This document shows, piece after piece, positions 1-64,000 of a DNA stretch of 64,000 bases. This stretch comes from Tachypleus tridentatus. Lineage: Eukaryota > Arthropoda > Merostomata > Xiphosura > Limulidae. The stretch spans positions 21,817,396 through 21,881,395 of the forward strand of contig NC_134833.1 in NCBI RefSeq assembly GCF_004210375.1, in the 5' to 3' direction. The notes under the pieces were generated by a model. The model ran no database searches and was not told the origin of the DNA. It saw nothing but the letters and a program-made list of their open reading frames with translations. A program made the translations under genes and the position numbers. Positions within the stretch are counted from its first letter, which is position 1; the number at the start of each line of letters is the position of its first letter.

Positions 1-372
1 ATTAATCAGGAACTACAGATGTTTGACTAGAGATGTTTCCAGATTTTGAACATTAAAAATCTTTTAACTTCGGCGGATTAAGATTGGATATCAGTATTTG
101 TACGAAAACGTAATATACATTCAACAGTGAAAAACTCACGTGTGGTCAGCGAAGAGCTAGCTATCTCCCGTTAAGTGAATTATACCTATATCAGCTCAGA
201 ATTAAGTTATCGGAATCCTCGATAAGATATCAAAGAAGTTCGGGATCGGATAGAAGACTCAATATTGTTTATAAGTTTGTAAAACTTTTGTAAATACATC
301 ATTATTTGTAACAATAACCATTATTATATCACTACATTGTTTGTATATTAAGATATATTTGAATTAAGAATT
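1..372 (+). mobile_element. LTR fragment, left edge, cut by SINE
   Basis: This segment matches about 57937-58345 block by block, for example TATTGTTTATAAGTTT near 265, TTGTTTGTATATTAA near 340 and GAGCTAGCTA near 156. The other copy has LTR hallmarks, so this is read as part of a related LTR running off the left edge. It ends abruptly where an inverted SINE-A begins. Divergence is substantial, so it is an old or different-subfamily copy. Confidence 0.5.
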
Positions 373-612
373 ATTTTTTGTTTTGTTTTTTATTTTCTGC
401 AAAGCTACTTGAGGGCTATCTGCGCTAGCCGTCTCTCGTTTAGCGGTGACTAGAGGGAAGGCAGCTAGACATCACCATCAACCTCCAACGAACAGTGGGA
501 TTGACCATAACATTATAATGCCCCCACGGCTAAAAGGGCGAGTATTTTAATGTGACGGGGATTCGAACCCGCGACTCTCAGCTTACGAGTAGAGCACCCT
601 AACCGGTCAATC
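373..612 (-). mobile_element. SINE-A copy, reverse
   Basis: SINE-A is a ~270-bp tRNA-derived element. Its head has a pol III A-box-like TGGCCAGGTGG, an anticodon-loop-like CTCGTAA and B box GGTTCGAATCC. The body contains CCCACTATTCGTTGGTAAAA, and the tail is GCGCGAAATTCAAAAACAAAC. Here it is inverted, diverged and missing part of the body. It apparently interrupts the LTR fragment to its left. Confidence 0.8.
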
Positions 613-620
613 CTACTCTT

Positions 621-757
621 ACATGGTAAAAGAGTAGTTCGAGAGTTGGCAGTGGTTGGTGATGACTAGCTGCATTCTTTCTAGGCTTACACTGCTAAAT
701 TAGAGACGGCTAGGCTAATAACCTTCGTGCAGCTTTGCACGAAATTAAAAAAACAAA
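621..757 (+). mobile_element. SINE-A 3' half
   Basis: Forward-oriented body and tail of SINE-A only, from GGTAAAAGAGTAG to CACGAAATTAAAAAAACAAAC. It abuts the inverted copy at 373-612, giving a head-to-head arrangement. Confidence 0.8.
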
Positions 758-1753
758 CAAATAATACTAAATTACGTGAAGATCACTGAAATATGACTAA
801 TTTATCGTACGAAAAATTTGCGAACTCTCGGTATATTAAATTTTGAGACTTGGCGCGTCCTGGCAGCATATGAAGTCATCTAGGAATTTATTAAGTGTTT
901 CCAGGAGAATATGTTGGCCCAAAAGTCTGCTGAGTCGGATAATGTGAACCATATTTCATCTACACGTGTTTTCAGCTATTGGAAGTGCTTCCCTTTCTAC
1001 GCATTCAGAAACCGCGCCGCCTAATGACTAACTACTATCGATGTGAAAACGGGAGTTATCGGTTAATGCGTTACTGCTTGTGTGTATCTTGCCAGTAGGA
1101 TAGAGGGTGACGTTGTTGTCTATGTGAGAATATGTTGAAACGAATCATTAAAATAATAATCAGAAACCTGAGTGAAATGTTAATAAAGGTTAGACTAGGA
1201 TTAAAATTTGTTGATTCATTTTAAAAATTAAAAAAAAAGATAAACATACTGAAAACACATCACACTAAATCCTCCAAAATGTATCAGACAATCGAGCAAG
1301 TTTGCTCAATATCCATATTTCCAGTTAATTACTAGTTAGCAGAACAGCTGTTTAAAATTGAATATCTTATAATAATTTTGCTCCAAAGATATTGTTTTCA
1401 TTATTTCTTTTTTAAATGTAAAACAATCTATTCATTTTATGTTATATTTTCTAATCATTATCATCACTAAATATAATCATTTGCTGTTGAACTCAAAGCT
1501 ACACATTGGGTATTTGTGTTGTTTCCACTACAGATATTGAATTCACAGAATCGAATTACCCCTGAGCCCCTGAGGGAAGGGAAACACATCTAATAGAATT
1601 GTTCTAATTATCTCACCATTTAAATATTTACTGTTAATAAGTACTCTGAACTAAATATTTAATTTTTGAAAAAATTATGATAATAACTAAGTATTCCTGT
1701 ATTAACTGGTGCACCTAATTAGTCACTGTAGTAAAGAATTAGACACGTAATTT

Positions 1754-2018
1754 GACCAGGTGGTTAAAATACACGACTCGTAAGTTAAGGATCGCGGGTT
1801 CGAGTCCCCATCGCACCAAACATGCTCGCCATTTCAGCCTTGAGGGCGTTGTAAAGTGACGATCAATTCCGCTGTTCGTTGGTAAAAGAGTAGTCCAAAG
1901 TTGGCGGTGGGTGGTGATGATTAGCTGCCTTCCCTCTAGTCTTACACTGCTAAATTAGGGACAGCTAACACAGACAGTCCTTGTGTATCTTTGCGCGAAA
2001 TTCAAAAACAAACAAACA
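1754..2018 (+). mobile_element. SINE-A copy
   Basis: Nearly full-length forward SINE-A lacking the first ~12 bases. The B box appears as GGTTCGAGTCC and the tail as GAAATTCAAAAACAAAC. Confidence 0.85.
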
Positions 2019-2301
2019 CAATTTTAATTAATAGAGGTTCTGAAACTTACCTTAGCCTTCTTCTCATTTCTTTAGAAAAATATCTAATTTTAAAGTATGC
2101 GGGTCACTTTATAAATGTACACAAAACCTGAAATCTATAAATATCCACAAACACATGAATATTTAATACGCATATATATATATATATTTCAATTTAACAA
2201 CGACCATGCAAGTCAACGAAACTAATTGTGTAACATTTGGTACCAAAGGAGGGTGCGTACAAGACCCAGAAATCTGGAAAATTTGGGTACAATACAGGTG
2301 A

Positions 2302-2558
2302 CCGACATGGCCAGATGGTTAAGGCACTCGACTCGTAATCTGAGGGTAGAAGGTACGAATTCCCTCTCACCAAACGTGTCCTCCATTTCAGCCGTGGGTA
2401 CGTTATAATGTGACGGCTAATCTAACAATTAGTTGGTAAAGGTTAATCAAAAGTTGGCGGTGGGTGGTAATGACTAGCTGCATTCTCTCTAGCCTTAAAA
2501 TGCTAAATTATGGACTACTAGCGCAGGTGGCACTCGCGAAATTGAAAACAAACAAACA
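2302..2558 (+). mobile_element. SINE-A copy
   Basis: Full-length forward SINE-A starting CCGACATGGCCAG. The B box is degraded and the tail is GAAATTGAAAACAAAC. Confidence 0.85.
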
Positions 2559-2569
2559 ATAGAGATGAC

Positions 2570-3727
2570 CGCTCTGACCACTATATCTATAAAAGGTCAC
2601 AGCAAGAGGTCTTCTCAGTTGAGTGAACCACTCTTACCAGTCTGTCTATAGCTGTTCACGTGTTTTGACGATGCAGTGAACATATGTTTGTAGAAAGATG
2701 TACTTCTCTTCGTTGTTGTTTTATTAGAGCTTAGAGCAACTTTGCTCTGGCCTCTTCTACGACTTTATTTCAACCGAACTTCTGTCATTATTGCATCCGC
2801 TTGTATTATACTGGTAGCATATGGAACACTCAATCTAAACCTTTAACCTGGAGCTTTGAAACGTCAAAACTGGTTGTACTAAACGTACTCAATTAATACT
2901 GACTTCTCTATAATCTCTGTAGATGTTGTTACTACAGTTACACCACAACCTCGGGCAAAGTTTATTAGAAAAGTGTGTCTTTCCAGAGACACACAAAATC
3001 TTTGTATCTCTTCCTGGTTTCTTTCACTCTGAAAGCTGAAGACCACCATTGGATTACCCATAATTCAGTGCATATTATGTAAGGCTTGCAATAGCGTTGA
3101 TAAAATACCGGAATTGTACCTCTTGAAGGTGAATACCTTACATGATCGGAAATTCTGTTTATCTCAGAGATTCGTGATAGATTTAGGCATTTTGGTTTAC
3201 TCAGAGATTCTTGGCTTGCTCATAGATTCTGGTTGACTCAGAGTTTTGTTGTTAAATTCAACTGAGTAAATTTTGAAAGATTGAATCACCTATTATTGTC
3301 AAATCTAGATTGCTAACTAGCGACGAATTGCTGTTTAAATTGCACGTGCTTTTCCCAATACTAACACTTCTTAACAGAAGAGTTAGTTAAAAATTCAAAT
3401 CTACATCTGATGTAAGACTTGACGAAAACGTTACTCAGCAAGACGAGAATTGCTGAACTCCACGTAATTCCGAAGGTTCTTATAACCATACCATTTTGAC
3501 CAGAGGATATTATGGTTCATAAAATTCAAAGATAAACAACATAACCTGTTCTTTATCTCATAGTTTAAACCGTCAGAGAACCACAAAACACATCGTATTG
3601 CTATGCTTTGCTTTTTTTTTAATACGAATGTTAAGATATTAGAACAAACAATCAAAGGTAAGCTGCGTGCATTTTAAACTTTCAAACAGACGTGAAGCTC
3701 TTTTTTTAACAGTAACCCCCACACACA
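2570..3727. other. Intergenic/intronic, no gene recognised
   Basis: AT-rich single-copy-looking sequence. A loose cluster of 'cagagattc' phrases near 3165-3250 suggests a decayed short repeat. Short open frames here have no recognisable domain. Confidence 0.4.
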
Positions 3728-3744
3728 CACGGTAAGACAGCGGT

Positions 3745-3838
3745 AAGATTTAGGATTTGCAGCACTAAAATCAGTGGTTCGGTGAACGCAGCAGGTATCC
3801 CAATGTGGCTTTACTAGAAGAAAACCCACACACTTTTA
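3745..3838 (+). mobile_element. SINE-B copy
   Basis: SINE-B is a second tRNA-like family of ~115 bp. Its head contains GTACAGCGGTA, the B box is GGTTCGATTCCCC, and the tail is TGTGGCTTTGCTATAAGAAAA. This copy runs from CAGCGGTAAGAT to GTGGCTTTACTAGAAGAAAA. Confidence 0.65.
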
Positions 3839-4049
3839 ACAAGCTTTGTATATCGTTCAAAAGTATAAAACACATTGCAAGAATGTGAATATGTTGGTTA
3901 GTAAACGATAGACAGTGTGTTTGTTAGGTTAAACTGGTTCTGTACAATGTTAACGGAATAAGCCACACCGTTGTATGTACTTTTGGGTTTGGAACGAGGT
4001 AAAATGTATGTTAATTGATATGTAAAACATCTTCCATCTACCCTAGTGG

Positions 4050-4300
4050 CTTTTTTGTTTGTTCCGAATTTCCCGCAAAGCTACAGGGGCTACCTGCGCT
4101 AGCCATCTCTAATTAAGTAGTACAAGTCTACAGGAACGCGGCTAGTCATCACCACCCACCGCCAACTCTGGGGCTACTCTTTTACCAACAGTAGAGGGAT
4201 TGACCGTCACATTGTAACACCCTTACGGCTGACCAGGATTCGAACCCTCGACCTTCAGGTTACGAATCAAGTGTCCTAACCATCTGCCCATGCCGGATCT
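4050..4300 (-). mobile_element. SINE-A copy, reverse
   Basis: Inverted SINE-A from TTTGTTTGTTCCGAATTTC to CCCATGCCGGATC. The complement of the B box (GGATTCGAACC) is intact. Confidence 0.85.
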
Positions 4301-5158
4301 CACAAGTGGCTTAATATTGTATGCAGATTTCCTATTAATAAAGGCTAATAAAAAGTTAGGGAACTTATCGTTGTCGACATTTTGTGGATTCAAGTGCTGC
4401 ACAAATATCTTCAAAGGAAAAGTGCTGCAAGTGACTGAGATGTTCTTAAAGCGTTTGAAATAGTGATACTTTTAATGAACTAACATTGATTTACTTAATC
4501 GTGAGGATAGTTAATACTGGGAAACGATCTAAAGTGCGATAGTGCAAGGTGCAAAAATAACGTGAAAAATGATCACAGCCTTATATCTTTCCACGAGCAT
4601 TAACCTGTCCTCGCGTCTTCCTTGATTTATCTCTCTAAGGAGATGCGTTTTATTCTAACTCAGTCTTAAAGCTAAATTACTTGCAGGTGTAACAGATCTT
4701 GGTCGCTTGGAAAGAACGAGTCTTAAGTAAATAGATTACTGAAATATTTTAACAAAGAATATTTTCTTGTGTTCGTAGAACAATAGCAATAAAGTTCAAA
4801 TCACGAGAAACGAGCTATTAAACGTTATAACTTTGAGTAAAGGGCTGTCTCTGTCTGGTTTACCACGAAATGTTTTTTTCAGAACGTTATGTTTAACTAT
4901 CCTCAACAATACTGTTTACTCTACGTGATGCACGTAAAGTCTGGAAAATTGTTTTTTTTTTATCTTTTGTTCAATTGTTCAGACAACAATACATACGAAA
5001 AATTCCCAGACTACACTATTGTAACTGGTAATCACTGTTGACTCTGGTCTTGGACGTTGTTTCAATCATTTAAATCCAATTTTCAAATAAACAAGAGAGA
5101 AAAAAAAAAAAAAGGCTGTAATTATTATATAATGTAAACAACTGATATAGGTATTATT
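4301..5158. other. Intergenic/intronic, no gene recognised
   Basis: AT-rich unique-looking sequence with homopolymer A/T runs. No coding or RNA feature is supported. Confidence 0.4.
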
Positions 5159-5430
5159 TTGGGTTTGGTTTTAAATTTCGCACAAAACTGCACGAGGGTT
5201 ATCTGCGCTAGCCATCCATAATTTTACAGTGCAAGACTAGAGGAAGGCAGCTAGTCATCACCACCCACCCCAGCTCTTGGGCTACTTTTTTTACCAACGA
5301 ATAGAAGGTCTGACCGTCACATTATAATGCTCCCACAGTTTGAAAGGGCGAGCATGTTTGATGTTACGGGGATTTGAATCTGCGACCTTCAGATTACGAG
5401 TGAAGCGCCCTAACCACCAGGCCGTGCATA
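5159..5430 (-). mobile_element. SINE-A copy, reverse
   Basis: Inverted full-length SINE-A, from the tail AAATTTCGCACAAA to the head complement near CCAGGCCGTGCAT, with diverged boxes. Confidence 0.85.
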
Positions 5431-5527
5431 TGTAATGCGTGCTCTCTTCTTCGTGTTAATAATAATTAAAAGCTTTGAAACAAGCTTAACCCTGAGTACA
5501 ACTCCTTTGTTCTCCATATCGTAGTTC

Positions 5528-6027
5528 NNNNNNNNNNNNNNNNNNNNNNNNNNNNNNNNNNNNNNNNNNNNNNNNNNNNNNNNNNNNNNNNNNNNNNNNN
5601 NNNNNNNNNNNNNNNNNNNNNNNNNNNNNNNNNNNNNNNNNNNNNNNNNNNNNNNNNNNNNNNNNNNNNNNNNNNNNNNNNNNNNNNNNNNNNNNNNNNN
5701 NNNNNNNNNNNNNNNNNNNNNNNNNNNNNNNNNNNNNNNNNNNNNNNNNNNNNNNNNNNNNNNNNNNNNNNNNNNNNNNNNNNNNNNNNNNNNNNNNNNN
5801 NNNNNNNNNNNNNNNNNNNNNNNNNNNNNNNNNNNNNNNNNNNNNNNNNNNNNNNNNNNNNNNNNNNNNNNNNNNNNNNNNNNNNNNNNNNNNNNNNNNN
5901 NNNNNNNNNNNNNNNNNNNNNNNNNNNNNNNNNNNNNNNNNNNNNNNNNNNNNNNNNNNNNNNNNNNNNNNNNNNNNNNNNNNNNNNNNNNNNNNNNNNN
6001 NNNNNNNNNNNNNNNNNNNNNNNNNNN
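5528..6027. other. Assembly gap (500 N)
   Basis: Exactly 500 N bases. The gap abuts a long tandem array on its right, so the missing sequence is probably more of that array and the round size is probably a placeholder. Confidence 0.95.
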
Positions 6028-8430
6028 TCAAGAAGAAAAAAGAGGATTTTGATAAAAAAAAACAGGAACTCTATCATTCGGCTCAAGAAGAAAAAAGAGG
6101 ATTTTGATAAAAAAACAGGAACTCTATCATTCGGCTCAAGAAGAAAAAAGAGGATTTTGAAAAAAAAAAACAGGAACTCTATCATTCGGCTCAAGAAGAA
6201 AAAAGGGATTTTGATAAAAAAAAAACAGGAACTCTATCATTCGGCTCAAGAAGAAAAAAGAGGATTTTGATTAAAAAAACAGGAACTCTATCATTCGGCT
6301 CAAGAAGAAAAAAGAGGATTTTGATAAAAAAAAACAGGAACTCTATCATTCGGCTCAAGAAGAAAAAAGAGGATTTTGATAAAAAAAACAGGAACTCTAT
6401 CATTCGGCTCAAGAAGAAAAAAGAGGATTTTGATAAAAAAACAGGAACTCTATTATTCGGCTCAAGAAGAAAAAAGAGGATTTTAAAAAAAAACAGGAAC
6501 TCTATCATTCGGCTCAAGAAGAAAAAAGAGGATTTTGATAAAAAAAACAGGAACTCTATCATTCGGCTCAAGAAGAAAAAAGAGGATTTTGATAAAAAAA
6601 CAGGAACTCTATCATTCGGCTCAAGAAGAAAAAAGAGGATTTTGATAAAAAAAAACAGGAACTCTATCATTCGGCTCAAGCTCAAGAAAAAAAAGAGGAT
6701 TTTGATTAAAAAAACAGGAACTCTATCATTCGGCTCAAGAAGAAAAAAAGGATTTTGATTAAAAAACAGGAACTCTATATCAAGAAGAAAAAAAGAGGAT
6801 GATCAGGAACTCTAAGCTCAAGAAGAAAAAGAGGATTTTGATTAAAAAAACAGGAACTCTATCATTCGGCTCAAGAAGAAAAAGAGGATTTTGAAAAAAA
6901 CAGGAACTCTATCATTCGGCTCAAGAAGAAAAAAGAGGATTTTGATAAAAAAAACAGGAACTCTATCATTCGGCTCAAGAAGAAAAAAGAGGATTTTGAT
7001 AAAAAAAAACAGGAACTCTATCATTCGGCTCAAGAAGAAAAAAGAGGATTTTGATAAAAAAAACAGGAACTCTATCATTCGGCTCAAGAAGAAAAAAGAG
7101 GATTTTGATAAAAAAAACAGGAACTCTATCATTCGGCTCAAGAAGAAAAAAGAGGATTTTGATAAAAAAACAGGAACTCTATCATTCGGCTCAAGAAGAA
7201 AAAAGAGGATTTTGATAAAAAAACAGGAACTCTATCATTCGGCTCAAGAAGAAAAAAGAGGATTTTGATAAAAAAAAACAGGAACTCTATTATTCGGCTC
7301 AAGAAGAAAAAAAGAGGATTTTGAAAAAAAAAACAGGAACTCTATCATTCGGCTCAAGAAGAAAAAAGAGGATTTTGATAAAAAAACAGGAACTCTATCA
7401 TTCGGCTCAAGAAGAAAAAAGAGGATTTTTCGGCTCTAAGAAGAAGAAAAAAGAGGATTTGATAAAAAAAAACAGGATTCGGCTCAAGAAAAAAAAAGAG
7501 GATTTTGATTAAAAAAACAGGAACTCTATCATTCGGCTCAAGAAGAAAAAAGAGGATTTTGATAAAAAAACAGGAACTCTATCATTCGGCTCAAGAAGAA
7601 AAAAGAGGATTTTGATAAAAAAACAGGAACTCTATCATTCGGCTCAAGAAGAAAAAAGAGGATTTTGATAAAAAAAAAAAACAGGAACTCTATCATTCGG
7701 CTCAAGAAGAAAAAAGAGGATTTTGATTAAAAAAAACAGGAACTCTATCATTCGGCTCAAGAAGAAAAAAGAGGATTTTGATTAAAAAAACAGGAACTCT
7801 ATCATTCGGCTCAAGAAGAAAAAAGAGGATTTTGATAAAAAAAAAACAGGAACTCTATTATTCGGCTCAAGAAGAAAAAAGAGGATTTTGATTAAAAAAA
7901 CAGGAACTCTATTATTCGGCTCAAGAAGAAAAAAAAGAGGATTTTGATAAAAAAAACAGGAACTCTATTATTCGGCTCAAGAAGAAAAAAGAGGATTTTG
8001 ATAAAAAAAACAGGAACTCTATTATTCGGCTCAAGAAGAAAAAAAGAGGATTTTGATAAAAAAACAGGAACTCTATTGTTCGGCTCAAGAAGAAGAAAAG
8101 AGGATTTTTATCAGAAAACAGCAATTCCATTTTGTGGCTCAAGAGGAAAAAAGGAAGATTTTAATCAAAAAATAACAACCCCGTTTTTCAGCTCAAGAGG
8201 AAAAAAAAAAGAGTATTTTAATCATAAAACAGCAATTCCGTTTTCCGACTTACGAAGTAAAAAAGAACAGTTTGATCAAAAAAGGACATCTCTATTATTC
8301 GGCTCAAGAAGAAAAAAGAGGATTTTGATAAAAAATAGGAACTCTATTATTCGGCTCAAGAAGAAAAAAGAGGATTTTGATAAAAAATAGGAACTCTATT
8401 ATTCGGCTCAAGAGGAAAAAAAATTCGAGA
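6028..8430 (+). repeat. A-rich ~52-bp minisatellite array
   Basis: About 45 head-to-tail copies of a ~50-55-bp unit. Each has the constant core ACTCTATCATTCGGCTCAAG, a purine block AAGAAGAAAAAAGAGG and a variable A tract after TTTTGAT, which changes unit length copy to copy. Units around 8100-8290 are much more diverged than the rest. The right end fades into AT-rich sequence and the left end enters the assembly gap. Periodic open frames on both strands are by-products, not genes. Confidence 0.95.
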
Positions 8431-8927
8431 AGTAAATGCTATTCACCACAAGATCTGAAATTATGTATCAGATTAATAAGAGACAGTCGTTGCTGTTTTT
8501 TCATTTAAATATGTTTACAAATTCACCTTTTCTATAATAATTCTGTATTAATTTTTAAATGTTTTAGTCAAAATTACATTTTAAATTTGTTTTAAGCAAG
8601 TCCTTTAAAACCTTGTATATTTTTTCTAAAATTATATTTATAGTACCACCTTCAATTAATAAAATTGAAAGCTACAAAATCTGATAACGGAAAAATTTTA
8701 CTTTTGTTGGTAATAATTCGGCTTCTTTATTGTATGTCATGTATATAAAACTGTATATATCTGGGTAAAAAATTAACGTTATTACGGTCGTATAATAAAA
8801 TCTTCATTGTAGAATAATGTGATCAGGCATCTGTTGAAATAATATACACACACGTGATAGAATTTTCTCAAATGATTATCGATATGTACGCTACACCTGA
8901 CGTCCAAATGAAGCATTACTATATGCT
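8431..8927. other. AT-rich intergenic, no gene recognised
   Basis: Very AT-rich sequence between the minisatellite and the hairpin element. No supported feature. Confidence 0.4.
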
Positions 8928-9101
8928 GTATCTTAAGACGGCTGGTATGAGTATTAAAGTAGAGAACAACGTTTCTACCCTCATAGGTCATCTTCACTTT
9001 AATCTTTTGTTAGCATGGAGATGATCTATGAGGGTAGAAACGTTGTTCTCTACTTTATTTTGATAAAAGCTTTAATACCCCGACCAGCCATCTTGAGATA
9101 C
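8928..9101. repeat. Imperfect palindrome of a dispersed element
   Basis: Left arm 8928-8997 and right arm about 9013-9101 are inverted copies of one another. Both contain AGAGAACAACGTTTCTACC and GGCTGGT, separated by a ~15-base loop. The right arm carries an extra TTTTGATAAAAGC segment. The same module occurs in single copy near 32910-33001 and partly near 46660. Confidence 0.75.
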
Positions 9102-9244
9102 ACTTTTAATTCAAGAGGAATTCTCGTCATCATGAATTATTAGCAGCTGCCACTACTTTCTTCCTCTCGTCGTTGTGCAAAGCTACAGAATACAGAATCT
9201 TACCCGGAATAAGGCAACATAACTTGCAAAAACGCAATGAGATG

Positions 9245-9490
9245 ACTGTTGTTATTTGTTGAATTTCGTACAAAGATATACGTGATCTATCTGCGAAAAC
9301 CGTTCTTCGTTTTGAAGCGATAGTCTAGATGTAACGCCACCAAACGGCAATGCTTAAGTTACTGTAATCGAATAACTGCCCCCAATGTGGTGAGTGCGAT
9401 TTCTTATTTTACTTTATATTTTTGTACTAACTAGGCAAGAGACAGGAATTCTTGAATTCAAAGCCCCTCACGCTAACCATGCACTCGGCC
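9245..9490 (-). mobile_element. Heavily decayed SINE-A, reverse
   Basis: Weak inverted similarity: TTGAATTTCGTACAAAG, then TCTATCTGCGAAAACCG, and a head-like CTAACCATGCACTCGGCC at the far end. The middle is barely recognisable. Confidence 0.4.
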
Positions 9491-10540
9491 CATCTAAAAT
9501 AAAATTAATTCAATATGTCCTTTGAAGTTCAAAATCCTCCGTTTCATTGAAATAGTATTTAAATAGACACGAACGAAGATATCTCATGAAATAAAAATAA
9601 TTCAACAACTATACTAAAAGCTGTTCATAAAATTATTAAAAATGTAGAAAATGTTTTTAAATCAATATAAAAATCTACTATTAAATTCTAGAAAATTAAC
9701 TACATTTTGTCTTCATTTACCACGATTGTACAAAAATAAGTATAACAAAACCAAAATTAAACGTGTGTATTTTACGAGTTACAAGACAAGTAATTAATCA
9801 GTTAGAAGAGTCAGTTAATATTTTTAACAATACTGGGTAAGCAGTTACCATCTAATGAGATCTTTAAGGACTTAACAACAAAAGTAAGAAGAAATGGGAA
9901 CATTAGCTAACGCTCTCTGTTTTTGTCTTCTTTAACGGGTACTTTAAGCTAATGTGACACATTATGTGTTTCGATGTTTGGAATAACATTTAGAGAAGTG
10001 AGGCAGTGAAGCTTTATAATCGTTGTTGATTTCCATAAACCTTCACCATAGTGTGATATGACGAAAGTTTTATAGTGTACTAGATAATACATTTGATATC
10101 AATGTATTCAACAAACGACATCACTTAATGATGTACCATGTTGTTATTATCTCGTGGCTGCATGTTTTGTAAAAATGGCCGAATGACACAATTCTCTGGC
10201 CAAAGATCTGTTTTCTACAATGAACTACAGCAACTGATGCGTTAAAATAAATCAAAAGCTTAAAGTCTAAAGTGGATGATTTGAGTTGGCACTCAGTGAT
10301 GCCTGGTCGGTCAGTTAACACCCAATGTTTCAGACACTTCCTTTCCAATGTATAAGGACAGACGAGCAGAATTAAGGTGTCAAAGAAAATATTCCTCATT
10401 TAATTTCAACAATCCACTTTTTTTTCTTCCTTCTGTAAATGGAATTTATTAATCGAAATGCGACTACCCCCTAACACTAGGACTAACCAGATTTTCAGTA
10501 AGTATTGTAACTCATTAAGGTAATTTGAATAAACATTTCG
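9491..10540. other. Intergenic/intronic, no gene recognised
   Basis: AT-rich unique-looking sequence. A 92-codon minus-strand frame ending at 10121 has no domain, no splice context and no family resemblance that I can see. Confidence 0.4.
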
Positions 10541-10811
10541 GCCCGGCATAGCCAAGCGTGTTAAGGCGTTCGACTCGTAATCCGAGGGTCGCGGGTTAGA
10601 ATTCCCATCATACCAAACATCTCCGCCCTTTCAGTCGTGGGGGCGTTATAATGTTACGGTCAATCCCACTATTCGTTGATAAAAGAGTAGCCCAAGAGTT
10701 GGTTGTGGGTGGTGATGACTAGCTTACTTCTCTCTAGTCTTACACTGCTAAATTAGGGACGGCTAGCGCTGATAGCTCTCGTGTAGCTGTGCGCGAAATT
10801 GAAAAAAAAAA
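10541..10811 (+). mobile_element. SINE-A copy
   Basis: Full-length forward SINE-A starting GGCCCGGCATAGCCAAG and ending GCGCGAAATTGAAAAAAAA. The CTCGTAA loop is intact and the B box is slightly mutated. Confidence 0.9.
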
Positions 10812-11673
10812 CCAAGCGAAGCTTTCTTTCAACTAGATGCATAGTTGTCTCTGCTGTTGTTTCCAAAGCTCGACTGTTTAATATTGAGTTTAGGGCTGTG
10901 GTCTGATCTCTCAAATAGACTCTTTTAGATAGTGTCAATCGTGTTTTATAGTATGAAGATGTAGGCTTTATTGTATTATTACTTTGAAACCAGGTATTGG
11001 TCGTAGATGTCTGGTTGTTAACATAACATAGTTAAGATGTGGTTATCTTTATACCGTTAGTATGAAATCAGGTGTTGGTCATACTTGCTTTGTGGTGAAC
11101 ATCACGTTCTGATGGAACAACAAAAAAACTGTGAATTCTGCCTACATAAGCTCTCTTAATATTCAGGTATATTAATGTGTGTATAGACACTTGATATAAA
11201 TAATACATCCCTAGTGGATGATACAGCCTTCGCCACAGTCTTTGATAGTTAATTCAACAACGTGAGGGTCAAAGTGTTTATCTGCCTACCTTTAGATCTA
11301 TAGTGAACCATAACGTACGCTTCGTGAAGCAGTTCCCAACAGTCAGTAAAACCTCTGACCAATTTTATGCCAAATAAAAAAATGGAATTATTGGGAATGA
11401 TGTCTAATTTCAATGTCTAGTTCTTCCAAGTATCCGTTTTGAGGGAGAGCACACTACAAGACCTGACTTTCTGTCCTGTCTTATATGTCTGAGCTGAATG
11501 CGATAAAGTCTATTATTTCCAGTAATTTTCACCACCCTAACTTTTAAACGTTTGTTACATCCTAACAAAATCTTCAGCGAAACTCGACATTTTGTAGATG
11601 GAGTTTTGTCCGGATACTATTTAATGATTTTATTCGCAATAAATGGTAAATGGCCGAGAAGTCCTACTCTTTT

Positions 11674-11866
11674 ATCTCTTGACCTTTACACTTTCAACTG
11701 GTCAAGTGTTGCTACTTTTTTAATCTCTTGACCTTTACACTTTCAACCGGTCAAGTGTTGCTACTTTTTTAATCTCTTGACCTTTACACTTTCAACTGGT
11801 CAAGTGTTGCTACTTATTGATCTCTTGACCTTTACACTTTCAACTGGTCAAGTAGTTTTACTCCTT
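11674..11866 (+). repeat. 49-bp tandem repeat, 4 copies
   Basis: Copies start at 11674, 11723, 11772 and 11820. Each has ATCTCTTGACCTTTACAC, TTTCAACTGGTCAAG and TGTTGCTAC. Copies are nearly identical, the last degrading after its core. The match of TTGACC and GGTCAA inside each unit forms a short inverted repeat. Confidence 0.9.
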
Positions 11867-11965
11867 CATATATTGATTTTTACACATTCAACAGCCTATA
11901 ATGCCTGCTGTCTCAAATTTTATGAAAACAAAAATTTTAGAATCTTGCACACATCTTGACATCGT

Positions 11966-12077
11966 GTGTTTTCTTGTACCAAAGCCACATCGGGCTATCT
12001 GCTTTGCTCATCGAGGGGGATCGAAACTCTGATTTTAGCGTTATAAATCTGAAGACTTACCACTGTCCCAGCGGGGG
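11966..12077 (-). mobile_element. SINE-B copy, reverse
   Basis: Inverted SINE-B from TTTTCTTGTACCAAAGCCAC to CTGTCCCAGCGGGG, with the anticodon-arm region ATTTTAGCGTTATAAATC recognisable. Confidence 0.75.
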
Positions 12078-12141
12078 GACAATCTTATTTCTACCAAATT
12101 CCCTAAACTTCGTCAACATTAACAATTATTGTTGATGTTTG

Positions 12142-12250
12142 TCCCCCGGTGGGTCAGAAGTAACCTCATGAACTTACAGCACTAATATCCGGAATTCGGA
12201 TACTCGAGGTGGACAGAGTGCATATAACCTATTGTGTATATGCTTTTTCG
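12142..12250 (+). mobile_element. SINE-B copy, diverged
   Basis: Forward SINE-B-like unit, CCCCCGGTGGGTCAG to TGTATATGCTTTTTCG, with a mutated B box. It lies 65 bases from the inverted copy at 11966-12077. Confidence 0.55.
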
Positions 12251-14023
12251 TTAAAATAAATAAAGTCATTGGCTTTCTTTACATAACACTGTTAAAGATT
12301 CGTGTTACATCTTTAAAGAACGTCCGAACATTTTTAGGACATTTATAAATGGCCACATCTCTCGTTTTTCAACTTTTTAATATTCTATTCTATAATATTA
12401 GAATATTCTATAAACTATTTAAAATAAGATAATCTTATTTTCGCAGATCGGTCCCTCATAAATATTTCAATATTTTAGTGTGTTTTTTTTTTCAGACTGG
12501 GTTTATGACAGAGTTCCTTTTTCAAATACGAACCAGAAATATATTAGTTTGACCAAAATGGTAAAAGCTGTATACCATTAGCGATGCAGGAAAAAACAAA
12601 TCAATGAGTAATGTCATAATTAATCAACAAACGATCGGTTGTCGGTAGGCTATTTGTAATCACGTTCTGGCCTCTTCTTAACTACAAAATGCATGACAGC
12701 GCAAAGGGTTAATTAATGCGATCAGAAATGATAAAACAGAGCATTCTCGGCTTCTATAAAAGTCCTAATACATCCGCTGTCAGTTTTTTTTAAGTAAGAA
12801 AATTAAAACATGCGTATTTCTTTATACTTTTCAAGCCAGACACAGAATCAACTATATGTTCTGTCTGTTTCCTTTCGCAGTTTCAGGTCAATAAAGCGTA
12901 CTTTATGGTGCGAGCTCCGACACAGTCATAGATTCTTTATACACATAACGCATTGTTTTCGACTTAAACCACTGGAACAGGGGAACTTTTTTAGTTTCAG
13001 AGTACCTTCTCAGCTATTAAACTATGATAACTATCACTGTATAAGATACACATATTCCGGATTTCGACTTGATAGTTCAGTGACTATTACACAGCCTATA
13101 CGAAACATCAACTAACATTCAAATCAGTCGGAGAAAACTCTTTCTCACAACAGTCAACTTGATAAACATTAACTTCAAACTGATGGTAGATAATATAATA
13201 ACAACCATTTAATAAAATCAAAGTTGGAGGCTGTTGTACTCTTGTTATAAAAGGTTCTGTTGTTGCTTTTGCTTCAACGGATTGAGCAAAATTAAGATGG
13301 TTTCTTCCATTTTGGTAAAAACTGCTATAATATTCATAAACAATACTTTATAACACGTTTAATGGGAAATAATCACTTGTGCTATCTATAGACAGTACCC
13401 TATGGCACGTTGAACTGAAATAATCACTTATGTCTATAGAAATAAATGTGAAACAATTGTAAGTCCTTGGTGAACCATTAAGAATGAAGGTGTAAAATGC
13501 ATGGCGAACTTATTGTGCTACATTCAGGAAAATATCTAAAGTAATAAAATACCTCTATCATCAAAACTCCAAAATTAATTCCTTAGTTGGCTGTAGAAAT
13601 TTGGATTTTTAAACATAAAGATTACATTAAAAACCAGAGGGCTAAACGACCATGTCAGAGATCCTTGGGATTCATGTATAGCCATCTCGAAGTTTGAACC
13701 CAAAGAAAGACAGTTAACCAGTAGCACCCGCTGATACAAACTTTGTCTGGCACTTTCAACAGAAAAAGGAATTGAATTTCACGCATTTTATAACGTGCAC
13801 ACACTTGAAAATATTGAGTGTTTTCAAAAGATATCACGTCTCGTATCCTGGACCTTTCAATCCGTAGATCAACACAATGGCTACGTAAAAAAAAAATATT
13901 ATTCGTTTTTATAAAAACATTAAAAATAATAATAATTTTGAAAATACTGTTTCTCTCTGTTTAAACTGGTATATAAAACTGTTTTAAATTTAAGACACTT
14001 CAGTTTACGTTGTACTGTCCCTC
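12251..14023. other. Intergenic/intronic with one promoter-like site
   Basis: AT-rich sequence. Apart from the TATA/initiator pair near 12755 I see no supported gene. A 101-codon frame at 12810-13115 starts with ATG but resembles no family I know. Confidence 0.35.
12755..12786 (+). promoter_or_regulatory. TATA box plus initiator
   Basis: TATAAAAG at 12755-12762 is followed 27 bases later by TCAGTT at 12780, the arthropod initiator consensus at close to the usual spacing. An AAGTAAGAA donor-like site follows at about 12791. The first downstream ATG (12810) opens an unrecognised 101-codon frame. This is pattern matching only. Confidence 0.35.
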
Positions 14024-14136
14024 CCCCCGGTGGCACAGCGATATGTCTGCGAACTTACAACGCTAGAAACCGGGGTTAGATACCCGTAGTGGGCAGGCCA
14101 CAGATATCCAGTTGTGTTGTTCTGTGCATAATTACG
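14024..14136 (+). mobile_element. SINE-B copy joined to SINE-A
   Basis: Forward SINE-B from CCCCCGGTGGCACAGCG to TGTGCATAATTACGAACAAAC. Its CAAAC tail runs directly into the SINE-A at 14137 without a spacer. Confidence 0.8.
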
Positions 14137-14396
14137 AACAAACAAACCAGGTGGATAAGGCACTCGACTCGTAATCTGAGGATCGCGGGTTTGAATCCAC
14201 GTCGCACCAAACATGTTTTCCCTTTCAGCCGTAGGGGCGTTATAGTGTTACGATCAATCCCACTATTCGTTGATTAAAAGAGTAGCCCAAGAATTGGCGG
14301 TGAGTGGTGAAGACAGGCTGACTTCCCTCTAGTCTTACACTGCTAAATTAGGGATGGGTAGCGCAGATAGCCCTCGTGTAGCTTTTTGCGAAATAC
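14137..14396 (+). mobile_element. SINE-A copy, headless junction
   Basis: Forward SINE-A starting at CCAGGTGGATAAGG, so it lacks the first ~12 bases (GGCCCGGCATGG). It begins precisely after the CAAAC tail of the SINE-B to its left. B box GGTTTGAATCC. Confidence 0.85.
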
Positions 14397-16077
14397 AATG
14401 ACATTTTAGCAGCAAGTTCGTAAAATATGAAAAACCCGTATTTTTAAGTTTCTGAGAAATAGAACGTTGAAAGAATTTTATAAAATACAAGATAATCGTT
14501 TTTCATAGCGTAATACCCAACTTAATCCATCAGTCTACTGATTTCAAACACATTGCCATAAGAAACGTTTAATACACAAATACTTTCACCAATTATAAAT
14601 TAACATAATTAAAAACCTAACTAATTATCGGAAGAAAGTGGTTTAGTAAAGCATTTATGGTTGCATCAAAATTAAACCCGTCGTTTGAACGTTCTGTACA
14701 TGTGTATATTTACATATAGTTTTGAGGTTTAAACCGTACTTACCCCCAAAAAATGTTACACGATAAATCATCAGAATCCAATCCTGAAGATAGAATGGAC
14801 TATCACAGTTGTACGCTTTGGAAAACGGTTACGAAGGTTGTCAGTAACTTATCCGAAACGTGTGTTGAGACTGGTATAAATCTTTACGCTTTTAGCTTTT
14901 AAATTGTATGTTGACTTTTATTAAACAATTACCTTCACAGTAATAAGTTTATCATCTCTTAACCCAACTATTATGTTACGTTAATTTATTTTTAAATTAC
15001 TAAGGCTCATCATTTGCTAGGCTTAACTGTTAAATAACGCTGATTTATCATTTCGTTATGAAAAAACGCTTATCCTTGCTAAGCCTAACTGTTGAAAAAA
15101 GCTTTCTAAGGTCCCTTCACGATGACAAAACCTCAAAAGTCCTCTGAGTGCCAGTCAGATAAACATACACAGAGAACTGGCGGGAGAGTTATAAGGGGAA
15201 ATCCCACGTGATTGCGTTCCACGCATGTTCCATACCTGCCCTTACTGTCCCACACGTGTTGCAGGGGCACTGCCCTCATGTGCACTGGGAAGGTAATGTC
15301 TTGCCGCTCCAATGAAAATATCTTATAGCAATTTTAAACTTTTTTTTTTCCAGTTTGTTTGGTATATAAGCAAACTCTCACGATCTGTGATTTTTTTTGT
15401 CACCACTTCACCCACTCATAAGGCAGAAGTTTAGTTTGTATTTGATAACAGAGATCACGAGGTTTAAATAATAAAAAAAAAGAGTTAATGTCTCCCCCGA
15501 GGAAAGAAGATAGCTGTTTCGGTCGTTCATACCATTTAAAACGATACTGAATTCTTCGTCATTAAACGTGATTTCAAGGTCAAAAGGTGGTGTTTAACGT
15601 GCTTTATCCATCTTCTAAAATACTGTATTTGAGCCAAGGACGTAATGAACAACAGTCAGGTAGAAACTGACGCTAAACAAGTCGTGCATGCCTACCTAGC
15701 CATAATGCTTTCATTTTGAACAATCTCAAGTGAATTGGTTAAATTTTCCATTGAATAAAACTAATTTACCACAACTATTGTAAGTTACATATTGCTGTAA
15801 CATAGGAAAAAGTATGTCAGGACACGTGATTGCTTGTTTTTTTTTCATCGTTTTATTTTGTGTGTATATGTGTGTAATTTGGCCAGACGTCTTTGAAAAT
15901 AAAGTCAAAATTAACTTTAAGAAAACCCTCTAGCATGCACGTGTGTACTAACCAATAGAGGGGACGTGTACCAACCGAGAAATTCCTTCTTTTTCAATTA
16001 CATCCGTTAGAAATGTGTCACTTGGTGGTTTGAAAAGACGTTATGCACTTAATATTAACTTGCAATCTGACCCCTTA
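14397..16077. other. Intergenic, contains a regulatory cluster
   Basis: AT-rich except for a distinctly less AT-rich block at about 15115-15320 that holds the motif cluster described separately. No coding exon is recognised on either strand. Confidence 0.4.
15195..15370 (+). promoter_or_regulatory. Candidate promoter: kappaB, E-boxes, CCAAT, TATA
   Basis: Seen directly: GGGGAAATCCC at 15195-15205, a textbook NF-kappaB/Rel site; CACGTG at 15205-15210 and 15253-15258; CCAAT at 15309-15313; TATATAAG at 15363-15370. The order and spacing resemble a pol II promoter firing rightwards with a start near 15393-15400. Rel sites with a TATA box are typical of arthropod immune genes, but I find no recognisable first exon downstream, so the target is unknown. 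Confidence 0.4.
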
Positions 16078-16348
16078 GGCATGGACAGGTGGTTAAGGCA
16101 CTCGAATCGTAAACCGAGGGTCGCAATTTCGAATCCCCGTCACACCAAACATGCTCGCCATTTTAGCCGTGAAGGCATTATAATGTGACGGTCAATCATA
16201 TTATTCGTTGGTAAAAGAGTAGCCCAAGAGTTGGCGATGGGCGGTGATGACTAGCTGCCTTCCCTCTAGTCTTACACTACTAAATTAGGGACGGCTAACG
16301 CAGATAGCCCTCGGGTAGCTTTGCACGAAATTCAAAACTAACCGACCA
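16078..16348 (+). mobile_element. SINE-A copy
   Basis: Forward SINE-A beginning GGCATGGACAGGTGGTTAAGG and ending GCACGAAATTCAAAAC. The body is well preserved. Confidence 0.88.
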
Positions 16349-16562
16349 ATCAGAGCAAGCTACCTAATAACAAGTACAACTAATAAATATTACTTACAGT
16401 GTTCCAACTGGACGTTTCTTTACCGTAAATTAATATTTGTCCGAATAACTCAGACATCAACAACAGTTTTAAAACATCTATTTACACATTTAGAATTGTA
16501 AACTAATTTTCAGTATTCATAAACATTGAACTGCAATATATGTTTCAATTTGTTTATTCGCT

Positions 16563-16604
16563 TTTTGGGCAGGGCACGGATACCTTATTGTGTAGCTTTG
16601 TTTG
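16563..16604 (+). mobile_element. SINE-B 3' end in A/B composite
   Basis: Only the SINE-B tail is present (TGGGCAGGGCACGGATACC through TTGTGTAGCTTTG). It joins an inverted SINE-A through TTTGGTTTGGTTTGAATTTC. The identical kind of junction recurs inverted near 18000-18078. Confidence 0.65.
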
Positions 16605-16875
16605 GTTTGGTTTGAATTTCGGGCAAAGCTACACGAGGGCTATCTGCGCTAGCCGTCCCTAATTTAGCAGTGTAAGACTAGAGGGAAGGCAGCTAGTCAT
16701 CACCACCCACCGCCAACTCTTGGGCTACTCTTTTACCAACGAATAGTGGGATTGACCGTAACATTATAATGCCCCAACGGCTGGAGGAGTGAGCATGTTT
16801 GGTATGATTGGGATTCGAACCCGCGATCCTCATATTTCGAATCGAATGCCTTAACCATCTGGTCATGCTGGGCCT
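16605..16875 (-). mobile_element. SINE-A copy, reverse
   Basis: Full-length inverted SINE-A ending at CATGCTGGGCC, with good body similarity. It is tail-to-tail with the SINE-B piece on its left. Confidence 0.9.
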
Positions 16876-17957
16876 GTGTTTAGATTTAGGATACCATCTA
16901 TAGGTATTAAGAAATAAGAAGAAAACTTTCCATTGGTAACAAGGAAAAGAGTTAGAGAAGATATTGTTTGAATATGTAAATTGCTACGTAAGAAAAGCTG
17001 CAGATAATCCAGAGAAGAATTATGGTACAAAAATAGTATTATTTAATATGTACTTTAGGATTTCAGGATATATATTCAAACCTCTATAATTGAGAGCATC
17101 AGTACAGTGGTGTATCCAGATTTGTTTCTGTCCAACTACTTGTAACCGCATTCTCACAATTTGCTGCGTTCTGTCGCACACGTTTCATTTTTGTTAATTA
17201 TTAACGATTAGTATGATTAAAGTGTTCTTGAATAGAAGGTAAAACGTTCTTACATCATTCATAGAAAATATCCGCTACTTAATGAGGCGAAGTTTTTGCT
17301 TTTTTCTGTCTGTACTACGTATGGAAAAAAAAAAATAATTTATGTATGTGTACTTGACGTACGGAAATTACAAGGGGAATACCCTAACCACGTCTGTCAC
17401 ACAAGGGGAATAATGTATCCTAAAGGTACGTAAAGGCGCTTCTTCAAACTCTTTCTAAAAAAATAAAATATAAAAAAAAACCTGTTCATCCGTACGAGCG
17501 GAGGGGTGGGCTAGTAATTCTCTTCTGAGATTCTCTGTTCCCGCTTGTCGCCACTGTCTCGGTCAGTTTTCCTTCTTCTTTTAACAAGACAGTCCAGACA
17601 GTACTATAACAATATCTTCCTTCAACCTACTCATGATATAACCTAAAAGTGTAGAAGTTAAATATTGTAATTATTTAGCGTGTTATACTTTTGTGTATAT
17701 GTATAGGTTCGCTTATGAATGTACGAGGATTTGAGGTAGGGTTATGTAGGATCGAATTAGCGTTTCAGTAGACCTACAAGCCAGAATGCTGAACTGAATA
17801 GGATAACAATTATGCAAGGGGAAATAATACAGTACGAAATACCACACGCACACCCACGTAAGATGAGCGCTAATTATGTACTGCGCATGAACAGAAAGTA
17901 ATCGTCACGAAACAGTATGAAAAAAAGACAAAACCTACAGACAATTTTTTTTCTTCA
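16876..17957. other. Intergenic/intronic, no gene recognised
   Basis: AT-rich sequence. A less AT-rich island at about 17490-17600 (GCGGAGGGGTGGGC, then CGGTCAGTTTTCC) could be regulatory, but no exon is identifiable. Confidence 0.35.
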
Positions 17958-18042
17958 GTAACGACTAGCTGCTCTCTCTCTAGTCTTACACTGCGCTAGC
18001 CCTCGTGTAGCTTTGTGCGAAATTCAAACCAAACCAAACCAA
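17958..18042 (+). mobile_element. SINE-A tail fragment
   Basis: GTAACGACTAGCTGC to GTGCGAAATTCAAACC, with an internal deletion in the TTAGGGACGG region. Part of the inverted A/B composite. Confidence 0.75.
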
Positions 18043-18147
18043 ATAACGCTACACAATAAGCTATCCGTGCCCTGCCCACCTCGGGTATCGAAAGCCGGTT
18101 TTTAACGAAGTAAGTCTGCGGACATGCCGTTGTGCTACTGGGTGTGA
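18043..18147 (-). mobile_element. SINE-B copy, reverse
   Basis: Inverted SINE-B (CGCTACACAATAAGC, CCCTGCCCACCTCGGG, then GTTGTGCTACTGGG). Its tail meets the SINE-A tail at 18042. Confidence 0.7.
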
Positions 18148-18357
18148 TAGTTGTAACTGTTACAACCAGCATTCTGTTAACACTCTTAAACGAAGCTACT
18201 ACAATAATCTTCCACTCCAACAATGTTCTTTGATTCTCTCTGTACCCAACACGTAAGGATGTATTTTCTTCAAGTCTACCACTCTCGTGTAATTGAAAAA
18301 TAGCTGTAGTTTACTTTCTGCCCCTGAAGCTACCTTTTCAATGAATGACTGACCTCT

Positions 18358-18475
18358 TCTCCAGTGGTTCAGTGATAGATCTGTAAGAATACGACGTCAA
18401 AGTTCAGGTTTCGATACTCGTGGTGGACAGAGCACAGAAATCCTATCGTGTAGCTTAATGTTTGAAAACAAGTAA
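18358..18475 (+). mobile_element. SINE-B copy
   Basis: Forward SINE-B: CCAGTGGTTCAGTGATAG, AGGTTTCGATACTCG, then TGTAGCTTAATGTTTG. Confidence 0.65.
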
Positions 18476-18504
18476 ACCGTTACTTGTCGGTTTTAACTTC
18501 CTAT

Positions 18505-18745
18505 CATGTAATCTGCATGACAGGTACCTGTGAGGCTCGGGATATCAACCCGTCGATGAACATGCTCAATATTTTGACTGTGGGAGTGTTATCATCCGCT
18601 GGTCAGTCCCACTAATCATTGATAAAAAGTAGCCGAAACGGTGGGTGGCGTTGACTAGCTGCCTTCCCTCTGGTCTAGCAGTTGTAAGTTTGAGAAAGAT
18701 ATTCCTCGAGTATCTTTGCACGAATTTCAACAAACAGACAATATT
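18505..18745 (+). mobile_element. Decayed SINE-A
   Basis: Forward SINE-A with a degraded head and recognisable body (CCCACTAATCATTGATAAAA, GACTAGCTGCCTTCCCTC) and tail (TTTGCACGAATTTCAACAAAC). Confidence 0.7.
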
Positions 18746-18814
18746 CCAGGTCCTGTACTTCCTCCCTCGATTATCTAGTCCATTTTCCGTTCTCACAATA
18801 AAAACCGTGACGTT

Positions 18815-18900
18815 CCAGTGGCTCGGCAGTAAGTCGGAAAGCTTATGACATTAAAACCCGGGTTTCGATACGCGTGGTGTGCAGAACACAGATAAACAGG
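18815..18900 (+). mobile_element. SINE-B fragment
   Basis: CCAGTGGCTCGGCAGTAAG, GGGTTTCGATACGCG and a short GTGCAGAACACAGATA. The tail is missing. Confidence 0.6.
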
Positions 18901-19752
18901 AAAATGTTATGTCCTTCAGCTGTACATCGTTTAATAGCCTCGTTGCATAAATATTTATTTTTGGTGGCATTGTAACCTTTGTACGATTAGAACTTTAACC
19001 TGAATCAATACGTGTTCGACATGCCAATACCGACCATTCAACCCGCGGCTGAGACTACACGCAATTGCATCAGCGTAGTCAAATCATTCAAATAACGTGC
19101 GACTAAACCCACGCAAATGAGATCATTCACATAATGAAGATAGAAGCGCAATAACGCGCTAAAATAAAACTATAATTCACAGTGAAACATGGTCCATAGT
19201 AGGTACTTTACAGGGAGCCTTATCGTATTAAACTATACTAGTTTCATTTTGTACCCAAATATATGCACTAACACGCATTACCGCTTTCAAAACGTTCAAG
19301 GAGATGAGTTACATGTAATTACAAAGACACGACGAATGATCCTCTGTCTTACGTATAATTACTTATGTAAATGCTATGACTGATTTGAATTTAAATACAA
19401 GTAAATAATGAAAGATTTGTCTTATTTCACTCTTGGAATCGCTATGATATCAATTCCTTCACCCTTCTTTCTTATAAAATAAGCCATTGTTGTTGATTCT
19501 CGCAAACCTCAATATAGAGTACGAGGTAAAGAAGCTATGTGCAATATTAAATATAGGATTACTATGGATCGAGTTTGTTACAATCATGTAATTCTCTGTC
19601 GCTTTACCATAAATTTTATTAATGTTTACTTATTTCTAACAGGAACTGATACACACCAGAATTAATCAACACAAATTTATCAATTACCCAAAAGTAAATT
19701 TGGTTTTAAATTACTTTTGTTTCTTACTGACAGCACGTCTTCCTTCGCTTCA
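18901..19752. other. Intergenic/intronic, no gene recognised
   Basis: AT-rich sequence with two similar phrases (caaatcattcaaataacg / gagatcattcacataatg near 19080-19135). No supported gene. Confidence 0.35.
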
Positions 19753-20015
19753 GGCTCGGCGTAGCAAGGTGGTTAAGGCACTCGACTCGTAACCCGAGGG
19801 TCGCGGGTTCGAATCCCGTCACACCAAACATACTCTCCCTTTCAGCCGTGGGGGCATTATAATGTGATGGTCAGTCCCACTATTCGTTGGTAAAAGAGTA
19901 GCCCAAGAGTTGGCGGTGGGTGGTGATGGCTAGCTGCCTATCTCTAGTCTTATACTGCTAAATTAGGAAGGCTAGCGCAGATAGCCCTCGAGTAGCTAGG
20001 CGCGAATTTAAAAAC
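19753..20015 (+). mobile_element. SINE-A copy, left half of tandem pair
   Basis: Full-length forward SINE-A (GGCTCGGCGTAGCAAGG to GCGCGAATTTAAAAACAAAC). Its tail runs straight into the next SINE-A. Confidence 0.9.
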
Positions 20016-20282
20016 AAACCACCAGGTGAGTTAAGGCGTTCAACTCGTAAACTGAGAGTCGCGGGTTCGAATCCCCGTCATACCAAACATGCTTGCCCTT
20101 TCAGCCGTGGGGACGTTATTAAGTTACGGTCAATCCCACTATTCGTTGGTAAAAGAGTAGCCCACGAGTTGGCGGTGAGTGATGATGACTAGCTGCCTAC
20201 CTCTAGTCTTATACTGCTAAATTAGAAAGGCTAGCGCAGATAGCCCTCGTGTAGCTTTGCGAGAAATTCAAAACAATCAAAC
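20016..20282 (+). mobile_element. SINE-A copy, right half of tandem pair
   Basis: Begins CACCAGGTGAGTTAAGG directly after the upstream CAAAC, so it lacks the GGCCCGGCATGG leader. Otherwise complete, ending GCGAGAAATTCAAAAC. The two halves share a CTACCTCTAG/CTATCTCTAG variant, consistent with relatedness. Confidence 0.9.
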
Positions 20283-21558
20283 GTTTAACGCTTTTATTTT
20301 ATAACTTTTTCTAAACTACACCAAATACACCCGTTTATCTTATACGGGATTAAAATTTCCCATAGTCTTATGAGTTCTTGTATCTTCACAAATTGACTTA
20401 ACTTGATCCCATAGGGACTAACCAGAAGTCGACCGAGTTTCATTTCTTTCAACCCCGTCTGATTCTTATGCTTAACGTCGTAACGAGGATCTGGGTATAA
20501 TATAACGTGTAGATGTTTGTGAACAAAAATACGTTAAAAGAGTTTATTTCTCTAAACTTCTGTTAAACCTATTTTCAACCATATTTCACTATTATTTTTA
20601 GTAACACATTTCATAGAAATACACGATCAGGCTTTTTTATTATTTTCCAGTCAAAGTTTTGGGTTAGATTTGATTTCTCTAACATTTGTAGTAGTTTAAC
20701 GTAATTTCTTTTCTTATTCAAACAAAATTTGGTGTAGATTCTATTTAATGTTTATAACTTAAAGGTCATTCAACTGTAGTTATTTCACTCATAGTTAATT
20801 TGTATTCGGGTTACAATAACTTATGCCAAGCTTCATGTGAAAACTTGTAATTATTTTGTTTTGTTTTTCCTTGTCGGTTCAAAGAAAACTAATAATAACC
20901 ACCGCTAGTAACTTAAGCTCCCTCTAGTGTCTTTTTTTCTCTCTCAGTGATTAAATAAGACACACTATTCATTATAGTAAATTGGATGTTTTTTGCTACT
21001 GTTGTTACGGTTTAATGCAGGCATTAATTGAAGCACCGACTGCAGCGAGAATTTGAGAAATAGACATTTGTTTTATAACGCCATCTGTGATCAATTGTCT
21101 ACAGCTTTAGTAACACCTGAATGATATCTGTGCCTGACCCTGTTCAGTCAAATACATCTACGCGTACGTAGCTTTGAATACGTGACGTAACAATGTCATT
21201 AGTTTGTTTTACAAAAATGGATATTTATATAAAATATAAGTTATAACATGATGATAACTAAACAACGCATTTTCAAGCTTTCGTATCTTCTTCATGAAAT
21301 GTTAAAGTTATTATAAAATATAAGACAACTGAGTTTGTCAAAAATACACATAAATCGGTTAGTCAATAAGTTGGATTAAGTGTTGTTTCCTTAGTTTGTT
21401 TAGATGCGAATTGTATAGGCCTGAATTATTTTTAACTTACTGAGGATAATTTGTTTTGTTTAAGATTTTTTGCGTAATAGTAAAGGTAACTTCAAACAGT
21501 CTTTCCTAATTTTGATCCGATAGACTAGAGAAAATGCATTAATCGTGTGTGTTTGTGT
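20283..21558. other. AT-rich intergenic, no gene recognised
   Basis: Long AT-rich stretch with no recognisable exon, RNA or repeat family. Confidence 0.4.
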
Positions 21559-21668
21559 TTTCTTACAGCAAAGCCACGGCGGGCTAGCTGCTGAGCCCAC
21601 CGAGGGGAATCAAACCGCTGATTTTAGCGTCGTAAATCCGGAGACATACCGCTGTACTAGCATTAGGT
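21559..21668 (-). mobile_element. SINE-B copy, reverse
   Basis: Inverted SINE-B: TTTTCTTACAGCAAAGCCAC, GAGGGGAATCAAACCG, ATACCGCTGTACTAGC. Well preserved. Confidence 0.8.
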
Positions 21669-24140
21669 GGATGTACTACTCGTATAGGATCCACTACTAA
21701 CCTCTGGATTTCTCTTGTCTAACCTGACAGTGAGATTTGACCATCATTGCCGTACACACAATATATGACAATAAGAGTTATTGATTTTGGTTGTACGATT
21801 TTAAGGTTTTAAAGTCTGTTAAATTAGTTACATGAAAATCACTAGAAACAAGTCACAATTCTAACCCTTCAGTCTTCAAAAATTAACGATCGAAATTTTA
21901 CACACAAACGAATAAACTGACGAATCACATACTTAACAATAGAATTGTGGTTGTTGTGTTAAACCCCAGTTAATGTGTTGCCTCATTTAGTCAATAATAC
22001 TTACACGATGAAAGATGAAGATTTAATTACTAAAGTATTCATGCTAGTAAATCGATGGAGCTTTAGTACATAGACCCTTAAACTGGACAGAATTCCCAAG
22101 ATCTGACCTAGTAGGTAGCGTGTCGGTCTGCTGTTTGGAAGGTTTAAAGCTCGAGCCCATGCTTGAACATGCTTGGGAGTATTTCAACTTTAACTATCAA
22201 TTCACTTACTTCATTAAGCTTAAGACTGGTCAAGCAGGTATCGGGTGTTATAGACTGGCTTCTCTTTCTATGATAAGAACATTTAAATTAATAACAACTA
22301 TGCCTAAAGTTTGGGGCATCTGAGCTAGTCATTTAGCGAATGCGTCTCAGTTTTCGAAAGGCTTAAAATACTAAATACTACATTTCTGGGCAATGTTTTC
22401 TTTATCTATATTGTTAAGGCTACAGACCTGTACACAGCACACACACAGAAAAGTGTAATAACATGCGTTATTGGTACATAAACTCAGTGAATAGATACAA
22501 ACTTCGTGACTTGAAAATCGTTCATAAAACCCGTATAAGTATTTATAGATAATACGAACGTTGACGTTGCCTAGAGATGCATTTTGAGAATTACCAGATG
22601 TTTGACGAACACGCTGAAGTCGATATTCCATTCTAAATACGTACAATACTATTCGTTATAAACGACATCGGAGGTAGAAGGGGAGACAAAGGAATAAGAC
22701 AGTAAACATCACTTTTGTGAAATAACATCAGAAAAAATAAAATAATAAGTCATATTAATATCGTCCACGAGAGTGCTCTGTATCAAAGATAAAATAAAAT
22801 AAAAATTAAGTGTAACAAATATTTTTATTTCTTGCTTTTGAAGTTTATATGTCATGCTCAGTTCTAATCGTCTTGAAGTTACAGCATGCGCACGTTTTAC
22901 TGACGTCACAATATTGCAAATTGCGACATAAAGCATCCGCGATGCGATATAATGTTAGTGTCTACTGCCTGACTGACAGATAACACACTGTTGTATAGGA
23001 AGTAGAAACAGGTGATTTCTCCAGGCGCCCTTTGGCCCCTTTTCTCAGAAATTATGACATTTGGAGAAACCAGGGGACTTTTGTATTTTATATTCTTTCT
23101 AAAAAGGTATAAGCAACTAGGACCCAATTAACGCAGTTGAGGCTGAATTGACTTTAGCATGTATGTAAATAATTTAAAAAAGCTAGCGGGAAATTTATTA
23201 CAAAGCACATGCTGGTTACAATGTAGTTTGTTTGTTTTTTTCATGTTTCATACATTCCACTTAGTTATCGATAATTTTGTTTATGCAAAGTTTATAATTT
23301 TTTCTTTACTTTTCCAGTTAGATCTTCTCCTGAGAGTCATATCAGCGATTTCGTAATCGTGATTACGTAGTTTTAGTCTTTCACTGAACAGAATGTATTT
23401 CTTACTTCGTGTCTCTGTCAGCTCAAAGCGTTTGGCAAGCGTGCGAATGTCACCCAGTTACATACATACCCTGTTAAATTCTGATAGCAACTTGAACTGA
23501 TATGTGTCTATTTCACGAGTTAAATTAAATCTGAGATACTTCTGAAAACTGGAACCAGATGTTTTAGACTCAATGTGGGAAACTAGACGTTGGCATTTCC
23601 GTTCAGACGCCCAATTCTTTGTTATCTCTATTAGAACTGTTACATTCTGTGAAGTGTGTTCTCAAGAGATTTGTTCAATTTTTTTACATATGTATATATT
23701 ATTTTGTTTTCGGTCTCAGAAATGCGTTTTCAACCGGTTCTGCCCCACCTGCCTTACTGGCCTCTTTCACAAAACAACAAAGACCCATTTCATATGTAAA
23801 TTAAGCTTTCAGAAGTATTACTAAACAAAAGAAAATTAACATGATTTAGCAAAAACACGAGAACATTGTCTTTAGTTCCAACTTTAAATATTTTTAAATG
23901 AGGATTTAGAAATAACACGGATTTGTGTGTGTGTGTGTGTCGATAAAATAAACTATGTTTAACTTACTTAATGTTGTATTTTTATTTTTATCGTCTCAAC
24001 TTTAAATATTTCGAGAATTTAATTGCTTATGTCCCCATTTGCTATTATTTTATTATTATTATTAAGGAATTTCCTGTGGGAGGACAAAAATCACTTAATG
24101 ACAAGTTATTAACATCCTCAGCACCCAGTCACGAGGTCCT
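21669..24140. other. Intergenic/intronic, no gene recognised
   Basis: AT-rich sequence. A tRNA-like phrase at 22105-22160 (GTAGGTAGCGTGTCGG, then GCTCGAGCCC) may be a decayed SINE head. A (GT)n run lies at about 23923-23940. Frames at 22371-22646, 22906-23127 and 23573-23824 show no known domain. Confidence 0.35.
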
Positions 24141-24417
24141 TGTTTGTTTGTTTGTTTTTGAATTTTCGAGCAAAGCTACACGAGGGCTATCTGCGCTAGT
24201 CGTCCCTAATTTAACAGTGTAAGACGAGAGGAAAGGCTGCTAGCTATCACCACCCACCGCCAACTCTTGGGATACTCTTTTATCAACGAATAGTGGGAAT
24301 GATCGTAACATTATAATGCCCCCACGGTTGAAAGAGCGAGCGTCTTGGTGTGACAGGGATTCGAACCCGCAACCCTCAGATTACGAGTCGAGTGCCTTAA
24401 CCACTTGGTCATGCCGT
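24141..24417 (-). mobile_element. SINE-A copy, reverse
   Basis: Full-length inverted SINE-A from TTGTTTGTTTGTTTTTG to TTGGTCATGCCG, with an intact B-box complement GGATTCGAACC. Confidence 0.9.
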
Positions 24418-24526
24418 CTCTAATCTAGCAGGGAAAGTTCACGATGACGAGAAACCCACTTAAAATAAAAGTGTTCCAATAAAAAGTGTCAACCAGTCGT
24501 TCTGAGATACATTAGAAGTGAAAAAT

Positions 24527-24722
24527 TAGAGGGAAGGCAGCTAGTCATCATCACCCACCACCAACGTTTGGGCTGCTCTTTCACCAACGAATAGTGGGAT
24601 TGATCACCACTATGTAACGACTCCACAACTGAAAGAGCGAGCATGTTTGCGGGGATGGGAATTTGAATACGCAATCCTCAGATTGGGAGTTAAACGCCCG
24701 AACAGTAGGGTCATACCGGGCC
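24527..24722 (-). mobile_element. SINE-A, tail-truncated, reverse
   Basis: Inverted head and body only (AGGGAAGGCAGCTAGTCATC to GTCATACCGGGCC), with a diverged anticodon region. Confidence 0.8.
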
Positions 24723-25325
24723 ATATAATAATAATCATGCCGAACAAATTCGTTATAACCGATTTATATGCGTCACGTATAAAACACCTTTTAATTCATT
24801 AAAGTTACATAAGTGAAGTTTGCTGAAATTCTTGAATATCTTGAATTTGTTATTGTTTTTCATACCGTAATTGTTTGGGCAAGAATGTAAAATACAACAT
24901 TCAGAATTTTTTAAAAATAACTTACGTATTTCTCAGTATCTAAACGATTGGTCGAACAACAAAAAGGTAAAATATAACGCAAACAACATTTTTTTTTCAT
25001 TAAATTATACAATTATTTGTTTGATTAATTACAAACAACTACGGCAATCATTTTAATTTATTCTTAAATAAATGTATAAACGAAATTATTTTCAGAGACT
25101 GTAAAACTTTGTGCAGGTTTGAGCCCGGGAAAAATTTTTTTGGCCATAAAACCTCTTTCTATACTTTACGTTTAGTTTGTCGCCCTCAAAATAAGTTCTT
25201 ATGGCTGACAATTGCCCAAATGGTGCAATTATGTTGAAGCAAGGGAGGCCCAAGACACCATGCGTCTAATATGATGTAATACTGCCCTTGGCCTGAATAT
25301 CTGTTGCTGTTTTATGTTTTCAAAG

Positions 25326-25588
25326 GCTCGGCGTGGCCAGGTGGTTAGAGCGCTCGATTAGTAATCCGAGGGTCGCGAGTTCGAATCACCGTCACACCAA
25401 ACCTGCTCGCTCGATCAGCCGTGGGGGCGTTATAATGTGACAGTGAATTCCACTATTAGTTGGTAAAAGAGTTGGCGTTAAGTGGTGATGACTAGCCGCC
25501 TTCTCTCTAGCCTTACACTGCTAAATTAGAGACGGCTAGGGCAGATAGCCCTCGTGTAGCTTTGCGCGAAATTCAAAAACAAACAAAT
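25326..25588 (+). mobile_element. SINE-A copy
   Basis: Forward SINE-A, GGCTCGGCGTGGCCAGG to GCGCGAAATTCAAAAACAAAC, with a short deletion after GGTAAAAGAGT. Confidence 0.9.
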
Positions 25589-26083
25589 ATTTTTTTTTAT
25601 TAAAAATTGAGGCATACAAGGTACAAAAACATGCACATCATTTTATCTACATCTCAATTATGTTTGCACTTTCATCATGCTTTGAATTATCCAACGTGAT
25701 GATACCTCAGGCGACACACTGGTTAAACGACCAAGACTGAAGTCTCAAAGATTAAGGTTAGCTGCCCTTCATTTGTAATTACCGATCGAAAGAAAGTTAA
25801 TTATACAGAAGCACTTATCGCCCACATGACTATTGAATCGATTAACACGCGTAGCTGTGACGTATTAATCAACATATCACGGATACGAACTTTGGACCTT
25901 TCGATCTCCAGTCCGACTTACTGACTGCTATGCCTCTACCGTCCTATTATTTTATGAATTACGTAAAGAGATTTTCAAAACTTCACCTTTGTGACACATT
26001 GAACGCAAATAATTATACTTTTAACACTTACAGCACTGATCACTGCACGATTCAATCATTCAACCATCAAGACGTCCGTCCCT

Positions 26084-26190
26084 TGGAGGATCACCGGTAA
26101 GTTTATGGACTTGCAACACTAAAACCCAACGTTCGATTTTCGTCGGGGGACACAGCAGATATCCCAATGTGGCTTTGCTTTAACAACAAT
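26084..26190 (+). mobile_element. SINE-B copy
   Basis: Forward SINE-B: GGATCACCGGTAAG, ACACTAAAACCCAACG, tail TGTGGCTTTGCTTTAAC. Confidence 0.7.
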
Positions 26191-26430
26191 CCCGATGAGG
26201 CCATTTTCCCTCGTAATAAGATTTTTGTTTTCTATGTTGTTAATAATTCCAGTGGAACTCACGCTTAATGTAATTCTGGCCTGAGTCACCAAAATACATT
26301 GTTAATGAACATTACAACTGAAAGATATTCTTAAAATATTTCTTTTTTGCTGTATTTAGTTTGAAAAATACTGTATTATAGTTACATACTTAAAGACTAA
26401 GTAGTACAAAAGCCCTCTGTTCTCTATTCA

Positions 26431-26700
26431 CTGGGCACGACATGGCCAGGTGGTTAAGGCGCAAATTGAGGGACTCGGGTTCGCTTCCCTGTCGCGCTAA
26501 ACATGCTCGCTCTTTCAACCGTGGGGACGTTATAATATGATAGTCAACCCCACTATTCGTTGGTAAAAGAGTAGCCCAAGAGTTGGCGGTGGGTGATGAT
26601 GACTAGTTGCTTTCCTTCTAGTCTTACACTGCTAAATTAGGGACGGCTAGAGCAGATAGCCCTCGTGTAGCTTTAAGCGAAATTAAAAACAAACAAATAA
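26431..26700 (+). mobile_element. SINE-A copy
   Basis: Forward SINE-A with a deletion in the anticodon arm (GGTTAAGGCGCAAATTGAGG). The rest of the body and tail are well preserved. Confidence 0.88.
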
Positions 26701-27440
26701 AACTCTATCCACCGGAAGTAACAAAATATAATTGTTAAATTATAATCTCCAGTGTTACCGCAAAGCCATTTGAGTTCAGAACAAAGTATAACAGAAAGGC
26801 AAGCGATCACTCTGCAGTTTCACTAATAACCTCAAAATAAAATAATTCCACTGATTTCATGCTGAGAGATTAAGGATCAAAAGGCCCGAGATTCGAGACG
26901 TGACTTAACACTTTCAACTGTGATTGTATTATACATTTTACAATCGATCTTATTAATCGACCATGAACGTCCCCCTGTGGCGGTAACTCGAATAGTCCAG
27001 TCTTTATATTTTACCGCTCTCGGGTTATTTCGTTCACGCCTAAATGCATTGATCCTTAGAATTCATCAAACCGGAAACAATTGGTTTGGCTAAGCACGGT
27101 ATGTGGATTTCGCCGAAAAAAAAAAAGGTCAATTATATATGTTCGAATATTTTTTCATAGTAGGTTAAATGGGACATGTAACAAGCTGAGTTAAGTGTCT
27201 GTGTTATACAGGTGTGTTAGATAATATTCGTTTCATCAGTGTGTCCTTCCATTTTGTAAATCAGCATCCGTAACAAAGAAAAGTCTGCGCCGACTCAGTC
27301 ATGCTTAACTTCTGATTGGACGGTATGAACCAGACTGAAATTTAGAGATTAAAACGTCGGACACCGGAGAACAACAGGCCCTAACGTTAGACTGGGTTAT
27401 TAACAGAGCCTAACGATTGGGTTATCCAATGTATTGCTTT
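26701..27440. other. Intergenic/intronic, no gene recognised
   Basis: No supported gene. A duplicated phrase (gccctaacg..tgggttat / gcctaacgattgggttat) lies at about 27378-27425. Confidence 0.35.
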
Positions 27441-27711
27441 TTTTTTTTAAATTTTGGGCAAAGCTACACAAGGGCTATCTGCGCTAGCCGTTCCTAATTT
27501 AGCAGTGTAAGACTAGAGGGAAGGCAGCTAGTCATCACCACCCACCGCCAACTCTTGGGCTAATATTTTACCAACGAATAGTGGGATTAACCGTCACATT
27601 ATAATCCCCCCACGGCTGAAAGGGCGAGCATGTTTGGTGTGATGGGGATTCGAACCCGCGACCCTCAGATTACGAGTCGGAGAACTTAACTCATTTGTGC
27701 ATGCCGGATCT
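27441..27711 (-). mobile_element. SINE-A copy, reverse
   Basis: Full-length inverted SINE-A. The short direct repeat ATGTATTG on both sides may be its target-site duplication. Confidence 0.9.
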
Positions 27712-28448
27712 CGATGTATTGTGGCGTCGGGTATTGCTAGATGTCAGTATTGGTTCAAAGTTACTCGAATCTGAGACATTTATGATTTGGCCGTTCAGCC
27801 CACGTGACTACAAACATGCTGTTGAGGCTTGAAAATTTACAAATTCAACATGCTTTTGCCGCCTCGAAACAAAACAGAACAACTTACTGTATTGTTATAA
27901 TAACAAAGTAATGGAAACAAGATCGTATAGTCTGTACAAGGAACAGAGTCGACAGAGCTGAAACAGATTATTAGGTGATCTTTGAGGACTTGACTGGTTG
28001 TCGTTAAGGACAACTCTACACAAAGAGCTAAATGTGCTATGCTCTCTGTGAGTATCGGAACCCAGTTCTTAGTATTATAAATAAGCGTTTAGCTGTGTTA
28101 TTGTTTGAGGAAGAATATACTGTTTTTAAATTTTAAAATATGCCTTGATAATGTTTAATTTCATATACCTATTATATTTCTATCGCGTCTAAATAGTTAT
28201 AAATTTTAATGATACGGTTGATATGAAAATAACGTTTAATGTAACTGTAAAAAATAAAGCTAAGTTTGTTTGTGTCGTTACATTTCGTGTATCTTGATGG
28301 ATTGGAGTAAAAGTCCATAGAAATCCTGCTAACGACTCGTATTCGTTATATCTAAGAGCCACTTGGCCATATTCTGAAATCCATCATGGCTTCATAGAAT
28401 ATCTCAGGCCTAAAAAAAAAACCGTTAAACATCTTCCTTACTAGAGAG
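27712..28448. other. Intergenic/intronic, no gene recognised
   Basis: AT-rich, no supported feature. Confidence 0.35.
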
Positions 28449-28718
28449 GCCCGACATGGCCAGGTTGTTAAGGCACTCGATTCGTAATCTGAGGACTGCA
28501 GGTTCGAATCCCTGTCACACCAAACATATTCGCCCTTTCATCTGTGAGGGCGTTCATAGGTGACCGTTAATATCACTATTCGTTGGTAAAAGAGTAGCCC
28601 AAGAGTTGGCAGTGAGTGGTGATGACTAGCTGCCTTCCCTCTAGTCTTACACTACTAAAATACGCATGGCTAGCGCAGATATTCCTCGTGTAGCTTTGTG
28701 CGTAATGCAAAAACAAAC
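28449..28718 (+). mobile_element. SINE-A copy with TSD
   Basis: Full-length forward SINE-A. Near-identical flanks CCTTACTAGAGA (left) and CCTTTCTAGAGA (right) look like a 12-bp target-site duplication. Confidence 0.9.
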
Positions 28719-29305
28719 CAAACTAATCCTTTCTAGAGAACCTGGTGGCAGAAGCTTTGTTAGAAACAGCCGGGGATTACTTAGTTACATTATTCAACCA
28801 AAATATATTATAACTATTTTCGCATTTTATTTTTCGAGGTGAGATTGTTAGTATTACTTGCATACGTACATATGTTTTTGGATCTTAAAATTCGACATTG
28901 ATGTTTTATTAGGATGCTTCAAGTTTTGATAAATAAATATAGGGACAAATTTTTAAATAGTAAAACTCTTAAAATCTACACTGTATGGCTCCTTTTTTTC
29001 TTTTCAGCATAACATTACTGCTAGAAAACAACTGCATATTAGTTAAAGTTTGTTTTGGAATATATTAAATGTTCCGTTTAATGGGTTTCTAAAGTAGTGG
29101 TCATTCCGTTTAGATTAAAAAGGGCACATCTGATCATCCAAACGGGTCTCAAATATAAACTCGATTTAGTGTTTTGAAAAACAACATGTAAATAAAGAAA
29201 CAGTAAATAAATAAACATGTAATTTAAACAATACAGTATAATTGCTTAGCTGTGAAACAAAATATTCTGTTAACTATAAGAAAACATAATAATGTGAGGA
29301 ATCCA
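28719..29305. other. AT-rich intergenic, no gene recognised
   Basis: No supported feature. Confidence 0.35.
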
Positions 29306-29539
29306 TTTGTGGCACAGTGTAAGTCTAACTGTGTTCAGTTCAGGTTTGTGGCACAGTGTAAGCCTAACTGTGTTCAGTTCAAGTTTGTGGCACAGTGTAA
29401 GTCTAACTGTGTTCAGTTCAGGTTTGTGGCACAGTGTAAGTCTAACTGTGTTCAGTTCAGGTTTGTGGCACAGTGTAAGCCTAACTGTGTTCAGTTCAGG
29501 TTTGTGGCACAGTGTAAGCCTAACTGTGTTCAGTTCAGG
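29306..29539 (+). repeat. 39-bp tandem repeat, 6 copies
   Basis: Six near-perfect copies, each TTTGTGGCACAGTGTAAG, then (T/C)CTAACTGTG, then TTCAGTTCAGG. Only the T/C at unit position 19 and one AGG/AAG vary. Because 39 is a multiple of three, two forward frames stay open. I treat those as by-products. Confidence 0.95.
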
Positions 29540-30321
29540 CTCTCTATGGGTCCTTTTAGGCGATTAAAAGACTGTATTGTGTACAATACGTATTAAAGGT
29601 TATGTAAACGATAATAGTCTGATTGTACTTAGTTATAATATATGACACTAGGGTGAATATTTCTAAATCTTCGTCTTTCTTTTTCATTTTGCTAAAAATA
29701 ATAAAGAGAGAAGAAACTTTTTAGAAAGTTATTTTTTAATTCGATGGATACAATTCACATAAGCCTACAAAATTTCAGATAGCAGGCTATATTAATGCTA
29801 AACTTTACCGGGCAGAAATGAACTGAACTATTTCACAACAAAATGGCTGAAAAACAGAATGGAAGTTTTACACAAGAAAATATTAAAGAAACTTTATATT
29901 TGCGAAGAGTTTTTTTTCAAATCAGAATTGTCCAGTGATGTCTTTTTCTGCGTTTTTTTTCGCACTAAACATACGCGTATAAACTGTACACTCTCGTATT
30001 TTGTATATAGCTCAATATATGTTATTCTATTTAAACTTTGGAAAAGATTCCAACAATCTGTTTATTAGCTCCTAATGATATCCATTAAATTACACGGGCC
30101 TGCGAATTTAAACTTTTGGTTTTAATAACAGGTTTCCTATGATTCAGTGACGCAGATTTTTTTTGATTTTTTTTTTTACAAATCGGGAAGAGAAAAATCT
30201 TACATAGATCATATTTTCAACAAATTTGCCACAAATATAACAGAATATGTTTGGGTTATTTACACAACCCATTGTTCCTATAGAGACGAATAAATAATAC
30301 CGAAAAAAAGTGTTTTGTTGT
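29540..30321. other. AT-rich intergenic, no gene recognised
   Basis: No supported feature. Confidence 0.35.
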
Positions 30322-30588
30322 TGTTTTTTTTTAATTTGGCGCAAAGCTACTCAAGGGTTATCTGCGCTAGGCGTTTCTAATTTAACAGTGTAAGACTAGA
30401 GAGAAGACAGATAGTCATCACCAACCACAGCCAACGCTTGGGCTACTCTTTTACCAACGAATAGTGGGATTGACCGTAAATTATAACGCCCTCATGGCTG
30501 AAAGGGCGAGCATGTTTGGTGCGACAGGGATTCGAACCTGCGACCCTCGGATTACGAGGCCTTAACCCAACTGGCCATGCCTGGCCCC
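30322..30588 (-). mobile_element. SINE-A copy, reverse
   Basis: Inverted SINE-A. The anticodon arm is shortened. Flanks CCGAAAAAAA on both sides suggest a target-site duplication. Confidence 0.9.
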
Positions 30589-31108
30589 CGAAAAAAATAA
30601 TGTTATTAAAACCAAAAGTTCAAACTCGTAGGCCCAACCAAATGTTATTCAGAAATGACACGTCATGCGGCCTGTTGACCGTTATTTTAAGGACTACAAC
30701 AGTACGTCCCAAACTTTGGTTTGTGACCCCAATTTGGACTGTGACAGACACAGTTTGTCAAAAAACATTTGTGTATACCAAACAAAGATCAATAAACTGG
30801 TTAAAATACATTTTCAAATAGACTAGGTTGTGCACATATGGTGCGGCTGAAATGTGATAAGCAATTTGATCTACTACACTGAAGATTAGTAAAATTTGTC
30901 TATTAGTCCTAGATAAGTTTTATAACGATCGATAACACCATAGCCAATAATTGTAAACATTTTAAGCATTACAGAATGTGACCCTATTTCAATGAAAGTC
31001 ATTTATTTATGTAAAAGAACATGAGACATTATATAGGATTGAATTAAACTTAATATCATTTTCAGATTAACAGATTTACAGAAATTACTCTAGAACATGT
31101 AAAATTAC
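30589..31108. other. Intergenic/intronic, no gene recognised
   Basis: No supported feature. Confidence 0.35.
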
Positions 31109-31198
31109 ACCGCTAAAATAAGGGGTTCGTTTCCCCTGGGTGAACTCAGCAGACAGCCAGATGTGACTTTGCTATAAGAAAACACGTACACACAACAC
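31109..31198 (+). mobile_element. SINE-B, 5'-truncated
   Basis: CACCGCTAAAATAAGGGG, GGGTGAACTCAGCAGACAGC, and tail GTGACTTTGCTATAAGAAAA. Confidence 0.75.
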
Positions 31199-31688
31199 GT
31201 AAAAATTACAAGACAATAAAACCATCGCAGACCTGTGTTATTATAGCTCTTTGAGATTTTCGCAAATTATTTGATCTTTTTAAAATGGGTGTACTAGAGA
31301 AAAAAATTGTATTAAATAGGAATGAAAAATTTTCAAGCATTTTAAATGCAAGTTGGATTAAGATTCAAAAACGTTCGAAAATGATGACAAAATATTGAAC
31401 TTCTATTCAATGCTGGTTCTCTTATGTAAATAATTTATAGGAGTATTAGTATTTGATAACCATGCCTCATATATCTAATAAACGTCTGTTAATTACTGAA
31501 AAGGTAAAGGTCAAGTCCAGTTTATTATTCGATGTCACAGGTGTCACTGAGTCACACTGTTTCGGGGAATTCTACTTCTCATCAGCATTTACGGACCGGG
31601 TAAAATCGAACGTACACAACAAGGCTTCATAAAGTAGTAGAATTTATATTATACGCATGGTATTTTAAGACGACTTTCACTCACGTCA
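31199..31688. other. Intergenic/intronic, no gene recognised
   Basis: No supported feature. A phrase near 31545 (GAGTCACACTGTTTCGG) recalls the dispersed hairpin family weakly. Confidence 0.3.
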
Positions 31689-31893
31689 CCGAATATGCTC
31701 GCCCTTTCAAATGTGGGACGGCTATAACGTACTGTCCATCGCATTATTCGTTGGTAAAGAAGTAACCCAAGAGTTGGCAGTGGGGGATGAATAGCTGCCT
31801 TCCCTCTAGTCTTAAACTCCTAAATTAGGGACAGCTAGCGCAGATAGCCCTTGAGTAGCTTTGCGCAAAAATTAAAAAAAACAACAACAACAA
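31689..31893 (+). mobile_element. SINE-A, 5'-truncated
   Basis: Forward body and tail from ATGCTCGCCCTTTCAAATG to GCGCAAAAATTAAAAAAAAC. The tRNA-like head is absent. Confidence 0.85.
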
Positions 31894-32035
31894 GATATTT
31901 GATTTTATATATGTTTCTTAGTAACTCTACTATACGTCTGAAGGTTTATGACCCTACAACAAGGTTTAGTTGCTTTGTGTTTAATTACAAACAAACGATT
32001 ATGTGTACAAGTTTAATTTCGATTTTAAGACGTGT

Positions 32036-32321
32036 TGTTTTTGTTGTTGTTTTTTTTTAAATTTCTCACAAAGCTACTCGAGGGCTATCTGTGCTAGCCA
32101 TTTCTAATTTAGCAGTGTAAGCCTAGAGGGAAGGCAGCTAGTCATCACCACCCACCGCCAACTCTTTGGGCTACTCTTTTACCAACGAATAGTAGGATTG
32201 ACCGTCACATTATAACGCCCACACGGCTGAAAGGGCGAGCATGTTTGGCGCGAAGGGGATGCGAACCCGCGACCCTCAGATTACGAGTCGCACGCCTTAA
32301 CACGCTTGGCCATGCCGGGCC
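32036..32321 (-). mobile_element. SINE-A copy with perfect 12-bp TSD
   Basis: Full-length inverted SINE-A flanked by TTTAAGACGTGT at 32024-32035 and 32322-32333, a perfect 12-bp target-site duplication. This fixes both element ends and marks it as one of the younger insertions. Confidence 0.95.
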
Positions 32322-32333
32322 TTTAAGACGTGT

Positions 32334-32909
32334 AAGTCTTGTGTGACTGGAAGTGCTTTGTAGTTCAATCGAAAACATAAAAACACGATTAAATAATTCG
32401 TTTAGCCTTTGAAAACAAACTTATTAAACCGATAAAAGTTAAGAAAAAATCGACTTTTACACTCCATATAAATAAAATGTTTTTCTTAACCTTTATCAAA
32501 ATGTGTAAATCTCTTCAGTACACACTACCAATTTTGCAAGACAACAAAAAATTGCTAAACGAATGTGAACAGTTATTAAAAAACAAACATGCAAAAATGT
32601 TAATGTGCTATAGATATTAATTGGTAAAAAAAATATAACGTTCATGTATTTTACTAGCACGATGTGTAACTTCAATGCTGATGTAGTTTATGAAGCACGT
32701 TCAAATGTAAAAGAACATTTTCGTGTCTATCTAGTGCTATTAAAATACAATACTCCTATCTTCGTTTTACAGTAAGCCTCACATATTTTCCTAAACTGTC
32801 TCCAATTCTAACTCCTTCCTAAAAGTGGCCGACCAGTTACATACACAGAACATGACTTCATGCGATACAAACACTATCCAGTTGCTCGTGAAGGCCCTTG
32901 AAGTAAAAA
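32334..32909. other. AT-rich intergenic, no gene recognised
   Basis: No supported feature. Confidence 0.35.
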
Positions 32910-33001
32910 TGTATCTCAGAACGGTTGGTATGGGTACTAATACTTTTACCAAAATAAAGCAGAGAACGTTTTGACCTTCTTAAGTCATCTTCAGGTTAAC
33001 A
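32910..33001 (+). repeat. Dispersed hairpin-family module
   Basis: GTATCTCAGAACGGTTGG, AATAAAGCAGAGAACG, TTTTGACCTTCTTAAG and TCATCTTCAGGTTAAC match the arms of the palindrome at 8928-9101 in the same order. This is a single-arm copy. Confidence 0.7.
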
Positions 33002-33264
33002 TTTTCCAGTTACAGCTGCGAGAACACGACTTTACGTGGTATAAAACACTTTCCAGTCATTGCTATTCGTTTGACGTTTTTTTAAAACACTATGTTACAA
33101 AAAATTTATTTTTCTTGTTCCTGGGCAGAAAGTGTCATTTCCAAATTGCTTATGTCTAAAGTAAATGGAAAAGACCTATTTTTCTCTTTAAACTTTGAAT
33201 GAAATTTTTAAATTTACCCATTTTCCAGAACATTCCGGGTAGATTCAGTGGTGAGTAGCTGATA

Positions 33265-33410
33265 GAGAATTTTCTCTAATTTACAATAATTTTCAAGAAC
33301 TTTCTAGAATGTTGTAGAACTTACCAAATATTTTAAGAACTGTAGAACTTACGAGAATTTTCAAGAACCTTTTAGAATTTACTAGAAATTTTCATAGTAA
33401 TATATATACA
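33265..33410 (+). promoter_or_regulatory. HSE-like array and TATA upstream of TE-like gene
   Basis: At 33292-33309 four 5-bp heat-shock units alternate perfectly: TTCaaGAActTTCtaGAA. Further GAA/TTC half-sites, many with imperfect spacing, run from 33266 to 33395, for example TTTTCAAGAACC at 33358. TATATATA follows at 33401. The array sits about 80-220 bases upstream of the lost start codon of the gene remnant at 33487, so it is probably that element's own promoter. A heat-shock factor response is inferred, not shown. Confidence 0.5.
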
Positions 33411-33486
33411 GGGGCTCACCACTCACTACCTCAGTTTAGTTCTAGCTGCCTAAGTGAAGACATAGACCGATCTGATTTTATCAAAG

Positions 33487-34389
33487 GTGGCATCAAGAAG
33501 CTGTAAGCATTCCCCAAACGCATTCTACTACGTATGTGGCAAATTTATCAAGACAAGAGCAAAAACGTACTCTGTGAAAGAGGAATACAACATCATCAAG
33601 ACCTTGCTAGAAGCCTTGAAGTATGATGAGTGTGGCTGGGATGTTATCGGAGACTTCAAAATGGCGGCATTCCTGATGGATAGCCAAAAAGGTTTTACCA
33701 AGTTTCCCTGTTATCTTTGCCTTTGGGACAGCAGGGACACCGCAGCGCACTGCAACAGAAAACATTGGCCAAAACGGATCAAGTTCTCTGTGGGGAAACA
33801 CAATGTCAAGTGTGAGCCACTAGTGGACCTCCAGAAAGTGTTGTTCCCACCATTGCACATAAAACTGGGTCTTATGAAACAATTTTTCACAGCTCTTGGT
33901 AAGGGGTCTGCAGCCTTCAAGCACCTTCGAGACTTCTTCTCTAAGCTGTCTGAGGCAAAGGTCAAAGCTGGTGTCTTCGTTAGACCACAAATAAAGAAGA
34001 TTCCGAAGAATTCCCCAAGAAACTCAATAGGAAGGGAAAAAACAACAACTCGGGGCAGCTTTGTCGCTGTGGTTCGGGGCTTCTTGGGCAATCACAAGGC
34101 CGAAAATTATGTGGAATTGGTTGATGCTCTGGTAAAGAACTATGGCAAAATGGGCTGCAGGATGTCCCTGAAAGTCCATATCCTTGACGCTCATCTTGAT
34201 AAATTCAAGGAAAACATGAAAGCATACTCAGAGGAGCAAGACGAGCGCTTCCACCAAGACGCACTGGAATTTGAACACCGCTACCAAGAAGCGTATAACG
34301 AAAACATGATGGGAGACTATATTTGAGGGCTGATACGTGAAAGTGATTTATATTACAGTCAAAAATCTCGAAAAACTACTCACTTCTAA
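33487..34389 (+). pseudogene. Decayed copy of arthropod multicopy (TE-like) gene
   Basis: An open frame to 34326 encodes a protein I recognise as a family scattered in many copies through arthropod genomes, function unknown and probably transposon-derived. N-terminal residues 1-30 carry a cysteine pair (C6, C17). A CYLC...H zinc-knuckle-like motif lies near residue 75. The conserved C-terminal half ends NENMMGDYI. Breaks: the expected ATG is GTG at 33487; residues 30/31 (about 33577) join an N-terminal piece straight to a downstream block, implying a large internal deletion or removed exons; about 34005-34040 reads as family sequence in another frame (two compensating indels); a TGA at 34324 replaces Trp, after which 22 family-like residues continue to a TAA at 34387-34389. 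I judge it non-functional. What the intact protein does is unknown to me. Confidence 0.75.
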
Positions 34390-34598
34390 ACATTTTTGTA
34401 TAACTTTAGTATAAACACACATAAATCTCAATTCTTATGTTGTTTTATTCTAACCTTATGCAAATGAAAATGTGTAAGTTTGCCCCTTTTTACACAGAAA
34501 ATACGTTAATTTCTAAATTTCATTATCCAGGTCACAAAAGCAAAGTTTGAAGGAATAACGGCCATTTTCTGTACTTTTACAACATAAGCAATTAAGAA

Positions 34599-34887
34599 TT
34601 GTTTTTGTTTGTTTTTGGAATTTCGCACAAAGCTACTCGAGGGCTATCTGTGCTAGCCGTCCGTAATTCTAATTTAGCAGTGTAAGACTAGAGGGAAGGC
34701 GGCTAGTCATCACCACCCACCGCCAAGTCTTGGGCTATTCTTTTACCAACGAATAGTGGGATTGACCATCACATTATAACGCCCCCACGGATGGGAGGGC
34801 GAGCATGTTTGGCGCGACTCGGGCGCGAACCCGCAACCCTCAGACTACGAAGCGCACGCCTTAACGCGCTAGGCCATGCCAGACCTT
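34599..34887 (-). mobile_element. SINE-A copy with 12-bp TSD
   Basis: Full-length inverted SINE-A of the subtype with GACTCGGGCGCGAACCCG at the B box. Flanked by AGCAATTAAGAA at 34587-34598 and 34888-34899, a perfect 12-bp duplication. Confidence 0.95.
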
Positions 34888-34899
34888 AGCAATTAAGAA

Positions 34900-35394
34900 A
34901 TAACACGTAATATCCAGGAACAAAATTTGTGTTATTTGGTGTTATTACTGAACTGATATTTGTCTTTAGCCTCACTATAAACAGTAGCTGGCTGTGGTCC
35001 AGTGGACGGTGAATCCGTTGTCGCTCAAAAGCTCTCGCTTTTTGAAACCGCGAGAGTGGTAGACGTGTGATAATCAAATCCAAATACTCAGCGCAACGTC
35101 GGCAGAGTTTACTTTGTTATTAGATGGAGAGTAAAGGCCGTTTGATTGTTCTCCAACTGCGCTGTTGATATATTTAAATGAAATGTGCAGCAACTTATGA
35201 AAAACTGCATTAAGTGTTTAATGTACTTTTATTAGTAACGCCTAGAAATAACATGTCTATAAATACTAATATTTTTTTACTAAACTGGAATGTAAGTCAG
35301 TTGGAAAGACAACAGTTAATGTCTTGAATCGATTTCGAAACAGAGAGATACAAACTTTAGAACATGAGTTAAACAGATAAAATAAATCGTCTAC
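34900..35394. other. Intergenic, no gene recognised
   Basis: A tRNA-like CGCTCAAAAGCTCTCGC / CCGCGAGAGTGG phrase at 35020-35060 is too degenerate to call. Nothing else supported. Confidence 0.35.
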
Positions 35395-36612
35395 CAATAA
35401 CATTTGATTTGGTATACAGCCTACCAACAACATTTGATTTGGGTATACAGTTTACCAAGTACATTTTCTTTGGTATTCAGTCTACCAATAACATTTGGTT
35501 TGGTATACACTCTACCAACAATACTTCATTTGGTATACAGTCTGCCAACAATACTTGATTTGGTATACAGCCTACCAACAACATTTGATTTGGTATACAG
35601 TCTACCAAGTACATTTTCTTTGGTATTCAGTCTACCAATAACATTTGGTTTGGTATACACTCTACCAACAATACTTCATTTGGTATACAGTCTGCCAACA
35701 ATACTTGATTTGGTATACAGTCTACCAACAACATTTGATTTGGTATACAGTCTACCAAGTACATTTTCTTTGGTATTCAGTTTACCAATAACATTTGGTT
35801 TGGTATACACTCTACCAACAATACTTCATTTGGTATACAGTCTGCCAACAATACTTGATTTGGTATACAGTCTACCAACAACATTTGATTTGGTATACAG
35901 TCTACCAAGTACATTTTCTTTGGTATTCAGTCTACCAATAACATTTGGTTTGGTATACACTCTACCAACAATACTTCATTTGGTATACAGTCTGCCAACA
36001 ATACTTGATTTGGTATACAGCCTACCAGCAACATTTGATTTGGTATACAGTCTACCAAGTACATTTTCTTTGGTATTCAGTCTACCAATAACATTTGGTT
36101 TGGTATACACTCTACCAACAATACTTCATTTGGTATACAGTCTGCCAACAATACTTGATTTGGTATACAGTCTACCAACAACATTTGATTTGGTATACAG
36201 TCTACCAAGTACATTTTCTTTGGTATTCAGTTTACCAATAACATTTGGTTTGGTATACACTCTACCAACAATACTTCATTTGGTATACAGTCTGCCAACA
36301 ATGCTTGATTTGGTATACAGTCTACCAACAACATTTGATTTGGTATACAGTCTACCAAGTACATTTTCTTTGGTATTCAGTACCAATAACATTTGGTTTG
36401 GTATACACTCTACCAACAATACTTCATTTGGTATACAGTCTGCCAACAATACTTGATTTGGTATACAGCCTACCAGCAACATTTGATTTGGTATACAGTT
36501 TACCAACAACATTTGATTTGGTATACAGTCTACCAACAATACTTGATTTGGTATAGAGTCTACCAATAACATTTGATTTGGTATCCAGTCTACCCCAACA
36601 TTTGGTTTGGTA
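35395..36612 (+). repeat. 30-bp satellite in 150-bp higher-order repeat
   Basis: The basic monomer is 30 bp, CTACCAACAACATTTGAT then TTGGTATACAGT. Five diverged monomer types follow in fixed order, giving a 150-bp period: the marker ACATTTTCTTTGGTATTCAG recurs at 35461, 35611, 35761, 35911, 36061, 36211 and 36361. The last ~200 bp lose the order. Every monomer contains inverted TACCAA...TTGGTA. The long frames across it (up to 350 codons) exist only because 30 is a multiple of three. Confidence 0.97.
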
Positions 36613-37282
36613 ATCACATAGAGATATTATGCAGCAAACATTTATTTGAATAGTATTCAGAAATTGCACAAACCAAAAATGAATTGTTAGCAGGATAACG
36701 CACATAACATAGAAGTTTGCGTTATGAGCTATAAAATTTATAAATATAAGTGCACTATGAAATAGTACAAAGTATGTAACAGGCGGGAAAAAGAGTTTCC
36801 AGAATAAAAAAAAAGGAGATGGGGGGAAGGGGTGGGCGGTCCGTGACCTCTACTAGGGGTCAAACATCTCGCACCAAATTCTTAAAGAACTACTTCTACT
36901 CAGGTTCACGATATCCCACTAACTACCTAGAAAACGTGATTCAAATGGTATTTCCTAATGATTTCAAAGGGCAGTGGTCACAAACATATAATTTCCTTAA
37001 CAAAAGTTTCCATTCACGTTTCTTAAAACATTTTTTCCAACTTTTATTTCCCGTAATAAAGTATAAACCACTATTATGGCAATGGTTATGGTTCTCTCTC
37101 TTCTTGGAACTCGACAAATGCTAACATCTCGAGCTTTTAGGTTTCCAAAGTTACCTAAGAACACCGACAGTAATGACTGCATTCTAAAGGTGCTGTAGCT
37201 TTGTCAGACCGTTCTATAATCGTGAATAATAAAAGAAGTTAATTGTGTAACCGAGAAATGTTTAAGTTATGTACAATGCCTC
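36613..37282. other. Intergenic/intronic, no gene recognised
   Basis: Contains a short G-rich patch (GATGGGGGGAAGGGGTGGGC, 36819-36838). A 101-codon frame from there has no recognisable domain. Confidence 0.35.
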
Positions 37283-37400
37283 CCCTTTGACTAAGCGGTG
37301 AGCCTGAGGGATTATAACACTAAAACATCAGATTTCAATACCTTCGGCTGCAGATCACAGATAGCCAATTTTGTAGCTGGGTGCTTAAATACAAACAAAA
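37283..37400 (+). mobile_element. SINE-B copy, diverged
   Basis: CCTCCCCTTTGACTAAGCGG, TAACACTAAAACATCAGA, then TTTTGTAGCTGGGTGC and a CAAACAAAA tail. Confidence 0.6.
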
Positions 37401-37969
37401 TGTATGTAAATTAATCTTTTACGAACCCTTGGTAGCGAAGAAGACAGCCTTCTAAACGTGAATAAAGTTTGTATGTAAATTGGAGCGCGCATCAATATTG
37501 AGTTGCTAAGCGATGAGGATCGTATTAGGTGGATATCTATAATGCCTTGATCATGTTGAATTTTTTTTAAATAATTAAAATTTTCACTGTAAAGTTGATC
37601 ACGATATTAAATTTAAGACATGTTCGATAAATAAGTTCATTGATTTCTTTTTACAGTGGCGTTCTTTATCATATAAAATTACAATCGTAATGATTTTGTT
37701 TTCCTTTCTCATTTTTTAGGTTACCTAAGACTGTGACAGTTTGTTTATTAAAAGTATACACCAGCTTAAATTATTGATGGAAACAGAAACTGTATATAAA
37801 AGTTTCGATTGTGACGCTAAAAAGCACCAAGCGTCAAAATAACAAAGTTATTGTGTGACCTCTATGGATGAAAAATAAACTAAGGCACTATAAAATATCA
37901 GGGTTTTCATAGCTCTACTTGAATAAAAAGACATTGTTTTCAAGAAAATTATCACTATGAAACAAGACG
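37401..37969. other. AT-rich intergenic, no gene recognised
   Basis: No supported feature. Confidence 0.35.
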
Positions 37970-38870
37970 CGGGAGTCCAAACCCTTCTCGTGCCCTTGCT
38001 CATGTCATCCTACATCACTGTATCAAGTTGTGTTGATTTGGTAGTTTTTTCCAAAATTCGATATGAAATTAGACGGGGTTAGTTCAACTCCCCCTCACGA
38101 TCGTCCTCGTGTGACAAGTTAGGTGGTGATTGATCAAGAAATGTGGAGACGTACAAGTAACAGATACACAGACATACTGATGTTTATTTATATAGAAGAT
38201 GGGGGTTCAGGCCCTACCCCCTTTGTGACTTTCCTCATATAATCCTCTATTACTGTGTCAAGTTTGGTGCTGATTGATCAAGAAATGTGGAGACGTACAA
38301 GTAACAGATACACAGACATACTGATGTTTATTTATACAGAAGATGGGGGTTCAGGCTCTACCCCCTTTGTGACTTTCCTCATATCATCCTCTATTACTGT
38401 GTCAAGTTTGGTGCTGATTGATCAAGAAATGTGGAGACGTACAAGTAACAGATACACAGACATACTGATGTTTATTTATATAGAAGATGGGGGTTCAGGC
38501 CCTACTTACTTTGTGACTTTCCTCATATCATTCTCTATTACTGTGTCAAGTTTGGTGCTGATTGATCAAGAAATGTGGAGACGTACAAGTAACAGATACA
38601 CAGACATACTGATGTTTATTTATATAGAAGATGGGGGTTCAGGCTCTACCCCCTTTGTGACTTTCCTCATATCATCCTCTATTACTGTGTCAAGTTTGGT
38701 GCTGATTGATCAAGAAATGTGGAGACGTACAAGTAACAGATACACAGACATACTGATGTTTATTTATATAGAAGATGGAGGTTCAGGCCCTACTTACTTT
38801 GTGACTTTCCTCATATCATCCTCTATTACTGTGTCAAGTTTGGCGCTGATTGATCAAGAAATGTGAAGAC
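37970..38870 (+). repeat. 144-bp tandem repeat, 5 copies plus degenerate left end
   Basis: Copy starts at 38117, 38261, 38405, 38549 and 38693, with the terminal partial copy at 38837. Each has GTGCTGATTGATCAAGAAAT, CAGATACACAGACATACTG, ATAGAAGATGGGGG and TTTGTGACTTTCCTCATAT. A strongly diverged copy precedes at about 37970-38110. Two subtypes alternate (CCCTACTTACTTT versus CTCTACCCCCTTT). The 144-bp period equals 48 codons, so a 203-codon frame stays open. No start context or domain supports translation. Confidence 0.93.
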
Positions 38871-39252
38871 GTATAAGGGACAAATATGAAATGATAGATA
38901 TACACAACCGTACATGCACTTTACATTCAACAGTAAATTCAAAACACCATCAGTTTAATGAATGGAGTGAAGTATTTTAAAATACTAGCGTAAGAATTTC
39001 TAGAAATTTGCCAATACTGTCCAGCTTATGGTAGCTATTTGCAGTATATTATCTAACTTGCACTTCTAGATGTCCTGAAGGACTGGGCTGTAGCTAAGAA
39101 TTCTTGAGTTTCACGGCAAGCAGAATTTTAAAAATGAACTCGAAACTTGTATTAAGGGCAAAACCGAAACGGTTGTCGAACACGTAAAAATTGGAAAATA
39201 CATACTGTAAGGAGTTTTTAGAATTAACATGAAGCATTTTCACGTACTTCTG
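38871..39252. other. Intergenic, no gene recognised
   Basis: No supported feature. Confidence 0.35.
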
Positions 39253-39525
39253 AGGCCCGGCATGGCCAGGTGGGTTAAGGTGTTCGAGTCGTACTCCGAG
39301 AGTTGTGGGTTCGAATCTCCGTTACACCAAACATACTCATTCATTCATCTGTGGGGGCGTTATAATGTGACGGTCAATTCCTCTATTCGTTGGTAAAAGA
39401 GTAGCCCAACAGTTAACAGTGAGTGGTAATGACTAGCTGCCTTCCCTCTATTCTTACACTGCTAAATTAGGGATGGTTAGCGCAGATAGCCCTCGAGTAG
39501 CTTTGCGCGAAATTTAAAAAACAGT
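39253..39525 (+). mobile_element. SINE-A copy with TSD
   Basis: Full-length forward SINE-A starting GGCCCGGCATGGCCAGG. Flanks ACGTACTTCTGA and ACGTAGTTCTGA differ by one base, a probable target-site duplication. Confidence 0.92.
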
Positions 39526-39719
39526 AAACGTAGTTCTGAAAGTTCCAGATGTGGAACTTTCAGAAAGTTGGAAAATGTTCGCGACTGTTTTTTATACCAT
39601 TTATTTTGTTCTTTCTTTATTCATCACAAGAAATTTCCCTTGCTTGTAATGTCGGTTTTGATTAATAATTTGTCAAATAAATTGGAATTTATAAGAAATA
39701 GATGTAAATTTGATTGTTT

Positions 39720-40003
39720 GTTTATTTGTTTTTTAATTTCGCGCAAAGCTATAGGAGGGATATCTGCGCTATCCGTTCCTAATTTAGCAGTGTAAGACGA
39801 GAGGGAAGGCAGCGAGCCATCACTACCCATCGCCAACTCTTGGGCTACTCATTTACCAATGAATAGTGGGATTGACCATCACATTATAACGCCCTTACAG
39901 CTGAAAGGGCTAGCATGTTTGCTGTGACAGGATTCGAACCCGCGATCCTCAGATTACGAGTCGAACGAGTCGAGTGCCTTAACCATCTGTTCGTGCCGGA
40001 CTC
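39720..40003 (-). mobile_element. SINE-A copy with perfect 14-bp TSD
   Basis: Inverted SINE-A bounded by AAATTTGATTGTTT at 39706-39719 and 40004-40017. It contains a small internal duplication in the head (GAGTCGAACGAGTCGAG). Confidence 0.95.
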
Positions 40004-40011
40004 AAATTTGA

Positions 40012-40125
40012 TTGTTTAGTTCCCGATAAGCTATGTAATATGCTATCTGTGCCGTATCAACCACAGTGAATCAAACCTCGAATTTTAGAATTGGAAGTTC
40101 GTAACATTGTCGCTGACCACTCGTT
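40012..40125 (-). mobile_element. Decayed SINE-B, reverse
   Basis: TGCTATCTGTGCCGTATC, GAATCAAACCTCGAATTTTAG and GTCGCTGACCACTCG follow SINE-B order on the reverse strand, with low similarity. The adjacent SINE-A lies at its border. Confidence 0.5.
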
Positions 40126-40527
40126 AGCTCGTGTGTTTGGAAACGTCACGAATATTTTATATTACAGAGGACTGTCAGTTATTGTTGTGTACATAAGATA
40201 AATCAATCTTTTTTTGTTGTTTTTATTGGCGAAAATAATTTATAAACATGTTAGAAGAGACAACGTAAGACACTTATTCGAATGAAAAAAAAAGCATTGT
40301 GCTGGCTCATCTCCTGTTTTTTTGTTTGTTTTTGTTTAGAAAAGATATTACTTATAAGAGAAACACACAGAGACATTGTACTGAAGTGCCCCTATTTTTG
40401 TAGTTTTTATCATTTCGTCTTCCAAAACAAATCTAGAAGGAATCGGAAAATTTTCGATTTTAGTGAGGTTATGTCGAGGTTATTCAACTGATGGAATACT
40501 CTGATCATTATAACTTTATTTGGTAAT
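40126..40527. other. Intergenic, no gene recognised
   Basis: T-rich sequence; no supported feature. Confidence 0.3.
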
Positions 40528-40618
40528 AAGCACTAAACAACACAACTGGCTACTTGTGCTCTGCTCACCGGGAGTATCGAAACCTAGATTCTAGCTATGT
40601 AAGTCCCCATAAGGGGAC
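40528..40618 (-). mobile_element. SINE-B copy, reverse, diverged
   Basis: AATAAGCACTAAACAACAC, TGCTCACCGGGAGTATCGAA, then CTATGTAAGTCCCCATAAGG. Confidence 0.55.
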
Positions 40619-41845
40619 AATCATTAGAATTAAGACAGATTTAACAACATATTTAATTAGCTATGGAGAGATATTCGTCTTTTATAGACAACGATCTGGT
40701 AATTATTGTTAAGATGCTAAAAATAAATCTCTGACATTTTAAGTTTTAACGAGATATTTCTTTATTTAAAGAACTAAATCATTATTAAATAACAAGTTGA
40801 TTGTAATCTCCGTTTGAACAGGAACTCATTTTCGTGTAGACACGTGACCTGAAATATTCCACCTTGGACCTGTCTTTTTCGCTGCAACGTTAATGAATGC
40901 TAATTATAAGAAGTACATGTTGATAAGTGTAGTTTGAAAAGGAACGATAAAAACTTAGAATGATGACCAACAACTCGTTGTTAAAGTCCGTAGTCCAATG
41001 GGCTTACAGATGTCATTGTGGACGGTTTGTTGAAACTGAGTACGCTGTTGTGCATAATCTCTAAATTCGCGCACCATGACTTAGATATGGTCAAGTCACG
41101 AAAAGCGAAGTACAAGACGTGAACTGCGATTAATTATGAAAATATCTCAGACACATAAATCTTAGGACTGTATCAATTAATACATGTCAGGTGTTGTTAA
41201 AAATCATCAGAAAACTTTGACTATTAATACCATGATGTGAACTGCTTGCAAATGATTTGCGTTTAAGGGCGTTTTCTTATGTTCTCCAATTGTTAATCAA
41301 CTCCTTCAAAATTGGAAAGAAGTTTTGTCATCCTTTCATTATTAACGACTCCGTATTGCGTTTATGTTAACTGAAAAGTAAGATCACGTTTCCACCCAAG
41401 GTGTTCTGTCATTGATAAATGTGAACGTAATTAGTTGAACATCGCTAACAAGGAAAGTTTTGTCTGAACATCAAAAGAATATTGTATTTCACATCTTAGT
41501 CTGCGTGATTTAAATGAACTGAACGTTACTTGGTTGACAAATTACACTGTCACGAACCTAGGCTTAACGAAGACGTAAGAACAGAAGTGTCACTTGATCC
41601 GAAAGACCGGTCTGTACTACATTCCAGGTCTCATGAAACTGTATTACATGGTGTCTTCTGGGCGTTCTCACTGTAAGTAGCCATATCTTAGCAAGCATTT
41701 AAAACTTTATTTTTTTACTCTTTTTCTTATGAGCATATTGTGATTTAATTAGTTTTCTAGACAGGCGCATATGTCGTCATACAGGTATATGTTTTAGTAT
41801 CTTACTTGGCATGTTTTCATGCACTAACGAAAAATAACCTAACTC
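40619..41845. other. Intergenic/intronic, no gene recognised
   Basis: No supported feature. Contains CACGTGACC near 40849 in an otherwise AT-rich stretch. Confidence 0.35.
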
Positions 41846-41890
41846 AGTGACAACCCTCTGAGCTTACAACGTTAAACTTTCAAGGTTTCT
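41846..41890 (+). mobile_element. SINE-B head fragment
   Basis: CAGTGACAACCCTCTGAGC and TTACAACGTTAAACTTTCAAGG match the SINE-B head only. Confidence 0.4.
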
Positions 41891-41898
41891 TGGACTCG

Positions 41899-42118
41899 AG
41901 CCTAGCATGGCCAGGTGGTTAAAGGCATCGATCCGTAATCTAAGGGTCGTTATAAAGTGACGATCAGCCTCACTATTCGTTGATAGAAGAGTATCCCAAG
42001 AGTTGGCAGTGAGTGGTGATGAATATTTGCCTTCCCTGCGGTCTTACACTGCCAAATTAGGGATGGCTAGCGCAGATAGCCCCTCGTGTAGCTTTGCGCG
42101 AAATTAAAAACAAAGAAA
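41899..42118 (+). mobile_element. SINE-A, internally deleted
   Basis: Forward SINE-A. The head is present to TAAGGGTCG, then the B box and following ~55 bases are missing, resuming at TTATAAAGTGACG. Without its B box this copy should be transcriptionally dead. Confidence 0.88.
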
Positions 42119-43411
42119 TAAATTACTGAGCTCAGCGAATTAAACTTTTCCTTAACAATAAAACAGAAGATAGCATTTTAGTTTTAATTAAAAATAAACA
42201 TATTTCAGTATTATTTGTAGGACAGTTCAGCAACTTGTCAGCAAATGTGAGGTCCAGACGAATATTAACAGACAGTGTTTTCTTACATTACTATCTCGTG
42301 TACTCGCATCACTGGAGGTTTAAAATATATGAAAGAAAAATTCTTGAGTTTACTGCTATACGTAAACGTACTTTTTTAAAGGAGATATGTTACTGATAAC
42401 AGTGCACTTAGCTCTTTAACTTCAGATGTAAACTCAAAGATAAGATATTCAATATCATTTCTAATAGTAACTATCCTTATCTTAATATTTATCTCAATAT
42501 TAATGAAGGTTTAGATTTTTGTCTTACATGTAGCGTCAGCTATAATTCTTGAGATGTTATTACTTTCAAGAACTATATTCCTTTTTAATTTAATTATTGA
42601 ACGTTTAATTAATGTGGAAGGAAAGCTGTAGTAGTTAAAATACAGAATAATTTTCTAGAATAATGGTTAAACTTTAATATAGTATGACAATCATGCTAAA
42701 AATAATAGGAATTTCTTTGGTAATTCTGAATTACTAGCTACTAAAATTACATCAAATCTTGGGGACTCGTTTCTTATGCGTAGTACAGCTGAGTAATATT
42801 GTCATGTTATTTCTTAAAAACACTTTCTTATTTTTGAAGGGGTTTCGATTCAACGCAAAAGATTTTCGATGTGATGAATTATATTTAGTATCTATTTTTA
42901 TAAGCAACACGAGTTACTTGTATTAAACACAAAACAATGAAATGCATTACGTTATTTTAACCTCATATTATAAAAACAGACGCAAGCAGAGGCAACATTT
43001 TGTAACCAAATTTTATTTTATTACCCACGGCACTTTCACAGAATGACAGTTCTTTTAAAGATGTTAAAACTTTGTCATACAGTAAACTGACACACGCAGC
43101 CAATTATAAAAAGGGTACACGTGGGTGTTATGTGCTCGTGATCGGTAATAAAGAAATTAAGAAACACATAGAGTAAATACGCATGTCTGTTAACGTTGCG
43201 TACTTACAACCAGCTTATGAACAAGGAAAGTCACTCAATAGCTCTGGAATTGTAATTTTGGTTCCATGTTTATATTTGTTTCTTTCTTTCTTAAAGCAAA
43301 GTCACATTAAGTTATCTGTTGTGTATTTCTGTTTATACTGATATCACTGAAACGCTGGAAATAGTATGTTTATACCAATGAAACTACAACTAGCTAAATT
43401 ATACACGTTAA
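42119..43411. other. AT-rich intergenic, no gene recognised
   Basis: Very AT-rich. A short SINE-B-tail-like phrase at 43296-43325 (AAAGCAAAGTCACATTAAG) is the only hint of structure. Confidence 0.35.
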
Positions 43412-43522
43412 GTCCTCCGGCAGATCAGCTGTAAGTTTATGGATTTCAATGCTAAAATCCAGGGTTCGATTACTCTAGTTGGACAGGATGCAGATAGAGT
43501 ACGTGTAGCTTTTCATTAAGAG
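43412..43522 (+). mobile_element. SINE-B copy
   Basis: TCCTCCGGCAGATCAGC, ATGCTAAAATCCAGGG, TTCGATTACTC, tail GTGTAGCTTTTCATTAAG. Confidence 0.7.
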
Positions 43523-43756
43523 AACAGCAATTTAAATGTTAATGCATGTAATTAGGTTATGGTCCCTATCATGTGACCTGTAGAGGCTAGTCATGCAAGT
43601 AGCTGAGCCAATCAGGGTGAACGACTCGTGGCATTTTGGGTGCCATACTTGTCAAGCAGTGTAAAACAACGGGTTACAAACACTAAAGATAGTGTTAAAG
43701 TATTTTGGCTTGTCAATATCACGATGGTAAAGACATAGTAATTTCAACAGTAATTG

Positions 43757-43948
43757 CTACAGAACACTATAGGCGTAAAGGGGATCGCTATCCAGTGGTG
43801 TTGTAAGGAATTACAAAGTGTGGGGAGATGCTTGGCTAGACATGCAGATTTTATAATGAGAGACAAAAAGTATAAGGAGCTGATGGAAACAGTTGCCGTA
43901 CTGTCAAAGGCAGCTCATTCTAGGGGGTATGCTCCCCTAGAAAATTAA
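43757..43948 (+). CDS. Possible coding remnant, unrecognised
   Basis: After an in-frame stop at 43751-43753, a 64-codon frame runs to TAA at 43946. Its latter half, with HADFIMRDKKYKELM, has a soluble, lysine/glutamate-rich composition unlike the surrounding AT-rich sequence. No ATG start exists near the left end; a CTACAG acceptor-like site precedes at about 43762. A CCAAT box (GAGCCAATCAGG) lies ~150 bases upstream. I do not recognise the protein. It may be a terminal exon, a retro-fragment or chance. Confidence 0.2.
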   Translation, partial: LQNTIGVKGIAIQWCCKELQSVGRCLARHADFIMRDKKYKELMETVAVLSKAAHSRGYAPLEN

Positions 43949-44523
43949 TATAATTTATAGTGATTATATAAATGAAATGTGTTAAAAAAATGATGTTCCA
44001 GCACATCTGGTTCCGACACTTCTGCTGTTTCTTATCCAGGCTGAAAGTAATAAAAGCTATGATTTAAACCATTATTAGACGGTACAGTGGTATGTCTTTG
44101 GAATTATACTAAAAAAACTGGGTTTTGATACCCGTCATGGGCATATCACAGAGAGCCCTTTGTATCGCTCTGTGCTTAATAAGAAACCTTATTAAGATTT
44201 AGGCACAAAGTCAAATTAACCCTAAAAGTAAAGTACTGGGCTGATGTAATTTTTAACCAGTGCCTACGTTTCTCTATTTAATTATAACGCTTATCGATAT
44301 AGGAATGGTCATATAGTAAATTTATTCATTCGAAGGAGGGAAAACTGTTACATTATGTATTATCACTTCCCGCACACTGTAATTTGTTGTCGAACATCAC
44401 TACATGTGAGCTCTGTCATCGTCAAACATGGTTCCTTTGGAACAATATGTGTCCTTTACCACCGAATTAATTCTTGTAATGTTTTCACGTGCACACGTGA
44501 GTAACTGAACGTGCTGTTAACTG
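43949..44523. other. Intergenic with one SINE-B
   Basis: Contains the SINE-B listed separately at 44079. The remainder shows no supported feature. Confidence 0.35.
44079..44188 (+). mobile_element. SINE-B copy
   Basis: GACGGTACAGTGGTATGTC, GGGTTTTGATACCCG, tail CTCTGTGCTTAATAAG. Confidence 0.7.
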
Positions 44524-46157
44524 CTTAATGCATTCCGTACTCATTCTTCTCGTTCTTATAGACCTTCTTAATGCATTCCGTACTCATTCTTCTCGTTCTT
44601 ATAGACCTCCTTAATGCATTCCGTACTCATTCTTCTCGTTCTTATAGACCTCCTTAATGCATTCCGTACTCATTCTTCTCGTTCGTATAGACCTTCTTAA
44701 TGCATTCCGTACTCATTCTTCTCGTTCTTATAGACCTCCTTAATGCATTCCGTACTCATTCTTCTCGTTCGTATAGACCTTCTTAATGCATTCCGTACTC
44801 ATTCTTCTCGTTCTTATAGACCTCCTTAATGCATTCCGTACTCATTCTTCTCGTTCTTATAGACCTCCTTAATGCATTCCGTACTCATTCTTCTCGTTCT
44901 TATAGACCTCCTTAATGCATTCCGTACTCATTCTTCTCGTTCGTATAGACCTCCTTAATGCATTCCGTACTCATTCTTCTCGTTCGTATAGACCTCCTTA
45001 ATGCATTCCGTACTCATTCTTCTCGTTCTTATAGACCTCCTTAATGCATTCCGTACTCATTCTTCTCGTTCTTATAGACCTTCTTAATGCATTCCGTACT
45101 CATTCTTCTCGTTCTTATAGACCTCCTTAATGCATTCCGTACTCATTCTTCTCGTTCTTATAGACCTCCTTAATGCATTCCGTACTCATTCTTCTCGTTC
45201 TTATAGACCTCCTTAATGCATTCCGTACTCATTCTTCTCGTTCTTATAGACCTCTTTAATGCATTCCGTACTCATTCTTCTCGTTCTTATAGACCTCCTT
45301 AATGCATTCCGTACTCATTCTTCTCGTTCTTATAGACCTCCTTAATGCATTCCGTACTCATTCTTCTCGTTCTTATAGACCTCCTTAATGCATTCCGTAC
45401 TCATTCTTCTCGTTCTTATAGACCTTCTTAATGCATTCCGTACTCATTCTTCTCGTTCTTATAGACCTCCTTAATGCATTCCGTACTCATTCTTCTCGTT
45501 CTTATAGACCTCCTTAATGCATTCCGTACTCATTCTTCTCGTTCTTATAGACCTTCTTAATGCATTCCGTACTCATTCTTCTCGTTCTTATAGACCTTCT
45601 TAATGCATTCCGTACTCATTCTTCTCGTTCTTATAGACCTCCTTAATGCATTCCGTACTCATTCTTCTCGTTCTTATAGACCTCCTTAATGCATTCCGTA
45701 CTCATTCTTCTCGTTCTTATAGACCTCCTTAATGCATTCCGTACTCATTCTTCTCGTTCTTATAGACCTTCTTAATGCATTCCGTACTCATTCTTCTCGT
45801 TCTTATAGACCTCCTTAATGCATTCCGTACTCATTCTTCTCGTTCTTATAGACCTCCTTAATGCATTCCGTACTCATTCTTCTCGTTCTTATAGACCTCC
45901 TTAATGCATTCCGTACTCATTCTTCTCGTTCTTATAGACCTCCTTAATGCATTCCGTACTCATTCTTCTCGTTCTTATAGACCTCCTTAATGCATTCCGT
46001 ACTCATTTTTCTCGTTCTTATAGACCTCCTTAATGCATTCCGTACTCATTCTTCTCGTTCTTATAGACCTCCTTAATGCATTCCGTACTCATTCTTCTCG
46101 TTCTTATAGACCTCCTTAATGCATTCCGTACTCATTCTTCTCGTTCTTATAGACCTC
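44524..46157 (+). repeat. 43-bp minisatellite, 38 copies
   Basis: Exactly 38 units of 43 bp with no indel, each CTTAATGCATTCCGTACTC, then ATTCTTCTCGTT, then (C/CG)TTATAGACCT. Variation is confined mainly to two positions: CTTATAG versus CGTATAG, and a terminal CTC versus CTT, plus one ATTTTTCTC unit near 46006. Units contain ATGCAT and no conserved open frame. Confidence 0.98.
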
Positions 46158-46375
46158 CTTGGGAAAATATCCCTCAACCTCCTCACTCTCTCATAAGTTA
46201 TCAGGAAGTGAGCGTTGATTTGAAGTTTTTGATCACGCTAACATACCCCTTGATGTTGCTCAGAAAGAACTATCCTGTACTAACGTATAGCAAAATCGTA
46301 ATAACTAAATATATATATTTGGAGAGCCACTGAATCGCATAACTATTTCAGAATCGGTTAACTCGTTCACTCTTG
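46158..46375. other. Intergenic, no gene recognised
   Basis: Unique-looking flank of the minisatellite. No supported feature. Confidence 0.3.
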
Positions 46376-46495
46376 CCCCCTGCTAGTACAGCGGTATGTC
46401 TCCGGATTTACAACGCTAAAATCAGGGGTTCGATTCCCCTCGGTGGGCTGAGCAGATAGTCCTATGTGGCTTTGCTATAAGAAAAACAAACAAAC
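46376..46495 (+). mobile_element. SINE-B copy, best preserved
   Basis: The best copy of the family: CCCCCTGCTAGTACAGCGG, TTTACAACGCTAAAATC, AGGGGTTCGATTCCCC, then TGTGGCTTTGCTATAAG and a CAAACAAAC tail. The GGTTCGATTCC B box is perfect and the acceptor-like arm pairs GGGG with CCCC. Confidence 0.92.
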
Positions 46496-47030
46496 ATTCA
46501 CTCTTTTCTTTTTTATGATATGCCCAACTATGTTCATCAGCTATTTGTTTTAGGGCCTTTACTCGAAAAGGAAGAGAGAAAACACTTTTTTATATAGACT
46601 TTTGGCTTTGAAATTAAACACACAAGTACTTAATTACTTAAAGGAATAATTTGTATTAAAACGACGGTTGGTATGGGTATTAGAAATGTAATTAAAATAA
46701 CATAAGGAAATCAGATTCAAAGAATAACAAAAACATCTCGCACGTTTCTTCACACTGCAGATCAAATAAGTACAACATGATTATAGAAAACACTAACATA
46801 CTAAGTAGGGAAACAAACAAACACAAGCTCAAAGAAGCGTCACTTATACAAGAACTCAAAGCAAAATTGAACCAATAGAGAGGAACACCTTTATACCTAT
46901 ATTAATTAATAACCTACCATTTGACTGCAACACCCCTTACAACCTCGTACCCGTTCACGTTCTCGTCTCTACGACTCGTGTCCAGCAACGGTCAGGTGCA
47001 ACTTTTTTAGTTAACCTGAATATGACCTAA
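46496..47030. other. Intergenic, hairpin-family trace
   Basis: A partial copy of the dispersed hairpin module (ACGACGGTTGGTATGGGTAT) lies at about 46662-46681. No gene is recognised. Confidence 0.4.
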
Positions 47031-47309
47031 GAAAGGTTTGTTTATTTTTGAATTTCGTACAAAGCTACTCGAGGGCTATCTGCGCTAGCCGTCCCTAATT
47101 TAGCAGTGTAAGACTAGAGGGAAGGTAGCTAGTCATCACCACCTACCGCCACCTATTGGGCTACTCTTTTACTAACGAATGGTGAAATTGACCGTCACAT
47201 TATAACGCCCCCACGGCTGAAAGGGCGAGCATGTTTGGTGCGACGGAGATTCGAACCTGCGACCCTCATATTACGAGTCGAAAGCCTTAACCCACCTGGC
47301 CATGCCGAA
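47031..47309 (-). mobile_element. SINE-A copy, reverse
   Basis: Full-length inverted SINE-A. Imperfect flanks GAAAGGTTTGTT and GAAAGATTGTT may be a target-site duplication. Confidence 0.9.
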
Positions 47310-47320
47310 AGATTGTTCTG

Positions 47321-47528
47321 TACTTTATTTTAAGCAAAGTTTCAACATCCATACCAGCCATACTTTATTTTAAGTAAAGTTTCAACATCCATACCAGCCA
47401 TACTTTATTTTAAGTAAAGTTTCAACATCCATACCAGCCATACTTTATTTCAAGTAAAGTTTCAACATCCATACCAGCCATACTTTATTTTAAGTAAAGT
47501 TTTAACATCCATACCAGCCATACTTTAC
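47321..47528 (+). repeat. 40-bp tandem repeat, 5 copies
   Basis: Five 40-bp copies from 47321 to 47520 plus a stub: TACTTTATTTTAAGTAAAG then TTTCAACATCCATACCAGCCA. The unit is the reverse complement of the end of the dispersed hairpin element (GGCTGGTATGG...AATAAAGTA), and TTGTTCTG just left of the array extends that match. Confidence 0.95.
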
Positions 47529-47679
47529 AATACATTTTTCTTTAAGTAGACTAGTCCTCATCATGGAACTAGTAGTTTCCATGATGCAGGATGTGTTAAT
47601 ATCATTATTAAAGATTTGAAAACGAAGATAACGTTATATAACATTGTCCTTTATAGAACATTCGCTTCTTTAACCAAAC

Positions 47680-47870
47680 ATGATCGTCCTTTCCGTCATT
47701 TGGCCGTTGTAACGATACGGTCAATTCTATTATTCGTTAGAAAAAGAGTAGCCCAAGAGTTGGCGGTGGGTGGTGATTACTAGCTGCCTTTCCTCTAGAC
47801 TTTCACTGCTAAATTGGGGATGGCTAGCACAGATAGCCCTCGAGTTGCTTTGCGCGAAATTCAAACCAAT
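47680..47870 (+). mobile_element. SINE-A, 5'-truncated
   Basis: Forward SINE-A from about ACCAAACATGATCGTCC to GCGCGAAATTCAAACC. The tRNA-like head is missing. Confidence 0.85.
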
Positions 47871-48261
47871 CCTTAACAGGTACCCTCAACCCAGTACAAA
47901 TAGTTTGAATAAGTAGCCTACGTTAGTAAGAACTTTTCCGAGTTGTTCTTTACGTTTTTAAAATGTATTAAATGATTTCATCGGGTCTCGTCTTCGTATC
48001 AGAATCTTCAGATTTGCATATCGTGACGGTTACAGTTTAGAACATCGTGTTTTTATTTGTATTGTGTAGGTATGTGTACATTCTCACTAGAATATATGTA
48101 TTTACAGAAATATGTTAAAGCTTTGTTTTCATGCTTCTGTTTTTATGTTTTACACTCTAACAAATCATTGTATGGAATTATAAAAGTGTGTTACACGGTT
48201 CAAAAAGTGAACCTTTTTCTAGAAATAAATATTCTATTCGTTTATCTGGTTATTTTAACTG
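47871..48261. other. AT-rich intergenic, no gene recognised
   Basis: No supported feature. Confidence 0.35.
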
Positions 48262-48382
48262 TCGTCACTCAGTTGCTTAGAGATAAATCTGCGGGTTTCC
48301 GACCTTAAAAATCGCATTTCGATGCCCGTGGGTAACAGAGCAGAGATAGCCAGCCCTTTGTGTAGCTTTGCGCTTAACCACA
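48262..48382 (+). mobile_element. SINE-B copy, diverged
   Basis: CGTCACTCAGTTGCTTAGAG, CGATGCCCGTGGG, tail GTGTAGCTTTGCGCTTAAC. Confidence 0.65.
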
Positions 48383-48680
48383 GCCAAGATCAAACTTTAA
48401 TAATTTCCGTAAAAGAAAGTCCTATTATTTGGTGTTACTAAAAAGCATTCTATGAAATATCAAACCCAGAAGCTAGTTTGTTTTATGAGAGAATAAAATT
48501 TATATATATTTTTCATTTAGTGTATTTTATTATCATGTTTTAGTTTACAACATTTTGGGTACAAATTAATTACTGTCAAAATACTCTTTTGACTTTTGAG
48601 ATAAATGAGTTATTGATAGTTCATATTCAAGGTATAGAACTTTGAAAGGGAAGTGCTGGCCACGTCATTTCCGGTCTTAC

Positions 48681-49198
48681 TTTTTCTCTCCAAACCCCCG
48701 GTTTTTGGAATGTCTAGCTAGAGAATCATCTTTTATTTTCATCGGGAAATGGGAAAACCAGTAGTAGACAAAAAAATCATCTTTGAGACCTTCATAAAGA
48801 AGTGGGAATGTTTTGTGACCAGAAGGAACTCCAGCCACTTCTGAGTTTTCCACGATAGAATTGAAATACGGCTTTCCTGTTAAAGGGGAGGAAGTTTTGT
48901 AAATGTGTTGTTTTTCCAATGGTCCTCTTTTCTCACCAAATCCACGTTTTTCAGCAAAACCTCTTTTTCCAATGTCTTTACTTTCATAATTATTGGACCA
49001 AGAAGGAGGGAGATATTGCTTTGGCTTCATCCTGTCAAGGTTGTCTTGTTTGTCATCAGTATACCCGTCGATGTCACCAGTGCTGCTTAGAAAATAATCA
49101 TTTTGCCGACCATGACCGATTTTATCATTGTCTGCAGAACCCCATATAACCTGAACCACAGTTACAAGTAAACAGAAGGTTGACAACATTTTAATATT
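48681..49198 (-). CDS. Achatin-like neuropeptide precursor, coding exon
   Basis: Reading leftwards from ATG at 49189, the exon encodes 169-170 residues of a secreted peptide precursor. Residues 1-19 (MLSTFCLLVTVVQVIWGSA) form a signal peptide. Around residues 74-91 come GKR-GFAE-KR-GFGE-KR-GPLE, and the exon ends NR-GFGE-KK. Tetrapeptides of form Gly-Phe-Ala/Gly-acidic between dibasic sites are the achatin signature (classically GFAD/GFGD); here Asp is replaced by Glu. An acceptor (CTTCCCAACAG) lies 9 bases upstream of the ATG, so a 5' non-coding exon is expected. At 48680 a GTAAGA donor overlaps the last codon before an in-frame stop, so translation probably continues into another exon, perhaps with more copies. 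The linker (residues 20-70 and 95-160) is acidic to neutral and unrecognised. Expected role: precursor processed in the secretory pathway of neurons. Confidence 0.75.
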
Positions 49199-49420
49199 CT
49201 GTTGGGAAGATATAAATTGTAAAACATGAAATATGATTCAAAATCCAATATTTTTAATATCACAATTTTAATACAGTTACATTAGTTTGCCATCTTCAGA
49301 AACATTTCTATTTATTATTTACTCTTGAAAATTAAATGCATGTATATATTCAGAAACTACATATACTATTTCCAGAACATTCTCTCTGTTTAAGATGCGT
49401 AAAAATAACGTAAATAAGAA

Positions 49421-49543
49421 ACCCTGTGGCATAGTAGTATCTTTGCGGACTTACAAACCTAAAACTGGGTTTCGATACCCGCGGTGGGCAAAGCATAAAT
49501 AGCCCGTTGCGTAGTTTTGTGCTTAACTTCAAACAAACAAATA
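49421..49543 (+). mobile_element. SINE-B copy
   Basis: AAACCCTGTGGCATAGTAG, GGGTTTCGATACCCG, GTTTTGTGCTTAACTTC and a CAAACAAAC tail. It lies upstream of the peptide-precursor exon, probably in its intron. Confidence 0.8.
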
Positions 49544-49707
49544 TAATTATTTAAAAAAGTAAAAGTGACAATAACCGCGGTTATTATTACTGCAATACAC
49601 TAAATCATTCTTAAATAACCACGTAATCAGTAAGAAGGAAATATTCTTTAATATATACAGATAATAATGTATAATCCTACCTCACTGTGTAGACTTTTTG
49701 TGCGTTT

Positions 49708-49965
49708 GTTTTTGAATTTCTTGCAAAGCTACACAAGGGCTATCTGCGCTGGCCATCCCTGAATTAGCAGTGTAAGACTATAGGAAAAGCAACTTCTCAT
49801 CGCTACTCGCCGCCAGTTCTTGAGCTAATCTTTTACCAACGAATAGTAGGATTGACCGTCCCATTATAATGCTGAAAGGACGAGCATGTTTCGTGTAACG
49901 GGGACTCGAACCCGCGATCCTCAGATTACGAGTCGAGCGTCATAAGCACCTGGTCATGCCAGGTC
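49708..49965 (-). mobile_element. SINE-A copy, reverse
   Basis: Full-length inverted SINE-A. Flanking ACTTTTTGT on both sides is a probable target-site duplication. Confidence 0.9.
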
Positions 49966-50081
49966 ATACTTTTTGTATGCTCAAAACACGTGATTATAAC
50001 CTAAACGTATCATTGGCAAATAATGTAATTACCAGTTACACATTTTGTTGAATGTTCGTTATCGGTAATTCTGCACGATTT

Positions 50082-50282
50082 GTCGCGCTAAACATGCTCG
50101 CCCTCCCAGCCGTGGGGGTGTACAATGTGACGGTCAATCCCACTATTCGTTGGTAAAGAGTAGCCCAAGAGTTGACGGTGGGTGGTGATGACTAGTTGCC
50201 TTCCCTCTAGTCTTACACTGCTAAATTAGGGACGGCTAGCACAGATAGCCCTCGAGTAGCTTTGTGCGAAATTTCCAAACAA
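50082..50282 (+). mobile_element. 5'-truncated SINE-A with perfect TSD
   Basis: Starts at GTCGCGCTAAACATG, lacking the whole tRNA head, yet is bounded by perfect 12-bp direct repeats TCTGCACGATTT at 50070-50081 and 50283-50294. The truncation therefore occurred during insertion. Confidence 0.95.
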
Positions 50283-50472
50283 TCTGCACGATTTAGTAGT
50301 AAAAGAAATATAGTACAGTGCCTATTAAATGATGGAAACGTTTCCATACAGGATTCGTGGAATTTTCATCGTACACGTGGTGTCCAACTAAGAATACACA
50401 TGTTACAAATTCCAACATTAACCTTTACCGAAACAGACAAACCTCTAAATGGGGTGGAATGGATTTAATAGT

Positions 50473-50757
50473 GTGTTTGTTTGTTGTATTTCGTGTAAAC
50501 CTACACGAAGACTATCTGCGCTAGCCGTCTTCAATTTAGCAGTGTAAGACTAGAGGGAAGGCAGCTAGCCATCACCACCCATCGCCAACTCTTGGACTAC
50601 TTTTTTTTTACCAACGAATAGTGGGACTGACCGTCACATTATAATGCCCCTATGACTGAAAGAGCGAGCATGTTTGGTGTGACGGGAATTCGAACCCGCA
50701 ACCCTCCGATTACGAGTCGAGTGCTTTAACCAGCTGCACATGTCTGCCTTGCCGGGA
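50473..50757 (-). mobile_element. SINE-A copy, reverse
   Basis: Full-length inverted SINE-A from TTTGTTTGTTGTATTTCG to CTGCACATGTCTGCC, with an intact B-box complement. Confidence 0.9.
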
Positions 50758-50779
50758 GTTTAATAGACACACAACTTAC

Positions 50780-50879
50780 CTTTTATGGTCTCAAATAGAG
50801 TATTTGTTCTGTCGTTCTGTCTGCTAGATTTCGCTGAAGATGTCTGTAGACGACTTCTTGGACTACGATGCCCCAGCAT
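50780..50879 (-). CDS. Candidate first coding exon
   Basis: Reading leftwards from ATG at 50879, after an in-frame TGA, 33 codons encode a basic, Ser/Arg-rich segment starting MLGHRSPRSR and ending LFETIK. It runs into an excellent donor AAAAG|GTAAGT at 50780/50779, leaving one extra base. TATAAATA lies just upstream of the ATG, too close to be its TATA box. Splicing to the peptide exon at 49198 would put a stop two codons in, so if real this belongs to another transcript or is an upstream frame. The product is not recognised. Confidence 0.35.
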
Positions 50880-50973
50880 TCAGTATTTATATTATTTGTG
50901 GAATGCCTCCTATTGTCAAAACGGACTAAAACAGATGTACGTACTTTTCCCACAAATTGAAAATGCAAATTAA

Positions 50974-51695
50974 TATCAATAATTCTACACGAGTTCTTGG
51001 TGACTTAAACATAATATCTAAACAGATCCCTTTTTGAATGATTTTGTTACATCACCGTTTCGCCAGCAATATTAAACCAGCCGTCTTTCTGAGATTAGCA
51101 TACAAAACACATGTCTTAATAAATATGCATTCTCATTAGAGATTATGGAAAAGAACATTTTGCTGAGCAAAGACAAATACAAACCAGGCAGTAGACAAAC
51201 AACTTCTCATGAATCTGTAAATCTCCAGAAATAATCTCCAGTTTGAAATGATTTAGACAACTCGAGCTTTATAATTTAATTGCGTTCCTCAAAGTTAATA
51301 GATTCTAATCTTTTATATTATACTGCGTTTTAAAAGAATGCTAGAACTGCGTCTTCGTATGTGGAAAAGTGAGTCAAAGTTTTATAATTTAGAAAGAAGC
51401 AGCGTAGCACCTGCGTCAACAGGTTTATCAGACAAAGTAAATAGGAAATATAAACTTAAAATACGAGAATTATAATGGAAATAACAGAGGACTTGAGATT
51501 AACGTATTCTAAGTATGTGACAAAATTTTCCTACGTCTTAATGTATAAGAAAAGGCTAAACATTGATTAGGCTGTGAACGTAGACAGCATGAAAGTTTTT
51601 GATTTGGATACACTGTGGGAAATGTTTAATTTCAACGTAAGTTAAAATAGAGTTTATACATAAATATTTCACGTAGTTAGGGTCCCCATCTTGCA
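50974..51695. other. Intergenic/intronic, no gene recognised
   Basis: AT-rich, no supported feature. Confidence 0.35.
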
Positions 51696-51865
51696 ATTTG
51701 GAGATAGTGGATTAAAGTTCCATCACGGAACATGTTCGTCACTTGTTTTGTTGCTAACTAGTGACAAAAGAGTTAGCTGTGGAGGGGGGGTGCTGACTAG
51801 CTGCCTCCCATCCACTCTATCACTTCATAATTAGGAACAGATAGCGCAAATAATCATCAAAAGTC
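51696..51865 (+). mobile_element. Decayed SINE-A body
   Basis: AACATGTTCGTCACTTG, GACAAAAGAGTTAGC, GCTGACTAGCTGCCTCCC and AATTAGGAACAGATAGCGC follow the SINE-A order with low identity. The tail is lost. Confidence 0.65.
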
Positions 51866-52677
51866 AACAATGAGAAAATGAACATTTATTTATTCAAGAT
51901 GTATTAGATATTAAATATTTAGCGAAACCACAGCCTAGAGAACGGGCTTCGAGAAATCACCGGGACAACTTCAAACCGGTATATATATATACTTTAAAGT
52001 CAATATGTAATGTATCTAATGTACACATTTTAAAGGGAAGTATCCAATACATTGTGATCTGTATAGATAAATGAAGCAGTTTAAGTGTGAATTGAAAATC
52101 GTTTTAAGAACTGTCCAGCTAATATCACTCTACTTGTTTGTGTACTTTTTATTTCAACATTTATTTTGTCTCATCTATTTTTTCCTATTTATTTGTTCAG
52201 TTTCTATATGTCCATGGAATGAACACAACATCTATTAACTTTCATTATAGCTAGTATCGATATGTAACGCTATCTGTTAGATTGAGTTGGGTTTAAAAGA
52301 TATTTGAATTCGTGTTTGATATGTTTTCCATTTATAAAAAAACCAACAAAAAACATCTCTGTGTATTTATTGAAAGAGAAAAATTTGATACCTACAGTCC
52401 AGTCAAATAAGCTGAAGAAATTTTGTAAGGGTAGTTCGAATCGTCTAGGGTCTAGCCCCGTTGATGTGATCAGGTATATACAGTAGAAGAGAAACTGATG
52501 TTTTAGATTTTTTTAATTGTTATATCGGAAATGTTAACGATCCTTTTCGTATATACGAACATATTATATCGTAACCAATACTTTAAATGGTCGGTTTTTC
52601 GTTTAGAAATTCAGTGGAGCGCTTTATCGTCGCGTGAGTTATGTGGAATCCTTGTTGATCCTTACTGTTAAGGATGT
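51866..52677. other. AT-rich intergenic, no gene recognised
   Basis: No supported feature. Confidence 0.35.
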
Positions 52678-52788
52678 GTTTTCTTATAGCAAAGCCACAT
52701 TAGACTATTTGTAGAGTCCACCGAGGGGAATCGAACCCCTAATTTGGCGTTGTAAATCCGTAGATATACCGCTGTACCAGCGGAGGAC
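52678..52788 (-). mobile_element. SINE-B copy, reverse
   Basis: Inverted SINE-B: TTTTCTTATAGCAAAGCCAC, GAGGGGAATCGAACCCC, ATACCGCTGTACCAGCGG. Well preserved. Confidence 0.88.
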
Positions 52789-52929
52789 TGCTATTAAGTA
52801 TTAATATACTTAATAATATATGTACCACCTCGCCTTACCCATTAAAAATAAAGTTACGTAACAATTTGTACATAAGCAGCTAATTTCGTAATGTTGTAGT
52901 ATCAGATAATCCTGTAATCTCCGATTTTA

Positions 52930-53991
52930 GGTTCAGAAAAGAGAAAGGATTTCGAACGCTTTTAATGTTATATAATCAATAATGTTTGTTCCATTATTAT
53001 TAATTACTTCCTGCCAACGATTCACAAGCTTTTGAATGCCACTTCTATAACATTATTAGTGTTTGGAGGAAAAGAATGTAGAGAGGGTAGTTTTGGTATC
53101 TTCATGTGTTCCAAGCTCTTTCCCATCAAAATTGTTCTGCAAACTTCGGAATTGATGATAATCAGATGGGGCAAGGTTTGGAGAATAAGGAGGATGTGTA
53201 AGTTTTACCAGTCTAGCTCTTCAACCTATGCAGATGTGATCCTTGCTGTATGGGGCCGTGTATTATCCTGGTGTAACACAACACCTTTACGACTGATCAA
53301 AGCAGGCCTCTTTTATTTCAGTACAACATTCAAGCGTTCTAACTGTTGACAATAGAACTCTGATGTAATCGTTACATTGAGTGGCAGCAACTCAAAGCGG
53401 ATCACACCAACAATGTCCCACCAAACACTTAACAAGTCATTCCTAGAGGTCCATTTTGGGCTGTGCTTTAGCCAGTTTACCTGCACTGAGCCATTGTCTG
53501 CAGTGCATAACATGTTTATAAAATATCCATTTTTCATTTACAGTCATTAACCTGTCCAAAAAAGTGAGTTACGTTCACGAGAGTGCAGAGAAGTGCAAAT
53601 GTCCACTCTTGCTCTAAGTTTGGCTTCTGTCAAATCATGGGGGATCCATTTTCCAAGTTTGGACACCTTTCCAAGCTGTTGCAAATGACGGTGAACTGTT
53701 GAATTAAGCTTTTGTACTAGTTCTTCAAGTGTTACAGCACAATCTTCATCAAGTGCAGCCAACAGTAAGTCATCATTAAACTCAACAGAACGACCTGAAC
53801 GTGGCGCATCACTTAACCTGTAGTCACCTGATCTGAACTTCTGAAACCACCTTCAACATTTTCTTTCATTGAGAGACTCCACACCATAAACACCTTGAAT
53901 GTTTCTTGTAGTTTCTGTTGCACTATTGCCTTTTTTTAAACTCATAAAACATTATATGTCTAATGTGCTCCTCAGACACATCCATCTTCAT
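52930..53991 (-). pseudogene. Mariner transposase fossil
   Basis: Reading leftwards from ATG at 53991, pieces in all three reverse frames line up with a Tc1/mariner (mariner clade) transposase: an N-terminal HTH start (MKMDVSEEHIRHIM), WFQKFRSGDY, DAPRSGR, then KWIPHDLTE, NEKWIFY, GVIRFELL, YCQQLERLN, HQDNTRPHTA and HPPYSPNLAPSDYH. The DD34D residues are partly recognisable: the first Asp is Asn in VNEKW, the second is in HQDN and the third in SDYH. There are at least three frameshifts (one at an A run near 53935) and several stops. Terminal inverted repeats were not found. Non-functional. Confidence 0.88.
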
Positions 53992-54009
53992 AAGGTTTTA
54001 TTTGATTAA

Positions 54010-55048
54010 TGATCTGAAAAAGTGTAGTTGGGTTAGTTTCTTTTATCTGTCTGAACATTTTTATATACGTCCTACTACATATTTTAGTCATTAAAACCTT
54101 CTACAAAGACAGAAATGATGATGCACTTTCTATATCAAATTTTCGAGCATTAATTATGAGATGACCTGATACGATGGGATGACCTGATACAATCACGTGT
54201 AATTCCTGAATTGTATTTTGCATGATAAAAAAATCCAATATAGACTAGCTTTAAAACATCTATTTTTAAAATTTATTAATACTTGGAAAAAAGAAGAGTC
54301 AGCTCGTCTTTATAAAGACAACAGTGTGAACGTCGTCTTGGTTTAATTCTTTGCAAACTGTATATTCAGTGATGCACAGCATAATTTTTAAAAAATTTTA
54401 ATTTTCACTTCTTTTTCCTGTAAAACTGGAGCTGCCCTGTTGCCCAAACCTAATTCTAGAGGCTAAAAATTCGGATTTTATATTCTTGATGGGCAAAGTA
54501 CGAATATCCCACTGTGTAACTTTGAGTTTAACAAAAGATAAAACTGAAAACTTTATAACTACACCTTGTGTTTGTAACCAAGCAACTATTTCCATAACGT
54601 CATAACTATTTCCATAACAAACGTCATTCAAATCATATAATTATCATTCGAGTCTCCAAACAATTCACAGAAAATTAAAAATAATATTTGTACAAACTTG
54701 TAATTTTACTGGTATTGTGTAATTAATCGTTAATTAATATGGGTATAATTGAAACAACAAAACCCAATAGAGACGAAAGTAGATATAAATGTTGTTAAAA
54801 ACTGTATATTACAAATACGCAACGCTTCGACATCTTTACGTCATTATCAGATACCCAGTGGTGACGTAAGCTAGTCCAAACGCCATACATTTGTAATAAA
54901 GTTTTTTCACTGCCCATTCAATTCGTCTCTAAAGTTTATTTTGCAGAAAGTAAGTTTATCATAATCTGGAACGTGAATGTTATTTTTATTAATAGTGATA
55001 ATCATAAGTATATTGTGTAATATACATAATATAATATTGTGTATATTG
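54010..55048. other. Intergenic with decayed repeats
   Basis: GACCTGATACGATGG and GACCTGATACAATC form a short local duplication near 54162-54192. Near 54820-54870 CAACGCTTCGACATC...CATTATCAG recalls the dispersed hairpin family. No gene is recognised. Confidence 0.4.
54445..54533 (+). mobile_element. Decayed SINE-B
   Basis: Only the latter half is visible: GAGGCTAAAAATTCGG, CTTGATGGGCAAAG, CACTGTGTAACTTTGAG. Confidence 0.4.
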
Positions 55049-56108
55049 TGTGTCACACTTCATACACATTATTACTACTGATTCCACACAGATTACTACT
55101 ATGTGTCACACTTCATACACATTATTACTACTGATTCCACACAGATTACTACTATGTGTCACACTTCATACACATTATTACCACTGATTCCACACAGATT
55201 ACTACTATGTGTCACACTTCATACATATTATTACTACTGACTCCACACAGATTACTACTATGTGTCACACTTCATACATATTATTACTACTGACTCCACA
55301 CAGATTACTACTATGTGTCACACTTCATACATATTATTACTACTGACTCCACACAGATTACTACTATGTGTCACACTTCATACATATTATTACTACTGAC
55401 TCCACACAGATTACTACTATGTGTCACACTTCATACATATTATTACTACTGACTCCACACAGATTACTACTATGTGTCACACTTCATACACATTATTACC
55501 ACTGATTCCACACAGATTACTACTATGTGTCACACTTCATACATATTATTACTACTGACTCCACACAGATTACTACTATGTGTCACACTTCATACATATT
55601 ATTACTACTGACTCCACACAGATTACTACTATGTGTCACACTTCATACATATTATTACTACTGACTCCACACAGATTACTACTATGTGTCACACTTCATA
55701 CATATTATTACTACTGACTCCACACAGATTACTACTATGTGTCACACTTCATACATATTATTACTACTGACTCCACACAGATTACTACTATGTGTCACAC
55801 TTCATACATATTATTACTACTGACTCCACACAGATTACTACTATGTGTCACACTTCATACACATTATTACCACTGATTCCACACAGATTACTACTATGTG
55901 TCACACTTCATACATATTATTACTACTGACTCCACACAGATTACTACTATGTGTCACACTTCATACATATTATTACTACTGACTCCACACAGATTACTAC
56001 TATGTGTCACACTTCATACACATTATTACTACTGATTCCACACAGATTACTACTACGTGTCACACTTCATACACATTATTACTACTGATTCCACACAGAT
56101 TACTACTA
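55049..56108 (+). repeat. 53-bp minisatellite, 20 copies
   Basis: Exactly 20 units of 53 bp, TGTGTCACACTTCATACA, (C/T)ATTATTACTACTGA, then TTCCACACAG (or CTCC) and ATTACTACTA. Two variant types occur, and the CACATTATTACCACTGATT type recurs in units 3, 9 and 16. Confidence 0.97.
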
Positions 56109-56334
56109 TGTGTCACACTTCACGCGTGTTATTCTAATGTGTCACACTTTACACGGATTATTACTTTGTGACACACTTCATACAGATTATTACTTTGTGA
56201 CACACTTCATACAGATTACTAATATGTGACACTTCGTACAGATTATTACCATACGACACACTTCAAGCAAATTATTACTATGTGTCGCACTTCACTCAGA
56301 TTATTACTTTGTGGCACACTTCACGAAGATTAAG
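56109..56334 (+). repeat. Degenerate right edge of 53-bp array
   Basis: Shortened, diverged relatives of the unit, each 27-35 bp (TGTGACACACTTCATACAG, ATTATTACTTTG), suggesting an older, shorter-period array from which the 53-bp unit grew. Confidence 0.75.
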
Positions 56335-56348
56335 AGATTAGTACTGTG

Positions 56349-56615
56349 GCCCGGCATAACCAGGTAGGTTAAGGCGTTCAACTCGTAATATGAGGGTCGC
56401 GGATTCGATTCCCCGTCGCACCAAACATGCTCACCCTTTCAGCCATGGGGGAGTTATAATGTTACGGTCAATCACACTATTCGTTGGTAAAGAGTAGCCA
56501 AGAGTTATGGTGAGTGGTGATGATTAGCTGCCTTCCCTCTAATCTTACACTAGAAAATTAAGGACGGCTAGCGCAGATAGCCCTCGTGTAGCTTTGTGCG
56601 AAATTCAAAAACAAA
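56349..56615 (+). mobile_element. SINE-A copy with perfect 14-bp TSD
   Basis: Forward SINE-A bounded by AGATTAGTACTGTG at 56335-56348 and 56616-56629. Inserted at the degenerate edge of the minisatellite. Confidence 0.96.
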
Positions 56616-56644
56616 AGATTAGTACTGTGAGTCATTTATTTGTT

Positions 56645-57047
56645 TGACGTTAAGCACAAAGCCTCACAGGGGGCTGTCTATTTTGTTTGTTTGTTTGGAA
56701 TTTCGCACAAAGCTACTCGAGGGCTATCTGTGCTAGCCGTCCCTAATTTAGCAGTGTAAGACTAGAGGGAAGGCAGCTAGTCATCACCACCCACCGCCAA
56801 CTCTTGGGCTACTCTTTTACCAACGAATAGTGGGATTGACCGTCACATTATACACCCCCACGGCTGGGAGGGCGAGCATGTTTAGCGCGACGCGGGCGCG
56901 AACCCGCGACCCTCGGATTACGAGTCGCACGCCTTACGCGCTAGGCCATGCCAGGCCGGGGGACTGTCTATGCTCTGTCCACCATAGGTATTAAAACTCG
57001 GTTTCTAGAGGAGTCCTCAAACTTACCGCTGTGCCACAGGGAGGCAC
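56645..57047 (-). mobile_element. SINE-B, reverse, interrupted by SINE-A
   Basis: Left part 56645-56673 (TTAAGCACAAAGCC) and right part 56958-57047 (TCTGTCCACCATAGG, CCGCTGTGCCACAGG) together make one inverted SINE-B, split by the SINE-A at 56674-56957. Confidence 0.85.
56674..56957 (-). mobile_element. SINE-A nested in SINE-B
   Basis: Full-length inverted SINE-A of the GACGCGGGCGCGAACCCG subtype. GGGGGCTGTCTAT on the left and GGGGGACTGTCTAT on the right are the duplicated SINE-B target. Confidence 0.95.
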
Positions 57048-57699
57048 TGTGTGTCATACTTCGCCATTCGTTTAATACACTCTCAAGACCTAAGATTTAC
57101 TATAAATGTTACTTTTCAATATAGTTTGTAAATCAAATATTCTAATAAGTTCGTGCTCTCAGTATTTTAAAACACTGAGGGATTTTTAGCCTTTACATTT
57201 GTATTTGGAGATCCTGCTGTAGTCACTTATTACAGTAATATCTCCATCAAATAAAAGTAACTATTGTTTTTCTTCAAATATTTCTTGGTGTTGGAACATA
57301 CGCGAAGATCACTGTCTGGAACATTTCGATTACCAAAAATCAACTTGAAACCCAGTCGACTTACCACTTGTCATCGAGTTATACCAGCCTCGAGAAATAA
57401 CACACTTCGTGAATACTCTGTTTGCTGCGCTGAGTAAAACACATCTCAAAACAACGTGCGTACAACAAACAGTCGAAAGCTTGTTTTACTCTTTCAATGT
57501 GCTATCGTCCCGAATTAGTGATGAAGGTTAGGTTTCCCTGGAAGTGATACAAGTCAGTGATATGCGGTAAATCGAATGACAGAGCGGACATCACAATTAT
57601 TTTGAGTTTTTGAAATAGCTTCTCGGATGAATAATTCGCTGAAGAATAAATTAGTAAAATCAATGTTGCATGTTTCTGAAATCATATGTAGACATAGTC
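57048..57699. other. Intergenic, no gene recognised
   Basis: No supported feature. Confidence 0.35.
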
Positions 57700-57701
57700 C
57701 G

Positions 57702-58460
57702 CTGTGATAAATAAAAGACATATCTAATCATATATGTAATATTTAAATATTTTTAAAGGTGACCATCCCGTTGTGGCATTTTGATTGTTGGACGGCGTAT
57801 TTTAGAACATTTTAGAATCTCGCCTAATGGCTATAAAAGGTAGCCATCGTAACTCTCGAGGAGAAAGTTTAGTAATATTCTTGGTCTGATACAGTCAGAA
57901 TACTATAAACCTCGAAAGCCATCCTTGAGATAAACGTTATTAATCAGAAAACTACAGATATTTGACCAGGAATGTTTATAAATTTCGAACATTACTAACA
58001 GTTCAACTTCAGGGAATTAACTTCGGACGTTAGTATTGCTACAAGGACATTAGATATCTATCTTTTTCTGTGTAAAGTTATCTTATAAACAGCGTTAGGA
58101 CAGACAAGAATAGAGCTAGCTAGCACTCGCGTCAAGTGAAGTGTATCTGTGTAAAAACATAGAATTAATTTGCTTCTCGTGAACCGCCGATAAAATATTC
58201 AGCTCCAGAGCAGATAGAAGACTGAATATTGTTTATAAGTTTATAAAATTATTGTATACAAATCATTATATGTGATAACTATTTGTAATAATTGTTATTA
58301 TAAATTGTGTTGTTGTTTGTATATTAAAATATATTTGTGTTGCAAATAAAACTGTGTGTGTGTCAATCTTGTTGCCAAATATAATAAAGTTAATGCATAT
58401 CGACATTCAACTAACTTCTAAATTAAAATTTCTGGCTATTTGAAATCGCAATATGTGACA
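57702..58460 (+). mobile_element. LTR of a retrotransposon
   Basis: LTR features in order: TATA box GGCTATAAAAGG at 57829, a region matching 1-372 of the window, polyadenylation signal AATAAA at about 58345, and a 3' end ...TGTGACA at 58460 followed by a primer-binding site. The left end is uncertain: TGTGATAAAT at 57702 would give a TGT...ACA element of ~759 bp, but the start could lie near 57765. No gag or pol is visible downstream, so the element is either a relic or a deleted copy. Confidence 0.5.
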
Positions 58461-58468
58461 TGATAAAT

Positions 58469-58486
58469 CGGAGGCTCGTCTGAGAT
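58469..58486 (+). promoter_or_regulatory. tRNA-Pro-like primer-binding site
   Basis: CGGAGGCTCGTCTGAGAT matches 14 of 18 bases of the site complementary to the 3' end of tRNA-Pro used by several retroelements. It lies 8 bases after the TGTGACA end of the LTR. Confidence 0.5.
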
Positions 58487-58958
58487 AAATTATAATACGT
58501 AACAGTGTACATACAATTAATTTTGTTTTTGTGGAATATATATTTTTTTGATGATACGATATACAATAGTTACGAAAATTTGAGACTTACAAACATCTGT
58601 TGTGATAGGTATGCTATTAACTATTTGTCTTATGTTTAGACTATCAACACAAAATTAAGGGCAACTAGTGCAGATCATCCTTTTGTAGCCTTGCGCGAAT
58701 ATTCGAAACAAAGAAGCAAACAATATTCGTGGTTTATTATAATCTTTATTAATTTATGATATCGGTTATTCAGGACAAAATTTATTCGTTTGCAGTCCTA
58801 CAAAGAAAACACGAAGAAAAATACACTCCAGCTACGGTAATCTATTTTTATAACAGAGTAATCATTTAACAGATTTCAACATAGTTACTACAAATGCATA
58901 CGAAATAAGTTTGTTGTATGAATGTTTTTTTTTTTCCTTTAGGGGATGGGTCTTTCAA
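58487..58958. other. Post-LTR region, no gag/pol seen
   Basis: AT-rich. Includes a SINE-A tail fragment at 58640-58720 (AAATTAAGGGCAACTAGTGC, TTGCGCGAATATTCG). No retroelement proteins can be read. Confidence 0.4.
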
Positions 58959-59119
58959 TTAATCTACAGTTGTCAGTTGTAATTCAGTCACTAGCGGCAC
59001 TATTGGTCGTAAAACTTTGGAATCTATAAATTGGTTATTTCCTTGTTGTTTTGGTCTTAGTGGGAATTTTTCAATTTTAAGGTGACCATTGCCGCTCCAA
59101 CTTGCTTTCTCTACAAAAT
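58959..59119 (-). CDS. Candidate terminal exon, unrecognised
   Basis: On the reverse strand an acceptor-like CATTGCTTCTCTTAG (ending at 59120) opens a 53-codon frame to TAA at 58959, passing through WSGNGHLKIEKFPLRPK and ending LVTELQLTTVD. Composition and codon use look coding, but I do not recognise a family. It lies ~830 bases beyond the CIB2 stop on the same strand and could be an exon of a neighbouring gene or chance. Confidence 0.25.
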
Positions 59120-59509
59120 CTAAGAGAAGCAATGTGATCATCTTGTTTCTGTGACCCTGGTCTATTGTTGGTTGGCTAATAGTACTTTAATAAGACACTG
59201 TTAAATGCAATCACCAGAGTAACTCGTTTCGACTAATGATTGTGTTGGGCTCACTTTAAGGCCTAGTATTTGAACAGCCTATTTTAAACTACACTATCCG
59301 ACAAAAATAATTGCATATAGCCTTAAAAATAACGTTTTATGTGAGTTATTAAGAATCCAACAACAATCGACAGAGGGCATGTGAACTCAGACTGGTCAGC
59401 AGCGTGTGCTAGTTCAGCAGGAGCCCTCACTTTGACATGCAAACTCAATTCTGAACGTACCCACATCTGAGGAATTTTGCCATTAGATGGTAAGTACATA
59501 TTTAATGTA

Positions 59510-59880
59510 CTAGTATCTCAAAAACATGGAAAAAAACATGCAACCGTATAACAAAATAGTTTCATGAATAACACACAGCAAATAACATGGATATTTATTG
59601 CAAAACATCTCAAAAACATGAAAAAAAAACGTAACTGTATAACAGAATATTTTCGCAAATAACACGCATCGAGCTGTTATCTAATTTAATGCACAAATAT
59701 CTCGAAAACATGAAAAAAATACGATCTAAAAAACGTAAAAAACACATCCAACGGTGTAACAGAATGTTTTCATGAATAACACACAGTAAATAACGTGCAT
59801 ATTTATCATACAAATATCTCAAAAAACATTAAAAAAAAACACGCAACGCTATAACAGAATGTTTTCATGAATAACACACG
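59510..59880 (-). repeat. Diverged ~100-bp tandem repeat
   Basis: About four diverged copies beginning near 59513, 59607, 59697 and 59813, each with ATATCTCAAAAACATG, an A-rich run, CGCAACnGTATAACAGAAT and TTTTCATGAATAACACAC. It lies just downstream of the CIB2 stop, probably in its 3' untranslated region. AATAAA on the reverse strand at about 59594 could be a polyadenylation signal. Confidence 0.75.
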
Positions 59881-59945
59881 TGACGTGTTTTTGTAATGGG
59901 TTAAATAATAATTCGTTTGGTGGTGACTGGAAAGAGTGGGTGTCT

Positions 59946-59967
59946 TCATATTCTGATGTGAAAGGTC
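59946..59967 (-). CDS. CIB2: CIB2-like, last coding exon
   Basis: Reverse-strand acceptor TTTATTTTTTAG is followed by 22 coding bases. Joined to the two bases left by the preceding exon (61941) they read G-T-F-H-I-R-I-stop, the conserved C-terminus of CIB2/CIB3 proteins. The in-frame join and the exact tail make the exon secure despite its size. In the family this tail follows EF-hand 4 and takes part in partner binding. The 3' untranslated region continues leftwards. The intron (59968-61940) carries one SINE-A and a SINE-A dimer. Confidence 0.88.
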
Positions 59968-60693
59968 CTAAAAAATAAATATATACATTTATTGAAATTT
60001 TGACTAACACTAATTAAACTACGAAGCTAAATCTAAGCCTTAAAGTATTTTAAAGACAATTCTATACAAAAGAAATAAACTAAACAAAACTACTGAAGGA
60101 TACAATGATCAATTTACATTTAAACTTATTTACACAGAGTTTGAAAGATATTCGAAATGTTTCGCTCAAAACTTATTCCAACCGTGACGTCAAAAAATGA
60201 TTTGAATTTTAGCCCACGTAAGTCAGTTTCAAGGAAACAAATAAAATCAAACATAATAAATGTCTATAGAATTTTTATTATTATATATTATTTATACTGA
60301 ATGAGTGGGACAACCGAAAAATGTTTTGGGAGATAATTTATCAAATAAATGTTTGATGACGATGGTATGTTTTAATTCTTGGTAAAACAGAAAACTAAAC
60401 GCTTGAATAGCTTTACAAGACTCAAGACTTAAAAAGGTGTCATGAAAAGTATCATTTTGTTGGTGCTACGTTTGCCTCGCTCATGAATATGAACATTAAT
60501 TATGATCAACTTCACTCCTTCACTCAAAAAGAGTAGAAAAAAAAAAAAACAGCTAAATTCAATAACCTTCCACGAAAGGGGACGAAGATGAACCACAACG
60601 TTCCTGAACATCCCAGTTGGAGAGAGAATTCTTCTGATTTCTCTCTCTCCAAACTAAACCCCTGCCACGTTAGTTTGCGTTTATCATTGTGTT
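59968..60693. other. CIB2 intron, left part
   Basis: AT-rich intron sequence. Short frames here (60429-60727) have no domain. A TCTCTCTCTCC tract lies near 60640. Confidence 0.5.
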
Positions 60694-60972
60694 GGCCCGG
60701 CATGGTCAAGCGTGTTAAGGCGTGCAATTCGTAATCTAAGGGTTGCGGGTTCGCATCCCTGTCGTGTCAAACATGCTCGCCCTTTCAGCCGTGGGGGCGT
60801 TATACTGTTACGGTCAATCTCACTATTCGTTGGTAAAACAGTAGCCCAAGAGTTGGCGGTGGGTGGTGATGATTAGCTGCCTTCCCTCTAGTCTTACGCT
60901 ACTAAATTAAGGACGGCTAGCATAGATAGCCCTCGAGTAGCTTTGTGCGAAATTCAAAAGCAAAAAACAAAC
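60694..60972 (+). mobile_element. SINE-A copy with TSD, in CIB2 intron
   Basis: Full-length SINE-A (GGCCCGGCATGGTCAAGCG to GTGCGAAATTCAAAAGC), antisense to the host gene. Flanks ATCATTGTGTT and ATCATTTTGTT form a near-perfect target-site duplication. Confidence 0.93.
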
Positions 60973-61202
60973 AATCATTTTGTTAATAAAACCCTTAATT
61001 CTAGTTGTATATTAAATACTGAATAAATGTTCAACCTGTTGTTTAGGCCTAACAGTTCTAACGTATTTTTTCAAAAATTTTCCATCAATGTTTTTTTTTT
61101 TTTTTCTCATTTTAAAAGTTGAAGCCTGATTAGTCCGTTGTGTGATTCCAACACAGTAAGAAAACTTATTAATCTGACACGTCCAGACAGTACCTTTATA
61201 GG

Positions 61203-61692
61203 CGTAATCTGAGGATGGCAGGTTCGGATCCCCGTTACACGAAACATGCCCGCCCTTTCAACCGTGGGGGCGTTATAATGTGACGGTCAATCCCACTGTT
61301 CGTTGGTAAAAGAGTAGCCCAAGAGTTGGCAGTGGATGGTGATGACTAGCTGCCTCCCATCTAGTCTTACACTACTAAATTAGGAACGGCTAGCGCAGAT
61401 AGCCCTCGAGAAGCTTTGCGCGAATTTCAAAACAAACCGCTAGGTGGGTTAAGGCGTTCGACACGTAATCTGAGGGTCGTGGGATCGAATCCCCGTCGTA
61501 CCAAACATGCTCGCCTTTTCAGCCATGGGGGCGTTATAATGTTACGGTCAATCCCACTATCTGTTGGTAAAAGAGTAACCCAAGAGTTGGCGGTGGGTGG
61601 CGATAACACTGCTAAATTAGGGACGGCTAGCACAGATAGCCCTCGAGTAGCTTTGCGCGAAATTCAAAAACAAACAATCAAAACAAACCAAA
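61203..61692 (+). mobile_element. Dimeric SINE-A with single TSD
   Basis: Left unit about 61203-61434 (5'-truncated at CGTAATCTGAGG) ends ...TTTCAAAACAAAC. The right unit, 61435-61692, starts CGCTAGGTGGGTTAAGG and ends GCGCGAAATTCAAAAAC plus CAAAC-rich sequence. ACCTTTATAGG occurs once on each outer side (61192-61202 and 61693-61703) and not at the junction, so the dimer entered the CIB2 intron as one unit. The right unit lacks part of the body (GACTAGC...CTTAC). Confidence 0.95.
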
Positions 61693-61940
61693 ACCTTTAT
61701 AGGAATAGGATAAAGTGTGAAATAATGCATAGTAAAGTAAGCAGGCAACATTATTTAAATTATCTTTAGTGTCGTTTATATCTCTTTTTTACATTCTGAT
61801 TTATTTTTTTAAGAAAACACACGAAGTCATTTATATTTTGTTTACTTAAAATTATTTATCTATCAAATTAACTTGTACTTTCAACATATTTTCTTAATGG
61901 AATATTAATATTTATGCTATCATGTATTATGCGTTCTCAC

Positions 61941-62136
61941 CCCAAGAAGTCAGGTGCTCGAGAAATAACGTGTTCAAATTCCATGAAAGATACCTTGCCG
62001 TCATCATCAACGTCAGACTCTTCCAGAACCTTGTCGCAGGCCAAAGATACTTCCTCTGGACTCAATTCATTTCTGGTTAGGCTTATTAAAGTCTGTTCTA
62101 TGTCGTAATGCCCTATGAACTGGTCGCCATCAAAAT
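61941..62136 (-). CDS. CIB2: CIB2-like, EF-hand 3/4 exon
   Basis: Reading leftwards, AG|ATTTTGATGG opens an exon encoding two EF-hands: DFDGDQFIGHYDIE (EF3; Asp/Asp/Asp at positions 1, 3, 5 and the acidic position 12) and DVDDDGKVSFME (EF4, complete Ca2+ loop). Between and after come CDKVLEES and FEHVISRAPDFLG, diagnostic of calcium- and integrin-binding proteins, closest to CIB2/CIB3 by the RAPDFL...TFHIRI end. Acceptor: ATAAACATAG before 62136. Donor: TTGGG|GTGAGA at 61941/61940. The phase agrees with the next exon at 59967. CIB2 binds Ca2+/Mg2+ and partners such as integrin tails and mechanotransduction or sensory channel complexes in animals. Exons for EF1/EF2 would lie to the right, beyond 64000 or unrecognised. 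Confidence 0.9.
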
Positions 62137-62204
62137 CTATGTTTATAATAACACAATAAAAAGAAAGAGCTAAACAGGGTTACGTATATTATTTCAATTA
62201 GATC

Positions 62205-62458
62205 ATCACATCAAACACTCGACTCGCAATCTACGTGTCGCAGGTTCGAACCCGGTCATCAAACATGATCGTCCTATCAGCTGCTGGAGCGTTATAATGT
62301 GATGCTCATTTTCACTGATAGTTGGTAGAGTGTAATACAATAATTGGGAGTGGGTAGTGCTGGCTCGCTGCCTTCTCTCTAGTCTATCATTTCAAAATTA
62401 GGATGTGCTAGCGCAGATGGCCCTCGTGTAGCTTTCAGCGAAATTAACAAACAAACAA
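62205..62458 (+). mobile_element. SINE-A copy, diverged
   Basis: Forward SINE-A lacking the first ~25 bases: ACACTCGACTCGCAATC, AGGTTCGAACCCGG, then a diverged body and tail AGCGAAATTAACAAACAAAC. Intronic to the CIB2-like gene. Confidence 0.85.
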
Positions 62459-63086
62459 ATTATATATTTTAAAATTTATTTATTGTTACTTTTAGTATGG
62501 GTTATGTTTTCTGGTATAGAGAATGTCGTTATTTTTTTATGTTGACTTTGTATTTATTATTATACTTTCACAATAGAGATCGGTTTACATCGTAAGCCTA
62601 ATATATGCATTTAGGAACAACCTAAATCTCCTGAACTGGCTGAGCCAAATGAGATATTATTAGGAGGGTTACACTCCCGCCCAAAAAATATCTAACTGAA
62701 AGAGCGCATTAAAATCCTTATAAATGGAAACGTAAGAAAACTATTTAATTTGCTATATTAGTTGCCTAATTAAATTTTAGTTTAGCTCTAGATACACAGA
62801 TTGTTCTGATCATAATTTAGTAGTAATTAAACAAATCACCAAGAAATATATAATATGTACATATAAAATTACTATACAACTGATATGTTTAGTTTCTTCT
62901 AAATATACAGAGAGGCATTAAAAACACAACAACGTACATGCAGTCAAACAATTTTAATACGCTAGGTTAAACATAAGTTTTGAATGTACATATCATGCAA
63001 TCGTGATGTCTTCGCACTATACAATATTCGTATTTGATCAGAAACTGTACACAAAAAGTTTAACCAAGATTTGAACGTCCAGAAGA
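62459..63086. other. AT-rich, probably CIB2 intron, no exon seen
   Basis: I searched the reverse strand for the family motif before EF3 (a ...AFKIY-type exon end) and did not find it. Confidence 0.4.
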
Positions 63087-63485
63087 CTAATAACGGGTAT
63101 GTCCTCCATTTGCTGCCAGAAAATCCTGGACCCTGCGTGGCATAGATGTCACCAGATTGTCATTCTGCCTATAGGGGATGATGTCCCACTCAGCCATAAG
63201 TGCTGCACGTAGTCCAGCTAGAGAGCTAGGGGCAGGATCCCGATGACGGATGCGCTGATCCAAAACGTCCCAGAGATGCTCAATGTGATTCATATCAGGC
63301 AAATATGGAGGCCAGTCCAGAACGTTCTAATTGTTATCATTCAAACAATTTGTACACACATGTGCTGACGTGCATTGTCGTGCATGAAGGTGCACCCCAA
63401 AGTGTGTCGTCACCCTGGCTGGTGTCCTCCCTGTCATTAGCACCCCGACCGCCTGATCTCTGCTTTCTTACGCCAGCCGTGGCAT
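63087..63485 (-). pseudogene. Internally deleted Tc1-like transposase
   Basis: Reading leftwards from ATG at 63485: an N-terminal HTH-like piece (MPRLA, stop, then QAVGVLMTG and HFGVH) is followed almost immediately by the C-terminal catalytic end, HDNARQH, LDWPPYLPDMNHIEHLWDVL, SMPRRVQDFLAANGGHTRY, stop at 63087. The DDE-domain middle is missing (an intact protein is about 340 residues; about 130 codons remain). HDNA holds the second catalytic Asp and IEH the final Glu of the DD34E class. The HDNA motif is now in a different frame from its neighbours. Non-functional. Confidence 0.82.
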
Positions 63486-64000
63486 CTTTCTTTTATGGTG
63501 AAATTAAACCTTTAAAGCCCGGCATTTTATAGGCTGAAGGACCGATGTGTACCGCAAACAAAAGTTTTTTCCATACTCTCACATTATGTACAGCAGCAAG
63601 GGATGGGTAAGTTTTGACCGGTTTAAATACTGACACGTGATCACGCTGATTAAAATGATCTGAACTACTGATCTGTTTTCAGAGAACACTCATGATTAAA
63701 ACCAAGGCGTGTTTGTACCTATATGAAACAACTCATTCTATCACTTGCTGCGTTTTTAATGCCACTTAGTATATTCTGAATATAATGACAACGTGTAGAT
63801 GTTTATACTATGATCAATGAAGTTTGTTAGGTTTAGAGCATAGCCTTCCTTTTATTTTGGGGTATATTTACGAGTGTGAGATACAAAGATTTAGTTACTA
63901 GCCTGTTTTTTATACATGATTTATAACGGTCGCGTTGAAAAATATATTAAAATAAATTATATTTTCACCAAGATATTTCTTTAGGCCTAAATCTGAAGTT
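63486..64000. other. Right edge, no gene recognised
   Basis: AT-rich. May include the 5' end of the Tc1 relic (to about 63560). No inverted repeat was confirmed and no exon recognised. Confidence 0.35.

Follow-up and report, generated by a model that had tools for sequence, protein, structure and literature searches.

The stretch of Tachypleus tridentatus DNA analysed here (the window, 64,000 nucleotides) carries on its minus strand an open frame for an achatin-like precursor, referred to below as gene A (Table 1). The frame begins with an ATG at 49187-49189, runs through codons down to 48680, and ends with a TAA at 48677-48679, giving a predicted protein of 170 residues. In order, this protein comprises a hydrophobic N-terminus, about 55 further residues, the series KR-GFAE-KR-GFGE-KR-GPLE-KQ, a spacer of about 70 residues, and R-GFGE-KK immediately before the stop. 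A preliminary description of this DNA, which left the strand unstated, had reported a signal-peptide protein with KR-GFAE-KR-GFGE-KR and R-GFGE-KK, and the minus-strand frame bears this out. The upper end given there, 49198, would be the start of the exon if the AG at 49199-49200 is an acceptor, in which case an intron in the 5′ UTR would lie just upstream of the ATG.

Table 1. Features of gene A and its immediate surroundings (positions in the window)
Feature	Position	Strand	Basis
Achatin-like precursor A coding frame, 170 aa + TAA	48677..49189	-	Frame translation and whole-genome matches
Signal-peptide-like N-terminus MLSTFCLLVTVVQVIWGSA	49133..49189	-	Inspection of sequence
GFAE unit, KR on both sides	48950..48961	-	Motif scan
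GFGE unit, KR on both sides	48932..48943	-	Motif scan
GPLE unit, KR before and KQ after	48914..48925	-	Counterpart stretch of gene B holds GFxE/D units
Spacer, repeats to terminal unit	48698..48913	-	Pairwise alignments; gene B spacer at matching place, partly alignable
Terminal GFGE-KK, then TAA or donor AAA/GTAAGA	48680..48697	-	Terminal GFGE itself at 48686-48697; gene B has GFGE-KK then TGA
Likely acceptor AG (49199-49200) and 9 bases of 5′ UTR before ATG	49190..49200	-	Inspection; gene B AG equally distant
AATAAA, possible poly(A) signal, starting 145 bases past stop	48526..48531	-	Inspection

By inspection, a hydrophobic N-terminus is present both in gene A and in its paralogue, gene B (described below), and our guess from the -3/-1 rule is that the putative signal peptide of gene A would be cleaved after A19. 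Full dibasic sites stand on both sides of two of the four gene A units. Every unit has Glu at position 4, with no Asp or Asn unit among them, and GPLE-KQ is probably a decayed repeat. AATAAA motifs also follow gene B, starting 62 and 124 bases past its stop; because the DNA is AT-rich, those of either gene may be chance occurrences.

A six-frame scan of the whole 64-kb window for [KR]GF[AG][DE][KR] returned three matches, all of them the GF units of gene A. In 400 simulated windows, generated by a first-order Markov model from the base steps of the window itself, single-unit matches occurred at a mean of 0.025 per window, no window reached three (0/400), and the tandem dibasic pair was never produced (0/400). 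The motifs of gene A exceed chance.

Several repetitive or transposon-like elements share the window. Alignments and translations revealed tandem repeat arrays at 44521-46160 (43-bp period), 35389-36612, and 6111-8387. A dispersed, SINE-like repeat of about 280 bp is found at 47036-47306, 50082-50282, and 56681-56957, at further places, and also near gene B, with the copies listed from the window and the gene B vicinity being 84-98 % alike. A 286-aa open frame on the plus strand (33466-34323) is possibly transposon-derived, and a minus-strand frame at 53550-53852 resembles part of a mariner-type transposase.

Genomic copies and the paralogue, gene B

A search of the genome (2.17 Gb, 205 contigs) with the gene A protein gave six matches. 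They fall at four places, namely the window, C9:22.027 Mb (99 %), C9:83.609 Mb, and C13:272.339 Mb. When the gene B protein, encoded at C9:83.6 Mb, served as the query in turn, four matches came back at these places, two of A type and two of B type; the similarity between A and B was modest in this search (37 % identity, E 5e-4 to 8e-4). As the places form near-identical pairs, we count two distinct genes, A (in the window) and B.

The window copy of A and the copy at C9:22.027 Mb are about 161 kb apart. In a 200-kb extension, numbered in window coordinates, 9826-104792 matches approximately 171-258 kb in pieces that are 96-99 % identical, among the listed pieces of at least 1.2 kb. The contig holding the window copy covers 6028-104792 (in the region C9:21823423-22075491) and has a 500-N gap at each end, one at window positions 5528-6027 and another about 99 kb further, and window positions 1-5527, to the left of the first gap, match 136857-142412. 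This layout suggests that the near-identical copy is most likely the other allele, that is, one locus assembled twice, and this reading is preferred to two separate tandem A genes. The two copies may also represent a recent duplication.

The 170-codon frame is open in both A copies, which differ at six codons: four synonymous changes and one adjacent pair at the terminal unit, where NR precedes GFGE in the window copy and KP in the other. Identity between the copies is 98.8 % in the coding sequence, 99.0 % in the 3′ flank, and 95.3 % in the 5′ flank. Since the coding sequence is no more alike than the 3′ flank and two of the six codons are nonsynonymous, the A copies provide little evidence of selection, which we regard as weakly shown for this frame. 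For gene B, the copies at C9:83.6 Mb and C13:272.3 Mb have 98.3 % identity across 5.5 kb, with zero substitutions in the shared bases of the coding stretch (L007 3886-4419, compared with L008), and may be either alleles or the outcome of a recent duplication; the C13 copy lacks one 18-bp repeat unit, and its frame is broken by two homopolymers that differ in length.

Gene B encodes 178 residues, consisting of a hydrophobic N-terminus, GLVE-KR-GFGE-KR-GFGE-KR-GFGD-KR-GFGD-KR-GFWE-KR, a spacer, and KKR-GFGE-KK followed by TGA. The canonical GFGD thus occurs twice between KR sites. Genes A and B have in common the succession of hydrophobic N-terminus, repeats, spacer, and terminal GFGEKK; in both, an AG lies exactly 9 bases upstream of the ATG and GFGEKK-stop closes the frame, and the codons of the equivalent unit differ synonymously. 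The long linker of gene A, described as unexplained in the preliminary description, is now less puzzling, with gene B having a spacer at the matching place, from the repeats to the terminal GFGEKK, that is partly alignable. The A-B alignment scored 147 (z 13.4), whereas 500 shuffles averaged -25.6 and never scored above 14. We also compared 306 frames from the gene B strand with the window after repeat masking, which removed 23,269 of 64,000 window bases (∼36 %) and 5,785 of 19,401 gene B bases, and the two best matches were the two halves of the gene A frame (E 1.4e-9 and 8.5e-5).

Neither protein (0/2) could be assigned to a Pfam family at E values up to 1, and the one PDB match, a bacterial permease (E 0.003), was judged spurious. 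Folding is not expected of a precursor made of short peptides and spacers.

The coagulogen family (PF02035) was also surveyed in this genome and gave 19 matches, 19/19 over the cut-off, with none in 14 control genomes (0/14). A locus at C11:9.02 Mb has four exon-like matches, two of which were compared with solved structures; both match coagulogen 1aoc, with 46/46 (residues 83-128) and 48/48 (residues 128-175) identical residues. Coagulogen 1aoc comes from Tachypleus tridentatus, so these exons mark the genome as that of a horseshoe crab, probably Tachypleus. Further coagulin-family matches lie at C7:19.2-20.5 Mb, C7:29.07 Mb, and C11:42.9 Mb.

Coding end, identity, and proposed products of gene A

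The preliminary description placed the third peptide copy next to a splice donor and suggested that the following exon would hold further copies. Beyond the final complete K codon, the sequence reads TAAGA in gene A and TGAGA in gene B, both in-frame stops; read from one base earlier, it gives GTAAGA and GTGAGA. In gene A the donor-like GTAAGA thus contains an in-frame TAA directly behind KK, and from the window sequence alone the choice between donor and stop is ambiguous. GTRAGA is a good fit to the splice-donor consensus and occupies the equivalent place in both paralogues, which would suit a reading in which the last bases are a donor (AAA/GTAAGA in A, AAA/GTGAGA in B) leading to an additional exon in which the peptides would recur. 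We consider this unlikely, as in each gene these bases form an in-frame stop (TAA or TGA) immediately behind KK, and as artificial motif arrays, searched twice against the whole genome with the best candidates scored, gave no other GFGE/GFGD array: 4/5 and 4/7 of the matches were the known A and B places, and the rest were judged unrelated. A C10 match contained stops and none of the sought motifs, two C5 matches were 18-bp tandem arrays, and a C1 match belonged to a different, MIP/allatostatin-B-like precursor; each was rejected as a next exon. The repeat-masked comparison, which extended ∼15 kb beyond gene B and in which a short or single-unit exon would escape, likewise ranked the known exon first and returned no convincing later exon, the best downstream matches on the gene strand (E 0.003 and 0.006) both having stops and no motif. 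With KK followed by a stop in A and B alike, and with no other array found, the expectation of more copies in a next exon is unsupported; a stop is the probable reading in gene A, whose coding sequence most likely ends in the present exon.

The C1 frame mentioned above (C1:26281197-26281772, minus strand; L043 113-688) is 191 aa long and has repeated WNDLSGMWGKR-like units. It looks to us like a MIP/allatostatin-B precursor.

Judged by its sequence, gene A is very probably a horseshoe-crab achatin-type neuropeptide precursor. A strict Gly-Phe-Xaa-Asp/Asn rule finds no example in gene A, which has Glu throughout, and two in gene B as GFGD. We nevertheless group A with the achatin-type precursors and call it achatin-like because its paralogue carries canonical GFGD beside Glu forms and because there is a tick precedent for GFGE, discussed below. 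The layout of gene B and its mixture of GFGE and GFGD also support the earlier proposal of a divergent arthropod achatin gene with Glu in place of Asp. Alternatively, gene A might be a duplicate in decay, or a frame open by chance, from which peptide is no longer made, with B being the working gene. The degenerate GPLE-KQ unit, the different residues before the terminal unit in the two copies (NR or KP), and a coding sequence no better preserved between them than the 3′ flank would fit such decay, but both copies keep the 170-codon frame open, two KR-GFxE-KR units are intact, and A and B have in common an ATG, an acceptor-like AG, and a terminal GFGEKK-stop, all of which makes it quite unlikely. 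We regard as very unlikely that the precursor belongs to another neuropeptide family and resembles achatins by convergence. The motif is just four residues long, and look-alikes have misled before: MxGFG peptides are one case (PMC6188537), and a glycine-rich protein was once mistaken for an achatin (PMC8557429). Against convergence stand the exact GFGD between KR sites in gene B, the tetrapeptide length, and the GFAE and GFWE variants, which parallel GFAD and GFWD (for GFWD, PMC4200219).

As an achatin-type precursor, the gene A product would be expected, from general knowledge of prohormones, to enter the secretory pathway, where prohormone convertases would cut at KR/KK and a carboxypeptidase would remove the basic residues, among them the KK behind the terminal GFGE. 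Each GF unit of A and B is followed by KR or KK, and several copies are of non-amidated type, having no Gly before the cleavage site (GFAE, GFGE, and terminal GFGE in A, and six GF units in B). The predicted products would be short, acidic, non-amidated peptides, namely GFAE and GFGE from A and GFGE, GFGD, and GFWE from B. Release from the terminal GFGE of gene A is doubtful, as it follows a single R in the window copy and P in the second copy. If the peptides resemble other achatins, Phe2 would probably be converted to D-Phe, and the peptides may act on an achatin-type GPCR.

Gene A is ordinary in kind, and what stands out most is the mixture of Glu and Asp across two paralogues. Glu and Asp forms stand side by side in one genome, in a peptide type known for its D-amino acid, and therefore offer an easy test of how far achatin receptors tolerate Glu and of how products are divided among duplicated chelicerate neuropeptide genes. 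A split after duplication in horseshoe crabs is conceivable, if somewhat unlikely, in which A makes Glu forms alone (GFAE, GFGE) and B a Glu/Asp mixture (GFGE, GFGD, GFWE), with position 4 being a point of ligand-receptor divergence in chelicerates. If true, this would amount to a split achatin set, possibly with separate receptors for the Glu and Asp forms.

Relation to known achatins

Achatin-I of Achatina is GFAD with D-Phe. Its Gly-Phe-Ala-acidic plan is common to GFAE of gene A, with Asp at position 4 there and Glu here. The Glu variant pointed out in the preliminary description is not new in chelicerates, because a table in PMC7828734 already lists Ixodes scapularis XM_029988349 as "Achatin-like (GFGE)". 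This is the sole paper in the literature searched that combines GFGE and neuropeptide as whole words. Compared by that table row alone, the tick gene is like the horseshoe crab genes in being a chelicerate gene with a GFGE tetrapeptide. No horseshoe crab achatin was found in the literature searched, and Veenstra (2016), on chelicerate neuropeptides, may already describe the gene in Limulus. Genes A and B would add the horseshoe crab to a peptide family documented, in the sources cited here, mostly from molluscs and annelids.

The oyster achatins are given as GFWD and GFGD (PMC4200219). The oyster precursors have Gly or Trp at position 3, as do GFGD and GFWE of gene B, and differ from gene A, which has Glu alone, and from gene B, which has both Glu and Asp. 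GFGN achatins are reported from priapulids, a hemichordate, a cephalochordate, and xenacoelomorphs (PMC6188537); they belong to the same GFGx family, with Asn at position 4 compared to Glu in the horseshoe crab. The achatin GPCR is placed in the b-unchar-3 clade (PMC5818035). In Platynereis, achatin is GFGD, and its receptor GPCR responds to D-achatin and not to the L form (PMC5747525); the tetrapeptide plan is shared with the horseshoe crab, the passage in question mentions no Glu form, and the same GFGD is encoded by gene B.
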